Assembly (NCBI RefSeq): GCF_002105155.1
Contig: NW_019029011.1
Span: forward strand, 186,001 to 250,000
DNA length: 64,000 nt
Direction: 5' to 3'
DNA from: Lobosporangium transversale
Lineage: Eukaryota > Mortierellomycota > Mortierellomycetes > Mortierellales > Mortierellaceae
Part shown: positions 1-64,000 of the stretch, in pieces
How the letters are laid out: each line of letters starts with the position of its first letter
Numbering within the stretch: position 1 is the first letter of the stretch
The notes under the pieces: model-generated
The model's database searches: none
What the model saw: only the letters and a program-made list of their open reading frames with translations
Told to the model about the DNA's origin: nothing
Program-made: the position numbers and the translations under genes

Positions 1-1295
1 AAGTGTACCTCAATCTGTTCTGGTGTCCTTGTGTTTAAAATCTCAAGGTTCTTCTTACGTTCCATTTCCCTGCTCTTATCGTATGCCATTGAGGAAAGCA
101 GCTGGGCCTTTTCCACTGCCTGTGATGGATCTGTTGTCCGGATCCTAATCAGAGTGCGGTTAATGGTGTAATAACGGTCCTTCAGATCTTCCATGGATCT
201 TGTCTTTGGTGCCGTGAAAGGCACAATTTCTTTAGATGGAGATGAAGATCCCGATAGTACAACCGAAGTAGAAGCATCAGCCCTTATTGGAGCAGTCAAT
301 GATGAATAAGCTCCGTTATCTGTCAATGTCGATGATGCCGCTTCTCCTGCTGCTGCTGTTATCGTGGTTCCTGACGATGACCCATCAACGGTAGAGGCTG
401 ATACTGAAGGCTCAATCTCCATCGCTGACGAGGCATCTATTTTTCTTATGGTATGATTAAAAGAGGATGTGTCGACTCCGGGCCGTTTATTGCCATTATA
501 ATAAGTCAGTGCCAGACGATCCTGCTCTTGTGGAGGCCATTCATACCGATCCTGGATTACAACCCAACGTAAATCAAATTTCCGGCAGAGTTCCCACAGG
601 TAGTTAGTTTCTTCTAGGGTCCAATCAGGATCTTCGAGATGTGCCGCATATTCTTCTGGAGTAAATGTTCTCATGTCAATCTCCTTGTTGAATCTGTAAA
701 AGCGGTATTCTTCATTCGGGTCAGTTCTAGTCTTTTCCCAATGATGCAGAATCAAGTCATCATCTCGAGAGGGGTTGACAAACGGTCGCCACGTCCTGGG
801 AATCACAATGGTGGTCATGGTAATAAGAAATGACGTCGAAGAGGCGCCGCTCGATGTCAGTATAGGTTCTGCAACACAACAGGGTACGGTAGATAATTAG
901 TTAGCTGTTACTTTACTAACCAGTTGACAGCTTTCTTGCTGACGTTTAGTTTTGGTTTATAAGTTGGGTTATTGAAGGCTACTGTTGAGACATTGTTTCC
1001 GATAAGGCCATACAGCTCACGACTAATACCATCTGTTCCCATATTCAATATTGTTGGTGTTGTCGTTGTCGTCGATGTTGTTGTGGAGTAGGAAGAAAGG
1101 AAAGAGCGTATGTTAGTCTTTCATGATGTTATTTCGTACTTTATTAAATTGTTTTTTTTTTTTTTTTTTTTTTTGGATGATTAATAGAAAAGAAAAAAGA
1201 GACATGCCTGGCTTCTTCTCTGTCTTGTGCACACGTTTGGCTAGCTCAGTAGGTTTGAGTTGAAAGATCTCGCGAACATCATTCCCTGTTGCCAT
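1..1295 (-). CDS. SWC4: SWC4/DMAP1-type chromatin subunit, 3' end outside window
   Basis: Shared subunit of the NuA4 acetyltransferase and SWR1 remodelling complexes; acts in the nucleus. Proposed exons on the minus strand are 1295-1208, 1032-921 and 795-1. The product begins MATGNDVREIFQL, very close to the start of animal DMAP1, and continues through KKPDGISRELYGL and a WTWRPFVNP motif. The SANT/Myb-like region follows (DPDWTLEETNYLWELCRKFD, then WVVIQDRYEW). An insert of about 100 residues rich in Ser/Thr/Ala separates it from the RSMEDLKDRYYTINRTL helix, a split SANT layout. About 331 residues are visible and the C-terminus is cut by the window edge. Intron 1 has a GC donor; phase and homology both require it. 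The gene is divergent to GID8 across about 1 kb. Assignment is by recognised family motifs. Confidence 0.9.
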
Positions 1296-2280
1296 GACGG
1301 CACAAAAGAAATGGAAGAATGAATTAATGAATAAAGCGAGGAAGAATGAAGAGTAAATGAAGTGTAGGAGTGTGGGGAATAAATAAAGGCTTACGGGGTG
1401 TAACGAGACCCTATTTTTTTTATTCCATTAATTCTCTCCATTACATTGTTTTTGTTTCTGCCAATCCCCACACCTCATTCACTATTGTATCTGTTGCCAC
1501 CATTGCCTTAACATTGTAGCATTGCAGCACAAACGACAAGCATTACAAATTAAACTACAGCAAGCTAACCATTCAAACACTGACTACACAGTACACACAA
1601 CACACGCTGCTGCCATTGTTCACCTTCTCGTTACTCCCTTGTACAACTCTTGGGACTCTTGTCTTTCTCTCGCTTATCGCTATCTCTGTCTCATTGCTAG
1701 CTTCAAAGACTCAACGTCGCTCTCGTGCCATTCTCAGTACTACTACTGCTAGTACCATGGTAAGGATGAAGTCTCATACTCAATCATAAAAAAAAGTATA
1801 TTATTTAACGTGTTGGAGAGAAGAGAAATGTTCATTATGCATTTATATATACACATTCTATTTTCATTCAAAAGTCTACAACATCCATCAAAAGAGTGTG
1901 CTGCGTTTACTATGCTATTTACTTTTCTACCTTTTCTACCTCCCAATGTGCTCATGGACATCATGACTGCTTGCACTGATCATCCTGTCATATCCTATCG
2001 TATAATTTCTCCACACATCGATTTTTCCCGTGAGATTGGCTGTACGGCATTGTAGTCAGCCACTAGGCAACAATGTCTGCGGGAAATGCTCATTTAGCAT
2101 CACGCTTGATGTTAGCTTTTTTTTTTTTTTTAATGACACCAATCCCTGCATTCGTCTCTCTTTCTCTCTTCTTTCGCCTTCTTTGTCCTCATTCTGTTGT
2201 GGAGAACTTCTTTCTCTTATTTATTCTCTGAGCTATTTACAACTAAACCTTTGTCCCACACTGCTCTCAACGACGACGAT
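1296..2280. promoter_or_regulatory. Divergent intergenic region SWC4/GID8
   Basis: About 985 bases separate the two oppositely oriented starts. It holds AT-rich DNA and C/T-rich stretches before both genes, and short open frames without recognisable protein features. No RNA gene or repeat was seen. It presumably contains both promoters (inference). Confidence 0.4.
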
Positions 2281-3834
2281 ATGCCATCTTCCCCAACCAT
2301 TGTCTCCCCTTCTTCTTTATCTCCATCTCCTCACTCGCGGTCAACATCCTCGAATTCTTCCACAGCAACGAGAGCAGCAACACTACCGTCTAATGGCCCA
2401 ACATCGTTACTTTCTGGGGGTATCCCTCGGCTTTTTATAGCGGGGTTACTCTGGATTACCTTGGTTATCACAGCCGCACACCTGTTCATACTCTCTCATG
2501 TGGGCTTTCTTGTTCTTAACTGCTTCTCTCACTTGACGGGGCCAGCACCTCCTTCCTCCACCTCCACTTCCTCTTCAACCCCGACCTCATCTCCATCTCT
2601 ATCTTCTACACGTTCTCCTCCACGGCAAGAAGAAAGATCCATTTCCAGAAACACCACAGATGAGCGTCCTGTTAGTGCTGTTTCTATATCAACATCATCA
2701 TCATCCGCTCGTTATCATTATAGCAACCGTATCAGTAACATGAACTCCCGATCTGCGTCTCATCATCATTCCTTACAGTCAAATACACAGGCATCAAACC
2801 AAGTTCCCGGAGCTGTAGGTGTCCAGAAACGGGTCTTTACCAAGGAAGAATGGGATGCTCGACTGGCGGAAATCCATGTTGATCGTGAGTAAGTATAACT
2901 TTTCTTAATAAAAAAAAATGGAGAGTAAAGGTTGATCCAAGCAATAAAAACAAAAAAATCTAGGTTTTGTTCTGATGTGTCCGATGACCTTGCTTTTATT
3001 CTATCCATCTTCAGAGACTTGAACAAACTGATCATGAACTATCTGATCATTGAAGGATACAAAGATGCGGCAGAGAAATTTAGCCAGGAAAGTGGTGCTA
3101 AACCGCCTGTCAATTTGGAGTCCATCCAGGACCGCATGATTGTTCGAACAGCTATTCAGCGTGGCAACATTGAAGAGGCGATCGAGCGAGTCAATGATCT
3201 TAATCCGGAGGTAACAAACGCCTTTTTTTAAAAAAACTTGACAAAAGTTATAGTAGGGGCTTTTGTTGTGTAACTGATATTATGCATGGCGCATTTTGTT
3301 ACATTGTGCAGCACTAATTTTTTTTTTTTTTCTTTCCCGTGCATGGGGTTATAGATTTTAGACACAAACCCGAAACTGTATTTTCACTTACAACAGCAAC
3401 GTCTGATCGAACTTATTCGTGAGGGGCGGGTCATGGAAGCACTTGAGTTTGCTCAAGAGGAGCTAGCGCCACGTGGGGAAGAAAATGTAAGTCTGGGAAC
3501 TCACCTCGGGTTCAGTTTAAGCCTGGAATGAAGCATGTGCATGAGATGACATATCGTTAATATGCGGTGCTCTTCCTTGCCTTTGCTTGCTTTTTTTTTT
3601 TATTTTTTATTTTTTTTTTATTTTATTTTTTTTTATTTTATAGCCAGAGTTTTTGGCTGAGCTAGAGAAAACCATGTCACTATTGGCGTTCGAGCTGAAT
3701 GGACCCTCGCCTGTAAGCGACCTTCTCACACCTGCCCAGAGACAGAAGCTTGCTTCAGAGCTCAATGCAGCATTACTGCTCTCGCAGTCACAAGAGAAAG
3801 ATCCCAAGGTATATGCTTTACGCATCATTATTAT

Positions 3835-3870
<36 letters not shown>

Positions 3871-4086
3871 ATAGAAATGTATTGAGCTTGCTTTGTCTAT
3901 CATTTTACCCACTCCTCTTTGTATTAGCTGCCTGCTCTGCTGAAGATGTGCTGGTATGCACAGCAACAGCTGGATGAGAGGTACACATATCCAAAGATCA
4001 AAGACATTGCCAAAGCAGAGCTCGTGCTCGAACACCCTGCGACTAGTTCTGGATCATCTTCTTCAGGCGCAGTTGCTGGTGTATAG
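2281..4086 (+). CDS. GID8: GID8/TWA1 subunit of the GID (CTLH) ubiquitin ligase, with N-terminal extension
   Basis: Scaffold subunit of the GID/CTLH E3 ligase that, in yeast, targets gluconeogenic enzymes. Proposed exons: 2281-2888, 3015-3210, 3355-3486, 3644-3808, 3928-4086 (419 aa). From about residue 192 it follows the family: KEEWDARLAEIHVDRE, then the LisH helix DLNKLIMNYLIIEGYKDAAE, CTLH (ILDTNPKLYFHLQQQRLIEL), and CRA ending near LLKMCWYAQQQLDERYTYPK. GID8 proteins are usually about 230 aa. Here roughly 190 extra residues precede the conserved part: Ser/Thr/Pro-rich, with a hydrophobic stretch at residues 51-80 (LFIAGLLWITLVITAAHLFI onward) that looks like a membrane segment. An in-frame ATG at 2740 would give a 266-aa form without it. 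Introns carry long T tracts near the acceptors. Confidence 0.9.
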
Positions 4087-4538
4087 AAGAGAAACATGAT
4101 GCTTAGCGGCCATGCACGATTCATGAGTAAATAACTACATGTTAAATTTCTTACCGGTTTTTCACTGTCTCCTTTTCTATTCAACTTCGATATTTGTAAA
4201 TAAAGGCAGCACTGTTGTAAGCTTGATCAAAGACATGTTTTTTACTGTTTATCCGCTCCACTATATATAGCATGACTTATGAATGAGTGGGATTTATTAT
4301 ACAAGTGCAGTTGGTTTTGGTTTTGTTTCTACAAAAAATGCTAAGCAAAAAAAAAATCTACGACGCGCCTCAACCTAAATATTACCCCCATGAGCAAGGT
4401 CAGTGCATACGGCACAATTTGTCCGCTGCTCCGAGATCATCCGAGATTGCACCATAAAAGGAATAGGCAGTCATAGATAGACAGTTGCTTCGTGCGGGGT
4501 GCTGAATAGCGTGTAACAAAAAATTCAGATGCGTTTGT
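4087..4538. other. Convergent intergenic region GID8/UPS
   Basis: This 3' to 3' spacer of about 450 bases is AT-rich and holds the presumed polyadenylation regions of both genes (an AATAAA-like string near 4199). Nothing else was recognised. Confidence 0.4.
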
Positions 4539-5279
4539 TCATGCCTGCGCTGCTGCAACAGCAAGTTGCTGTGTTGCTTCCAAGCGGGCCGCCTTCAATT
4601 TCTCTAGAACCATCTCGAATCCTGCACGGCCAACAGCCGCATTGTCCCGGAAGCGAGTCAAACAAAAGTCTTCAATATAAGATGAGAAACGAGACAATGC
4701 AGATCCTGTCATAATTTGAGCTTCCTGGCGAAACATGGTCGAGGAAGAATCCTGAGGATGAACAGTATAAGTGACTGTCTCATTGATTTTAAGAACATTG
4801 CACATGGTCAAGTTTTGAGTCTTCATAGTCAGCTTTTTAGTTTTAGGGTCCAGTTCGCTGGTCTCACGGACATATGAAACTGTAGATCCGCCAAGAAACT
4901 AAATCATTTTTTTTTTTTTTTTTTTTTTTTTTTCAAAAATGAAAAATGAAAAATGAAAATTGAAAAGAAAAGAAAAGAAAAGAAAAGAAAAGAAAAGAAA
5001 AAGAAATTAATCAAAATGCCATGGTTTAGAAATCAGCCATTCCAATAGTAACCATAGCAATAATCTGATCCATACCTTCAAGACTAAAGCAGGGGCACTC
5101 TGATTGCAAGTCAAAAGACGCTCTGTATGCAAGATGCCAGTCTCAGGATCAACGTAACGATCAAGAACATCGACTGCGACAACGTGTGGACATTGTTCAT
5201 TAGGGTATTTCATCCAGTTGGCAGCTGTGACTTGCGCCCATGAATGGTCAAACTTGTGTGATGCCTGAAAGAATTTCAT
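4539..5279 (-). CDS. UPS2: PRELI/MSF1 (UPS) family mitochondrial lipid-transfer protein
   Basis: PRELI-domain proteins pair with Mdm35/TRIAP1 and move phosphatidic acid or phosphatidylserine across the mitochondrial intermembrane space. Exons on the minus strand are 5279-5076 and 4898-4539 (187 aa), joined in phase 0. Family marks: start MKFFQASHKFDHSWAQVTAA, then KYPNEQCPHVVAVDVLDRYV, HTERLLTCN, and the HPQD motif in the middle. The DVLDR and HPQD signatures fit the Ups2/PRELID3 branch better than Ups1, so the symbol is a best guess within the family. Length matches the usual 170-230 aa. The intron (4899-5075) holds a long A/T homopolymer and an AAAAG microsatellite. It is convergent with GID8. 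Confidence 0.87.
4962..5001. repeat. AAAAG microsatellite in UPS intron
   Basis: About eight tandem GAAAA/AAAAG units, next to a T homopolymer (about 4907-4933), all inside the single intron of the UPS gene. Confidence 0.9.
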
Positions 5280-7660
5280 TGTATGTATGTATAGAGGGAG
5301 GAGGAGGAAAGGAATAAAAAGAGGAGGACGAGAGGAGAATGATTAAAAAGAGGGCGACAGTAATAAGGAAAGAGAAGGGAGGAAGGAAATCTCTTTGAGG
5401 TAAAAGTAAAATGGAAAGAGTAAAGGGTGATCAAGCAAGGGCCACTTATTCTTTATTATAAGATAATGTTCCTGAAAAAGGAAAACAAAATGAAACAGCC
5501 ACATTAGTCAATTGCACGTATTAATTTATACGTACACACAGTAGATATTCTTTTTCTTTCACAAGGACAAATTTGCCATTATAAATGGGCTTAAAACCCA
5601 GCAATCCATGGGCATTGTCTTGAAATTTTATTTCAATGTCGAAATAAATGGCCGAAACTAAATTGTCATGGAGCTATCCTGGCTTCTTTATTTGTGCAAA
5701 TAAAAAACTCATGAAGACTTTCGCATGACCCTAGCATCCTCTTGGGAGTCCATTGTATCGTTTATTTATTGACTGATGTAATATAACAGCGATAATATTC
5801 GCTGCCGTAGTATCGACTTGAAAGGAGGGCAATCTGAGTGGAATCATTCTTCCGCACGATGGAGCTTGACTAACTTGATCTTTTCTTGTACAGCTCGGCA
5901 AGACTTGATTTGTCACATCGTTCGCTTCCTCGTCTTCTTGCATTCCCTTGATATATCTGGCTTGGTAAACAGCTTATAGAGTTTGTTGGGCCTGTTGAAA
6001 CCAGAGGGAACCACAGCAACATATCATACCCAAAGTGATACAAATATCTCTGTTGGAGTGAGTGGTGAACTGTGTGTGGCTCAGATGTAGTGGACATAAA
6101 GGGCGAAAGAATGCATCGAAAGGATGTGAGCGGTTATGAGAACAAGAAAGAAGGGGTTGGTGTGCCTGTTCAAGCCTTTGGCAAGAGAGCATGAGTAGCA
6201 GTTGTGATCAATGGTATAGTTTCTAGACCCTATCTTCCACGTACAGCATTGCATTATTGTTGTTTTCAGACCTGGCACCAATCATGCGAGGTATTTCTTT
6301 TTCTGAGGGTTCCTTGTTAAACGGCCAGACAGAAAGCTTAGAAGAGATACAGACACAACGGTGAAAAAAATGTATGTGAGCAAACAGTTGCTGTGCTTAT
6401 TTGTTGTCTGCACATGCCTTCTTTCATCGCAGGCTTTTTTTTCCTTTTTTGTTCGTCAATCACTGTGTGCATGAACATGCTTTGGATTCTGTACATGAAT
6501 AAAAACATTTTACATCGCGGCGTCTTTTTTTGTTCAAAACACAAGCGTTTTCCATCGGTGCCTCCAAACAAACTTTATTTTGGCAGCCACTCCACAATCA
6601 TCCCATGGTTATAACAATCCCTAGGAAAGGATCAAACGCGTCGGTATCAATCTCGCTATTTCTAGATGCATATGTTTTGGCGATTGATATCAACTATCAA
6701 ATTCACACATACACACACCAAACGACCGCCAAAAACCACCACTCTCGCTTCTGCTCTCCCTCCATCCACAAGGCGCTGCGCAATATCACCATTAACAAGG
6801 CATTGTCCAGTAAGAAAGGGTGCTTAGATAGCTTTTACTCCAAGCAATAAGCGCATGCAACTACATCACTCCTATCTCCGCCATTGGTGCCGGAATCTGA
6901 GAGTCAACGAATATCTCTGCTTTAATGCAATAGTACTGGGGCTGTTGGAGCAAAGAGCATCATATGAAGCCATTCTCTGATAAAAAAGACTTTTTTTTCT
7001 TTAGTTGTTACCTTTGACAAGGATATAATCACCGAGGCATATCTGTCAATGCATTTATTACCCCTGTTCAAAATTATAAATCTTCTTTTATTCATTAAAT
7101 TCTTCACAAAGTACAAAGCAAGGGCCAGTGCAAACAAAAGAAACTGAAAAAAAAAAAAAATTGTGTAACAAAGGATCGACATCGACACTGTATGCTGTAT
7201 CTGGAGATGATTTTTTCGAATGCTCACTTTGGTATCTCAATGCTATTGTTTCCAATCTGCCGTTCATGCGAGAGCTTGTATTTATTTGTCAATCTCTGCT
7301 ATTGACTTGGACAAAATCCCAATCCAAACAAAGGAACTGAATAAAGATTGATGTGGCCTGTGAAGCAAAGGATCGATATCAAAACCATATGAGACAATGT
7401 TAAAATTCATCATCAATCCAGGATATAAAAAGGGATTATTGTCTTCCTCCTTTTCCGCTCGCTCACTTCAAAGTCCCATCCCTTTTACCACTGCCACTTG
7501 TTCCTGTATCTTTCCCTCAATATTCTTTACCTATTCACTTTGGATCTTTAAACCATAAAAAGCTCATCCTTTTATACCTTTGTCGCTCTTTTTTTTTCTT
7601 TTTCATTTCTTTTCATCACCATTCTCCCTTTTTTCTTTCTCTTTCGCTTAGATATTGACC
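5280..7660. other. Gene-free stretch upstream of the FEN1-like ORF
   Basis: This 2.4 kb has only short open frames without family features, T-rich and A-rich runs, and no recognisable RNA gene. The last ~220 bases before 7661 become strongly C/T-rich, as in leaders of expressed fungal genes in this window, so a promoter for the FEN1-like ORF is possible (inference). Confidence 0.4.
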
Positions 7661-8701
7661 ATGGGGCTGAAGTCCTTCTTCAAACTGGTTGCAGATCGCG
7701 GGGTTTTACCTTCGGGAACTGACGTGGGCACTTTCTTGGCGGCAAATCCTGACCATTCTGTTCATGTAGATCTCCTCGGTACGTTCTATTACGACATCCT
7801 CTGCAGAGTCGTCCATGCAAAGATGAAAAACGAATCCATCATTGATGTAGGAAGGCCCCTGGCTCTCGAGATAAAGGATCTTTTCATGACGGACAATCTG
7901 ACTATACATATTGGTGGGGAACTTTGTACTCAAAAAGAAAAAGCAAGGACAGAGCGGCAAGCCATAAGACAAAAAAATATGGATGCTTTGGAGAACAATA
8001 TGAGCACCTTCGAGAGAAATTCTCGGAGTGGGGTATGGACTCGTCCTCAAGTCATGAGGCGCATCCAGAAGGGTCTTCGAGAAGTCCACACCCTGAGCGT
8101 CCAGGACAAAAATCAGCTGGCAACAGGCTTTGGCTCTGTCTTCGATGTCTGTCTGTGTGCATATGAAGCGGACCCATGCATAGGGTGCCATAATGAGGGG
8201 AATGATAGGATCGTGATATCCCAAGACTCTGATTTTTTTGCGTACGAACGAGTCTGCATCCTAGTGCGACCCCTTCCACACCGTAGACGGAAGTTTGGGG
8301 CTTACGATGTAGACAACGTTAGCCAAGCACTAAGACTGCCATCACACGAGCATCTGATATTATTCTGTGCCATCGCAGGCAATGACTACTCAAGGAACCT
8401 CGAGACGTTAGGCCCGATTAATAATCTTCGATTAATTCGAAACGTTGCGTGGAACGAGAACTACAATAAAATGCTTCGGGACTACCTGAGGGAAGCTATT
8501 AAGGTGTTGGGAAGGAACGCAGCCTCTGAAGAAGGCCGTTTCAGAGTAGCTCTCGGCACTTTTACTTCCGGCCATCAAACGTCGGCCCAAGCGTTACCAT
8601 CGAACAATGAGTTCGATAACTTCAAGCAACGTCTACTCAATGGAAAGGATCTTCGCCATAGAATGGTTCAGCAAAGGCGAGCGCAGCGCCGCAGAGCGTA
8701 A
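7661..8701 (+). CDS. FEN1/XPG-like (PIN-fold) nuclease, 346 aa, element-associated
   Basis: Intact single-exon ORF resembling 5' flap nucleases of the XPG/FEN1 superfamily. The start MGLKSFFKLVADRGV matches the XPG-N opening (MG-x-K/Q-G-L pattern). Residues around 45-55 (HVDLLGTFYYDIL) replace the usual AVDASxxLY strand. A basic middle part follows. The XPG-I-like part has CAYEADPCIG (family: PYEAEAQCA), VISQDSDFFAY (family: EDxDxLxF), and AIAGNDYSRNLETLGPINNL, a GxDY plus helix-hairpin-helix segment. Several acidic residues are kept, so activity is conceivable but untested. It ends in a basic RRAQRRRA tail. Reading frames continue immediately downstream into a Lys-rich linker and a Fanzor-like nuclease, suggesting it was the N-terminal part of one larger element protein. 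It differs clearly from the cellular Rad2-family gene at 51-54 kb. Confidence 0.72.
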   Translation: MGLKSFFKLVADRGVLPSGTDVGTFLAANPDHSVHVDLLGTFYYDILCRVVHAKMKNESIIDVGRPLALEIKDLFMTDNLTIHIGGELCTQKEKARTERQAIRQKNMDALENNMSTFERNSRSGVWTRPQVMRRIQKGLREVHTLSVQDKNQLATGFGSVFDVCLCAYEADPCIGCHNEGNDRIVISQDSDFFAYERVCILVRPLPHRRRKFGAYDVDNVSQALRLPSHEHLILFCAIAGNDYSRNLETLGPINNLRLIRNVAWNENYNKMLRDYLREAIKVLGRNAASEEGRFRVALGTFTSGHQTSAQALPSNNEFDNFKQRLLNGKDLRHRMVQQRRAQRRRA

Positions 8702-8773
8702 GAAAGCTCAAGCTATAGTTTTAGCCTTGAAACCAAACGTCCCCAATACTAATCGTTAGTCAATTTCTTGGAT

Positions 8774-9651
8774 AATGTAGAGACACACCATCATTCTATA
8801 TAGCGAAACATAGAAACCAGTTCCGGCCCATCTTTTCTGACAAGGCGAGCATATTGAAAGGGCGCACACTTGATATCAGTAAATGCCGTCAGCACGATAG
8901 GCCGGGCCTTAAGCATCCACCACGTCGGAGAAAGGCAAAAAAGAAGCAACAGAAAAAACAAAAGCGGAAGCACAAAGGCAAGAAGCCTCACAGGGCTAAA
9001 AAAGAAGGTGCACCAATTAGGAACTTGAAGGATGCTACGAAGGTTGATCACAGCTACAGCAGTAAGCACCCTATCAAGGCCTTAACAATTGGGTCCTCAA
9101 GGCTTCCATGGCAAGGAGAGGCGGACTGGACGCAAATGAAAGGGATAATATTGCAAGCCAGATCCGAGGGGCAGTTGTTGTCCTCAGCCGACTAAGCCGC
9201 TATGCATTATGCATACTGGGCGGTTGCCTTGGACATTGAGAGGATCATGCGGTTACCAGGGGCAGCAAGGTCGAGGAAAAAGGCACTGGACGAGGTCTTG
9301 GATAGCAATGACTATTCCTTCCGTCTCGCCACCCTCCTTTTAAGTGGTCAAGGTGGCCCCAATTCAGCTTACGCGAGGGCAAAAAACAAGGAAGGGTGGT
9401 AGAAACTCCCCATTATCTCCTCGCTTATGAACGTTTCAAGGCCACCACTGAACTTTCCCCAATAAAGGAAATAGACATCACATTGGGGGACGCGCAAGGC
9501 TTTGATCCCAAAAAGATCTCATTTCCAAGAGCGTCAGAGCTACTAATGGGCTAAGTACAGACATCATTAAGGCAGCACTACAGGAACGCAATGGTATAGC
9601 TTGTGTAGGGTATTTCATGCATATTCTGCAATCAAATGCTCTTTATTCAGA

Positions 9652-9682
<31 letters not shown>

Positions 9683-10985
9683 CTAGTTTGATGTCGAGAA
9701 AACAAACGAAGATATGAGCGACATTGAGTTTTTTTTGCGGGAGAACAAAAAAGTGAAAAAATACTCAGACTTTCCTACGTCCCCCTGGTCACCCGGGTAT
9801 GTGTATCTGTCTGAACACGCCCTAGTTGACATCCTCTGGGCGAACGAAGATACCAAGCAGCTGCTGGAGCGTATTCTGCCTCTCAACAATCCTTCCAAGA
9901 CTGCAATGTTTGAGTGTGTACAGGGAACAAAAGGGGTTTTGATACAGGCTCTCTTTTGTGACATTGGAGGTGATCGCATGGTATCGAGACAAAGTATCCC
10001 TGCAGTCGCAGGACAAAGATATAACTCGGTTCAAACTCAAAGGAACGATTTCTACCAACGGTCTAGTTCTGAATCTACTAGCCTATGATACAACCCAGAG
10101 GAAGAGACAGAAGCAGTCTGACGTAGATGAAGAAGACCTCAGCCAAGAACTGGAGCTTTCTCAGGGATTTCTCAACACGACGTGTTCAAAGGCAGCCGGT
10201 GAAGACCTGACAGATGAAGACTATGCAAACATAAACTGGAAGAGGAGCTCCAAACTGCTTGAAAACGTTGAGCTCACATTCAACGAGCCAGAGCGATGCC
10301 CATCCGCAAACACTACAACTATCGTCGGATGCGATCCTGGTATTGTTAACGCCCTTACGTTTTCCTCCCTGGATCCTCACAACCATAACTTGCGGCAAAC
10401 GGTAAAGGTGAGAAGCAGGTTCTTGTACCTCCCCGTCCTCCGCTTCAATCACCTGTTGAACAAAAGGAAGCGTGAAAAAGGAATGATTGAGGTTGAGAGC
10501 GCCATCCCTGTGTTTGGAAGGGATACGTACAATGAGTACTTTCAATGGATGAACGAGGAGTCCCAGACACAGATAGGATCAAAGAATTTGGATGTGCTTC
10601 AAGAGTTCTACGAGTCCAGATGGCACCTGAAAAAAAAATGGGACCTACGAAAGGCTCAGCGAGCTACGTTCGACTACGTGGTACAGCGAGTGTTGAAGAT
10701 GTTCGGGGAAAAAGGAGTGCTTGTCGTCGGCCTAGGATCCTTTGAAAGTAGTAAAGGAGTTCCCAGCAAGCGCTGTCCCCGACCCCTCTGTGATAGCTTT
10801 TAGAGATGGTGTACCCTCGCTCTAAATATTACCGGACATGTAAGGTATTCTTCGACCGTGACGCAGTAGGGGCGGAAAACATCGCAAGAATCGGTCTTGC
10901 TCAAATTGAGAGGCAAGAGAGACCTGCAAAGTACAAACCCCCGGAAGAGTCGGCTGCTCCGGGTGCAAAACGCGCACGACGCTAG
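8774..10985 (+). pseudogene. Fanzor-like (eukaryotic TnpB/RuvC) RNA-guided nuclease, degraded
   Basis: Broken gene. Open from about 8774 with a very basic linker near 8930-9000 (KAKKKQQKKQKRKHKGKK), an in-frame TAA at 9193, and shifts after about 9400. An intron with a long T tract ends at 9686. Coding resumes at 9687 (FDVEKTNEDMSDIEFFL), shifts frame near 9950, and runs to about 10800. RuvC-I is TTIVGCDPGIVNALTFSS (Asp near 10333). The helical part is LYLPVLRFNHLLNKRKREKG and AIPVFGRDTYNEYF. A LVVGLGSF strand precedes a damaged zinc-finger area (SKRCPRPLC, two frames). RuvC-III is TCKVFFDRDAVGAENIARIG (10836-10895), followed by a basic tail stopping at 10985. The order RuvC-I, zinc finger, DRDxxxAxNI is the TnpB/Fanzor signature. 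At least three frame breaks make a functional product unlikely from this copy. Confidence 0.82.
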
Positions 10986-12459
10986 ACACAAGTATTTGGG
11001 TGCCGGCATACCCACAAAAAATTTGTAAGTTCTGTTTATTTTCGTCTCCTGTATCCTCTCTACCTAATCTTTTGCCTCTGAATTTCTGGACTAGCTTTGA
11101 AAATCGTACAGATCAACAGATACGAAGGAGAACCAATCAACGCCTCAATACTTCGCGATGGATCCAATGACTACAATCTTCTTGAAGGCAGATACAGACC
11201 CTGCCTATTGGTTTGCTGCTGCAGTGATCTTTAAGCCTTATCTAAATAGCAGGAGGGTATTTGGGACATATGTACTTATCATAATTATCGATGACACTTA
11301 AACCATATTCGTATAAGACATTTCACTTCGAAACGTCTTCTTTCCCTAGGACTTCCTATCATAAAAACCATGACTCCCAATTTAGCCTTGTGCTCTGACA
11401 ACGACTCATGATTTTTAAATGTTATTAGATTTTGGCATCGATTTTGTTTCCTCTGGATCCATGAAGAGGAAAAACAGTCGTTTCATTTGCTGTATCTTCA
11501 TCTGGCACCCTAAAGCAGATGGACGAGTATCATGCCGATCGCCTCAGCATAAGGGTTCGACTTATTATAAAAGGATGCAGCTATTACTTCGATAGAGTAA
11601 TCATTGGCGATTCAGGTGTCTACCATAGAGGTTCTTTACAAACTCGCGAGTTGAGATCTTCTTTGGGAAACACTGTCCAATGTCTAGAACAGAAATGCCT
11701 GCCATGAAAATTTGATACCGGCTGTAGTACATCAACAACATGTATAGCCGTTGATCTTTCCGTTGGTTACCAAGGAAATATACTCGCCTTATCTAAAGAA
11801 TCCCTTTGCTAACCTAAGGAGAATAATGAGCGTTGCCTATGAAGAGAAATAAAATACATAAGAGCATTGTCCTTTTTATTAACGAAAGCTGCTTTTTCGG
11901 CAACTACCACTGGCAGTAAGAACGCTGGTTTAACTCATTTGAGATCTTGGTCGCTGTAATATCCAGTAGTCTGCTAAAATGAGTGCGAATACTTGTCATG
12001 ATTCCCCTGACAAGCTCTAGCTGCGGTACATATAGGGGGGTGTCGTCATATTTTCTTTGTTGGCTGAAGATTGGCAAAAGGCGCGGATGCGCGAAATCAT
12101 CTCATAAAAACGTCCCTCTATATCACGGACTGATGTGCTTGAAATAGCCATTGGACTGTCCTCTCATTTTCAGTAATTTTTCAAGCAAAAAATACTCAGC
12201 TGGCCTAAGTACAAATATCTTTATTAATTCGAGAATATTTTCAATGCCTTCTGCCTGCAACTATTGTCACCTTTGCATGAGCAATCAAAGGTCAAACTAT
12301 GAATTAATATACCTTTAGAATTTTTCTCTTTACAATTTAAGGAGAAAGAAAGACAACACTTTAGAATAACAGTTACATTAATTAGGCAATAATCTACATG
12401 CACAAGGGCCTGTTAAATTCATTTTTATTTCAGAGATTTTTTTTTTTTTTTTTTTTTTT
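10986..12459. other. Gene-free stretch between Fanzor remnant and TRA1
   Basis: No gene is recognised. A possible donor (GTAAGT near 11025) and acceptor (near 11094) surround a short codon-like stretch (IVQINRYEGEPINASILRDG), which may be extra element sequence. No terminal inverted repeat flanking the element was found by eye. A T homopolymer (about 12439-12459) abuts the TRA1 stop codon. Confidence 0.4.
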
Positions 12460-15400
12460 TTACAGCCATTGCAGCCAAGTACAATCCATCTGAGCGTATT
12501 TAAGTGGATTGGACGCTTGTGAGATTAGATCCAAGATTGTCTGATTGGCTGGGATGTTGGTGCCACGGCCCTTCTCTCGCTCCGGCTTACATGATAGTAG
12601 TGATGTGCGCTTCAATACTTGTTCCACCGTTGAATTCACGCGTTCACCCAAATTCTGTTCATTTAACGGCTTCATACCTGCTGTAAACCAACTCACCAAT
12701 TCATCTCGAATAAATATACCCAAGTATTGATCAAACTCAAACTCGGGCTCTGTCAAGCATCTCGCTATCGACATGAGTGAGCTTGTGAATACACCCTCAA
12801 CGCCTGTCGGAGTAATAAAGTGTTGAATGTTGGGCGTGAACCGGAAAGGCACTGGTTCAGAATTCGAAAAAGTTGTTGTTTGCGGAGAGAACACTTAAAA
12901 AAAAAAAAAAAAAAAAAAATAAGGCATTTAATTGATATGCATAGAGTGCACAGGTATGTATACTTAGTTTTGATAAAGCTGTCTTATGTTTTCTTACCTG
13001 GGAGCATATCTGATGTCCAAACGTTTCCTGTCTGCAATGAAATAAACCACTTGGTAGGGAAGCGGTGGCCAATACTCATAATGTACGTCAGGAACGTCAC
13101 AGATGCCATTTGTGCTGTGAACTGCTTGCGGATCATCCATAAGTCAGTGTACGACTTCATGTTACGTGCCATAAAATCTGTCAAGATCGTTTCTGGGATC
13201 ATCTTGGATGCAATTTCATCCGCAATCTCCATCTTGAGATTCAGCATATCCGCTTGCTTCTTGATGTCCATGCCAGCCTTAACTTTCGCAGTGTAGTACA
13301 TGATAGGATCATCCTTGTGGATACCAATCATGTGACAATGTTCCTCAAAGACTCCATGCAAAGACGCATACGAGGGATCATCCTGAAGGATTCGGATCTG
13401 TGGCGCTAATGGAATAATAAGCGGCAAGTGAAAAAATAGATTACGCTTGCGACTTTCTTTTTTCCTTTCAAGGATTCTACAGTTGAAGAAAAATAAAATC
13501 AGCACAGCTTTAGTGTCTCCTGATCAATACTATTGAACACTTTTTTTTTTTTTTTTTTTTTTTTCATCGTAGCTCAATCATAGTCAACTTACTCATTCAG
13601 GATCCTAAAGAGCTGCATCACACGTTCTTCTCTGCGTCCTTGTCGAGAAGCAGGTTGTTGCACAATAAACGGATGTAAGCTTCCATCATGGCCGCGGATA
13701 GTCAGTCTTCGGCTACAGTTCATAGGACCACGCAAGAGCTCTACTTCAGACTCAAATCGATCAATTCGAACAAAGTCATTACTGTTATCCTTCAATAAAA
13801 GGTACTGCCCTGGGATGTCGACATCCTCAAACTTTTGATGCTGGAACTCTGCCAAATAATGGCTCCAGTTCTCAAGCTGTTGTCTTCTGGGTTTGCTATC
13901 TAGAATATCCTCAAATTTATCTCTCCAGCGTTGCAGTCTGGTCACAAATTGGCTCAGTGTAGGTTTGTTGGCAATAAAATCATGCACAAATGCTGCTTTC
14001 ACTTGTGGTTGAAACAAATTCTCAGAGAATCGAGTCAGGTTGGCCTCTGTAACATTAGAGAGCTGCTCGCTCTCATTGTTGAGGATCAAACGTTGAAACA
14101 ATTGCTAAGGATAGTAATCGTAGTAGAATAAGAAAATATTTTAAAACATAAATAAATGAAGTTAGTAACTAAGCAAATGTCAAATTTTTATGGTCATCAG
14201 GAAAAAAAAAAAAAAAAAAAAAAAACTGAAGGGTACCTGGAAGCTGTCTGTCAACAATGCAACGATGAGACGGTACATATCCTCTTCTGGAGAAGGCTTC
14301 AGACGCTGTTGAATCTGATCAACAATAGATTCCATTGACAATGCTAATAGTGGGTGGGCTGTCTTAAGAATATTCATGATATCATCCACGTGCTCCCAAG
14401 GTTTACGCATAGGATTGACACCTGTAGCGTTAGTGACTAAGCCTGGAAATTGCGCAGTGATCTGCTGAAGCCTTGCTTGTGCTTGAGCATGAGCTTGAGC
14501 TTGAGCATGGACATTCGCTTGCGCTTGTGCATGAATCTGCACTTGGGTTTGAACTTGTGTCTGCGCTTGGGCTTGGGCTTGAGCTTGAGCTTGTGCCTGA
14601 GCTGGATTTTGTTGAGCTTGTTGGACCAACGCCTGGAGATTGGCCTGTGCCTGATTCAATGCCTGTGCTTGCATTTGTAATTGTGCTTGTGCTTGAGCTA
14701 AGTGTTGTGCAGTGGCTTGAACCTGTGCTTGTGCTTGCATCAATAGCTGCTGAGCTTGTTGCTGTTGAGCTTGTTGTTGTACCTGCTGCTGGGTTTGTTG
14801 CTGAGCCTGCTGGGTTTGTTGCTGCTGTTGAGCCGGAACATTTTGCTGTCCCTGTGGGTTCTGTTGCGCCTGTTGAGCCTGCTGTACCTGTTGCCCTTGT
14901 TGACTGGGTTGATTTGCTGTTTGGGCTGTCAGTTGATTAGAGGCAGTATTAGGAGTGCCGGGCTGTGGGGACTGAGGCCCATTAGTGGTACTGGTAGCCG
15001 GCGTCGTTGCAGTAGCAGCAGGGGTTGATGTTGTGGCTGCAGCTGGAGTCGTGGCTGGATTTGTATCAGCGGTCGAAGTTGGCTGGGTTGTCGGAGTTGA
15101 TGCAGAAGTGGGAGTCTGTGTCATGGAAGGTCCTGCGACTGCAGGCGTGGTAGGAGTCACTGGTGTAGTAGCGCTTGTCGTATTGATATTTGTCTGACTC
15201 GATGCTTGCTGATTCTGCTGGTTTTGTTGTGTGGCGTGGCCTGCTTGCTGTTCCTTTGCCTGCTGGTTCTGTGCCAATTGCTGCGCTTGTTGTTGAGCTT
15301 GCTGGCCTTTTCTCATAGATGCATACTCCTCTCTCAGCGTTCGCAGTGAGAAATGAAGGGCCTATGTCATAAGTAGAAAGGTATATCATAAGTAACAAGA

Positions 15401-18400
15401 GTTTTTAAGCTATAGTGACGACCCCAAATCTAATGATTATAAACATAGAGGATGGGTACTTGCCTGTGGGAATGACTTGGCGATCTTCATCAGAATGTGG
15501 CGGGCATGCTTGGCTTCTTTTTGGTGTGTGAGTGACAAAAGAAGCTGGGGAATAAATGTGATCCAGTACCAGACAGGTACCTCTCCTTTGAAGGCTTCAA
15601 ATGCACGATACACAGTGCCTTGACTGTCATCCTGTGTCATGAGCCACTGGATTCGCACAAGATACTTCCTGGACTTAGAGCTCTTGTAGATACCAGCAGC
15701 TTGCAGGTAACAGCTTACAGCATGACTGGCTAGAGTGATTTCCTTGGGTTTCTCCTTAAACTGTTGATCATTGTAGTTACCCCATGCTGCCCATGCCTTG
15801 GCAAGTCCCAAGTCGATTTGCACTGCGTTCACAAATGCCAAGTTGGCTTCATCATGTAGAGATAACTTAGCGAGGAACATCCCCTTCATGGTAAAAAACT
15901 CGGCCTTTTGATTTGAGCTAAAATACATAAGGTTTGTATTGTTGATAACCTCGAGTCCTGTGGTCAATTCCGCCTCATTCTGGAAATGACACTTGGCTTG
16001 CTCTCGCAGCTTCAAGAAGGCTTCTTGAATCTCAATATTTGGTAATGTATAGATCTTCGTTAGTTGATTGATACAAACATCCGCCAGTTGGTGTTTTCTC
16101 GCAACATGAGCAAATCGATTGATGATCCAGGCGGTTTCATGATAGCCTCTGTACGCAAAGGAATTGGAATTAGAGCCACCAGTACCAGGGGTGACAGACG
16201 GCAGCTGGTGGATTAGTGGTAAATAGGTCTTATTGATTGCTGAGAATATATGTTGACGCCAGGCTACAAGATCGCTCCACACATTGATATCGTCCCATGT
16301 GTTGGGTAATCTTTCTCTCCAAGTCTGAAGCGTGCTTTTCAGGTCCTGAGATTTGCTTTCCAGATTCAGTGCTGTCGTGCTTGCTAAACTTTGATAGATC
16401 TGATTTGCTTCAGTGAGTTCAACAAACTGCTGGAAGACTTGTAGGAGAGGTACATGAGTCTGAGACACTACTTCCGGTAGTGTATGCCATTTCCACAGCG
16501 ATAGCTGGACGCCTTCATCGCATAGCTTGGCAAACTCTGAAGTGTTCGCCTCTGTCGATTGCCCATGAGGTTGATTGGCTTTGATGAGGGCCAAGAATGC
16601 CTCAAACACACGACGCCGCGGCGTTGGTGCTTCCGTGATCGAGTATACTAGTTGCTCCATGACTTCACGTTCTGAAGTCCAATCCGAAAGCCTCCAATTT
16701 GACTCTAACAGCAGTTCAGTGTTGTTTTCATGCTTAGCAAGATCTGCCAAAATGTCCCAGCTTTGAAGCTTCTGTGTGCAGGTAATCCAGTGATCCTCCC
16801 AAAGTGAGTATTCTGATTCTGTAAATTGTAAAGCCCCTGTCCTTGCTTTGTTGACTGCGCTTTCGTACATGATCTGTGCTTGTTGCCACATTCCACTCTG
16901 CTCATAGGAGATGGCTGCATTTGTCTCTGAGTACAGGCAGCGACGTCTCCAAAGACCATAAAACATGTCTTCTTCCCCTAGTGTCGTATACAACTCTGCT
17001 AGAGCATCCAACGTGCTATTCCGTAACTTCTCCTCATCTTTAACTCCGCTGGTATCGCTAGGTTTACCATCAGGGATCGAGTTTTGCAGCAAATGCGTCG
17101 CGGTATGCCAAGCACAGAACCTCTTGCCCAAGTATTTGACAAGATGAGGAGGAAGACGGATGGCTGGAGTACAGCGTGATATACCTTCTAGCAGGGCCTG
17201 GATAACATTGGGGCGTGTATCTTGTTGCTTGTTATGGTATTCTTTTGCTAGTAGCGGGATCAAAATCTTTGTCAGTTCTTGCTTTTCCTTGGTTGAGGTC
17301 GCTGACCAGTAAAGAGGGAAGAGATCAGTCCAAAGACGGTGCGTCACCACGGGGTCCAGATGTTGCAGCTGCTTGAGCGGCAAAATGACATCGTTCGTAT
17401 TCAACAGGTTGATTTGAGCCAAGAATTCGCGATGCTTTGTCAAGAATTCAAGCAACTCAGGGGAGCCTTTAGTCTCAATTTCATCTTTTCTTTCCGCGAC
17501 TACAACTCCGACTCTCTGGATAGGTTTAGTCTGGAGTCCATCTGATGAGAGTGGTAAGGCTCTGGGCTTAATGACAACCCCAAACAAGATATCGAGTGCT
17601 TGCTGAAGCCAGCATTGGCCACCAAGATATTCCCATGACTGACCACCAATAACATATGTCAGACGAGTGTACAGTGACCGACCGATGCTTCTGTCAAAGA
17701 TATCTGCAAATTGGTTCCGAAGGCGCGGGTTATCGCTCCTGGTGCCCATCAAGAATGCTTGCTCAAGTCGCACCGTGAGCTCTGAACGGGCAAAGCTTGG
17801 GTCATTATAGATGGCTACAACAAGCTCCAGAAAGTCTTCGATCAACTTCTTATCACCCCGCGTTTCCAGACACATCATCTTGACCATCAAGCTCGCTTTT
17901 TCCTTGATCGTTGGGAATGTTTCTGTCTTTCCTGTAACCCATTCTGTTGCCATATCAAGGATAGCTCTTGAGAGCTCAACGTCTGTTGACTTTTCAATTA
18001 ATTGGATTAATGATGTCAAGTACCAGCGTCTTTGATCACCAAGGTGGGAAATTCTGAGTTTAAGTAGTCGAAGGGCCGTAATAAGCATATTGGTCGAGGA
18101 GTCAGGGCCTGTGGACTGGCTAGCACTAGTTGCTTGTGTAGGCGAGATATGGTCCTTGGTCAGCTTACTTACAACCTTCATCACACCTGGGACAAAGGCG
18201 TCAATCGCATCTTGCCGGAATTGACACGATGATTGGATCAGTGTTAAAACAGAGTAAAGGTTTGTCAAATTCAAAAGCCCGTCATTGATTATGACATCTA
18301 CCGCAGCGATGAACGACTGAACATCTGACGAAGGGGGCAGTGATGCGGATGTGGAGGCTGAAATATGCTTATAAATAAGATCCATGATGGGCTGAAGGTT

Positions 18401-21400
18401 CGTCACAATGCGAGGGTTATCAGACATTAAACACCTATCCAGCAGACGATAGAGTTGTGAAATATGGCTCAAGAACCAGGGACCAGATTTGTTTTCAAGT
18501 AACACGAGTAGGACCTCCAACGAGTTGCATGCTACCACTTGATTGGTATCATTCAATTCTGGCGGCAAAAGAGTACGCTCTAAGAATTGAAGCCGCACGT
18601 TTACCTCAGGCCAGAATTCGGCACTCAGAAACTCTCTCAGCAATTCTACAGCACGAAATGGCAGACCCTTCTTGGATAACGGCTCTGCAATCGCGCAAGC
18701 AAACCTGACAAGGAAGTTGATGACGCTCTCGCGTAAAGCAAGATTTGGCGTATATGATGACGTAGTGACCGGCGCAGCGACACCTGTCGTCGCGACTGTC
18801 GCTGTATCAATTTCCATAGCACTCTTAGCATCTCCAATACGACGGCGTTCCCATTTGAGGATTAGCTCGGCTAGATTGATAGTCAATGCACGACTTTCAA
18901 GGCTTGCACTCTGAACAAGACCCAATTTGGATAATGTAGTAACAATTTGAGGTAAGAAGTGCTCACGGCTCTCATAGAATAGATCAGGATGGCGGACAAG
19001 CAACTGGTAGACATTCATCAATTGAGAACCACTATGGCCATCCTCAACCAATACTCGCTGAGTCCAACGAGCCCACGTCGGATACTTGGGGGATTCTGTA
19101 GAAGGGATTCTCCTGGGAAGCACCGGCGCAACAATATCCAGTGCCTGTTTTACCAAAGCTTTAGCTTCTGACTGGTGAGCTCTAAGAAGTGCAACATAAA
19201 TTTGGATGATAATTTTGCTTGGGGTCTCATAGGCTGCGATAAATCGTGCAATCAGGACATAGGCAGCTTGCTTTCCCGTAATATCGTCGAGCTTGAGATA
19301 ATTCCAACCAAAAATGATAATGTCTTTCCTGGCCTCCGCGATCAAGTCTGATGCGAATTGCAGGATAAGCGAGGTCATTTGAAGCAGCTCGATCCTCAAT
19401 GCATCGTCCGTGTACTGATTATCCTCTTGGTTTTCGCTCAATAATGGCTGCCAGATCTTGGAGTGGATCTCAGTGATCATGGCATGGTCGATAACGTTAA
19501 GGTAGTCAGAAAATCCCCGAGAGAAAGTAACTAGAAGCATAGGATTGATGATCACTCTAAGCGATTGCATCTTAACTCCCTGAGAGACTTCACTGTTCTG
19601 GAACATGACGAGAAATTGCTCCAAAATGGCACGCTTCCTGGCAGCTGGGGCCTTGATGGCGATCTCCTCTTGGTAAAACATCTTTAGGAAACTGAAATCG
19701 ATTACGGTTTCTTGCGTGAAAATGCTGATCATCTCAAAGATCACCTCCACATCATCTGGATTATGCTTGAGATAGAGAATGAATGCTTCGACCAAATACT
19801 GGGATTCACGCAATGCAGGCAACGATAATGTATCCTCCGTCTGAAGGCGTTCTAAACGAGCGGGTGTACGCCACATGTTCAAAAGCGAGTCTAAAACAGG
19901 TCGGTTAGTCGAAATAAAATCCTCATTGAATTTGCAAACAGCCCTTGTAATCGTAAGTCCATGGAACTGGACAGATGCATCAGCATTGGAAAATGTCTTA
20001 GCGATCAATTTTTCAGGGTTTCGAGTAATTTCTGCTCGTAGCGGTGCAGCAAACTCAAGAGACAGTAGATCTACGAACAGTCGACTGTGTTGTTCTTGCG
20101 TCAAACGGTCGAGGAAATATTCTACAGCCTCTTCACTATATCGGTTCAGGAACTTTAATAGAGAATGTCGGAAGGGACTAGATGCAGCACGACGCAGGTG
20201 GCTTTCCATTTCAAGGACAACGGTGACAAGTTGGTCCAAAAAAATGTTTGCTGCTTGTGGGAGAAGGCAGAAGACGTTCAGGATACCAACAATGATCCGG
20301 ATCTCCTGGTTTTCACTTAAAGGTTTGCCGGCACACTCTTGCAACATCGTCGGCTCAGCCCATTGTCGCAAATGATCCAGCAACTTATAGCCGATCTCTA
20401 CTTTAAAGTAGTTGACAAGGAGTTCCAGTAGGCGAGCAAGGCCCTCAAGGCCTGCAACAGTCAGGCGTTTGTAATCTGCAAGATTCATAAGGATGGGTCT
20501 CAAACCAGCCTGGAGCAGGTCGCGAGGTAACTTGTGTTGTTGCTGCAAAACCTGTTTCAGCCCCTTATTCGCAACTTCCACCACTTCAGAGGATTTGCTA
20601 TATAGCGATTTGAAGAAAACGGAAATAATACGCTGTCTTGTTTGATTCTGCTTATTGGAGCTGAAGTCGTTGCAAGCCATAGCTGCTGAAAGTAATTTGA
20701 TACACACAATTCGAAGATTAATGAGTGATGATGCACTCTTGTACTGCGACGTCTTATGAACCAACGCTTGATCATCGGCGTCTGCTAATGCTAATGCCTC
20801 ATGTAAAAGCCTAATAAGCTCGTCGTTGAACTCGAGGAAAGGAGGGCTCAGTGATAGACAAAAGGTGATTGCATCGATATGTCCAATAAGCATCGCAAAT
20901 GGAAGTGCGCGTAAGGGCTTTGCAAAGATTGGAGTCAAAAGTCGATCACGCACAGGCGCAAGAAGCTCAGTCTTATCGTTTCCTGTCAGATCTGCGAGCA
21001 ATTGAAATGATGACTGGATGGTTTCACGCACTGAACTATTCGAGTTGGAAAGCTCAGAGATCAAAAGTCCGATTAAGTTGTTAAATTTCACCTGTCGATC
21101 GGCTGATTCTCCAATGTCCTCGGGGCGGTTGCAAACTTTAAGAACGTGTGAAAGGGTCTGGGTAGCGTCATCAACGTTTCCGGTTGCCAGTTCTGGTGAC
21201 ATGTCCTTCAGAATGTAAAGTAGGGCTTTCACAAATTCCAATTCATGATCCAACATCCACTTGGCGCCCATATCCAGTTGAGAACACATAATGGAAATTC
21301 CGAAGCAACCACCACTCTTTCGATACCACTCCTGCTTATAGCAGCTGGAAGAGAACCTAGTTGCAAACAAATGAAAGACTGGAAGCTGAAAGAGTACATC

Positions 21401-23653
21401 CTTGCTTGAAGTAATAGTGGTGCACGTCTCATACAGCAACTGGAGCGCAGACTCGGTTAATTTTCTTAGAGTTAGGTTTTCCGATGTTGTAATATCTACA
21501 ACTGCGTCAACAAAGACGTTCGTATCTAGATACATTTGGCCCTTGATGTGATGGACGTCAAATGTGAGTGATTTTGATTCCTTGAAATCCAATGCCTCGC
21601 CAACATGAAGCAATGCAAAATGGCGAATGATTCCTTGTAAGAATGACCAAGCATCGTCTCTGAGCTCATCAATTGAGGCAGCCATGAATAATGAACGGAT
21701 TACAAGGCCCAATGCACGTTCCTGAGCCAGCTTTTTGCCTGCAGGAGGTGATCTCTGAGTATGGGATCGTTTATGGTCGAATTTCCCAAGATTTCCAGGC
21801 TCGTGATCAATCTCCATGGTTGAAAGTGCTGTGCTGGTACGTGAAGGAGAATCTTGGGATGTAAAGATTGCTATCCTCTTTTGGATTTGCTCTGCAAGAT
21901 CGTCTGGTCCGAGGGAAGTGTCGATAAGAAGCGGAACACACCCTTTCAAGAATTTGTAAGCGTGCTCGCGGTAAAAGATGTTGGCATTAGCATCCTCAAG
22001 CGTTTGCGCTGCAAGCGCTAGTGTTGCATCCAGAGGTAAGTTATGTGGCTTCAATGATGGATCGAAGTATATTTTAATGTCAACGCCCACGTCCGCAGGT
22101 GTGTGATACTGAAGCTTGGGCGGATATTTGAGCATTCTGCGATTCCTTCCACCAAGCTTCCCCAAAATCCTCATTGCTGCATGACTGTGCATAGGGTTAT
22201 ATGGGAGAGGCTTGAGATGTTTCCAGAGAGCATTCATGAGCTCAGTGATCACAGGCGCCATGATAGGATCCAAGAATTCCTGAGTCAGATTGTCAATACA
22301 CAGCTCCAGTGTCCTGAGGCCTTGACTCACAAGCTCCGAGTTTGCCTGAAGAGCCAATACCAGAGGGTTCATTAAGTAATTAAGATAAGGGAGAAGAACA
22401 CTCAGCCGTACCGGGACAGTCAAACAAAGTTCAATGAATAATTCTCTCATGTGTTGCTTATTTGCTAACGCAAGTAAGCCATTTAGGCTCTCCAGTAAGA
22501 CTTGCAAAAGTGGCTTGACCTCATTGTAGAGTAATTCAAATCGACCTCCTCCGATGCTCCTGAAGAGATAGCGTAATAATATAAAATAATTGACTGGTTT
22601 CTTTGCTTTGGTTGATAGCTTAATTGAGTTCATGATGATGTTGCCGAGGTGTGGCTGCAAAACAACCTCGTTCGCTTCTGGAAATGGACTCACTGCCCTG
22701 AATGCGCACTTAAAAAGCCGAAGAAGAACATATGAATAATTTTGATCTTCTCCGCCCAGTTTGTCCAGTCGATCCACCAAGAATCTGAACAAGATCCCCG
22801 AAAGGTTCTGTGAAACTGTCTCATTCGCTAGTAAAACTTGAGGGATTAACAGGAGCGAAATGTTGTGTAGTGTTTGATCAAAGAGGAAGCCCATCTGCGA
22901 TGTAAAGACTTCCTGGAAGATGGCAGGATCTGCAATTGTAAATATAAGCGCAAAGTGCTCAAGCGTCTCCTTCTCCTCCTTTGACGTAAGGCGCACTCGA
23001 CCAGCAGGCGTAGCGTCCAAAGCCGATTGATCTTCAATAGGTTGGGGTGCGGGTGTAGAGTTATCGACCCCATCCAATGTATAATAGTCAAAACATTTGA
23101 GGCCTTCCTGAAAGAGTCTCGTAAAGATTTCTGACAATTCCTGGACATATTCGCGTGGGGTAGCTGGGTTCGCTCCTGTTACTACCCCAACCTCATTCAA
23201 ATTCTTAAGGTTAATCAAGATAGTTTTCATGCCAACAACTAAGTTCTTGAATAGAAACCGTGCCTCTACAGAGATAATAAAGCAACGTCAAGTAAAGCCT
23301 GTTAGCGTTATAGGATATAGTTAATTTATCAGATAATCGATGCTAAGGGCATTTTTCAGCTCCTACCCTTTGCGGGATCAGGTTGAACATCGTTTGAGAT
23401 CGGACTAGTGTGAATAGAGCGCGCCTTTTCAAAGTCAAAATCCTCTTCTGTCACCTCATCACCATTCTTTTTTCGCTCGGCCTGCTTTTGTATTGCAGGA
23501 AACGCGCGATTCAGTGATGCAAATTTGTTTGTAAATGTGTCTAGAATCTTGATTAGAAGGATTTTTCCTAAAAGTGAAGAGGATGTAAAATTAGATGCCT
23601 TCAGTGGTTATTTTTATTTTCTTTTTAAATTGATTTATAAATTAGTAGATAAA

Positions 23654-23692
<39 letters not shown>

Positions 23693-25210
23693 AAAGAAAA
23701 AAAAAGCTAACCTTCGCCGTTTGGAATTCGAACAATGCAAACCACAAGATTCAACAAGAGTTTGGCACACATTGTTTGAATACTATATGCCATGCTAGGG
23801 TCATGCAAGTTCCTTGAGTAAATATAGACTGTCTTTGCGAGCTGAGTTGGAGTCAATTCAGTGCGGACGTGGTGAATCAAATCCGCCAAGATACTGTAGG
23901 CATAAGGCCGCAATGTCTCATAAGATGTAACACCAGTTCCGACAAGTACTTTTTCATTGAGCAAGATATCGATTTTGGGTACAAATGCTTGTCTGAAATC
24001 AATAGACAAAATATGCTTCGTCGCCACAAGAAGTTCCTATTATCAATAAGTAGGGCGATGAGTTTCGCAGAGGTTCTTATTTCAAGCCACAATAATGGGC
24101 CTAATTTCGTTATTCACACTCACCTTCCTAGTGGCCGCCGCTTCAGGTGGGCAGTCACGCAAAAGACGGACCACAAAGTCTGGAATAGCATTTTGATGGG
24201 GCCGTAAAACGTTTGCAGAGCCTCGGAGGATATATGCGAGAAATGACATGGTCTATTCCCATTTTTTTATATATATGCACAATTAACTTTCATGCTCTCA
24301 CTGCGGGCTGTGGTGAAACCGAAATTCGATATGGCACTTGGTAAATAAATCTCACCTTGACTTGAGCAACAATAAAGTCCAAATACACGCTTCTATTACG
24401 AATACCAGGACTGACTCCAACGAAAATCTCACCACGAGCTGCTGCCATACGCTGTGCCTCAGCTTGTTGACTTGCTTGTAAGCTCAAGGTCTATTTAATA
24501 AGATAAAAGGTTAATTTTAGAATGGAAGAACTAGTCGAATCAATCAACGCCTCCAAATAGCTTTTGCTGGATTACCTGGATAATCAGCGGGATAAATGTT
24601 GCAATATTGGGATTCACAAATTGGCGATGCGTTTGGAAGAGCAACACGACAATAATAGGGCATTCTGTCAACACTTTAAAACTGAACAAACTCTTAGCGA
24701 GGACCTTGGAAGGTTGATCAGGCATATCCGATGCGGGTGAGACTGGGCGAGGTGATGTGAGTGCTGATGGGCCACCAGGCTGTTCATCGAAGGAAGATAA
24801 ACAATAGTGATCAGTTATGAATTGATTGGAGTATTGATGGTAGCAAGCTATGATTTATTTCAGGAGGACATACTGTTTGACCCAAAGGAGTTCCAGGATT
24901 ATCGAAGTTGTCTTTTACTGTTTGTTCCATATTCCTGTACATTTCCTGAACAATATCGATGAAAGGTTGTACTTGGTTCTCCAAGATTTGCTTATATGAA
25001 CGGTGCAGATCGATTATGGTTTTCAGACAGATGACCGCATTGTCCTCGTTCTCAACTCTGAGAAGATGCATGAGCAACTTTAGTAAGTCAGGGGCGTATG
25101 TACGAAATGAATCATTGTGTGGAAAACGATGGAGAATCTCCAGAATAGTACTGCGTAGTTTCTAAAAAAAAAAAAAAAAAAAAAAAAGTAATTAGAGCGA
25201 CAATCGTATT

Positions 25211-25243
<33 letters not shown>

Positions 25244-25650
25244 TATATAAAAAAATAAAAAAATAAAAAATAAAAAAAAAAAAAAAAAAAAAAAACCGAC
25301 CTGCTCGGGAGCATTACTTGCAAAGACTGGTTGACCGTTCATTAATATGTCTGTAAAGACTGGCATCAAAATTGATAAAAACCGCGCATATTCGACTGAT
25401 TGGAACATCTCGACCGAATCCCGAAGCTCTGAGGCAATCTTTACCTTGAGCTTAATTTCTATTAAAAAAATAATAGTAATAGTAATAACAGAAGGGAAGA
25501 GAGACAATAAGTATATATGCTGGGTCAGCACACTACCCAGTAATTACTTGATGTAGCCTCTCAGATGTCTGCTTCTGATATCTTACCTAGGCCAGGATCA
25601 GACAAGCGAGTAGCAAAAACCTCACAGTTGACAACCGCTGGTGCAGCCAT
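12460..25650 (-). CDS. TRA1: TRA1/TRRAP, PIKK-family pseudokinase scaffold of SAGA and NuA4
   Basis: Binds transcription activators and anchors SAGA and NuA4. Thirteen proposed exons: 25650-25587, 25458-25301, 25161-24874, 24779-24576, 24490-24356, 24252-24124, 24036-23712, 23567-23367, 23265-15464, 15361-14237, 14104-13593, 13476-12998, 12893-12460. All phases agree, giving 3951 aa (human TRRAP about 3860, yeast Tra1 about 3744). The start [16 protein letters not shown] leads into HEAT-type helices, then FAT, ending near [19 protein letters not shown] Gln/Ala/Thr-rich insert covers residues ~3117-3390. A PI3K-like fold follows (about 3560-3870) with [13 protein letters not shown] where kinases have the catalytic loop, and no DFG: the expected pseudokinase. 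FATC ends ...[11 protein letters not shown]. The intron 15362-15463 uses a GC donor. T/A homopolymers occur in several introns. Confidence 0.95.
14440..15330 (-). repeat. TRA1: Gln/Ala- and Thr/Ser-rich low-complexity coding region of TRA1
   Basis: Within exon 10, degenerate CAA/CAG/GCT/GCC codons encode QAQAQ-type runs (about 14460-14900) and a Thr/Pro/Ala segment (about 14940-15180). It lies between the FAT end and the pseudokinase. Antisense open frames here are by-products of the codon bias. Confidence 0.85.
23655..23690. repeat. Poly-A (plus strand) in TRA1 intron
   Basis: A homopolymer of about 35 bases between TRA1 exons 7 and 8, among the longest of the intronic A/T runs in this window. 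Confidence 0.9.
25207..25242. repeat. ATT microsatellite in TRA1 intron
   Basis: About ten TTA/ATT units with one interruption, inside the intron 25162-25300, which also holds two poly-A stretches. Confidence 0.9.
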
Positions 25651-26362
25651 GATGCTTCAATGTTTGGATGCGTGATATATATATATATCTATTATAGATC
25701 AAATGATTGACAATAGTGCGTTAGTCTCAATAATCACGATAGCGAAGATGGCAAAGAAAGCAAAGATGGCAAAGATAACATTGATACCCAAGCAAGATAG
25801 ATTTTAATTATTTTGCTAAATTACGTTGTTGTGTATATGTGACCAATATAATGCCAAATGCTCTAGTGATTCAGGAATAGAATCTGTTTCAAGGCATGTA
25901 CAAGGAGGATATCTGCACGCGAACAATCAAGCCTTTCAATAATCTTCTCTTTCAAGATATATTTCCTTTAGAAATCAGTTGTAAAAAAAAAAGCGCGTAA
26001 ACGTTTTAAAAAATAAAAGGGAAATAGGTGAAGGCTCTGTTCTAATAAAATAAAGAAGGAAAGTATCGTAAAAAGCAAGGCGAAGGTAGAGGGAAGGTTG
26101 TTAATGTGGACAAGCGGAATGAGAACAATGGAAGAAAGAGAGAAATGTCTTAATAACTCCAGGGACACAAATTAAAAATTTTGTGGGCAAACCAATTCGA
26201 GAATTCATTTTTGTTGTCACATGATCAGTAGCCCTGTTCTTAAACTTCACCGAAAAATACTATTATCGTATGCACTACCATTTCAACCCACTTGTGAAAC
26301 TTCTTTCCGACATCATGCACATCGTTTCATAAACAAATCAATCCTCATTAATAACTCCCTTA
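25651..26362. promoter_or_regulatory. Divergent intergenic region TRA1/small membrane protein gene
   Basis: About 710 bases between two divergent starts; AT-rich with an (AT)n stretch near 25676-25690. Presumed to hold both promoters; no specific site was recognised. Confidence 0.4.
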
Positions 26363-26589
26363 ATGGCTCTCTTGGCTACTGTCACTGGATTCGCTACATT
26401 CGGCGTCGCCGCTCGTGCTTTCGCTTTAACTGTTCAACGCCGCCCCATCGTAAGCGGTAAGGAATTTTTTCTTGTCAACGTTGGATCAACACATCAACAC
26501 ATCCACACACACACACACACACACACAGACACACACACACATACACACACACACAACGCCAATAAGATATTTGTTTGCATTAGGTTGTT

Positions 26590-26621
<32 letters not shown>

Positions 26622-26916
26622 GATAACTAATGGCAACAGCAATATTCCACATCAGCTTTATATCAGCACACCAAATTGTGATGGCGTATGATAAACACCA
26701 TACAGGAGAATTAGCAGAAAGATTGATTGACTTGTATTTAACTAATAAATTTTGATACATTTAGGATTTGTTGGATATGGCATTTCAGCGACTGCCTTCG
26801 GAGGCCTTGGATATCTTGTTTACGGCATTGAGCAGAGACAGAATAAATTATTGAAGGAACGTAAGGAGGCATTGACGGCCAACCGTGAGAGAAGACTTGT
26901 TGCTCAAGATGCATGA
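26363..26916 (+). CDS. Small membrane protein (81 aa), possibly mitochondrial
   Basis: Two exons, 26363-26456 and 26765-26916, joined in phase 1. The alternative donor at 26450 runs into an early stop. The product starts MALLATVTGFATFGVAARAF, then VQRRPIVSGFVGYGISATAF, GGLGYLVYGIEQRQNKLLKE and a charged tail ending RRLVAQDA. There are two short Gly/Ala-rich hydrophobic segments with a basic loop between, then an amphipathic charged C-terminus. Size and layout recall small accessory subunits of fungal respiratory complexes, but I do not recognise the family and assign no function. The splice phase and uniform coding character support a real gene. The intron carries a (CA)n repeat and a poly-A run. 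Confidence 0.7.
26501..26555. repeat. (CA)n microsatellite
   Basis: A CA dinucleotide run of about 50 bases with a few interruptions, in the intron of the small membrane protein gene. Confidence 0.93.
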
Positions 26917-27320
26917 TAAGTCATATTCACTGAGATATCAACAGATATGAACAATTAAATGTTTCAAAGAGCAAGAATAAAAATAAAAATAAAATAGTAA
27001 AATAATGAGTTTGATCCTTTTGTTGTGTAATCAGTCTTCCTCCTCACCTATCAATTATTTCTTCCTCAACAGCATTATTCATTTCGCCAACAAAATACTC
27101 CGATATCATGGTTTCTTGCGAGATAAAATTTATTACTGCGCTTTCCTGTTAATTTGTTCTAAAACTATATCATGAGATAAAATAATGATAATAATGCGAA
27201 GAGAATCCTGGAACATGGGATGAGAGTAGGATCATTGTCGACGAAACTTTTCTCGTAGTTCTATAAATGACAAGTACTAATGAGTCAGTAATGCCTTTAT
27301 TACACAATCTTATCAAGATG
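26917..27320. other. Convergent intergenic region
   Basis: AT-rich 3' to 3' spacer between the small membrane protein gene and MBP1, with AATAAAA-like strings near 26976-26990. Nothing else was seen. Confidence 0.4.
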
Positions 27321-28091
27321 CTATGTACTAATAGTGGATATTGGTCCTGATGACGCTGTAGCGGATGAAGCTATAGCCTCTTGTTGCTTGACTCGACTCA
27401 TAAATCCTGCAACACGAGACAAATCAAGACTGGCACCATCGCTTTCCACCGCCAATGTCAATGGAACTAACATGTCATCCACTTTATCCAACGGAATATT
27501 GCAGCAGATGGCGATAACCTTTTTACAAAGAAGCTCGTTTGCGGATGTCTTGCTTCTCGTTTCTGCTAATTCTTGAGAAAGCTCCTCGTCGTTCTTTTGA
27601 TACGCATAAACCCTCGACCGCAAATGAATTACGTCCTCTTCTGCCAACCTTTCCCGCTCTAAACCCGCTCTCAATTGCTCTTCAGGCCCTTGAATAGATG
27701 ATGGCCTTGGAGGCGATTTGGGTACTTGGACGTTGAACAATGCATCAATATCATCATTGGTTCGGAGCTTACTCATATAACCCTTCTGGCTTCGCGTCTT
27801 TTGCGATTCCTCCTCTAGAGACAGCTCCAAATTTTTAATCTTTTGGTGAGCCTCCTCCAACTGCTGAACTTGAGTGCGGCACTGGCTGATCGTCCTGCGG
27901 GTTTCAGTAAGATCACGGGTGGCCTTTCGAAGAAGGTTTTGTGTATCCTGTAGTTGGTTTTGTCTTGTCATGATTTCTTGAGAAAATTCCACATCCAATT
28001 CATCAACCATCTTTTGCACCACTATTTGTAGGAAGGATAATATTAGAATACATGAACTATGCCAATATACTTCTGAAATAAGCCTTAAAGG

Positions 28092-28127
<36 letters not shown>

Positions 28128-29767
28128 CCTGACATGATCTCCTTGCCACGCTTTCCAGCTTGATTTTCTTTGGATGGATCCACAGACACGATAGGAGTGT
28201 AAGTGCGAGGCATAAATGGTTGTTCTGAAGGCCCAGACTATATGTTATAAATATATGCATAAGTACGCAGAATACAGCATCTAAACCTTCTGCATTGAGC
28301 CATATAAATGAGAAGTGGAGACTTTCTGATACTTACAGGAATATCATCTATACCAAAATCCTCAGCTTTCAGACCGACCTTATTCTCAATCTCACGGTTG
28401 GCGCCAACATCAATTAAGAACTTAGCCAAATATCTATCTCCAACCCGGGCCGCAATTGTCAACGCTGTATCGCCATTCTTGTCCTGAATATCAATTAATG
28501 ATGAAAAATCGCCCCCATTGCGTGCAATCCACTCTAAAAGACACTCTATGTAATAGTGCGCAGCAGCACCTCGGCCTCGCATCCCCGCTGTAACAGCAAT
28601 ATGATGTAGAAGTGTTCGGTTCTTACGATCCACAATTGGAATGGCTTTATGGAGGATATTGAGCAAGCGAGGAAACGATTGCTTATCAAAGTTATTGGTG
28701 ACAAGGACTGCCCTCACTAATGCAGATTCTCCACTGTAGTTGACTCGACGAATGTCTGCGTTTTTTTGGACAAGCAACTCCAAGACTTGAATCCTTGCTA
28801 GCGCCGCCGCCCAATGTAGTGCGGTATGGCCCTGATCATCAATGATGAGATCGATATCGAGATCACTTGGAATGATAGGGTCGGTCAGCAACGGTGGAAT
28901 TTCCTGTGATTCATCATTCAAAAATATAGCCATCAATATAGACCGATATTTTTCAACACCTTCTAATGGTTCATCCATCATATGATCCATTCCATGGTCG
29001 GCTCGAATTGCGTTGCTGGATTCATAGTCGAATGTATTGCCTTCTATTGGAGGATCTTGATCATATAGTATGGGTGAACTAGCTCTTGTCCGTTTGCGAG
29101 GAGGCTGATCCATGTTCCATTGAGGGGAGGGTGGAATAGAGGGCGACGAAGCATTGAAGGACGGATGAAGAGGTGAAGGTGTCATTGAAGGTGCATTAAA
29201 CGTCTGTGACCCACTAGGTTTTGCAGATGTGCTCCGTGCCCTCTTGTACATGGGACTTTGCCGTGGAGATGCTGCCTCTTTTACTGCTTTGACATTTTCT
29301 TTTGCCTTTTGAGCCACCATTTCCTTGGTTGGCGTGACATTGTCCACTTCACCTTGATGAATATCATATTCAAATAATGCGCGTAAATATGGCTCAACAT
29401 TGTATTCTTTGGCCAAATCTACTCCTCGCTGGAATGGCACCCTAGAAGAATTAAATAATAATCAAGAATAACAATTCAAACAATATCAGCATAATACAGT
29501 GGTTAACAACAGAGTATGATTTTCGTTTTGAACATACCATGTCCCTTGGTATTTGCCATAACCTCCTTGGACCTTCTCATGTTCACCTGTGAGTACATCG
29601 CGCTCTAGAATCTTTGTACGCTTGCCCTTTTCGATGCCAGCAACCTTAAGAATCTGAGTTGCATTCAAATGAGAGTCCTCCTTTCGACGCATGACCGCAA
29701 TGCCTCGACACATCAACTCATATACTGGTACACCCGAGTACACAGCCGTGTATATACTGCCTGACAT
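27321..29767 (-). CDS. MBP1: MBF-type transcription factor with APSES/KilA-N DNA-binding domain and ankyrin repeats
   Basis: DNA-binding subunit of the MBF/SBF class that drives G1/S genes. Exons on the minus strand: 29767-29538, 29441-28337, 28237-28129, 28021-27321 (714 aa). The APSES domain occupies residues ~1-110: [56 protein letters not shown] Ser/Pro-rich linker with basic [10 protein letters not shown] and [10 protein letters not shown] clusters (nuclear signals) follows. Ankyrin repeats (about 260-400) show [20 protein letters not shown] and [20 protein letters not shown]. The C-terminus (about 490-660) is a predicted coiled coil ([20 protein letters not shown]) used by this family to bind the Swi6-like partner. 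Mbp1 versus Swi4/Res paralogue cannot be settled here. Confidence 0.92.
28091..28124. repeat. Poly-A (plus strand) in MBP1 intron
   Basis: A 34-base homopolymer just downstream (in the transcribed sense) of the donor of MBP1 intron 3. Confidence 0.92.
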
Positions 29768-29989
29768 ATTTCTTTTCGTGATTCCTGCAACTGTACGTAG
29801 TATGTATTTTTATCTTCTTTTTTCTATTTTTTATATCAAGAGTGATGAGAGTGTAAGGATAAAGTTGAATGGACGCAAATTAAGGGTCATTAATCACGCG
29901 CCTTAACGCGAAAGATTCAGCATTTGTCTTTTCTTCTGTTGTGAAGAAGCGAAACATCATTAGTATTTTATTTAATAATAGCCTACTGA

Positions 29990-32900
29990 TCATGAAGCAC
30001 CTAAGGATAACTGCAAAATGTCGATGCCTTTTAGCATTGCAACCCATTCCAACACCTTTTTCTCGACCTCTAGTTGGCCCTCGATGTCCTCCTCTGCTAC
30101 AACAAGCACCGTAGGCATAACTGGTGCGCCAGGAATCACTAGCGGCGCATGCTGAAGTTCCAAAGCCGTTTGGAATGATCGTCTGCATTTGGTCCTAGAG
30201 GATGAGGGTAAGGGCGAGGATGATCTTACGATCGAAGATGACGAATGATACTCCTCGATCTGTTCCTGCACTTGTTGCAGTGCCATTAGAAGGCCTGCCT
30301 CACTCAGTTGTAACGCCTTAAGCAGAGCGCGAATACTGGGTGTGGCCTTAATACCGAGGGATGTTAGGCAATTGTCGACAAAATACGTGAGATCAATCTC
30401 CAATTGCTTGGCTCCAGAATCTGACAATCGCGAAAGATAATGATCCTTGAAAACGAGATTCGTTGACTGACCAGCAGATGAAGAAGCCAATGCAGGCGAT
30501 GATACACCTGCAAAGCGGTTGTGTTGAGTAATTGTTGGAATAATTGCTGCTGGAAATGATATCTGCTTCTGATTAGGATTATAAAGACGTTCAATTAACG
30601 TGTGCATCGCTGCCCGAGAGAGCGATGTAATCCATCGAAGCATTACAGTCAGATCATCTTCTTCAGTCATCTCATGCTCTCTATAGTCTTGGTATTCCTC
30701 CTTGATAGCAATATCGCTTTTGCCAACACTAAGGTCCTCTCCATTCACTTTGTCTACCACTACACCATCTTCATCTCCGTCAATGATGGCACTGGATGGC
30801 TGTTCTGTAGAATCCTGACGGTGAGTGGAATCGAGTGGCCTATCAGCATATGGTAATAAGTGAATACCAAACCGAAGTCCAAGATCACCTTTGTACATGT
30901 CAAAAGTTAGTGGCAAGCCCGAAAGCTGGCGGAGTAGCTCCTCCATATAATCACTGGGACTTGACCTAAATTTGATCACATCCGTGCGCGTACCGCCCAA
31001 AGTACTCTGATGAATTCGTCTTGTGCTCCTTAGATCGCCCTGTCCCTGCTGATCAATGCCTTCTGTCCAGCATGAAAGCAGCGCTATATCAGACAGGGGA
31101 CGTACTAATGGGATATATATGGAGTCGAAAATAAAGCGCTGGCATAACCTCGCTAAATGGGCTGCATACTGGTGGCTTTGAAGGTATAGGTGGTTGGGCT
31201 TGGGCTCCAGTCCCAAATCAGTCTCTGCAGAAAGACGGTCCACTCCATCACTAGCGAGCCCTCCAGTTACGGCTTGATCCTCCTTCAAGTCTGATTTCTT
31301 GACAATCTCTAAGATCTCTTGTAAGCGGAAGCTGTTAAGGTTGGATTGCTGGAGCAGCGCGATCGAGGCGTTAGGAGGCTGAATCGCCAGCCTAGCTCCC
31401 GAACCGGATGATCCGTGATCAAACATGGATGATGTTGTAGATGAAAGGTGGTGAGACCCTTGTTGATCACTGTCTAGACTTGCCCTATCGACCTTTATCA
31501 AATCCTCTACGCCAAGCAGCGCTTTCTTTGTCTTGATATCAAGATATTCGAGCTTGAGGCAGAGTTGACGGCAGAGGACCATCAACCGGAGCCCCATTTG
31601 GAATGAGCGCTGGTTCTGCTCACTGACATCTTCATCCCATCCTTCTGAATCTTCACCCTCATCTTCCTCGTCATCTAAAGCTTCATATTTGAGACCTGCA
31701 TTAGGATTTCTGCTACGGTCGTCGTACTTCGATTGACTGCTAAGAGTCTCGTCCACTTGTAGACCTGCTTTCTGTCGGCAATTCAGCAAAATCTCTGTAT
31801 AGCGATCTATTATTTCCTTGAAAAAATTATTGATCCCATCCAATAATCCTGGAGCTCCGAATCCATGTGTCAAACGTATACAACGCCCAATAGCTCCTTC
31901 TGCTAGACCGAACGCAATGTTGTTGGCGTTGGCCATAATCTTTACAAGATTGGAGCTGATCTTAGAAAGCTCCTGATACCGCACTGAATTATCCGAATGG
32001 GGCGCCATTGAGGGCATAGACTTGATGAGCAAGGACTGTAAATGAATGCCTTCCAGCTTTCCATAATCACGTTGATAGGGCATAAATGGTTCATACAGAA
32101 TAAATGCCCATTCATTGGGGTCGTGGATAGATCTAATCTCATGTGATTCAGGTCCAATTGATGATCGTATGGAATGTGTCCCCATACCATCTTTTGTATC
32201 AGCGCCTTGTACAAGAGTACCTGCTCTTGGTCGGCTACCAACATGCTCACGTTGGTTTCCAACTAACGGCTGTGAGACAATCCGCTCCAGCATTGCTCCA
32301 AATGATTCTGTGGCTGAGAAGGCCGAGATCCAAACTGGTAAACTTCCCTCGTCTCCAAGAGATTTGCCAACATGCTGTAAAACTATCTGCATGTTGGGAT
32401 CAATATGGGTGAAAATATCCTGGACAAGACTGTGGATCGTCGCAGCTGGATCCGAGAAAATTGTACTGATCCATGCAAATTCATCACGCAACATGCTAGA
32501 TGCATCTTTATAAAATGCATGCAATACTGAAAGAAAATCCTTTGAGTTTACAGCTGCATTATTGGGCGTCAATGATACAGTACTACTACTAGTTTTATGC
32601 GAGCTTATGTTGATCGCTTCGACCAAGGCTTCCCATTGCTGTAGTAAAGGAGCGCGCCGTTGAGAGTTGTAATACTCTTGAAACTTTCCCTGGCGACTGA
32701 TAAGCCCAAATGCAGTGATGAGGCTTTGACATAATGCAGTATCCTTTTGTTCGAGTGCTTCCTTGACTTTGCCCATTAACTGCCGCTCTAGTTGGTCCTT
32801 AAGTGCCAATAGGAGTGCCATACGATCGCCCTCGACAATAGTATTTTTGTAAACCACAAGTGAGCGTTCTGCCTCTGATAAGCGCATAGCAGCACGCATA

Positions 32901-33842
32901 AAATCGCCTTTAGTCAAGATTTCATTCGCTTCAGCTTCGAGGTTTCTCCAGTTCTCAGCCTCTCTTAGTGAAGCGTGTGTGGCCTCCATACGAGTTTTGA
33001 CCAAATCCAGGTACTTGAGCCGATCCAAGGACTGAGCCGTTTCAGATGAATCGACCAAGTTGATATCGCTTCTGACGAGCTGAATCCCTTCCTGCAATGT
33101 TTTTGTCTCTTGTCGTAATTGGTCGAGTTCATGGATGAGACGCGGAAGGGTCTTAACCATCTCTTGTGTTGTGACAGAAAGAGCAGTAGAAGTCTGATTA
33201 GCGAGAAGGTGGAGTTTTGTAAGGTAATTCGTGGCATGCTGAGTCAAGAATGCGTTATGGCTTTTGAATGCCGCTGTATTGGCCTTTTGCTGCTGTTGGC
33301 TCTCAGATGTCGAAAGAATAGTAGTGGATACGGAAGGAGATTGCAATAACGCGTCTTGATCAGCTTGGTTTTGGCCATCATCTAGTAAAGCAGACCAATC
33401 AACCCATACCATCCAATAATTATATATTTGCAGTATATTTATTGGGTGAATGATTCAATGTACAAAGAGACTCAAGGGCTCGAGTTGTCCTCTCCGGCTT
33501 ACCAAGTACAGGGTCGAGTGCTGGGGTTTGCAAGAGGTCTAAGGATGCATCTAGCGAGACATCTGAATCATTTAGCGTATTTAACGAGACCGATGGTTTT
33601 ATTGCACCACTTGCGTTTGCATTAGTGCTCGTTTGTGGCAACGATGAAGCGTGTGCTGAAATACTATTGACAGTTGTTGCAGTTGAAGAAGGTCTAGATA
33701 AGGTCACGTCAAGGACAGAATTAATCCATGTCTTGACATCAAAGTCAGGCGCAATGAATACTGGATCGATGGTTAGTCCCTGTCCCTGCGAGGGAGTGCT
33801 CGACAGCTGGCTGGGGGCTATCGGCCGTGCTGGAGGGGGCAT
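29990..33842 (-). CDS. COG7: COG7, subunit of the conserved oligomeric Golgi tethering complex
   Basis: Lobe B subunit of the COG complex for retrograde vesicle tethering at the Golgi. Exons on the minus strand: 33842-33503 and 33381-29990 (1243 aa). The N-terminus has FDVKTWINSVLDVTL, matching the FDVKEWINAAF of animal COG7. After a Ser/Thr linker come long helices: LLANQTSTALSVTTQEMVKT, LPRLIHELDQLRQETKTLQE, DLVKTRMEATHASLREAENW. The middle has LRLMVLCRQLCLKLEYLDIK, the end LEWVAMLKGIDILQLSLGAS. Animal COG7 is about 770 aa; extra length comes from acidic and Ser-rich inserts (for example DDEEDEGEDSEGWDEDVSEQ). Splicing within the short 5' intron restores one frame, phase 1. Head-to-head with the SDR gene, 189 bases apart. 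Confidence 0.85.
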
Positions 33843-34031
33843 CTAGGTTGCAGTACAAGTGAGGAAGAAGAAGGATGGTGATGAGAAAAAGAAACACATT
33901 TTTCCATCATCCATCCATTAACCTTCCCATGAGGTTGGGCAACATGAAAAAGCCACAATCGTGCCTGGAAAAAAGTGCCTGTTGCCTCAAGCTGATCTTA
34001 TTCATGTCTTCCATTCTCGCTCTTGCTGGTC
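33843..34031. promoter_or_regulatory. Short divergent promoter region COG7/SDR
   Basis: Only 189 bases separate the two start codons, so both genes must share this control region and their leaders probably lie within it. Confidence 0.5.
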
Positions 34032-35084
34032 ATGCTATCATCAGTCGTCCTTGCTGCCACTGTAACCGCCACTGTCGCATTGCCTGTGCTTGTTAGCTCA
34101 ATTATTCGTCGTCGCAGGATTATAGAGAGAATTTCTCTCATTCCGCATGACAAAGAACGCGTTGTGATCATCGGGGCAAGCTCAGGGATTGGATTAGAGT
34201 TAGCGAGGATCTATGCACATCGTCATGCACATCTCGTTATCGTTGCTCGTAGAGAGGAGCTTCTAGAACAGTTGGTGCAAGAATTAGGTACCATTGCAGG
34301 ATCAATACACGCTGTACAAGGGGATATCACTGCACCTGAGGATGTCCGTAGAATTACGATTGAGTCTTTAGGCGCGTTGCGTGGGGGCATAGATACATTA
34401 ATTATTTGTGCAGGAGTAATCTCAGTGCTGCCTTTCGAGGAGCTGGCGGGAATCAACTGTACAACTGCAAACAGAACCTTGAGCTCTGACAATGCCGAAT
34501 ACACACATCTGATACCCGCCAACCCTCAAGCGGCGTTGGAAGCATCTATTAAGATTATGAATGTCAACTATCATGCACCTCTCAATCTGACTAGCCACTT
34601 TCTCCCTGCATTAATACAAACCAGTTCTGCCGGGAATATTATTGTGGTTTCATCCATGGCTGGCAAGATTGGAGCACCCACACGCTCCATCTACTGCGCC
34701 AGCAAGCATGCAGCGCAGGGATTTTTTGACGCATTGGGAATGGAAGTTGAACGAACAGGGGTACATGTTGGAATCGTGTCTCCGGGCACTGTAGATACTG
34801 ATCTCCGTCAATCTGCTGTAGATTTGCCTAAATCAGAGGCATATGACTTGTCATCATCTTCATCAGCTCAAGCCAATACTTCCAGATCTGAGCTCAAGAG
34901 GATTGCAGGCACGAAAAAGGGTGCGATGACAGCGCATGCGTGTGCAGAGGGGATTGTTCGTGCATCGGATTATCGACAGCATGATGCAGTTATGCCATGG
35001 TTCTACCAAATGAGCCTAATACTCAATCTAATCAGCCCTCCGTTAGTTCGATGGCTGGCCAAGAAGAAGTATGGTTATCTGTAA
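34032..35084 (+). CDS. Membrane-anchored short-chain dehydrogenase/reductase (DHRS7B-like)
   Basis: Classical SDR using NAD(P)(H), substrate unknown. Single exon, 350 aa from the ATG at 34032. Residues ~1-22 form a hydrophobic anchor (MLSSVVLAATVTATVALPVL), followed by an RRRR stop-transfer cluster, so the enzyme is probably ER or peroxisome membrane-bound with the domain facing the cytosol (inference). Cofactor motif: RVVIIGASSGIGLELARIYA (TGxxxGxG type). IICAGV stands for the NNAG motif. The catalytic Ser is in IIVVSSMAGKIGAP and the YxxxK in SIYCASKHAAQGFFDALGME. GIVSPGTVDTDL is the PG motif. The C-terminus has a further hydrophobic stretch (YQMSLILNLISPPLVRWLAK) and a KKKYGYL end. Closest in layout to DHRS7B and similar lipid/steroid SDRs. 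Confidence 0.85.
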   Translation: MLSSVVLAATVTATVALPVLVSSIIRRRRIIERISLIPHDKERVVIIGASSGIGLELARIYAHRHAHLVIVARREELLEQLVQELGTIAGSIHAVQGDITAPEDVRRITIESLGALRGGIDTLIICAGVISVLPFEELAGINCTTANRTLSSDNAEYTHLIPANPQAALEASIKIMNVNYHAPLNLTSHFLPALIQTSSAGNIIVVSSMAGKIGAPTRSIYCASKHAAQGFFDALGMEVERTGVHVGIVSPGTVDTDLRQSAVDLPKSEAYDLSSSSSAQANTSRSELKRIAGTKKGAMTAHACAEGIVRASDYRQHDAVMPWFYQMSLILNLISPPLVRWLAKKKYGYL

Positions 35085-38000
35085 AATAGTGTCATGCTTT
35101 CATTAAAATAAACCGTTCAACATTATGGAGAAGAATCAATGTCATACTTACGACATGTGTGCAGTACGATCTTGACCCAAAGCAAAGAGAGTCGGCTAGT
35201 TTGTTCAGGTGCTTGAACATCCCTTGCTGTCATTATATGGATTACGTTCCTCAGATCTGCCAGCGAGTCTTGCATATCCTTCAATATACACTCTCTTTTT
35301 TGCCTGCTGTACTGTTGCATGCTATACAGCACAACCCCTCCCACAGGGCCATAATTTCCTCTTCAAACGCTCGGGCGGTGGCCTCTTCTCGCTCTCTCTT
35401 CTTTTCTTCCCTCTCTTTAGCTCTCATCCCATTCAGTTGGTGCGGTAAAGCTGGCGAAATAATACTCACAAGAGAGGGTCATACGCCGAACTTTACGTGC
35501 TTGTGCTGTTTAATACGCAAAGGGGTAGTACCATATTGAGCATCGAAGTCGTCGTAGACCCTTGTCGCCAAATACATGTGCTTGCAAGGGGTCTTTTGTC
35601 GGATATAGTCAGGGTATGAATATGACTGAAGATCCCTCTCTACGTCGCACTCTACTCCGGATTCTGTAAACGACTTTATCACGAACCGTAAGAAATGAAA
35701 GAACGATTAGAACCCATCCATATACAATCAAACTTGTGAAATTGTCGATCATCGACAGATACCTCTCTCGCGACCAACTTCTCAAATATTATAACCCTTA
35801 CGTCCGCGAAACTCACTGACATCGCCGCTCGACAGCCTTTCTTAGTTGTACTGTGAGTGCGTTACAGAATGTATTCCATACTCAACCTTGAATTACCATC
35901 CCGACCAATGACCCATTGCAATATGTAGATTAAGAAAGTCATTCGTAAACCGCGCTTCCTTAGCGCATGTGCCTTTAAAACTTTGAACCAAGAGTCCATA
36001 AGGTTGTTTGTCTACATGCTGGTAGACCTATTAAATGAATTAGAATGACGGATATTGCGTTTCATTGTGTCAGTCGTTTAATACCGTTTACCGCTCTTTT
36101 AGCTACCTCTTTCACATAAAGCACTCATCTTGATCTCCCCCCTTTCGCGATCTAGTTCCCTTCCATATATAGGGAAGACTTCGGTCCTGAGATCATTAGA
36201 GTTATAGAACTGGTTTTTGATCCTATTCTACACACCATCTGCTCTTTTGTCAGACCCTGCAATACGCATCTCTTTAAGCAAAGCCTTGAACTACTCTCAG
36301 TTTCGCTCCTAAGAGATATAGAGACGCGTTAAAACATTGTTGCCAAGGTATCTTGATACAATATCAACATGATATATCTTATCCTGAATTTATTCCTGAA
36401 TGCCATCACTCTGTGTCATGGACTGATCCATGAACTTTGATATCTTGGGGTCGCACTCGGTTCTGAACCACGAGAACCATCCCTCTAATGTAGTGGTATC
36501 TTCACACCGCTGCTAAACCATGCCTAAACTTACAATGACTAGCTGTAGAGGATATAGGCAACTGGCATGACATTTCGAAATTCGACTCTTCACAAAGTAG
36601 GTAGACTGAAGGGTCACTATTCTTTTTCCTCCTGCCTTTTTCATTCCGCAAGGGCCTAGCGACCCTCCATGTTGGAGTCCATGCAGGCTATCAAACTGCT
36701 ATCCTCCATAACTTGTTGAAGATTACAATGAGGACAATAAATAAAGTAAACACCAGGAGGATTATACAGTGAATCTGAGCGATTCTTACCTTCAAATGAA
36801 AGTTTGTCCATCAAGCAATCAGCTAGCTTTGCGGGTGGTTGACACCAATGTCATTAGCAAACTATCCTTTGCCTCTATTTGCTTGAATCCCCTTCATCCA
36901 TTCGTCTACACTAGTGACAACATTGTCGCCTCCAGTGAGCTCCTACATTTGTTTGCGATAGACGTCTCTACGTACATCATTGTAAGTAATAAGTAGGCTT
37001 GGAAGAATACTTTCTTCCCTTCTTCAAGTTTTAAATCATGGAATGTTAACCTTGACCTATGTAAGCGCAACAACATCCAATACATATTAGTACGATCATT
37101 ACCGACTGTAGATTTTCTTTGATTTACATTTTCCCTTATATATTTCCAGTCATAGCCGCTGGAGACAATTGACCTCATCCAGTTGCACCCGTCAGGGCCT
37201 ATGGAAGAGCGGCTCTGGACTTGTTAAAGCTTCATGGTTGTAGTGTTTTTAATATTCCGTCGTAGCCCAATCTCCTTCAAGGGGTTTTTGGATTCTGATA
37301 TATACCGGGTATTTGTTACCAGTTGAATTCCAGTGAATGACCAGCTTTTTTCTCGAACTTGGGCGCAGAAGTACTTGGTTGACCAATCGAATTACTTGGG
37401 CAGCCGCAGCCAGGATAAACCTTGTTGTGAGTAGAAAGCCTTTTATCCAGATTCTCTTAGTGGCCAAGAAAGAATCCAAAATCCTTGTTCGACCACTCTG
37501 ATTCTTAATCCACAATCCTTTCTTGGCTCCAAAATGCTCGGAACGCATTGAATGAGGAAAACGTAGTAAAAGGATCGGATACCTCTTGGTTAAAATAGGG
37601 ATTCACTGATTCATGTGTATTAAAATTTGGAGAATATGGCAAGATACACATTCCACAATGCGCACAAATCACGAAGCTGATATCGACCAATAAAATCAAC
37701 CCTATACTCCTTTATGCAAACGTCCAACAAACATGGATCCCATACATCCCATCTTTTGAATAAATAGTTCTCTGTGGGCTTACATCTTATTCTTACTGCT
37801 TCATCCATCTTATTGTCTGATAGAAACTTTCAATCGTCAAGGGATACATGTTGAACACTCGTGAGCAGAGCAGAAGAGAAAGAGGGATAAGCAACGATCT
37901 ACTGGCATATTTTGCGGCCTCTAGCGTACCACTGGCACCATTGATCCGATCGGTTCACATCAGTGGGAAAAAAAAGAACGTGAAAACCGCTACGTATAGG

Positions 38001-38928
38001 GCTCTTATTTCTTTTTTCTGTTTAACCCTACGCCAATTTCTTTTATTCACTTTTCCTTCCCTTAATAGTCCCATTGATATTTCACATTACATCCTTACCC
38101 ATACTACCTTTTAGTAATGGGAATCGAGAGCCCTCGGTCTCCTCTTCTAAAGAAGGGCTACGAGACGACTCTTCACTACTACGCATCAGCCTGCTCGATC
38201 TTTAACCCTTCCAACTCCTTGAGCCACAGTACCTATACCAGACTCGATATCCCGGGAACCTTACTCCAATCATTCCCTAGATACAGCCCACAAGATCCTG
38301 GAAAGAGGGCTGGGAGGTATAGAACGCCTGGGAACCTTGCCCACTATCTCGGTGGCGACCTCTGTGAGGGAAAAAGGCTTACTCATATACACTGAGAGAA
38401 GGTGCGAGCCAAGGCATTGATAGACGCTTAAGAAGGGCTCGACGAGCCAGATTGACGCGTGGGAAGCAAGCGTCGGATCTGAAAGAAACAATTCTTGACC
38501 ATTACAAAGGCATTATAGGTAAAGCCTTTCACTGATCGAAGGAAGCATGAGATTTGTTCGCGAAGCACCTGTGGAGCAAGAACTGACTTACTCAAGAATG
38601 TTAATTCCAAGTAAACGTCGCTATTGTGACTGGTTGCCAGCTCGAAGTTATTGTGCCTCGAGACAGTGATTCTGGTGTATAAGCTTACAAATGTACTTGC
38701 CACCCTGAGCATTACACGGGTTCAGCTAACAGTACTGTGCATAGTGAGCAACTGGCAGCCCGACTTGGAAACATCCCTAACTACGAAATTGCCAGGAAGA
38801 AGGATGGATAAATTAATGGCATACTATAAAAAAAAGTCTAAAAGTTTGGATATCATATTAAAGTCCCTCTTTTTTAAAAAAAGAAAAAAAATACCCCAAG
38901 AGCATTGTATAAGACCCTTGTGAGACAA
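35085..38928. other. Gene-poor region with possible decayed element fragments
   Basis: Nearly 4 kb without a supported gene. Short codon-like pieces occur, for example 38403-38517 (basic RRLRRARRARLTRGKQASDL, then KETILDHYKGII), resembling the basic linkers of transposon nucleases but unassigned. Other frames (around 36.0-37.8 kb) are interrupted by many stops. It is probably old mobile-element debris next to the second Fanzor remnant (inference). Confidence 0.35.
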
Positions 38929-39027
38929 TGAAGTGAAGAGAAACAGAGTAGCTGACAGGCACTTTGAAGACACTATACGGATTTCCGTGGATCAACAGCA
39001 AAGCAAATGCCTGTCAGCTTCACTTCA
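38929..39027. repeat. Interrupted inverted repeat, hairpin-capable
   Basis: Left arm TGAAGTGAAG (38929-38938) and GCTGACAGGCA (38951-38961); right arm TGCCTGTCAGCTTCACTTCA (39008-39027) is their reverse complement, with a 12-base interruption in the left arm and a 46-base loop. It sits about 260 bases upstream of the second Fanzor remnant. Confidence 0.8.
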
Positions 39028-39285
39028 GACTCCTGTACTTGGTTTGAATAGAAGGTGGCGTGGTAATGTACTAGCTCTTTATCCCTTTTCCCCTGCATTT
39101 CCGTTGTTCTAGCCCACTTTTGCAACCTTTACATGGACATTGCATTCCAGAAGAACAAGTGCTCAGATACGTTCAATACCTTTCGCTCTATCGGTCGAGT
39201 TCCTTTCTAATAGCCTCCTTCTGCCGCAGGAACGAAGTATAAGTGTCGAGAGCGGTATTCATTCAAGACTCCCGAAAACTCGAGC

Positions 39286-40061
39286 ATGCTCCTCCAGAGG
39301 TCAAAAAGCAATACAGTAGAAAGAGCAAAAAACAACTCTAACGCAGATGCTCTTGATGCTAGCGAGCAAAAGAAGCAGAAGGAAAAGGCGACAAAGCCAC
39401 GAAAAACGGTGGACGAAATGGATAAAAATGGCTTGACCAGGGCTATGCAGTATGAACACCGAACTAGGTTCTTGATATCGGAACTGTCAATGGTAACTTG
39501 AGTAGAATACTGAATGATAAGCCAAGGTTAAGACCTGCCTCCAAGAAGTCATTTGCCACGCTTCGAAGAACAAGCGTGCTTGCCAGAGAGTTATTGACCA
39601 GTACATTGAATAGCTTTCAGCTACCTCATCTGAACGGTAGATATATATTAGCACTCCGACCGATATCCATACTTTATTTTTTCTTTCAGGCCTAATCCCT
39701 TAGCTACATAGTTGTCAGTGTGAATGAATAATATTCCTCCAAGAAGTACACGAGCTGCCAAGGAATTGTGGGACAGGTTAATATCCGCTAGCTTTATTGC
39801 TCCAAATGCAACGCATTTATGCATAGAGATGTGATAACCAGCTACAACATAGCCAACATCGTCCGTGGCTATCTGCTCTACCAACAGCGACCCCCATATT
39901 TTCAGCCGATAGACAAGGATGGAAATTATTCTTGGATGGATGACAGCCGTTCAGTGTACACCAAACATCAAGCACTATTCAAGGCAGAGGGCCAAGAAGC
40001 AAGAAAAAAGCGTGTCAGCAGACACGCTAGACTAGTTTGGAGTCAACGATCTTTCCACTGA
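39286..40061 (+). pseudogene. Second Fanzor/TnpB-like nuclease remnant (C-terminal part)
   Basis: Decayed coding DNA in two frames. 39286-39490 gives a Lys-rich stretch (SEQKKQKEKATKPRKTVDEM) and GLTRAMQYEHRTRFLISEL. A shift follows, then NLSRILNDKPRLRPASKK in frame 3. A probable intron ends near 39690. From 39711, frame 3 reads VVSVNE, stop, YSSKKYTSC, GQVNIR, stop, LYCSKCNAFMHRDVITSYNI and ANIVRGYLLYQQRPPYFQP. This is the TnpB/Fanzor zinc finger (C-x2-C of the second half kept; one Cys of the first half is Tyr) directly followed by the RuvC-III HRDVxxxxNI motif. In-frame stops are at 39729 and 39786. No RuvC-I was found upstream. Its sequence differs from the 8.8-11 kb copy, so it is a different lineage, not a duplicate. 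Confidence 0.78.
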
Positions 40062-40770
40062 GAGTGGGTTGTGCTGTACTCAGCGTCATCACTGCCTGTT
40101 TCACACCCCGCGCCCCACGGTTCCAACAATGTTACCATGGCCATCAGCCCACTTCCCACTATTTACTACATCTGGGGTATGCCAGCATTGACACTTTTAA
40201 GCCATTGTCATTGATATTGGATGGTCGCTTATGCTTATCACATTATGTGGGCTCTTGGCAATAGGAATATCTTACATGAAGCCTACCCGTGGTTTCTCTG
40301 CTGAAATGAACGCCTCTATCACGATTTAGTTTGCTCTAAGCTGTCTCTTCCTGTCTCCTCGACCTATTGCATCTTATGCGCTGATATTATTATTTACTTG
40401 CTCCCTGGAAGGGACTCATGTCCATGAGCTCGCAATTCATTCTTGCCCCCCGCTGCTCCTGGGTTGCTACCTTGCTTCCTACCACTGTTGTTTCTGGCTC
40501 TTTAACTTAAATTGTACAAAAAGCCTTTCAAAAAAAAAAAAAAAATGGAAAATTTAGGGGTAGGTATGATAGGAGATTTCGAGTCGTTTTGGTGGGTTGT
40601 GAAGCCAGTCACTTCTAGCTACAGATAGATGAAATAACTCTAACACAATAAAAGAACAGCACACTACTCAAAGACTGAACAAGAACAGTCAGTACTCAAA
40701 TGGCTTTTGTGTAAAAGAAGGACAAGGAGCCAAGCTGTTGCTCGTTAAATAGTTAGTGGCGAACCCTCTC

Positions 40771-40776
40771 CACGTG
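40771..40776. promoter_or_regulatory. CACGTG E-box, distal copy, upstream of 14-3-3
   Basis: Palindromic CACGTG in context CCACGTGA, about 200 bases upstream of the 14-3-3 start; the bHLH (Cbf1/Pho4 type) core. A second copy lies 41 bases downstream. Confidence 0.45.
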
Positions 40777-40811
40777 ACTAAAAACTAAAACAACGTCTGT
40801 TTGCCTATACT

Positions 40812-40817
40812 CACGTG
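40812..40817. promoter_or_regulatory. CACGTG E-box, proximal copy, upstream of 14-3-3
   Basis: CACGTG in context TCACGTGA, an 8-base palindrome, about 157 bases before the ATG. The pairing with the distal copy makes chance less likely, but function is inferred. Confidence 0.5.
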
Positions 40818-40973
40818 ATGCTGACCCCCCAAGTGACCCATTTCTTTTTTCTGTTCCTTGGGGCCTTTTTTTTTTTTTTTTTTCTCAACAATCGAACTCC
40901 ACATTCATATCCCTTCTTCAACCTCACCCTTTTTCTTTACAGCTATTTTTCATCTCTTCAAAAAATATCCACA

Positions 40974-42811
40974 ATGACAGAGCTTACCCGTGATAACCAT
41001 GTCTACCTCGCCAAGCTCGCAGAGCAGGCAGAACGCTATGAAGGTAATAATACAAAAGGCATTTTTTGTTTCTTACTCTTTTTTCTCACACGCATTGTTT
41101 CGTACAATCAAGAGCCTCACTGGGACATTTAAAAGCAATGCGACAACGACAATTCCAACTTGGTTCACCGCATTAGACCATGATTAAGATCGCTAGCAAG
41201 GAATCGCTTAATCATGTCTTGTCGCTCCAACAAAAAAAAAAGTGCGCGAGAGATGATTAGGTGAGAGTGAATGGCGACTTCGAACCACACCAAATGAGAG
41301 AGGATATATCCTTTGTCATCAAGTAGAAAGCCATTTTATTTTATTATTACTATTTTTTTTATTTTATAAGCTATATGGGTTGTCATCTACAAGTCTGTAA
41401 AGATAAGCAGAATGCTCAATGGCGCGGGTGATTACATCTTGCCAGAGAGGTTATTCTTCTCGTGTGGGTTATGTGTGTTTATGTTATGAGTCTATTTTCG
41501 TGATGAAGCGGTTTTTTTCTGGCAATCCTTGTCAGGTGTTACACTATCTCTTTCATAGACTATGCCTTTTTATAATTCAACTTCACGTCACATTTTCAGT
41601 GAAAGAGGTTAAGAACATGTGTGTGTTTTGATCCATTGCCGATAGAAAAAGATGGACAGGGCTCTTAGGTCTTTAATCAAGTAACAGGAAGATTGTATAT
41701 TTAAATATGTGTGTATCTGACCCGGGATCTCAAAATAAATTCCTTTGGTGTTGGCTCACGCTCTCGCTATGTCCTCCCCATAAGGAAGAGGGCCTCGTCG
41801 TGTTTTTGCAACAGACAAAAGCACGCACATGCATAAATTACACACACTCCACAGACATACATGCACAAACCATATCGTTCTCATTCGTCACCTTCATAAC
41901 AAATCGCAGTATTATTAAAAAAAAAGACTTTTGTGCTATGTCGCCATATTAACATGCTCATATCCCTGCTTGTTGGCCAATATAGAGATGGTCAAGAACA
42001 TGAAAGAGGTTGCTTTTGCTAACACGGAATTGTCAGTTGAGGAACGCAACTTGCTTTCTGTTGCCTACAAGAACGTGATTGGCGCTCGTCGTGCCTCCTG
42101 GCGTATTGTATCGTCGATTGAGCAAAAAGAGGAGTCCAAGGGCTCAGAGAGCAATGTTGCCATGATCAAGACTTACCGCGCCAAGATTGAGGAGGAACTC
42201 GCTGAGATTTGCAATGACATCCTTGATGTGTTGTCTAAGAACTTGATCCCTGCAGCTGTTTCAGGAGAGTCAAAGGTTTTCTACCATAAGATGATGGGTG
42301 ATTATCACCGTTACTTGGCCGAATTCGCCACTGGCGACAAACGCAAGGAGGCTTCTGACAAGTCTTTAGAGGCATACAAGGCAGCTGGTGAGGTTGCCAT
42401 CACTGAGCTCCCTCCTACCCATCCTATTCGCCTTGGTTTGGCACTCAATTTCTCTGTATTCTACTACGAGATTTTGAACTCTCCTGATCGCGCTTGTCAC
42501 TTGGCTAAGCAAGCCTTCGATGATGCTATTGCCGAGTTGGATACCCTCAGCGAGGAGAGCTACAAGGATTCAACTTTGATCATGCAACTTTTGAGAGACA
42601 ACTTGACTCTTTGGACTTCGGATATGCAAGAAGGTACGTCAAATCGCCAATAATCCTTATTTTTTTATGCATTTCTAGAATTCTGACCTAATCTTTTATT
42701 TCTTCCGTGTGCTCAACACCACTTCTGGGATTATATCGACATTACTCAATCACAACAGCCAACTCTAACCAGCCTGAGGGCACCGAGGCTGCTCCTGAAC
42801 CAGAAGCCTAA
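40974..42811 (+). CDS. BMH1: 14-3-3 family phosphoprotein-binding protein
   Basis: Dimeric adaptor binding phosphoserine/threonine motifs, acting in signalling and checkpoints. Exons: 40974-41043, 41986-42633, 42759-42811 (256 aa, the usual length). The start [20 protein letters not shown] continues across the first intron into [20 protein letters not shown]. Signature [20 protein letters not shown] supplies the Lys/Arg phosphate contacts; [15 protein letters not shown] carries the Arg-Tyr pair; [20 protein letters not shown] and [12 protein letters not shown] close the groove. The C-terminal tail is short and acidic ([11 protein letters not shown]). The first intron is 942 bases, far longer than any other in this window. 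The symbol is the yeast orthologue name; fungi usually have two paralogues. Convergent with the methyltransferase gene 99 bases away. Confidence 0.96.
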
Positions 42812-42910
42812 GTTCATTCGCCTTTTCTCATTTCCAAGCTTGAATCCATATCATTTGTCCAGATCAAACACCTAGCTAATAAAAGAAATAAAAAAATCGC
42901 TCCTCCTTAA

Positions 42911-43720
42911 TCATGGCGAGTAGCTATATATATAAAATTGACAATCGCTACCTCCCTGGATCAAGTAATGTTTCAATTCAGGTATCTCCCAACGCATCGA
43001 TAGAACAACCTTATGCTGGAGTTCGATAGCTTCGAGTAACAGTGGTGTTAACTTGGATAAGGCATCAGGAAGCAGATAGACAAAAAGATGTGAGCACTGC
43101 TCTATCAATCTTTTCATTGTTTGAGGTGCTTTAGAATTGGGCTCGGTGGGCATAACAGGAGAAAGAAGATCATCCTTCGTTGTCAGATCGCCATGATAAA
43201 GCTCTAGCCTAGAAAGAATATCATGCATTTCGGTCTTGGACTTGGGGTCTGTTTTTGTCTGTGCCTGGAGAAAGATCCTGTCCTTTGCTGCCTCCAGAAG
43301 TGGTTTATCCAGGTCGATACCAATGGCTCGTTTGAGCTGAGTTGAAGGAAAGGTTTGAAGGGCCTGGACCAGCACGATCCCATCGCCACAGCCAAGATCA
43401 AGGAGAGAGTCCCTGTTAGGAGTTGAAAAATGGACATGCTGCAACATATCGCTAAGAATGCCCTGTGGAGTTGGACGAAATGGAGAGATAAATCCACTTG
43501 CCCTAATCGAAAAAAGCAATTAGGAAATGGTAGACAAATAGGATAAAATACACGAGCATTTATTTATCAATTCTTACCAGTTGTATGAGAAAAGTCGAGT
43601 CGCCTTGGGCTTTACTTGGGCAAGCAAATCAGGATTGTTCTTGTAGCGATCATGTTCTTGCTCTTCAAAATCTGAACCTTTGTATGAATTTTTTGAAATC
43701 TGCTCAACCTCGTCTTCCAT
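42911..43720 (-). CDS. FAM173/ATPSCKMT-like class I SAM methyltransferase
   Basis: Probable protein-lysine or small-substrate methyltransferase. Exons on the minus strand: 43720-43578 and 43502-42911 (244 aa), joined in phase 2. An acidic start (MEDEVEQISKNSYKGSDFEE) leads to SPFRPTPQGILSDML, the PxxPTP-x-V-x-x-ML segment typical of the FAM173 family. Motif I is SLLDLGCGDGIVLVQAL and the acidic end of strand 2 is AIGIDLDKPLLEAAK. LFVYLLPDALSKLTPLL corresponds to the xYLLP segment after motif IV in that family. Known FAM173 members methylate mitochondrial proteins, but no clear presequence is visible here, so substrate and location are open. Confidence 0.75.
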
Positions 43721-44046
43721 TTATACATTCAATCTTGATTTAAATGGTAAATACAGAAATGCAGAAATAAATGTGTGATGGAACACAATGTTAATGTCAA
43801 TTCAAGAATTTTCGAATTCCAGAATTCTTGGGCAAACAGAATATGATGACCTTCGCCTTCATGAGACATTATCATGACTACTCAATGAGAAAACAAAGTT
43901 GTCCACATAAGCCATTACTCGCAAGTACATTTATTCTATCCTCATCTACTCGGAAAAACCATGTCCATCCAATATTAACCCATACATCTATGATCTTGGA
44001 GGAGGTTATTCCGTCCCAATATGATAATGATTATAAATATTTTACA
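43721..44046. other. Intergenic region SHE4/methyltransferase
   Basis: About 326 AT-rich bases between two minus-strand genes, presumed SHE4 3' end and methyltransferase promoter. Nothing specific was seen. Confidence 0.4.
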
Positions 44047-46488
44047 CTATGTACTCAGTTCGATGCCTTGTTTAGACATGGCTTTGAGAGCCTCCATTGC
44101 ACAATACCGCACAGCTTCGTGACCGCTTGTCTGGATCAGGTTAGCCAACTGTTGGATACCACCGTGGGCCGCAATCTTTTGGCTGATTTCTTTACCGCCA
44201 ATCATCACTAAATTTTTGAAACACTCGGCACCACGATGTCGCAGCTCGTCCATGCGACTGACTGCGACCGCATGGTCCACAATTGCAGCCTCCTGATCTG
44301 ACATTACATCCTCGATGGCCTTGGATTCCACCTCCTCAGAATTATCGGATTTAGAGCTAGGAACACCCAACGTTATCAGACTTGTCAAGATTTCCAAACC
44401 TCGTTCTTGAGCCATAATCATCTTGCAGACATCTGGACTCGTCGATAACACCGCTAGTGCACCTGAGGCGGCCCTTCGAGTCATAAAGTCGTCAGTGTCA
44501 GATAATGCAAGCATGAGATGGATCTTGTTCTTGCTTTTCTTAGGGTCGCTATACATCTCAAAGACAGGCTCAAAAAATATCATGTTGCAAAGAGCTTCTG
44601 TAGCAGCCCTACGAACCATGTTATTTTCTGAGAACTGAAGATTTTCCATCTTCTCGATCCCTCCTTGTTGCATAATAAGGCTTAACACTTGAACATCACC
44701 CATTGATCCGAGATTTGTCAGTGCCATTAGACTCTCAAATTGACACAATTGATCACTGCTGTCAAGAAGCCAAATAAAGGGCTTCACAAGCTCGGGTATC
44801 CGCTGATTTTTGAATGTCAAGCGAGGATCCAATGTGATGGTAAGCTTCGCAAGCGCCTGTACAGCGGCCGCTTTAGTTGATTCCGAAGATAACTCTTGTG
44901 ACTGTTGTTGCTGCTGTAGCTCAATTTGCTGTAATGCTAATGGTATTAATAACCGCACGACGCCTTGCTGAACTAGCAAACCACGAGTCTCTGGAGGCGT
45001 AATAAGGTTACGAAGCACTTGTGCAAGAGTCTGTCGAACAGTTTCAGAAGCATTCTGGCCAATTGCATGGAGAGTTGGCATGATTCCCAGCTTGACTAGA
45101 GTCATATTGCGCTGATTGACAACTTGCTCACTATCTAATGGGTCGTCCTGATCCTGGTGTAGCCGGTTTGAGGTACTTTTAGGTAGCGTGCCCGCCATCT
45201 TCTTCAATTTGAGCATCTGTTCCTGTTCTGCACTTAATCGCTTCCTGAACGCTGTAAGGTTGTTGAAGATGATGATAAGTCCATACTTGAGGGGGCTGCT
45301 CATTGTTTCTTCCCCGAGACGGAACAATGACAAGAGCAGAGGCTTGTCTGAAATGATAAATTGCTTCACACTCGGCTGGATACTCGCATATGCTAGACCC
45401 TCCACAGCATTCAGTTGAATTCCACTGTTACCATCGTTCTTATCCTCCTTGAGAAGTGTTGAAAAAAGCTTTGCAAGCTGAGCCTCATCACCAGCGTTAT
45501 CCTCTGTTTCCTCTTTAGGCGCTGATTGGCTCTGGGTTGTGTCCTCTAGGCCATTCAGCCCCACGGAGGGATCTTTACGAGCATCTGCCAGAGAAATCTT
45601 TGTTAATACAACTGCTGCAGCCCCCTTCAAATGCTGATTTTTAGTTGCTCCTCGCATTACAATCGATTTTAGGAATTCTGAGCAATGAAGGCCAATCGCA
45701 GTCCTTGTTTTGGTGTCTGCACAAGCCATGGAGAGTGTCTCTGTTAGGATGATTTGAATTTTCTCTGGCTCTAGTTCCACAGAATCCATCAACTCTACCA
45801 ATAACCCTTCCTTATTGAGGATTCCACAGCCGATCGCCATGTTCGCCTGAACAACTAATCCTAGTGCCCGATATCCTGCAATACGGGGGTTGAGTTTATC
45901 GGACCCTATATCCGCCAAAATGATCTTTGAGCTTGTGTCTCGCACATGATCCTTATTGGATGCCATTTCGAAGGCCTTAGTAAGAAGAATGACGACCATT
46001 GGCTTGAAATCCTGAGAATGCATGACTTCGCTAGTAACAGAGACTGCAGACGGCTTTGGACCACCAGGCTCTACAAGTAAGGTTGATTTGGTGGCGGTAG
46101 TGGGATTCGTGTTTGATAGGCGTAGGATTGCGGCGTACACATCGCTATCAAGTAAAGCGTCCGCAAAGGAAGTATCATTCATGACCATGCGAAGCAATCC
46201 CTTGATGATCGAGGTCTGAACTTGCGCAGCGAGACCTCCCTCTGAGGCTGAGTATTCCTTTAATTCTTGTGATGATTGCTTGGTAAGAAGCTCAGCACAG
46301 TGCCCAAGGAATTCAGCCTGCATTGCCCTGATAGGGGCTTTCTCATCCTCAGTCTTTGCGCTGGCAAGTGAGGCAACCAATGCAGAAGAGAGGTCCGTAA
46401 TGTTTTCAGGCGTGATGGCTTGATCATTATTTCCAATTATCTGGAGTAGTTCTTTGGCTTTGTCTACTTGTTCGTTGCTCCTGGACAT
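44047..46488 (-). CDS. SHE4: UCS-domain myosin chaperone (SHE4/UNC-45 family)
   Basis: Armadillo-repeat chaperone that folds myosin motor heads with Hsp90; in yeast needed for actomyosin function and endocytosis. Single exon, 813 aa, close to yeast She4 (about 790). No TPR domain is evident at the N-terminus, as in fungal forms and unlike animal UNC-45. Helical ARM-like repeats run throughout. The C-terminal UCS region is recognisable by TLVKLGIMPTLHAIGQNASE, RQTLAQVLRNLITPPETRGL, CQFESLMALTNLGSM, RRAATEALCNMIF and TRRAASGALAVLSTSPDVCK. A short poly-Gln tract (QIELQQQQQSQEL) interrupts one repeat. A perfect heat-shock-type element lies 29-41 bases upstream of the start and a CACGTG box 74 bases upstream. 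Confidence 0.88.
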   Translation of the reverse strand: MSRSNEQVDKAKELLQIIGNNDQAITPENITDLSSALVASLASAKTEDEKAPIRAMQAEFLGHCAELLTKQSSQELKEYSASEGGLAAQVQTSIIKGLLRMVMNDTSFADALLDSDVYAAILRLSNTNPTTATKSTLLVEPGGPKPSAVSVTSEVMHSQDFKPMVVILLTKAFEMASNKDHVRDTSSKIILADIGSDKLNPRIAGYRALGLVVQANMAIGCGILNKEGLLVELMDSVELEPEKIQIILTETLSMACADTKTRTAIGLHCSEFLKSIVMRGATKNQHLKGAAAVVLTKISLADARKDPSVGLNGLEDTTQSQSAPKEETEDNAGDEAQLAKLFSTLLKEDKNDGNSGIQLNAVEGLAYASIQPSVKQFIISDKPLLLSLFRLGEETMSSPLKYGLIIIFNNLTAFRKRLSAEQEQMLKLKKMAGTLPKSTSNRLHQDQDDPLDSEQVVNQRNMTLVKLGIMPTLHAIGQNASETVRQTLAQVLRNLITPPETRGLLVQQGVVRLLIPLALQQIELQQQQQSQELSSESTKAAAVQALAKLTITLDPRLTFKNQRIPELVKPFIWLLDSSDQLCQFESLMALTNLGSMGDVQVLSLIMQQGGIEKMENLQFSENNMVRRAATEALCNMIFFEPVFEMYSDPKKSKNKIHLMLALSDTDDFMTRRAASGALAVLSTSPDVCKMIMAQERGLEILTSLITLGVPSSKSDNSEEVESKAIEDVMSDQEAAIVDHAVAVSRMDELRHRGAECFKNLVMIGGKEISQKIAAHGGIQQLANLIQTSGHEAVRYCAMEALKAMSKQGIELST

Positions 46489-46516
46489 TGCGTGATGTGG
46501 AGGAATGTTGTTTGTG

Positions 46517-46529
46517 TTCTCGAATGTTC
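46517..46529. promoter_or_regulatory. Heat-shock element (three alternating units) upstream of SHE4
   Basis: TTCTCGAATGTTC fits nTTCnnGAAnnTTCn exactly (units at 46517, 46522, 46527). It is 29-41 bases before the SHE4 ATG and may lie in the leader. Hsf1 binding is inferred from the consensus. Confidence 0.6.
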
Positions 46530-46561
46530 AAACCCAGATCTTCAAGATGGGCGTGATTAAC

Positions 46562-46567
46562 CACGTG
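46562..46567. promoter_or_regulatory. CACGTG box upstream of SHE4
   Basis: Palindromic CACGTG, 74 bases before the SHE4 start, in context CCACGTGA, the same as the distal 14-3-3 copy. Confidence 0.4.
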
Positions 46568-47281
46568 ATTTAAGGCGAGAGGCGACAAGGTCAATCCGAC
46601 TGGGGGTTGGGCTCGTAGGTAAATGTTATGGGTCTTCCTGTAAGGCTTGGTGGTAGAGCGAGAGGAATAAGTGTTGTATAATAAATGAAGTAAACCAAAC
46701 TTACCTGAGAATCTGTCAAGCAGCGTATCCGATCTTAAGATCCTAGGTGCTAGTGGTGGCTGTCAGTGTCTTTATCACAATATGTCTTGTAATTCAATTT
46801 AAAATAGGCGATGCGAATCACCGTTCAATACTCTCCATGAGCTATGGGGCCTGGTGGCATGATCATATGTCCATCTTTTTAGAGAGTACAGCTCGCTTTC
46901 TCGAAAAAGAAACAAGATTGCTTTCCAATATATAACATGTGCAACAATACTAATGATTGCTGCAAACGTGCAACACATGGTCACTATTCAAATAATAATA
47001 TTCTTTTCGCCTTGGGCGTTTGATATATCAAAAAGAATACATAGAGCTCCAAATTGGACTCGACACCGTTATTCCATGAATAATATGCACTACATTCTCA
47101 CAATTACCATACAGCCTAGTGTAAGTGTCGACCCTCCGTGGGATATCAGGATGTTCTCTAATTGTCAACTTCTTTTTATCAGCTTAAAAATGTAAAATTC
47201 TTTCATGAACGCTATGATCGGAAGCTCTTCGGACCCTATGTGAAAAAAGGGTGTATGGAGTTAAAATACGTTCTACAGTTG

Positions 47282-48096
47282 CTATAAGATGAAGATACCA
47301 ATGGCAAAGGAGGAAGAAAGCAGGCAAGGTACCATCTTGAGTGATTCTAACATGGCTTGAAGCGGCTGCAACGCAACTGACGTCAATTCTCGCTCCGCCT
47401 CTTCCACCCTACTATTGGCTTCATGGACAGAGGAGGTAACTAATTCAATTAGAAGCTGGATCGTAAAGAATAGGAAATGAGCTGTCAGCAGACATTTAGA
47501 TATTGTGATTCTAGCGATGCAATGATCGGATAGCCAACCTACTGCCAATTCATCGATCTGTCTATACATTTGATCGAGTATGTCCACACTCTCCATTAGA
47601 TCCTTTGTCTGTCTATTGAGTGTTGGTATCTGTTCTTTGATCTACAAATGGAAAGAAGAAGCAGATTCATGAGTGATACAGAATCCATTAATGTATCTAT
47701 ATTCTAAGCAATGCTATTAAGGCGTACCTGACTGATCTCTGTCCGGACACCATCTATTTGAAGAGCTACTGTTTGAATTTGAGCCTGTGTTTCCTTGACC
47801 TATAATCAGAAAAGATAATCGAGTTATTTTCTCATACATGTAGACTTCATAATTTGCAAAGAGTATAATTTAAAAATCGTTACCGCTTTTGCAGAGAGGA
47901 ACTCTACGTTAAACTCTTTAGCCAATTCCTGTGCAGCAGCGTACATTGGTTCACAAAGCTTATCGCTGCTTTCATAATTAGCTTGAGAGAGTGCGTCGAT
48001 GTCCTGCTCTATTTCTAAAGTTTGTTCTCCTAACGATGGCTTCTGGCTCTTTCCACTATTGTTCATGATGTCACTGTCTGTCCTAAATGTATTCAT
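47282..48096 (-). CDS. Small coiled-coil protein, BLOC-1-subunit-like layout
   Basis: Four exons on the minus strand: 48096-47884, 47799-47728, 47641-47543, 47455-47282, all phase 0, giving 185 aa. The protein is almost entirely helical: QTLEIEQDIDALSQANYESS, VKETQAQIQTVALQIDGVRT, IKEQIPTLNRQTKDLMESVD, LDQMYRQIDELA, SSVHEANSRVEEAERELTSV. It ends with a hydrophobic MVPCLLSSSFAIGIFIL. Length, heptad character and small exons resemble subunits of BLOC-1 or similar endosomal adaptor complexes, but no signature is decisive, so this is only a suggestion. The terminal hydrophobic stretch could be a tail anchor. Clean phase-0 splicing supports a real gene. Divergent from DML1 with 158 bases between starts. 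Confidence 0.65.
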
Positions 48097-48254
48097 GAGA
48101 ACGAGAATGTGGCTGACATGGAAAGGCCTAAAAAAAATAAAAATAAATAAAATAAAGAGTATTTACTTTCTCCTTTCCTCATGAACTAGCAGACTTGAAG
48201 GCAAAGGATCGTGGACAAGGCACAAACCAAATAGAAAAGAAAACGGAATCTGTT
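48097..48254. promoter_or_regulatory. Short divergent promoter region coiled-coil gene/DML1
   Basis: Only 158 bases lie between the two start codons; a shared bidirectional promoter is the simplest reading. Confidence 0.45.
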
Positions 48255-50888
48255 ATGCATGAGATTGTTACTTTGCAATTTGGCCATTATGCCAATTTTG
48301 TTGGGACGCACTTCTGGAATACTCAGGTGTGAGAAAAGGATCAAAATACACGTTTTCTACTGGAGGTGTAAGCATTTACTTAAACCTCTATTTTAATCCG
48401 ATTAGGAGGCCCATTTCAACTATCAACCATCTGCTCAGGATAATGATGCTACTCCAGAACCTCTTGACCACGATTGTCTATACCGGACTGGAATAACGAA
48501 CAGAGGCACCGAAACATATACACCAAGAGCCATGATCTTTGATTTAAAAGGTAGCTGAGATCTGGTGAAGGATCTTAATGAATATGAGGAACAAGAGTGA
48601 TTGTGGCAATGGCTAAACTATTGATTACTGACTTTGTATTTTTGTGACTCAGGGGGCTTCGGCTCAATCAATAAGTATAGGTTGTATGAGTCAGAATCGG
48701 CTCTTGACCACTACGATCTGTCATGGTAAGTTGTATGAAGTAAACTGCTGAAGTAAAAACCATTTCGGCCACATTTGGTTGAAGTAAAATTGTTTTTTTC
48801 TTTTCTCATAGGGATCCTTCAAAGATGGAGACGTTTCAGGAGGAAGAATACTCCAAATCTGCCTATCAGAAGCACTTAGAGGAAGAAGAGATGGGCGTAG
48901 GTCTTTATTTCACTTCTAATGCAAAAAAAAAAAAAAAAAAAAAAAATCTCACTATATTTTCTTATTGCTTCATTGATTAACCTGACTATTAGATAACTAT
49001 GGAGGAAGGGGAAGACGATATAGAAATGAATGAAATCAAAACTTGGTCTAATTTCAGCCGCGTGTATTTTCATCCAAAATCCATGGTGAATGTCAGTGGA
49101 TATCAGTTAAACAGTGAATTTATGCCCTTTGACGTATTCTCATATGGACGATCAGCCTTTGTCGAGACCGAGAAGGTATCAAAAGACCGATGGAGGGCTT
49201 TCTCTTTATTATTGCTCCTGTTATTATGACAAAAACTTGCTAGAGATATGGACGCTCTGACCTTCCACATCCATGAATCCTTCTTATTTCTAGGAGAAGG
49301 AATCATACGACGAAAACTTTAGATTATTCACAGAAGAATGTGATCAGCTGCAAGTTACGTGAGAACAAATACGGAATAGGTCAAAAAAAAAAAAAAAAAA
49401 AAAAAAGAATTGAAAGAATTGAATTATTGATCATTGCGATACACATTTTTAATTCTATTATACTTATTACAGGGGTTTCAAGTCATGGCGGACATTCTAG
49501 ATGGCTGGGGCGGATTCGCCACCAGTTACCTTGAGCAATTGCGAGAGGATTTTCCAAAAGCTACCGTAGTCACCTATGGTCTGAGTGACAATCAGATGAG
49601 AAAAAGTTCCACCATGGTAAAAGACACGTACTTTATTCACTTGGGCTCAATGCAAATAAGCAATTGCTAAACTTTATACTTAAATGCTCTTTCTTTCTTA
49701 TATAATATATATTATTGTTAGAAAGAGAGCCAGATATCAGCTGTCAATGAAGTGTTATCAATGACTAACCTTTCAGGCTTGTCGTCGTTTTATATTCCTA
49801 TTCGTGCCCCAAGTCTGTCTACAGTTGATACAACCGAATGGTCAAAATATATTCAGTTTGATGTAAGTAAAAATTTTGCAATTGATGATGAGAGATCTTT
49901 TATTTAATGATGATAATATACCATAGTAATTTTTTCTATTTTTTTTTTTTTTTTTTTTTTTTTGTAGCCTTCAAGTCGATATCATACAAGTGCCATCATC
50001 TCAGCGGGTATAGACTCTGCACTCCTACCATGCAGACTGCGCCACAACGTAATTCATATGCCAGATCTTGTGGGCTTGCTAAACTGGAGGAATATCACGA
50101 CTATCGGTACACTGTCCGTGGCGTTGCCCTTTCCTTTTGGCGCAGCGACGTTGCCTCGATTGATAGGTCCGCATTCGCCACTTTTAGATCTATCCTCATG
50201 GAAAATGAATTTAGTAAGTGATATAAGGAAAGAAATAATAATATGCTGCATTGTATTTCATAACTTAACAACCTTTCCCATCCAAATTTGAAAGGTTGAT
50301 AAGGCCTTTTCTCACTCTCTAGTATTACGAGGACTTGAAATGAATCAATTTACTAAATATACCACTGGGTAAGTTTTCTTCTTTCTATTAAGTAGTCTAA
50401 ATGCAAATTTATGCATCTTAATTCAGAACTACCCTGCTAATTGTAAATATATTCAACTTCTAGTACTCAGAGGGCCCCAAACGAACTTGTAGAAGAGCTG
50501 CTAGGCACATTACCGATTGGAAAGTCACTGAGTGACTCAAGGTGAACAGCTAAGAACCGGAGATGATGGTTTTATGTTCCTTTCTTTTGTGATTAGTTGG
50601 TTACAGTATCCATTGATAGTGTAGTCTTTTTTTTTTTTTTTTTTTTTTTTTCCTTTATTACAGGACCATTACGGCACTGAAGTATCCCATACCAACATCA
50701 TATCCTCGCTTTTTCAAAGGATTGACCCTTGATGGTTACCTGGAGACAGAGTAAGCTACTCTAAACATGCAATACAACATCATGCCAACAGTTTAATTCA
50801 GAATTTTCAAACTCATTTCTATCTTCTTCCTCTTCTGGACACCAGTAATTACTCGTCTAACATCCGTCCAGATGGAACAAGTAAAGGT

Positions 50889-50924
<36 letters not shown>

Positions 50925-51183
50925 ATCAAAAGAGTCTCACTCATAGAGTTCTATTTATGCTTTTTTACTTTTTAAATCAGTCAACTCAATGCCAACTCTC
51001 ACAAGGCTGGCGGCATCCAGCACCACGCGCTGGCAACTACAGATGCTTTCAAATTCTGTCAAAAAAATTGACTGGCGTCTGTTGCCGCAATTTCAGTTGG
51101 ATGGGCCTGGCAGCGTTTGTAGTGAAGAGTTTACAGAAGCCAAGGAGATTATCTTGGATATGTACGACATTTACAACGAATAA
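48255..51183 (+). CDS. DML1: DML1/Misato, tubulin-like mitochondrial inheritance protein
   Basis: Tubulin/FtsZ-related protein linked to mitochondrial distribution and partitioning. Fourteen exons: 48255-48326, 48406-48550, 48653-48725, 48812-48896, 48993-49175, 49294-49353, 49473-49616, 49722-49862, 49968-50213, 50295-50368, 50464-50541, 50664-50750, 50846-50886, 50981-51183. Every junction keeps phase; total 543 aa. The start MHEIVTLQFGHYANFVGTHF is the Misato version of the tubulin ITLQxGxxGNxxG segment. Others: PRAMIFDLKGGFGSINKYRL, FHPKSMVNVSGY, GFQVMADILDGWGGFATSYL and ISAGIDSALLPCRLRHNVIH. The closing MPTLTRLAASSTTRWQLQML includes the LAASS motif. Many introns carry A or T runs of 20-33 bases. 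Convergent with the Rad2-like gene, 117 bases apart. Confidence 0.92.
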
Positions 51184-51300
51184 AAGCAATAAAAACCTTT
51201 TAGTGTCCTCAGTCTCTCCACCTCTCCGCGTGCAAATTAAACCTTCAATTATCCAGCTATATTTTATTGGTACTGATGTGCTTAGGGTGTTTTACTGAGT

Positions 51301-53858
51301 CTAGAATACTGATTCTGATTCCTTAAAAGGATCTGCGCCCAAGACACAAGACATGGGCGGCCGCCTCAATCCGCTGTCATTGCTGCTAGTGCCATTTTCA
51401 AGCATCTCGGTCGAGCTCTCATTGAGCAAGTCTCTTTTAACCTCATCGGGATCAATTTCATATTTTGACAGCAGCTCTTGCAATAATGACAGTTGCTCTG
51501 ACTTTGCTTGATAAGACTCAGGGCCTTGTGGGATGACAGGAACTCTATCAAAGACACGGCGCGCGCGGTCATAAAAAAAATCTGGTCGAGGTTTGTATTC
51601 GGCATTAGCCATAATAGACTCAATACTGCCGTAGTATTGGATCAATTTCACAGCCCTATTCGGTCCGATCCCCTCTATTGTCTGATAGGACAGGAGTCAA
51701 AAAAAAAAAAAAGATTATTATTAGATTATGTCAGATATTATACACTTTTCTAAATATACTCGACTTACACCTGAGAAATCGGTGCCGCATAGAATGCACA
51801 AGTCCCGGAATGCATCACGATTAATCCCAAGGCTCTCATGCGCAACACGTGGATTGATTTCAATGATATCTTTAGCACTACCAGGAGCGACCTGTCGTAA
51901 CAAGATTCCATTGCCAAAGACCGCTGTGTCAGTATCCTCACTGACTGAAGCATCTGCCCAGCCTTGAGTGGTCAACTGTGCGCAGATAGCTTCGGCCTCT
52001 GCTCCCTCAGCCTGGATTACTGGTTGGCCCATTGCTTGTAGTAACAACTGGCAGGACGCTACCAATGGCCATGTAACGCGCAAAGTGCGGCGCTCAAGTG
52101 TCATGAACAGTGTTTGATGGGATGAGAGGACCTCTTTAATCGTAGACGGTAGATCTTGTCGAGTCTCACTCAATGTCTCGTCCACTTTCGTAGTGTCCTC
52201 TAAGTCATCAGTCTCGCATAGCATCCCTGTTGGTTCACTCGGCCATACTGCTTGCTCATCGGCAGTCAAGTTTTCCATGAGTGGCTCCCCTATAATAGGC
52301 TCTAGGTCACTAGTCAAAGATTCCTTCCCATCAAGCCGCTCAATATCCCCTTCAAAGAGATTTGCCCTATCCGATCTACTGCTTTCTTCCTGCAGTGTCC
52401 CCGATGATATAAGTCTCGATTTTGAATCCGGTAGAAGACTTGTGGATCCGTCTTCATTTTTCACTGATTTATCCATGATCAATGGGATTTGTGAAATAGG
52501 TGGATCTGTCTTTCTTTTATCTTGGAATAGAAGCGCTTCCTTGATATCTTTCACCAGCTTATGTTCCAATTCATCTAAAGCTTTCTGTCTTTTTGTCGAG
52601 TACTGAACTAACTCCTCTGTGCTTGATATGTTAAGACTACTCTCCATATTTTCTACATACTTTAGTAGACCTTCATGGATTTTCTTGTGAATTTCAGCCT
52701 CTGAGAGAGGGCCAAAGAGGTCGGCGAAATCAAAAATCTCTTTCACGCTGAGCTGACTTATCGGAGGTAATTCTTCTATTGGTGCTTGGGTTGGCACTAA
52801 AGGCTGTGGGCCACCAGCATCCCGTGTGTCCTGAGCGGTGTTGTTGTCTTCGTTGCTGGTGTCCGCTAGATCATGCATCACATCCAAGCCTCGTGTTGTC
52901 TCAAAATTTAGCTCTAACTGCCCTAACGTATCCAAATCAGACGCGAAGGAATCAGTCTGATCATTTTCGTGTTCTGTAATACTGTCGCCCAAAATTATTG
53001 CGTCATGGGCAAGTAACCCTTCAAAATGAGCCAGATGCGAATCAAGTTTACGTAGGTCTTCTTCTGTGAACTCAGGTATATGCCATGAGGGATCATTCTC
53101 AAGATTTTCGCTATGAACATTGAAAATATCAGGGAGAGAGCTTGGGTTGGACAATGTGGATTGAGATTGAGCAGGCAGTAGGCCGTATTCCCTCAAAGCT
53201 TCGTTGGAATTTTTTGCCATGGCCAAGGGTGGTATCGGTAGTGATAATATGACTTCTTCTAACGGTAGTTGCCTCATAACTTCCTTCTGGTTATATTGAT
53301 TTTCGTGGAGAGGAGTCTTTTGTGGCTTTAACCCTTGAAGGATCGATGACGCTCGCTCCGGAGTGATTGCTTGTAGAAGTTTTGCGGGGCCCTTGAGGCC
53401 CTTCAACCGCGATTTTCGGACCTTTTCGAGCTTGAAGGAACGTTCTACTTTTTGTTTCATCTGGGCTCGACGTTGAATCTCACGTTGTTTCTCTACAATG
53501 CGATCTGGACCATCAAAGACGAATATAGGCTTAATACCATGTATCTGAAGGTATACACAGAGCTTGTACACGCCGCGTTGCACGCGTGCTGGGTGTGGAT
53601 CTAATCCATAGACTGAGGGTGTAATGCAGGAATATTTACTCGTATAAATAAATATGATAGTAAAGTCTACCATTATCCTATTTATCCCCTAAAAAAGATA
53701 AAATAAGATAAAAAATAAAAAGCAATCCTACTAAAGCGGTTGAGGTAACAGCTGACGTCGACAGCAAGTGTTTTGCCTTTGTAGCGGGAGATGTGATATC
53801 TGCCGACAGAATGAGGCGCTAAACGTTCCAATAGTGCAGTCAGGCCCTTTACACCCAT
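51301..53858 (-). CDS. Rad2/XPG-family structure-specific nuclease
   Basis: FEN1/XPG superfamily 5' nuclease, presumably in DNA repair or replication. Exons on the minus strand: 53858-53732, 53612-51769, 51681-51301 (783 aa). N-domain: MGVKGLTALLERLAPHSVGR, KGKTLAVDVSCYLNRFIYGL, KLCVYLQIHGIKPIFVFDGP. A Ser/Asp/Glu-rich spacer of about 450 residues follows. The I-domain has IQAEGAEAEAICAQL, ASVSEDTDTAVFG and CGTDFSGTIEGIGPNRAVKL (the GxDY-like site plus helix-hairpin-helix). Conserved acidic metal ligands are present, so it should be active. The long spacer is XPG/Rad2-like, but the protein is shorter than XPG (about 1190 aa) and its C-terminus lacks an obvious PCNA box; I cannot say whether it is the true Rad2. 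Exon 2 must end at GGT (donor GTAAGT) to keep the TIEGIGP motif. Confidence 0.83.
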
Positions 53859-54169
53859 ATGATCTGATGTCTATCAATATACAGAAAAAGGAAAAGCAAA
53901 AGGAAGGAAGATATGATGATAGGGCAAGCTAGGGGAAGTGACAAGAAAGAGGATTAACGTGGCGGCAATAGAGACAAAGCGAAGAAGTACGAGGTATTAA
54001 AAAGACCTATTCGCAGAGCTGGGAATTATCAATAGATGCTGATATGCAAGTCACTTAAATCAATATTGGTGGCGTAGATCGCCATAGTAAGAAAAATAAA
54101 AAATCCCCTTTTTTGGATTTCTCTTTCGATTGACCATCAGTACAGGACATTCAACATTCAGACACAAGC
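53859..54169. promoter_or_regulatory. Divergent promoter region Rad2-like/MEF2
   Basis: 311 bases between two divergent starts; purine-rich toward the nuclease gene, with T-rich and C/T tracts before MEF2. No named site was recognised. Confidence 0.45.
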
Positions 54170-57027
54170 ATGCTCATTCCTTCCTCAGTAGCCTCCTGCG
54201 TGATTCTTGGAGGACGTAGGGGGAACATTCCATTTTCAGGATTCATTACAAATGTGAGTTCTAGATTAGCAGTATCGACTAGAAAAACAGCAGCTCGTTC
54301 CTTTAAACCGTTAAAGTCAACTCGATGGTACAGTTCACATGGTACGTGTGCCTGTTTGCGTTATATTAAACCGAGCGAACAGGGGCTTTCATTTGATCCA
54401 TAACTACTACTCAACACTAAAACTTAAAAACCTCAGCGCACAAGACAGATATTGCCATCAAAAATTGCAGGAATATCGGGATTATTGCCCACATTGATGC
54501 AGGAAAGACAACTACCACAGAACGCATGCTACACTACGCAGGATTCACTCATAAGATTGGTGGTATGTCCTTGAAATAGCTCCCTTTTTATTTTGATCTC
54601 CTATCAAACTTTCGGCTTCATGGATAGAATCGCTTTTGAACAGGTATTTTCCTTATTTTGGTTTCATCAGATGTTGATAGCGGGGATACCATTATGGATT
54701 ATATGAAGCAAGAGCGCGACCGTGGAATCACCATTACATCAGCAGCCATCACATTTGGCTGGAAGGACCACCGAATCAACTTGATCGATACTCCAGGCCA
54801 CGTTGATTTTACGATCGAAGTTGAGCGCTCCATTCGTGTACTTGACGGTGCAGTTACTATCTTGGATGCTGTAGCGGGTGTGGAAGCGCAAACAGAGACT
54901 GTTTGGCAGCAGGCAGCTCGACATGGGATCCCGCGGATAGCATTTATTAACAAAATGGATCGTGCCGGTGCAGGATTTGGTAGAACAGTACGAGAAATGA
55001 GAACACGACTAGGATGTAAACCCGTTGTCTTGCAGATACCGTTTATGGAATCACCTACTGGTGCTGGAGCTGCAGCTAGCGACGCTGAATTCGCAGGTAT
55101 TGTAGATATCCTCTCAATGGAGATTCTTAGGTGGGACTCAAAATCTAAAGGAGCTAAAGTCACAAAGTCACCCCTTGATGCCTCCTATCCCGACCAGGAC
55201 CTATATCAGGAGGCAATCAGGGCTCGTATTGCACTTGTAGAACAGCTCTCTGCACTGGATGAGAGGATTATTGAGCTTTTCTTAACATTGGAGGATCACA
55301 TGGCGGTTGAATCCAGGGATCTACAGGCATCCATCCGTAGATTGACCTTGTCTTCGATAATCGTACCTGTACTTTGCGGCGCAAGCTTCAGAAATATTGG
55401 CGTCCAGCCTCTTATGGATTCTGTTGTCGATTATCTCCCTTCTCCTGATGAACGTCCTGCACCATCAGCTCGTATGCCAGATGGAAAAATGGTTGAAATC
55501 GGAACTGGAGGGTTGAAAGAGAGGCTCTGTGCGCTTGCGTTCAAAGTGATTCATGACGCACGGAGAGGACCTATGGTATTTGTTCGCGTATACGCTGGCC
55601 AATTGAATGAAAGAGTGCAACTCTGGAACAGCACTGCACATACCAAAGAGCGAGCCAATAAATTATTACAGATGTACGCTATGGATGTAGAAGAGATCCC
55701 ATATATCACTAAGGGCAACATTGGTGTGGTTTTGGGGCTCAAAGATACGAGGACAGGAGACACCCTTCTGGACGCACATGATCCTCGTAAAGGAATGACA
55801 TTAAGTGGTATCAAGGTTCCATCTCCTGTATTCTTTGCCAGTGTGGAGCCCATGTCAACTTCGGACGAAAAGCCAGTTGAGGAAGCAATCAAGGCTCTAA
55901 TCCGTGAAGATCCTTCGTTAGGAGTGCGTGTAGATGAAGAAACTGGCCAGACTCTACTTGGTGGAATGGGGGAATTGCACCTTGAGATAGCGCAGGAGAG
56001 ATTGTTGAGTGACTTCAAGGTCAAGGCTGAGATGGGACGAATGCGTATCTCGTTTAAAGAGACTATGCGTGGGGCGGGAGTCGTATCAGAGGTTCCTAAA
56101 TGGGAATATGATCGTGAAGTTTTGGGGAAACGAGGGCGTGCACGTGTTGGTGTGTCTGTAGAGAGACTTGATCAACTTGATGATGCCTCAAATGCTTCCT
56201 TTTCCTCCTTGCCCATGTCGGAAAACAGTAGTGATACTCAACCTATTAGACTTGAAGAGCATGATGGTAATAAGATCTTTATTTCGCTCACAGAGCGGAC
56301 ACCCAGTACAGATGAAGCAGGTGCACAGGCCGCTGCTGAAAAGGCAACCCTCTCTGGTTCGGTTATTCCCTCAGGGTCTACGGACCTTCCGCTTTCCGTT
56401 CTGAAGAATGCTATTAGAAATGGTGTTCTATCGGCACTTTCTCGTGGACCACTTTTGGGCTACGCACAGACGCATCTGAAAGTACGATTGACCGCTTTGC
56501 ACTTGTACGGCGCAGACTCTACTCCTGCAGCCATTTCGTCCTGCGTATCTACAGCGGTCACAGAGGCGATCCGTCTAGGAGGCAATTCTTCTGTAGGAGT
56601 GAACGAGAATAACTCTGTGTTGTTGGAGCCGATCATGGATGTCCGAGTCGAAGTGGCAGAGAAGGATGTTGGAACGGTTATTGGAGACATCAGCGGTACA
56701 AGGCGAGGCCGTGTACTGAGTCTAGATGGTCATAGTCCAGATCATCAAACGATTGAGGACGAGAGTGAATTCCAGCTCTATGCACCACCTGATTCAACCT
56801 TCACTACAGACAGCTCTATTCCTTCTTCATCGTCACCATCCATTACTACAATGACAAGTCGTAGGGCTATTCGGGCTCAAGTACCTTTGTCATCCATGCT
56901 TGGCTATGATGCTGCATTGCGTGGATTGACGGGTGGCACAGGCAAGTTTGTGATGGAGGTGATTGGTTATGGTGAGATGGATCTTGACCGGCAGCGCGAG
57001 CTGGTTAAGGAAGTGCGAGGAGGATAG
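54170..57027 (+). CDS. MEF2: Mitochondrial elongation factor G2 (ribosome-recycling GTPase)
   Basis: EF-G2mt/GFM2: with the recycling factor it splits mitochondrial ribosomes after termination. Exons: 54170-54341, 54437-54562, 54671-57027 (884 aa). Residues 1-57 are basic and Ser/Arg-rich without acidic residues ([20 protein letters not shown]), a mitochondrial presequence. GTPase motifs: [20 protein letters not shown] (G1), [14 protein letters not shown] (G2), [19 protein letters not shown] (G3), FINKMDRAG (G4). Domain II follows ([20 protein letters not shown]), then domain III ([20 protein letters not shown]), domain IV ([20 protein letters not shown]) and domain V ([20 protein letters not shown]). 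Two Ser/Thr/Pro-rich insertions (about residues 550-620 and 800-830) make it longer than yeast Mef2 (about 820). The symbol is chosen over MEF1 on the domain IV sequence and inserts. Confidence 0.9.
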
Positions 57028-57380
57028 AATATTAGACAAGCTTGACCAAATTGAAATAACAGGGAAATATGCAAGTCTGTTGTATCGCCATGGGCGGTGT
57101 CATCCTGTGTCATTCCCAACTCAACCTTAAATGATGCGAAATATTTGGTGGCAAGGCACAACAACTTGTCTATTTGTACCATTACACCTACATGAAAAAC
57201 TGGCATGAGTCAACGCTGATATTTGTACAACAGTGGAGAAATCGATCATGAACCTGCTCTGTCACCAAACACTTTTTCTTAAAAGCAGGAATCAAACCTT
57301 CAGATTTCGATATAAAAATCTTTTTTTTTTTTATTCTCATCATTAATTGATATACTTTCAATTTTACCTGTTGTTGTTAC
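57028..57380. other. Intergenic region MEF2/AIG2-like
   Basis: 353 bases between two plus-strand genes, with a T tract just before the downstream leader. Nothing else was seen. Confidence 0.4.
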
Positions 57381-58018
57381 ATGGATACTACGGTCATGGA
57401 AATCAACTCTAACGTTCCTGTCAGAAATGCTCCGCCTTGTTTTTTCTATGGCTCTCTCATGGAGTCCAATGTCCTCAATGCTGTCACACGACCAAAACCC
57501 GATGCTGAGCTATTTAGTGCGCGTGCTTCCATCAAGGTATTTTTTTTTTTATGTAGAGGATTTCTATGGGAACCAGGAAGGATCTGAAACCGATATGTCT
57601 CTACTTGCAGGGTTATACCAGATACACATATCATAACCAGCCATTTCCTGGAATGATCCCGTCAGACGATGCAGAAGAGATCGTTGAAGGCCTCTTGGTA
57701 TTTGGTCACTCGGACCTCGAACGTCATCGCCTAGACCAATTTGAAGGGCCTGAATACCCCCGTATTGTATGTTCTGTCACTGTCCATGAAAAAGTCCCCG
57801 CCAGGTTTACGATCAACAAGCTCAACGACTACGAACCCGAGACGGTCATGGATGCTTTTGTGTATGTTTTCAAGGGACCCATCGAGCATCTGGATTTGAA
57901 GAGGCCCTGGGATTACGAAGCATTCAAACAAGAGCATGTTTTGGCCTGGATGACAGCTGATGCCACCTTCAAGAGCATGGTAGAACGTACAGAAAATAGA
58001 ATTCTTTTACAAAGCTAA
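57381..58018 (+). CDS. AIG2-like gamma-glutamylcyclotransferase-fold protein
   Basis: Member of the GGCT/AIG2 (BtrG-like) fold, which cyclises gamma-glutamyl amines with release of 5-oxoproline; the actual substrate is unknown. Exons: 57381-57536 and 57611-58018 (187 aa), phase 0. Strand 1 and binding loop: PPCFFYGSLMESNVLNAVTR (family: VYGTLM). The middle has GYTRYTYHNQPFPGMIPSDD and VEGLLVFGHSDLERHRLDQF. The catalytic Glu sits in DQFEGPEYPRIVCSVTV. Next DAFVYVFKGPIEHLDLKRPW and the helical end DYEAFKQEHVLAWM. Length is typical for fungal and plant AIG2-like proteins. Tandem to MEF2. Confidence 0.87.
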
Positions 58019-58291
58019 ATAAAGAGGGAGCATAACATTCAAAACCATGTCTATATTTTCTATATTTTCTTTTTCCTATTCTAGCGTGTTACTTTACATA
58101 TTTGTAAAAAGATGCATAGTAAGGGAAAAATAAAATAAATACAAAAATAAAGCAAAAGTCAAATATTTAATAATTAAAAACAAAATAGAAAGCAGTGTTG
58201 TACAGAATTTTATGATACAAAGAAAAGGAAGCAGAATAGAATAAAGGATCGATGTTTATATGATTGGCAGACTTCCACTTGCATTAATTGT

Positions 58292-61142
58292 TTACTCCGG
58301 GGCTAACACTGATCCCAGGTCGACTGCAGTGGATGGTTCTGCTACGACTGCCGCAGCTCGGCAAACTGGACACTTGTTTGCCCCTGTTGTGAGCCACTAT
58401 ATAATAGATAAAAGATAACATAGCACTAGCGTTATAAGTCTAATTGTTTACATCTTATTCACAAAGTTACCAGAAATATAAGAGTCTCTTACATACCTTG
58501 TCAATGCACTCCAAATGAAAGCCATGCTTACACTTGAGCGCACGCATGTCTTCGCCTTCTTCATACTCACTCATACAAACCAGGCACTTACTGTTATCGC
58601 CGAGGGTAGTGATGTTGCGCATCCCTTGATACTCTTGTTCAAATCGCCCAACCACAAATCCGGCATTGTTGATGGCTTCTTGAGTTGTAGTAATAGGTCG
58701 AGCTGGCCCGATCAAGTTGGCTAAGGCCCATAATTCATCATAGTTTGAGCCTCCCTCTCCATCTGTACCTGCAGCCATCAAACTATTTAGATCTATATAT
58801 TTAAAAAACGAAGTAAAAAAAAGACGTGAAACGCAATTAGTACATGATACAGTTATACTTTTCAATAATGATTAATCCTCTTAATTCCCTTTATCTTTGC
58901 TTGCTCACGTACATGCTCCAGTCAAAGTCATGACGACCCATGGCGATCGATGACGCTGTCGAGAACTTGGTGTTTGGTTGTCGCTTGAACCGTCGGGTGA
59001 TGACGAAGAGTCGTTGGAATCAGAGTCTGGCTCATTTTCTGGTGGTTCTGAGAGGAACATGATAACACCACCATCCGTAAAATCGTCGCTCCTTCTGCGG
59101 TTTTCACCCTCAGCACCATCATTATCAGCAGATCCAGTAGAGCCATTTCGAGTTCGTTCACCACCAAAATTGCCTCCAATTTGGATAAAGCGAATGGTGG
59201 TACGATGGTGCCTGGGACGTGCATTAGCGTTGGGAGATGTAGGGCTAGTGTCTCCACCAGAGGGCGCAGCCTCAGTCCTCACAGTAGAAGAATTATTTTC
59301 TACATGCCCTGTATCAATAGTATTGGATGAAGGTGCGTGGTCTTCTGCGTCGTTCACTCCCTCTGAATCTTCATCACCGTTAATTCCCTGATTTGGTCGC
59401 CATGCTCGATTGACATCAGCAAGCAATCGTAAGAAGAAAGGAAGCTGGCTTAAGAGAAATTGTGATCTTTCCAAGTTGTTAGTAGATTGCATGTCATTCT
59501 CAGTTCGAGGCTCAGGGTTTGAAGGGCGATCTTCAGCATCCTGCGAGGATGATGTTTCCTCATTAGTCCTGTCGTCTGAAGGTTGAAATCCAAATGTTGA
59601 GGAACGTAGACGTTGGTGATTAAGGGTAGCAGAGGACTCTTCCTGAAAATTTTCTCTTTGAAAGTCAACAGCAGAGGAGGCTCCATTTGACCTAGTATAA
59701 TTTGGAGACGAGGTCATATTTGAATCATAATGACTTTCATGATAGCTGCTAGGCTGTTCTTCAGTAGATTGGAGTGAAGTTGCTGATGCTGACATCAAAG
59801 TCAAGTCATCAGCCTCATGAAGAGACTGCGTAAATTGATGATGAATAAGGTTTGCAACGACTTCTGGATCAGGATACGCTCCTGATTGTCTGCGCAAGGT
59901 ATCAGCAATTTCTTGAGTTTGTGCGCCAGAGTCAACGCCTTGTACTACGGACGAATCATGATCAACAAGCATCTCATGCTCCATGCCGTCGCTGTCGCCG
60001 TCGCCAGAGGAGTTTAAGGTTCCATCGCGAGAGTTTGTAAGCCCTTCAAAGAACGAATGGCCGTTGGATGAGTCTACCGCTACATTAGAGGCTGGTGAGA
60101 TGGGCTCCTGCGCGGCTCTTGTTCCAGGCCCAAGAGTAAAAGTCATGCGACTGAGGGGTAGCTCCGATCGATGTAGAGTTGGCAGCGCCGACTGTCGCTG
60201 GTTGCTGTGCATGTTGTTAAACTCTGGCGGCGGCTGTACAACATCTGCTAAGACGTTATGCTGTTCTACCGTGGAGCTATACTGTTGTTCTTGAGGATGG
60301 CTAACATAATCGGGGTCAACATCCATGTGCTCTGCACTGAAGGCCTGCATCGATGAAGTGTTAGCCAATGTACTCACAGGAGGACTGCTTGTAAATATAC
60401 TCGAAGCTCTACTGGAGCTGCGAGTGCTACGGATCGAGTGCTCATCATACATGCGCTGGATTCGAGAAAGTCCGCGCGGAGTACGACCACTTGAGGCTAT
60501 ATTGGGAGGCTGCATTCCAGGAGATCGGGTTGTAGATCGGGTAACAAGGTTAGAGCTTCCTAGAGCCGCTGCTCCACTGCGAGATATAGGTCTCTCAATT
60601 CGTGGGGCGTTAATGTGGCTGTCATCACCATTTAGGCCTGCATTACTCTCAGCTTCTGAGCTAGTGACAACGGTGCTGGATGTATCTCCAGTTTCTGGAA
60701 GCGATAAAGGTGATACACTTTGGGCTGGATGGGCACCTGGAGAGGTATTCGATTCGTCTGCATTGCCATCATCATTACCAGGGTTCGGATTTGTATTGCT
60801 GTAGCTAGCATTGGAGCTGGATGAACTACGAGAGAGTAGAGGATAGAAAGAAGAAAATAAGTTGGTTCGACGGCGCCTTTCCGTTGTGGAACGCAAGACC
60901 CGGGAAGAAGAGGACGACGGCGAATTCTGTTGTTGCCGTTGTTGTTGCTGCTGTTGTTCCTGCTGTTGTTCCTGCTGTTGTTCCTGCTGTTGTTCCTGCT
61001 GTTGTTCCTGCTGTTGTTCCTGTTGGTGTTGGTGTTGGTTCATGTGCTCAGAGTGTGCATTGTTACTAATAGTGTCGCTATCGATGTTGTTCATAGAAGA
61101 GTTTGAAATAGGTCGTCTTGGGGTCGAAGAAGTTTGTCCCAT
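58292..61142 (-). CDS. RING-H2 finger E3 ubiquitin ligase candidate with long disordered N-terminus
   Basis: Exons on the minus strand: 61142-58913, 58792-58497, 58396-58292 (876 aa), phases consistent. The N-terminal ~740 residues are low-complexity: a Gln/Glu repeat (residues ~40-70), Ser/Thr/Asn-rich stretches and scattered basic patches (TERRRRTNLF). The start MGQTSSTPRR has a Gly at position 2 followed by Ser at 6, compatible with N-myristoylation (inference). The C-terminal RING-H2 is complete: KCLVCMSEYEEGEDMRALKC, KHGFHLECIDKWLTTGANKC, PVCRAA (C-x2-C ... C-x-H-x2-H-x2-C ... C-x2-C), split by the last intron after the DK. The layout resembles fungal RING proteins with a conserved helix ahead of the RING (LWALANLIGPARPITTTQEA). 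Substrate unknown. Confidence 0.85.
60949..61022. repeat. 12-base minisatellite coding for a Gln/Glu run
   Basis: About six tandem CTGCTGTTGTTC units; on the minus strand they encode repeated QQQE in the RING-H2 protein. Uniform copies suggest recent expansion. Plus-strand poly-Cys/Val open frames here are artefacts. Confidence 0.92.
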
Positions 61143-61379
61143 GATGGGAATTGTATTTTATGTCTTTCCAACGGTTCTAAAGAATTGAATGAGGAAATGA
61201 GAGAAAGAAATGGAAAACAATGAGGCTATTTTATATTACAGGTGGTCACGAGCTTGATTACCAATTTGTTTCGAGAAAGATGACACAAATACAAATATTC
61301 AGATAAAATTGTGGACAGTGCATCATGTGCTCAGAAAAAAACGTGATTTGCTTTTAATAAAGATTATAACAAAAAAATA

Positions 61380-62024
61380 CTAATAAACATATGGATCTTG
61401 TAAATACTGCTGCTGTCGCTCAAATTCTGCTTGGAATTTGTTCTGTAACGAATAAAGTAGTTGCGAGATAGGGTCCTGATGACGATGCTGCCGCCCAGTA
61501 TTCGAGTCTGAGCCTCTAGAGGCCGAGGTTATGTTAATGATGAACCAAACAATAGAAGTAACGATCGTAACAATAATCGTCAGCTTGATCAAGTTGAGGA
61601 CAGAGCGTACAACCCATGATACAACGGCATAGGTTATTTTAAAAGCTACATAGGATAACACCGCAACCAGGATGTATGTCGTTAAAGGCGTCTCTGAATG
61701 TGTTACCGAGGCAAACGCCGTGTTAATTGACGAGAAAGCCGTAGCCAGTGTGTTCATAACCAGGGATTGGAATGGTGTGCCTTGAGCATGCTGTTCCCCT
61801 TGTCCACGGTATGCATTTTGTCCAGTATAGTCTTCATAGCCTTGGTTCTTGAGTGATGACGCGTAGCTTTCGTAACTGTTCCTGCCATGCTTATTGAGTA
61901 CAGCAGTCGTGGCAGTGATGGTGTTGAGAGCCAAGTTCACGACAGCCAGAATACCCGCAACTGTGTTATTGCCAAGAACATTCGAGAGGACGGGCAATGT
62001 AACCTGTAGAAGTGGTTGATTCAT
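61380..62024 (-). CDS. Membrane protein with two hydrophobic segments, possibly APQ12-like
   Basis: 214 aa from the ATG at 62024, after a likely 5'-leader intron acceptor (TTTTCACAG at about 62053-62061). The N-terminus is mildly hydrophobic (PLLQVTLPVLSNVLGNNTVA). A Tyr/Gln/Gly-rich loop follows (SYASSLKNQGYEDYTGQNAY), then strong segments TTYILVAVLSYVAFKITYAV and LIKLTIIVTIVTSIVWFIIN. The C-terminus is polar, Gln-rich (FQAEFERQQQYLQDPYVY). The two-segment block with VVRSVLNLI between resembles the nuclear envelope protein Apq12 family, but similarity is weak by eye; otherwise a conserved fungal protein of unknown function. It is in tandem behind the RING gene. Confidence 0.6.
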   Translation of the reverse strand: MNQPLLQVTLPVLSNVLGNNTVAGILAVVNLALNTITATTAVLNKHGRNSYESYASSLKNQGYEDYTGQNAYRGQGEQHAQGTPFQSLVMNTLATAFSSINTAFASVTHSETPLTTYILVAVLSYVAFKITYAVVSWVVRSVLNLIKLTIIVTIVTSIVWFIINITSASRGSDSNTGRQHRHQDPISQLLYSLQNKFQAEFERQQQYLQDPYVY

Positions 62025-62611
62025 TGCGATCGAGATGGAATCAGGTACCTGTGAAAACAAGAAAGATGAGTTTCTCTTTTTTTTATGGTGGTTGCAAGCT
62101 GTAGTGATCTAAGCTGGAAGCGAAGCAGCAGCGATTTTTGAGAACAAGCACGTGCTGGTTAATTTTTTCAGCATGCTGGTTCAATTTTTCAGCATGCTGG
62201 TTCGTTTTTCCAGCATGCTGGTTCGATATTTCAGCATACTTGTTAAAATTTATTAAAATTTTTAACTTGCATAACCAAGTGCTCCTCCATGCACTGCTAC
62301 CTCAGAATCTCGAGCATCAATAAAAGCTTGATTACTCACAGCTACAGAATGGATAATCCTCATTCAAACATTTGTCAGTTTTGTATATGCACATGCCTAA
62401 AAAAAGATGTCAGCCGTAGTCACCCTTCATTGCCTCTTCACAAAAAAACAAAAATGGCGTGCTAACTGCAGCTGGTGGAACAGAAAGGTTTTCATGCTAC
62501 ACAAAACCAAACACCAATTGAATGCTACAACGTTGCCTTTATCTTCTTTATCTTCTTTATCTTCTTTCCATTGTTACCCGTTTTACTTTCACACAAAATC
62601 TTTAAGAAATA
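62025..62611. other. Intergenic region with palindromic minisatellite
   Basis: Lies between the membrane protein start and the BED/hAT-like element. Apart from the tandem repeat at 62147-62253 it is AT-rich, with TATCTTCTT repeats near 62539-62570. Confidence 0.4.
62147..62253. repeat. 21-base tandem repeat with palindromic core
   Basis: Five units starting at 62147, 62170, 62191, 62212 and 62233, consensus AGCATGCTGGTTC then a T-rich part. Central units contain the perfect palindrome CAGCATGCTG; the first has AGCACGTGCT and the last is degenerate. Confidence 0.9.
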
Positions 62612-64000
62612 ATGGCAAATCATACACATGATCCTCTTCACCAGGATGAGAATGGAGAACAGGGGTATGAGGATGAGGATGAAGATGAGGATGAGTATGA
62701 GGATGGACACGAGGAGGGGAATGAGTATCAGGAGGAGCACACCAGTGACGAGGAAGAGACCCTTATACCTCGCCGAAATCAAATCGAACGAAGAATGCAA
62801 CTCCAGAAAAGTCTTCCAGCAAATAGAATCGATTCTCCCCAAACTAGTGATGCAGCCTACAATGGCGAATCGTTCGAGACGCAAGATATGCCGTGTGATG
62901 AGCTTGAGGTACTAGACTCCTATCTTGGTGCGAACCCAATCTCGTCTTCATCCCAGACGATGAGACCCATGGTAAGCATTGGTCGCGAAAAGAGGAGGTT
63001 CATCAAAACTTCTTCTCCTCCCGGTGGATTTGCGCAATCGGTTCATCATGCCAGACCAAGGACGTTTGGACGTTCTCAATCATCAACAGCTTTGCCTACA
63101 TCACGTTATAATCATACGCTACTTGCTGCACAGCAAGCCCCACTGTCATCTCTCCGTTCATCCAACAGCTTCTCCCAATATCGGGAGTCAAAACCAGGCC
63201 CATCTTCAGTCTCCTCGATTTCTACATTGAGCTCCACGCAACAGCGCAATATTTACGCGTTCAAGATCTATTAATCTTCCCTCTTTTGACTTTACACGTG
63301 CCATTGATGCTGAAGCATTGGCCAACCGGCGGAGAGAGCTGAGGGATAGTCATTTTGCATCAAACGGATGGTATGATTTGTACGAGTTACTGGATTTTGG
63401 TACCATTCCTACGCCAGAACAATTCTCTGACGCCCCTCCCTCTCAAAAAGCATTAGCCCTGATTCCAAATCAAAAATCCTTTCGCAAAAACAGCGTGATT
63501 GGTCATTTTTTCAAATCAAGCAAGGAAGAATTCCAGTGTCTGGTCCTGAAAGATGGAGTAATCTGTGGTACTACATACAAGAAAACTGGGAGTGGATATT
63601 CAAGATCTGTTCACTTAACTCAGTGCCATGGCGATTTATATAGTGCCCTCCAAGAATTTCGCAATTGTCAGAGCAGGGTTAAAGGTATCATGCTGCCACC
63701 TGATCCGGAAGAAGTTGACGTGGCTCCACCAAGAAAGGCAAAATTCGACATCGCACGAGATGAGATTGTTAATGAGAGCCTCAAGAAGCCGCTCCCTCAT
63801 GAACAAGAAGCATTCGAGGATACGCTTTTACTGCAGTTAATTCGACGATCTTCAGATCAATCATTGAAATGACCAATCCTTATTTCAATATCCCTACCAC
63901 AATGGCTATGCAAGACAGGATGGATCGACGAGTTCGAGAGATGAGACGCGAAATCAAAGAGTACATTACCTATTATAAGCTTTACGCTGCCGTCACGACA
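62612..64000 (+). pseudogene. BED-finger/hAT-like transposase-type ORF, frameshifted, runs off window
   Basis: Three consecutive open pieces in different frames. 62612-63274 starts MANHTHDPLHQDENGEQGYE with an acidic run and Ser-rich region. The next frame is open from about 63240 to 63872: TRAIDAEALANRRRELRDSH, then FQCLVLKDGVICGTTYKKTG and SVHLTQCHGDLYSAL, a Cys2-His2 arrangement like a BED finger. After the stop at 63872 a third frame continues MTNPYFNIPTTMAMQDRMDR to KLYAAVTT at the edge, similar to the start of hAT transposase cores. The first junction could be a 58-base intron (63188-63245, GTCAAA donor) rather than a break; the second looks like a true frameshift. The transposase family call is moderate. 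Confidence 0.55.

Follow-up and report, generated by a model that had tools for sequence, protein, structure and literature searches.

A locus in the genome of Lobosporangium transversale (Mortierellales, Mortierellomycota) places a nuclease of the XPG/FEN1 type directly before a Fanzor-type RuvC nuclease. It raises the question of whether the two form one protein and, if so, what the first would do for the second. The locus lies in a window (the whole stretch of DNA that was analysed) of 64,000 nucleotides. A sequence-only reading of this window had described an XPG/FEN1-type open reading frame followed on the same strand by a RuvC frame. It proposed that positions 7661..10985 form an element encoding either one protein of ~1050 amino acids or an operon-like pair, and that relatives be sought in Mucoromycota. 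Both frames are present where it placed them, on the plus strand; the host group is Mortierellomycota rather than the one named.

The XPG-type frame spans 349 codons from stop to stop, with a methionine at 7661, and the RuvC frame carries the motif GCDPGIVNA. Comparison among copies resolves the locus into one plus-strand gene of four exons. Exon 1 (7661..8697, 346 codons), delimited by its open reading frame and by profile comparison, encodes the XPG/FEN1-type nuclease domain. It is followed by intron 1 (8698..8780, 83 nt) and by exon 2 (8781..9593), which copy comparison shows to carry the junction peptide, a Lys-rich linker, and the N-terminal Fanzor region; the exon 2 frame of the window copy is broken by small indels. 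After intron 2 (9594..9686, 93 nt), exon 3 (9687..10771; open reading frame and alignment) contains the TNG motif region, RuvC-I (GCDPG), and the RuvC-II region. A remnant of exon 4 (10772..10985; open reading frame and copy comparison) holds the rest of the zinc finger and RuvC-III (DRDAVGAENIA), up to the stop codon. A branch-point-like ACTAATC occurs inside intron 1. GT-AG boundaries are retained in 20/20 copies read for intron 1, 19/20 for intron 2, and 19/19 for intron 3. In the copy L015, the introns measure 84, 83, and 83 nt and are GT-AG and in phase; the frame of L015 is broken just upstream of intron 3, whose phase was taken from L012, L013, and L027. Together, the three introns place the XPG/FEN1-type part and a Fanzor1-type RuvC nuclease in one reading frame, giving a single protein of ~1060 amino acids.

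Public gene models, which were made independently of the present analysis, follow the same pattern. In the family to which the window copy belongs (family A), the model P0001 links exons 1 and 2 in frame, placing the donor a few codons before the one read here. Models of a second family (B) splice at homologous places, at junctions 1 and 3 in P0006 and junction 2 in P0004. A stop codon lies just past the exon 1 donor site, and an unspliced message would yield a 346-residue XPG-like protein, as would be the case if two adjacent genes of one element, with separately acting products, had been wrongly joined by the gene callers and by the present analysis. This reading is very improbable, given that all 20 copies preserve the GT donor and the AG acceptor of intron 1, that Podila and Lobosporangium have similar peptides immediately past this junction (PPFYVAPGSHKNQYRPIF / PSFYIAEGSHRNQFRPIF), and that gene models in several genera join both parts. 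The single-protein half of the earlier proposal therefore stands, on the in-phase introns and the public models; the operon-like pair is set aside for a spliced fusion, on the basis of these introns, P0001, and the family B models. As judged from sequence comparison, one spliced gene with an XPG–Fanzor fusion architecture is well supported.

The window copy itself is damaged. Its alignment to sister copies falls into two blocks (7661-10771 and 10763-10985) that overlap by 9 bp; comparison with sister copies marks this overlap as a 9-bp repeat at a deletion point (10763..10771, plus strand). In the sister copies, about 160 bp lies between the blocks, and the deletion of ~170 bp removes the end of exon 3, intron 3, and the start of exon 4. 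The second Cys pair of the zinc finger, YCRTC or YCRAC in sister copies, reads YYRTC, so that the damaged finger described earlier reflects both a deletion and a lost Cys. In addition, a catalytic Asp of the XPG domain at codon 85 (7913-7915) is changed to Gly (D85G), leaving six of the seven acids. The window copy is dead, going by these lesions, and no intact copy was found among the 20 of family A that were read, two of which lack the 5' part.

Alignment of copies, which had been suggested as a way to define the element ends, gave limits of ~5546-11122 on the plus strand, where the alignment between copies ends. Positions 7661..10985 are the limits of the gene, from start codon to the end of the stop codon, and the element is larger. 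It is a repeated element of ~5.6-5.8 kb with one gene of four exons, and the same XPG and Fanzor arrangement recurs in 16 other long copies. The left end in the window is degraded (TATTC... versus TATCCC... in sister copies) and the right end reads ...ACAGATCAACAGATA. Within the 5' part (5546..7660), the longest stop-to-stop frame listed has 115 codons, while the 3' non-coding end (10986..11122) is, by position, the expected place of a putative Fanzor guide RNA scaffold. A second, badly broken XPG–Fanzor element of a third family (C) was recognised by domain matches at 38078..40058 on the plus strand. It retains an XPG start-like reading, a piece of the XPG domain, and a TNB zinc finger (39708-39851, plus strand, domain match); its RuvC core is mostly gone.

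The layout is not confined to family A. Both further families in the Lobosporangium genome share it, with XPG parts 31% and 24% identical. Copies in other genera with both domains in one protein, which the sequence-only reading had thought worth seeking, do exist as annotated proteins in Podila (1260 aa) and Benniella (1160 and 643 aa). Long natural relatives from these genera include BGZ59_003810 of Podila and J3Q66DRAFT_383936 of Benniella. A 312-residue Entomortierella fragment and four Lobosporangium gene models also carry both parts, with partial XPG matches. Overall, both parts occur in 8 of 50 collected proteins, and an XPG match is missing in the other 42; the three protein searches scored the best 7994, 7993, and 7998 candidates by most shared words. 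In the Podila protein, NCBIfam models match at 15-267 (fen_arch, 0.034) and 1172-1238 (guided_TnpB, 8.9e-6), both below curated cut-offs.

Across the Lobosporangium genome, an XPG match lies on the same strand at most 6 kb upstream for 38 of 69 TNB matches, where ~0.4 would be expected by chance from 83 XPG matches in 42.7 Mb (the copies are not independent). This count covers all 69 TNB rows and 83 of 121 XPG rows; the 38 dropped are additional fragments of copies that were already represented, and some such fragments stayed among the 83. The remaining 31 TNB matches have no listed XPG partner, and some are deletion derivatives or 5'-truncated. Fanzors occurring without an XPG neighbour had been named as evidence against the pairing; the four such pieces examined are broken or 5'-truncated relatives. 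That a host FEN1-like pseudogene and a Fanzor element came to lie side by side by chance is ruled out by the recurring layout; nothing was found in favour of this reading, and with the same order in the 16 other long copies, in families B and C, and in other genera, its probability is negligible.

The two parts also appear to have a shared history. Six family representatives show 24-49% pairwise identity, with alignment rows of families A, B, and C that are partly composites. Over 15 pairs from these six families, XPG and Fanzor identities correlate with a Pearson coefficient of 0.82 and a Spearman coefficient of 0.80, the pairs not being independent.

The downstream part is recognisably a Fanzor. 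It matches the mimivirus TnpB-like protein L79 (1.2e-5 over the whole sequence; best single stretch 2.2e-5) and SpuFz1 of Spizellomyces punctatus (8gkh; 4.4e-4 over the whole sequence; best stretch 0.02, aligned from RuvC-II to the finger). The Cas12f1-like_TNB family (PF07282, cut-off 26.3 bits) matches exon 4 at 27.9 bits in family A, 30.6 in B, and 41.7 in C, and the Podila protein at 33.2; the A and B scores are those of the zinc-finger exon of sister copies, the finger of the window copy being broken. RuvC-I retains DPG in 4/6 rows, as GCDPG (A), GIDPG (B), GMDPG (Podila), and GIDPG (Benniella 1); the second Benniella row has GIDSG and family C has GLDLG. A RuvC-II glutamate displaced to six residues before the first zinc-finger Cys, the arrangement given for Fanzors in passages of PMC10711439, is seen in 4/6 rows (EFYTSARC, EYYTSAKC, EYYTSKKC, and EFWTSAKC). 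Both other rows are from Benniella: one ends before the finger, and the other ends inside it, with EYYTSAKC present and the second Cys pair missing.

The protein resembles Fanzor1 proteins such as SpuFz1 in its RuvC DPG, displaced glutamate, TNB zinc finger, RD-type RuvC-III, and TDG-like motif (TNG/TDG). It differs in having ~350 extra N-terminal residues of the XPG/FEN1 type and a Lys-rich linker, in a first Cys pair spaced CxxxxC (families A, B, and Podila), and in DLG for DPG in family C. A conserved guide RNA 3' of the RuvC part had also been anticipated. Folding of the last 140 nt is not significant: family A does not outdo shuffled sequences (z of +0.79 in L015 and +0.56 in the window), and family B does so slightly (-1.14). 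No Rfam family matches the window at the gathering threshold.

For the upstream part, a profile built from seven XPG-type domains was compared with solved chains. It matches flap endonuclease-1 (6.3e-9), RAD2 (1.5e-6), and EXO1 (2e-5, over residues 1-273; all whole-sequence E values); solved XPG is also among the matches, and none of the 32 matched chains is a Fanzor. An unrelated designed protein, 6een, is matched at 0.0029, so the profile's weaker matches are not safe alone. None of the Pfam XPG_I scores obtained reaches the curated cut-off of 24.9 bits (17.8 in the window, 13.9 in B, and 13.0 in Podila). At E values up to 1, XPG_I matches six of seven members, with a best value of 3.9e-5; there is no match to L015 exon 1 in that range, and none is listed for the whole Benniella proteins.

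Seven FEN1-type acids (Asp/Glu), which we take to be metal-binding residues, are all invariant in the six representatives. Only 29 of 316 columns are invariant, and these include all seven catalytic acids (~3e-8 by column count). Within family A, each acid is retained in 18/19, 18/20, 19/19, 19/20, or 20/20 copies. The domain shares with the FEN1/EXO1/XPG (Rad2) family the MG start, the seven acids, and, in the profile alignment, the I-region and the region that follows; unlike that family, it is transposon-borne and fused to a guided nuclease, and the similarity is weak. Phage relatives of the family B XPG part were not found, and a scan for viral relatives with the Podila protein alone gave no pattern match. 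The XPG part is related to the XPG/FEN1/EXO1 family and probably works likewise; it lies outside the curated core of that family.

Within family A, the ratio of nonsynonymous to synonymous shared variants (N/S; 19 copies) is 0.78 in the XPG exon, 0.65 in exon 2, 0.30 in exon 3, and 0.66 in exon 4, so that constraint on the XPG exon is weak. This gives some support to a reading in which the fusion is real and the XPG part is a non-nuclease recognition or DNA-binding module (for R-loops, terminal inverted repeats, or replication forks) that aids the Fanzor's search for substrates. Such a reading is unlikely, since the seven acids persist among representatives as divergent as these, and a module that did nothing but bind DNA would have no use for all the metal-binding residues.

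As for the kind of transposon that carries the gene, family B has terminal inverted repeats (TATAGCCCGTTCCATT on the left, TATAGTCCGTCCCATT on the right, inverted; 14/16 bases alike) and internally deleted derivatives. A pattern covering its ends, TATAGYCCGTYCCATT, has 41 exact matches, and its reversed control none. Family A ends show just a short imperfect match to each other. TA flanks the element on both sides, and paralogous unoccupied sites, available for two family A insertions, read TATA, which would mean either that the target is not duplicated on balance or that excision has left a scar. Pfam recognised no transposase at E values up to 0.1 in 5546..7660 (seven of nine frames of at least 70 codons); the single 237-codon frame of L012 gave nothing but a DUF (0.05), and DDE_3 is not among the matches listed for the window. 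With no DDE transposase of its own recognised in these frames, the element is not classed as an autonomous Tc1/mariner-type member. Rules for Helitron ends were also used in comparison, and the ends fully fit neither a Helitron nor a classical Tc1/mariner identity. The genome holds at least 154 DDE_3 (Tc1/mariner-type) matches, and many of them have open frames 339-381 codons long. Some known Fanzor1s sit in transposons that have no transposase of their own (PMC10711439 and PMC3627910).

These features would also suit an XPG domain that serves the transposon, handling intermediates of excision or gap repair on behalf of a transposase in trans, with the fusion a matter of co-delivery only: the inverted ends and internal deletions of family B, the DDE_3 matches, and the unoccupied sites all fit. 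To our knowledge, however, known TIR transposons use host enzymes for such processing, and the XPG and Fanzor parts stay joined and diverge in parallel, which points to joint action. We regard this alternative as having a low probability, much like that of the binding module.

The account that we favour, and consider reasonably probable, is that of a decayed multi-copy DNA transposon of Mortierellales, whose Fanzor1 carries an N-terminal XPG/FEN1 5' nuclease with a full active site that would process the guided cut. One spliced gene, the presence of the fusion in six families and, in better-kept relatives, the catalytic residues of both nucleases are read from the sequences themselves; we infer guide RNA action, the role of XPG at the cut, and a transposase in trans. 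By analogy with other Fanzors, RNA from the right end of the element would direct RuvC to targets that include the empty donor site and an allele lacking the insertion. The fusion and its Lys-rich linker would bring the XPG domain there to cut the resulting structures (5' flaps, single-/double-strand junctions of the R-loop, or 5' break ends). The break might then be resected and repaired from an element-bearing copy, so that the element is kept or spread, while transposition would depend on a Tc1/mariner-like or other transposase. A more specific proposal, to which we give somewhat less than an even chance, is a Mortierellales lineage of guided nucleases in which RuvC cuts and XPG/FEN1 cuts flaps or the displaced R-loop strand; the ribonucleoprotein would break and resect its target, forcing homologous repair that favours the transposon.

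That the pairing was not known as a described system agrees with the open-access library that was searched, in which no description of a Fanzor paired with an XPG or PIN domain, or of a Fanzor in Mortierella, was found. Jiang et al. 2023, which is said to be a wide Fanzor survey, falls outside this scope for the pairing. One sentence of a preprint (PMC11071296), the only such wording found, sets Fanzor beside a flap endonuclease and is ambiguous as to one protein or two. Among fungal Fanzor1s, PpFz1 of Parasitella parasitica also has an extra domain; in the sections of PMC11423790 that describe it, this domain (FRI) is an insertion in RuvC rather than N-terminal, binds cyclophilin, and is given no nuclease role. 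PGv-1 and similar mariner elements also combine a Fanzor1 with a second nuclease in one transposon (Bao and Jurka 2013, PMC3627910, in part); there, the nucleases are separate proteins, the second is GIY-YIG rather than XPG, and a transposase is present.

On the question of why eukaryotic transposons retain Fanzors, a conserved flap or structure nuclease in the same chain points to events after the cut, in particular end processing and repair choice. The fusion suggests that some guided nucleases may come equipped to process the cut themselves. If the more specific proposal above is true, nature would have produced a homing machine with two nucleases that has already diversified across Mortierellales. 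Genome editing could draw on such a natural design, a guided nuclease with its own resection enzyme, in efforts to bias repair. In fungal genomics, the element accounts for a repeat family that is split into fragments in current gene models.

The window copy carries an XPG/FEN1-type reading frame (7661–8697, + strand). Beyond its 3′ end, in the same orientation, come a Lys-rich stretch and a RuvC-type frame containing GCDPG and, later, DRDAVGAENIA, the arrangement that a sequence-only reading had described. The segment is repetitive: positions 1–3111 of the 3325-base window query matched at 16 other places in the 42.7 Mb genome (127 contigs) with 93–95% identity, and parts of the query matched at many shorter places. 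The window itself is G000:C55:186001-250000 of this genome. Sister copies have a longer zinc-finger exon with its Cys residues present. Approximately 170 bp, flanked by two 9-bp repeats, are missing from the window copy, in which another zinc-finger Cys is also altered; this bears out the damaged finger of the earlier reading.

Frame changes in sister copies arise because three introns interrupt the gene. In L015, a family A copy, these are 84, 83, and 83 nt long, with phases 2, 0, and 0 (the phase of intron 3 being taken from copies L012, L013, and L027). Among 20 family A copies read (L028 excluded), intron 1 is GT-AG in every copy, intron 2 in 19, the exception being L026 with GT-AT, and intron 3 in all 19 copies that possess it. 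The spliced order is an XPG domain, a linker with the N-terminal Fanzor region, RuvC-I/II, and a zinc finger with RuvC-III, amounting to ~1060 aa. Public models made by others agree: P0001 joins family A exon 1 in frame with exon 2, using a donor a few codons upstream, while in family B models the three junctions all fall at homologous points (junctions 1 and 3 from P0006, junction 2 from P0004). The proposal that both halves belonged to one protein of ~1050 aa therefore holds, and we regard a single gene with two nuclease domains as highly probable. None of the 20 family A copies is intact, the longest open reading being 984 aa; in two of them, L018 and L027, the 5′ part is missing.

Within the same genome, a protein search revealed family B, with an XPG part 31% and a Fanzor part ~40% identical, and a third family, C. 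In both, the XPG part precedes the Fanzor part in the same orientation. A second, badly broken element in the window belongs to family C (38078–40058, +, with its TNB finger at 39708–39851); what remains of its XPG part matches weakly (4.4e-5 over 30 positions), though the element was tallied as XPG-less. A three-family profile recovered 7 proteins, including annotated two-part proteins from Podila verticillata (1260 aa) and from Benniella sp. (two, of 1160 and 643 aa). The Fanzor part alone recovered 47, with Lobosporangium, Benniella, Dissophora, Gamsiella, Mortierella, Entomortierella, and Modicella as named sources, all of which we take to be Mortierellaceae. Both profiles matched in 8 of 50 collected proteins (P0001, P0003, P0005, P0007, P0008, P0029, P0043, and P0050), the XPG profile being matched whole in P0003 and P0005 and partially in the other six. 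The Fanzor profile alone matched in 42, many of which are partial or cut gene models. Because the 50 were gathered with full-length or Fanzor queries, this set is little informative on unfused XPG relatives.

Across six families (A, B, C, Podila, Benniella 1, and Benniella 2), pairwise identities of the XPG and Fanzor parts are correlated (Pearson 0.82, Spearman 0.80, from 15 pairs that are not independent). Within the genome, 38 of 69 TNB matches are preceded, at no more than 6 kb and in the same orientation, by an XPG match. Four of the 31 without such a partner were fetched (contigs C62, C106, C45, and C104); these are broken or 5′-truncated Fanzor pieces, the first three family C-like, and no credible XPG match occurs in the 4.3–4.6 kb read at each. 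Contig C94 holds a cut family B-like piece without XPG. Conversely, no TNB partner is listed for 40 of 83 XPG rows, among which are family A copies such as those on C66 and C14, where a Fanzor part is visible at the DNA level.

Against solved chains, a seven-sequence XPG profile matched archaeal FEN1 (6.3e-9), RAD2 (1.5e-6), EXO1 (2e-5, spanning residues 1–273), and XPG (0.0034) over whole sequences; best single stretches are weaker (FEN1, for example, 2.8e-6), and the profile also picks up an unrelated designed protein (two chains, 0.0029 and 0.06). Where scores for Pfam XPG_I were shown, they fell below the cut-off, and the domain was not listed for exon 1 of L015 or for the whole Benniella proteins. 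In alignments with FEN1, RAD2, and EXO1, the acids at family B positions 36, 85, 171, 173, 190, 192, and 243 coincide with the metal-binding set of that family. All seven fall within the 29 of 316 columns that are invariant among six family representatives (window copy excluded), and among 20 family A copies each is present in at least 18 of those having the position. In the window copy, position 85 is Gly. Comparison across families shows one gene encoding two predicted nuclease domains with putative catalytic residues retained. However, N/S of shared variants within family A (19 copies) is 0.78 in the XPG exon, compared with 0.65 for exon 2, 0.30 for exon 3, and 0.66 for exon 4, a contrary result: constraint on the XPG part in recent times was either weak or is swamped by decay.

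Exon 4 corresponds to Pfam Cas12f1-like_TNB, over cut-off in families A, B, and C. The RuvC-to-finger profile, whose rows, like those of the six-family alignment, are partly composites, matched the mimivirus TnpB-like L79 (1.2e-5) and Spizellomyces Fanzor1 (4.4e-4 for the whole sequence, 0.02 for the RuvC-II-to-finger stretch), followed by bacterial TnpBs. Yoon and colleagues (PMC10711439) recognise Fanzors by DPG and by a glutamate located six residues ahead of the first finger Cys, and ascribe a TDG motif to Fanzor1. A, B, and Podila show both DPG and the displaced glutamate. Family C keeps the glutamate, with DLG in place of DPG; Benniella 1 has DPG and stops before the finger, and Benniella 2 has DSG and stops inside it. 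At the TDG site, Podila has CNG and the other five rows have TNG or TDG.

Alignment of copies, as the earlier reading had advised, defined limits for family A. It extends from TATCCC at the left to ...AACAGATA at the right, ~5.6–5.8 kb in longer copies. Family B ends are inverted, 14 of 16 bases alike, and ~5.6–6.2 kb apart in full copies; a pattern covering them occurs exactly 41 times (reversed control, 0). Three pairs (C67, C42, and C2) are deletion derivatives, since their ends are just 2–4 kb apart. TA flanks both families. Two family A insertions have paralogous unoccupied sites (one paralogue at 76% identity for the first, three at 81–86% for the second) with TATA at the junction, reflecting either insertion without net duplication or an excision scar. 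Copies L015 and L016 have a common 3′ flank and different 5′ flanks. As the L016 5′ flank is continuous with the common 3′ flank in unoccupied sites, L015 likely reflects either inter-copy recombination or a one-sided event. At G000:C37:47280-47580 (L039) and in L022, a family A element begins exactly at a family B right end (GGACTATCCTTTAAACC), as if that end were itself the target. Locus L028 (G000:C44:226500-236400) holds two family A pieces in head-to-head inversion, with Fanzor exons on both strands. Family B copies (L030:233-751, −, and matching places in others) carry, upstream of the XPG exon, an antisense ~0.5-kb decayed family A-like Fanzor exon 3 piece, mostly 56–61% identical to query residues 77–249.

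Neither the 5′ part of the window copy nor the 237-codon frame of L012 contained a recognisable transposase; the 154 genomic DDE_3 matches could be a source in trans. The mariner-type DDE_3 frame at G000:C58:144422-144853, which separates one family B copy into halves, is probably a later insertion. A guide RNA would be expected by analogy with the Fanzor family, and folding of the last 140 nt gave no significant structure.

Fanzor1s with added domains are already known, such as PpFz1 with its cyclophilin-binding insertion (PMC11423790), and known transposons pair Fanzor with a separate endonuclease (PMC3627910). In the open-access library searched, no paper names Fanzor together with XPG, with a PIN domain, or with Mortierella. 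Two papers there name Fanzor with flap endonuclease or FEN1: PMC12719977, and the preprint PMC11071296, whose phrase is ambiguous and concerns viral homologues. Tentatively, the RuvC domain would make a guided cut, as in studied Fanzors, and the XPG domain, after or alongside it, would cut flaps, junctions, or the displaced strand, so that resection might follow and the element be copied into the cut site.
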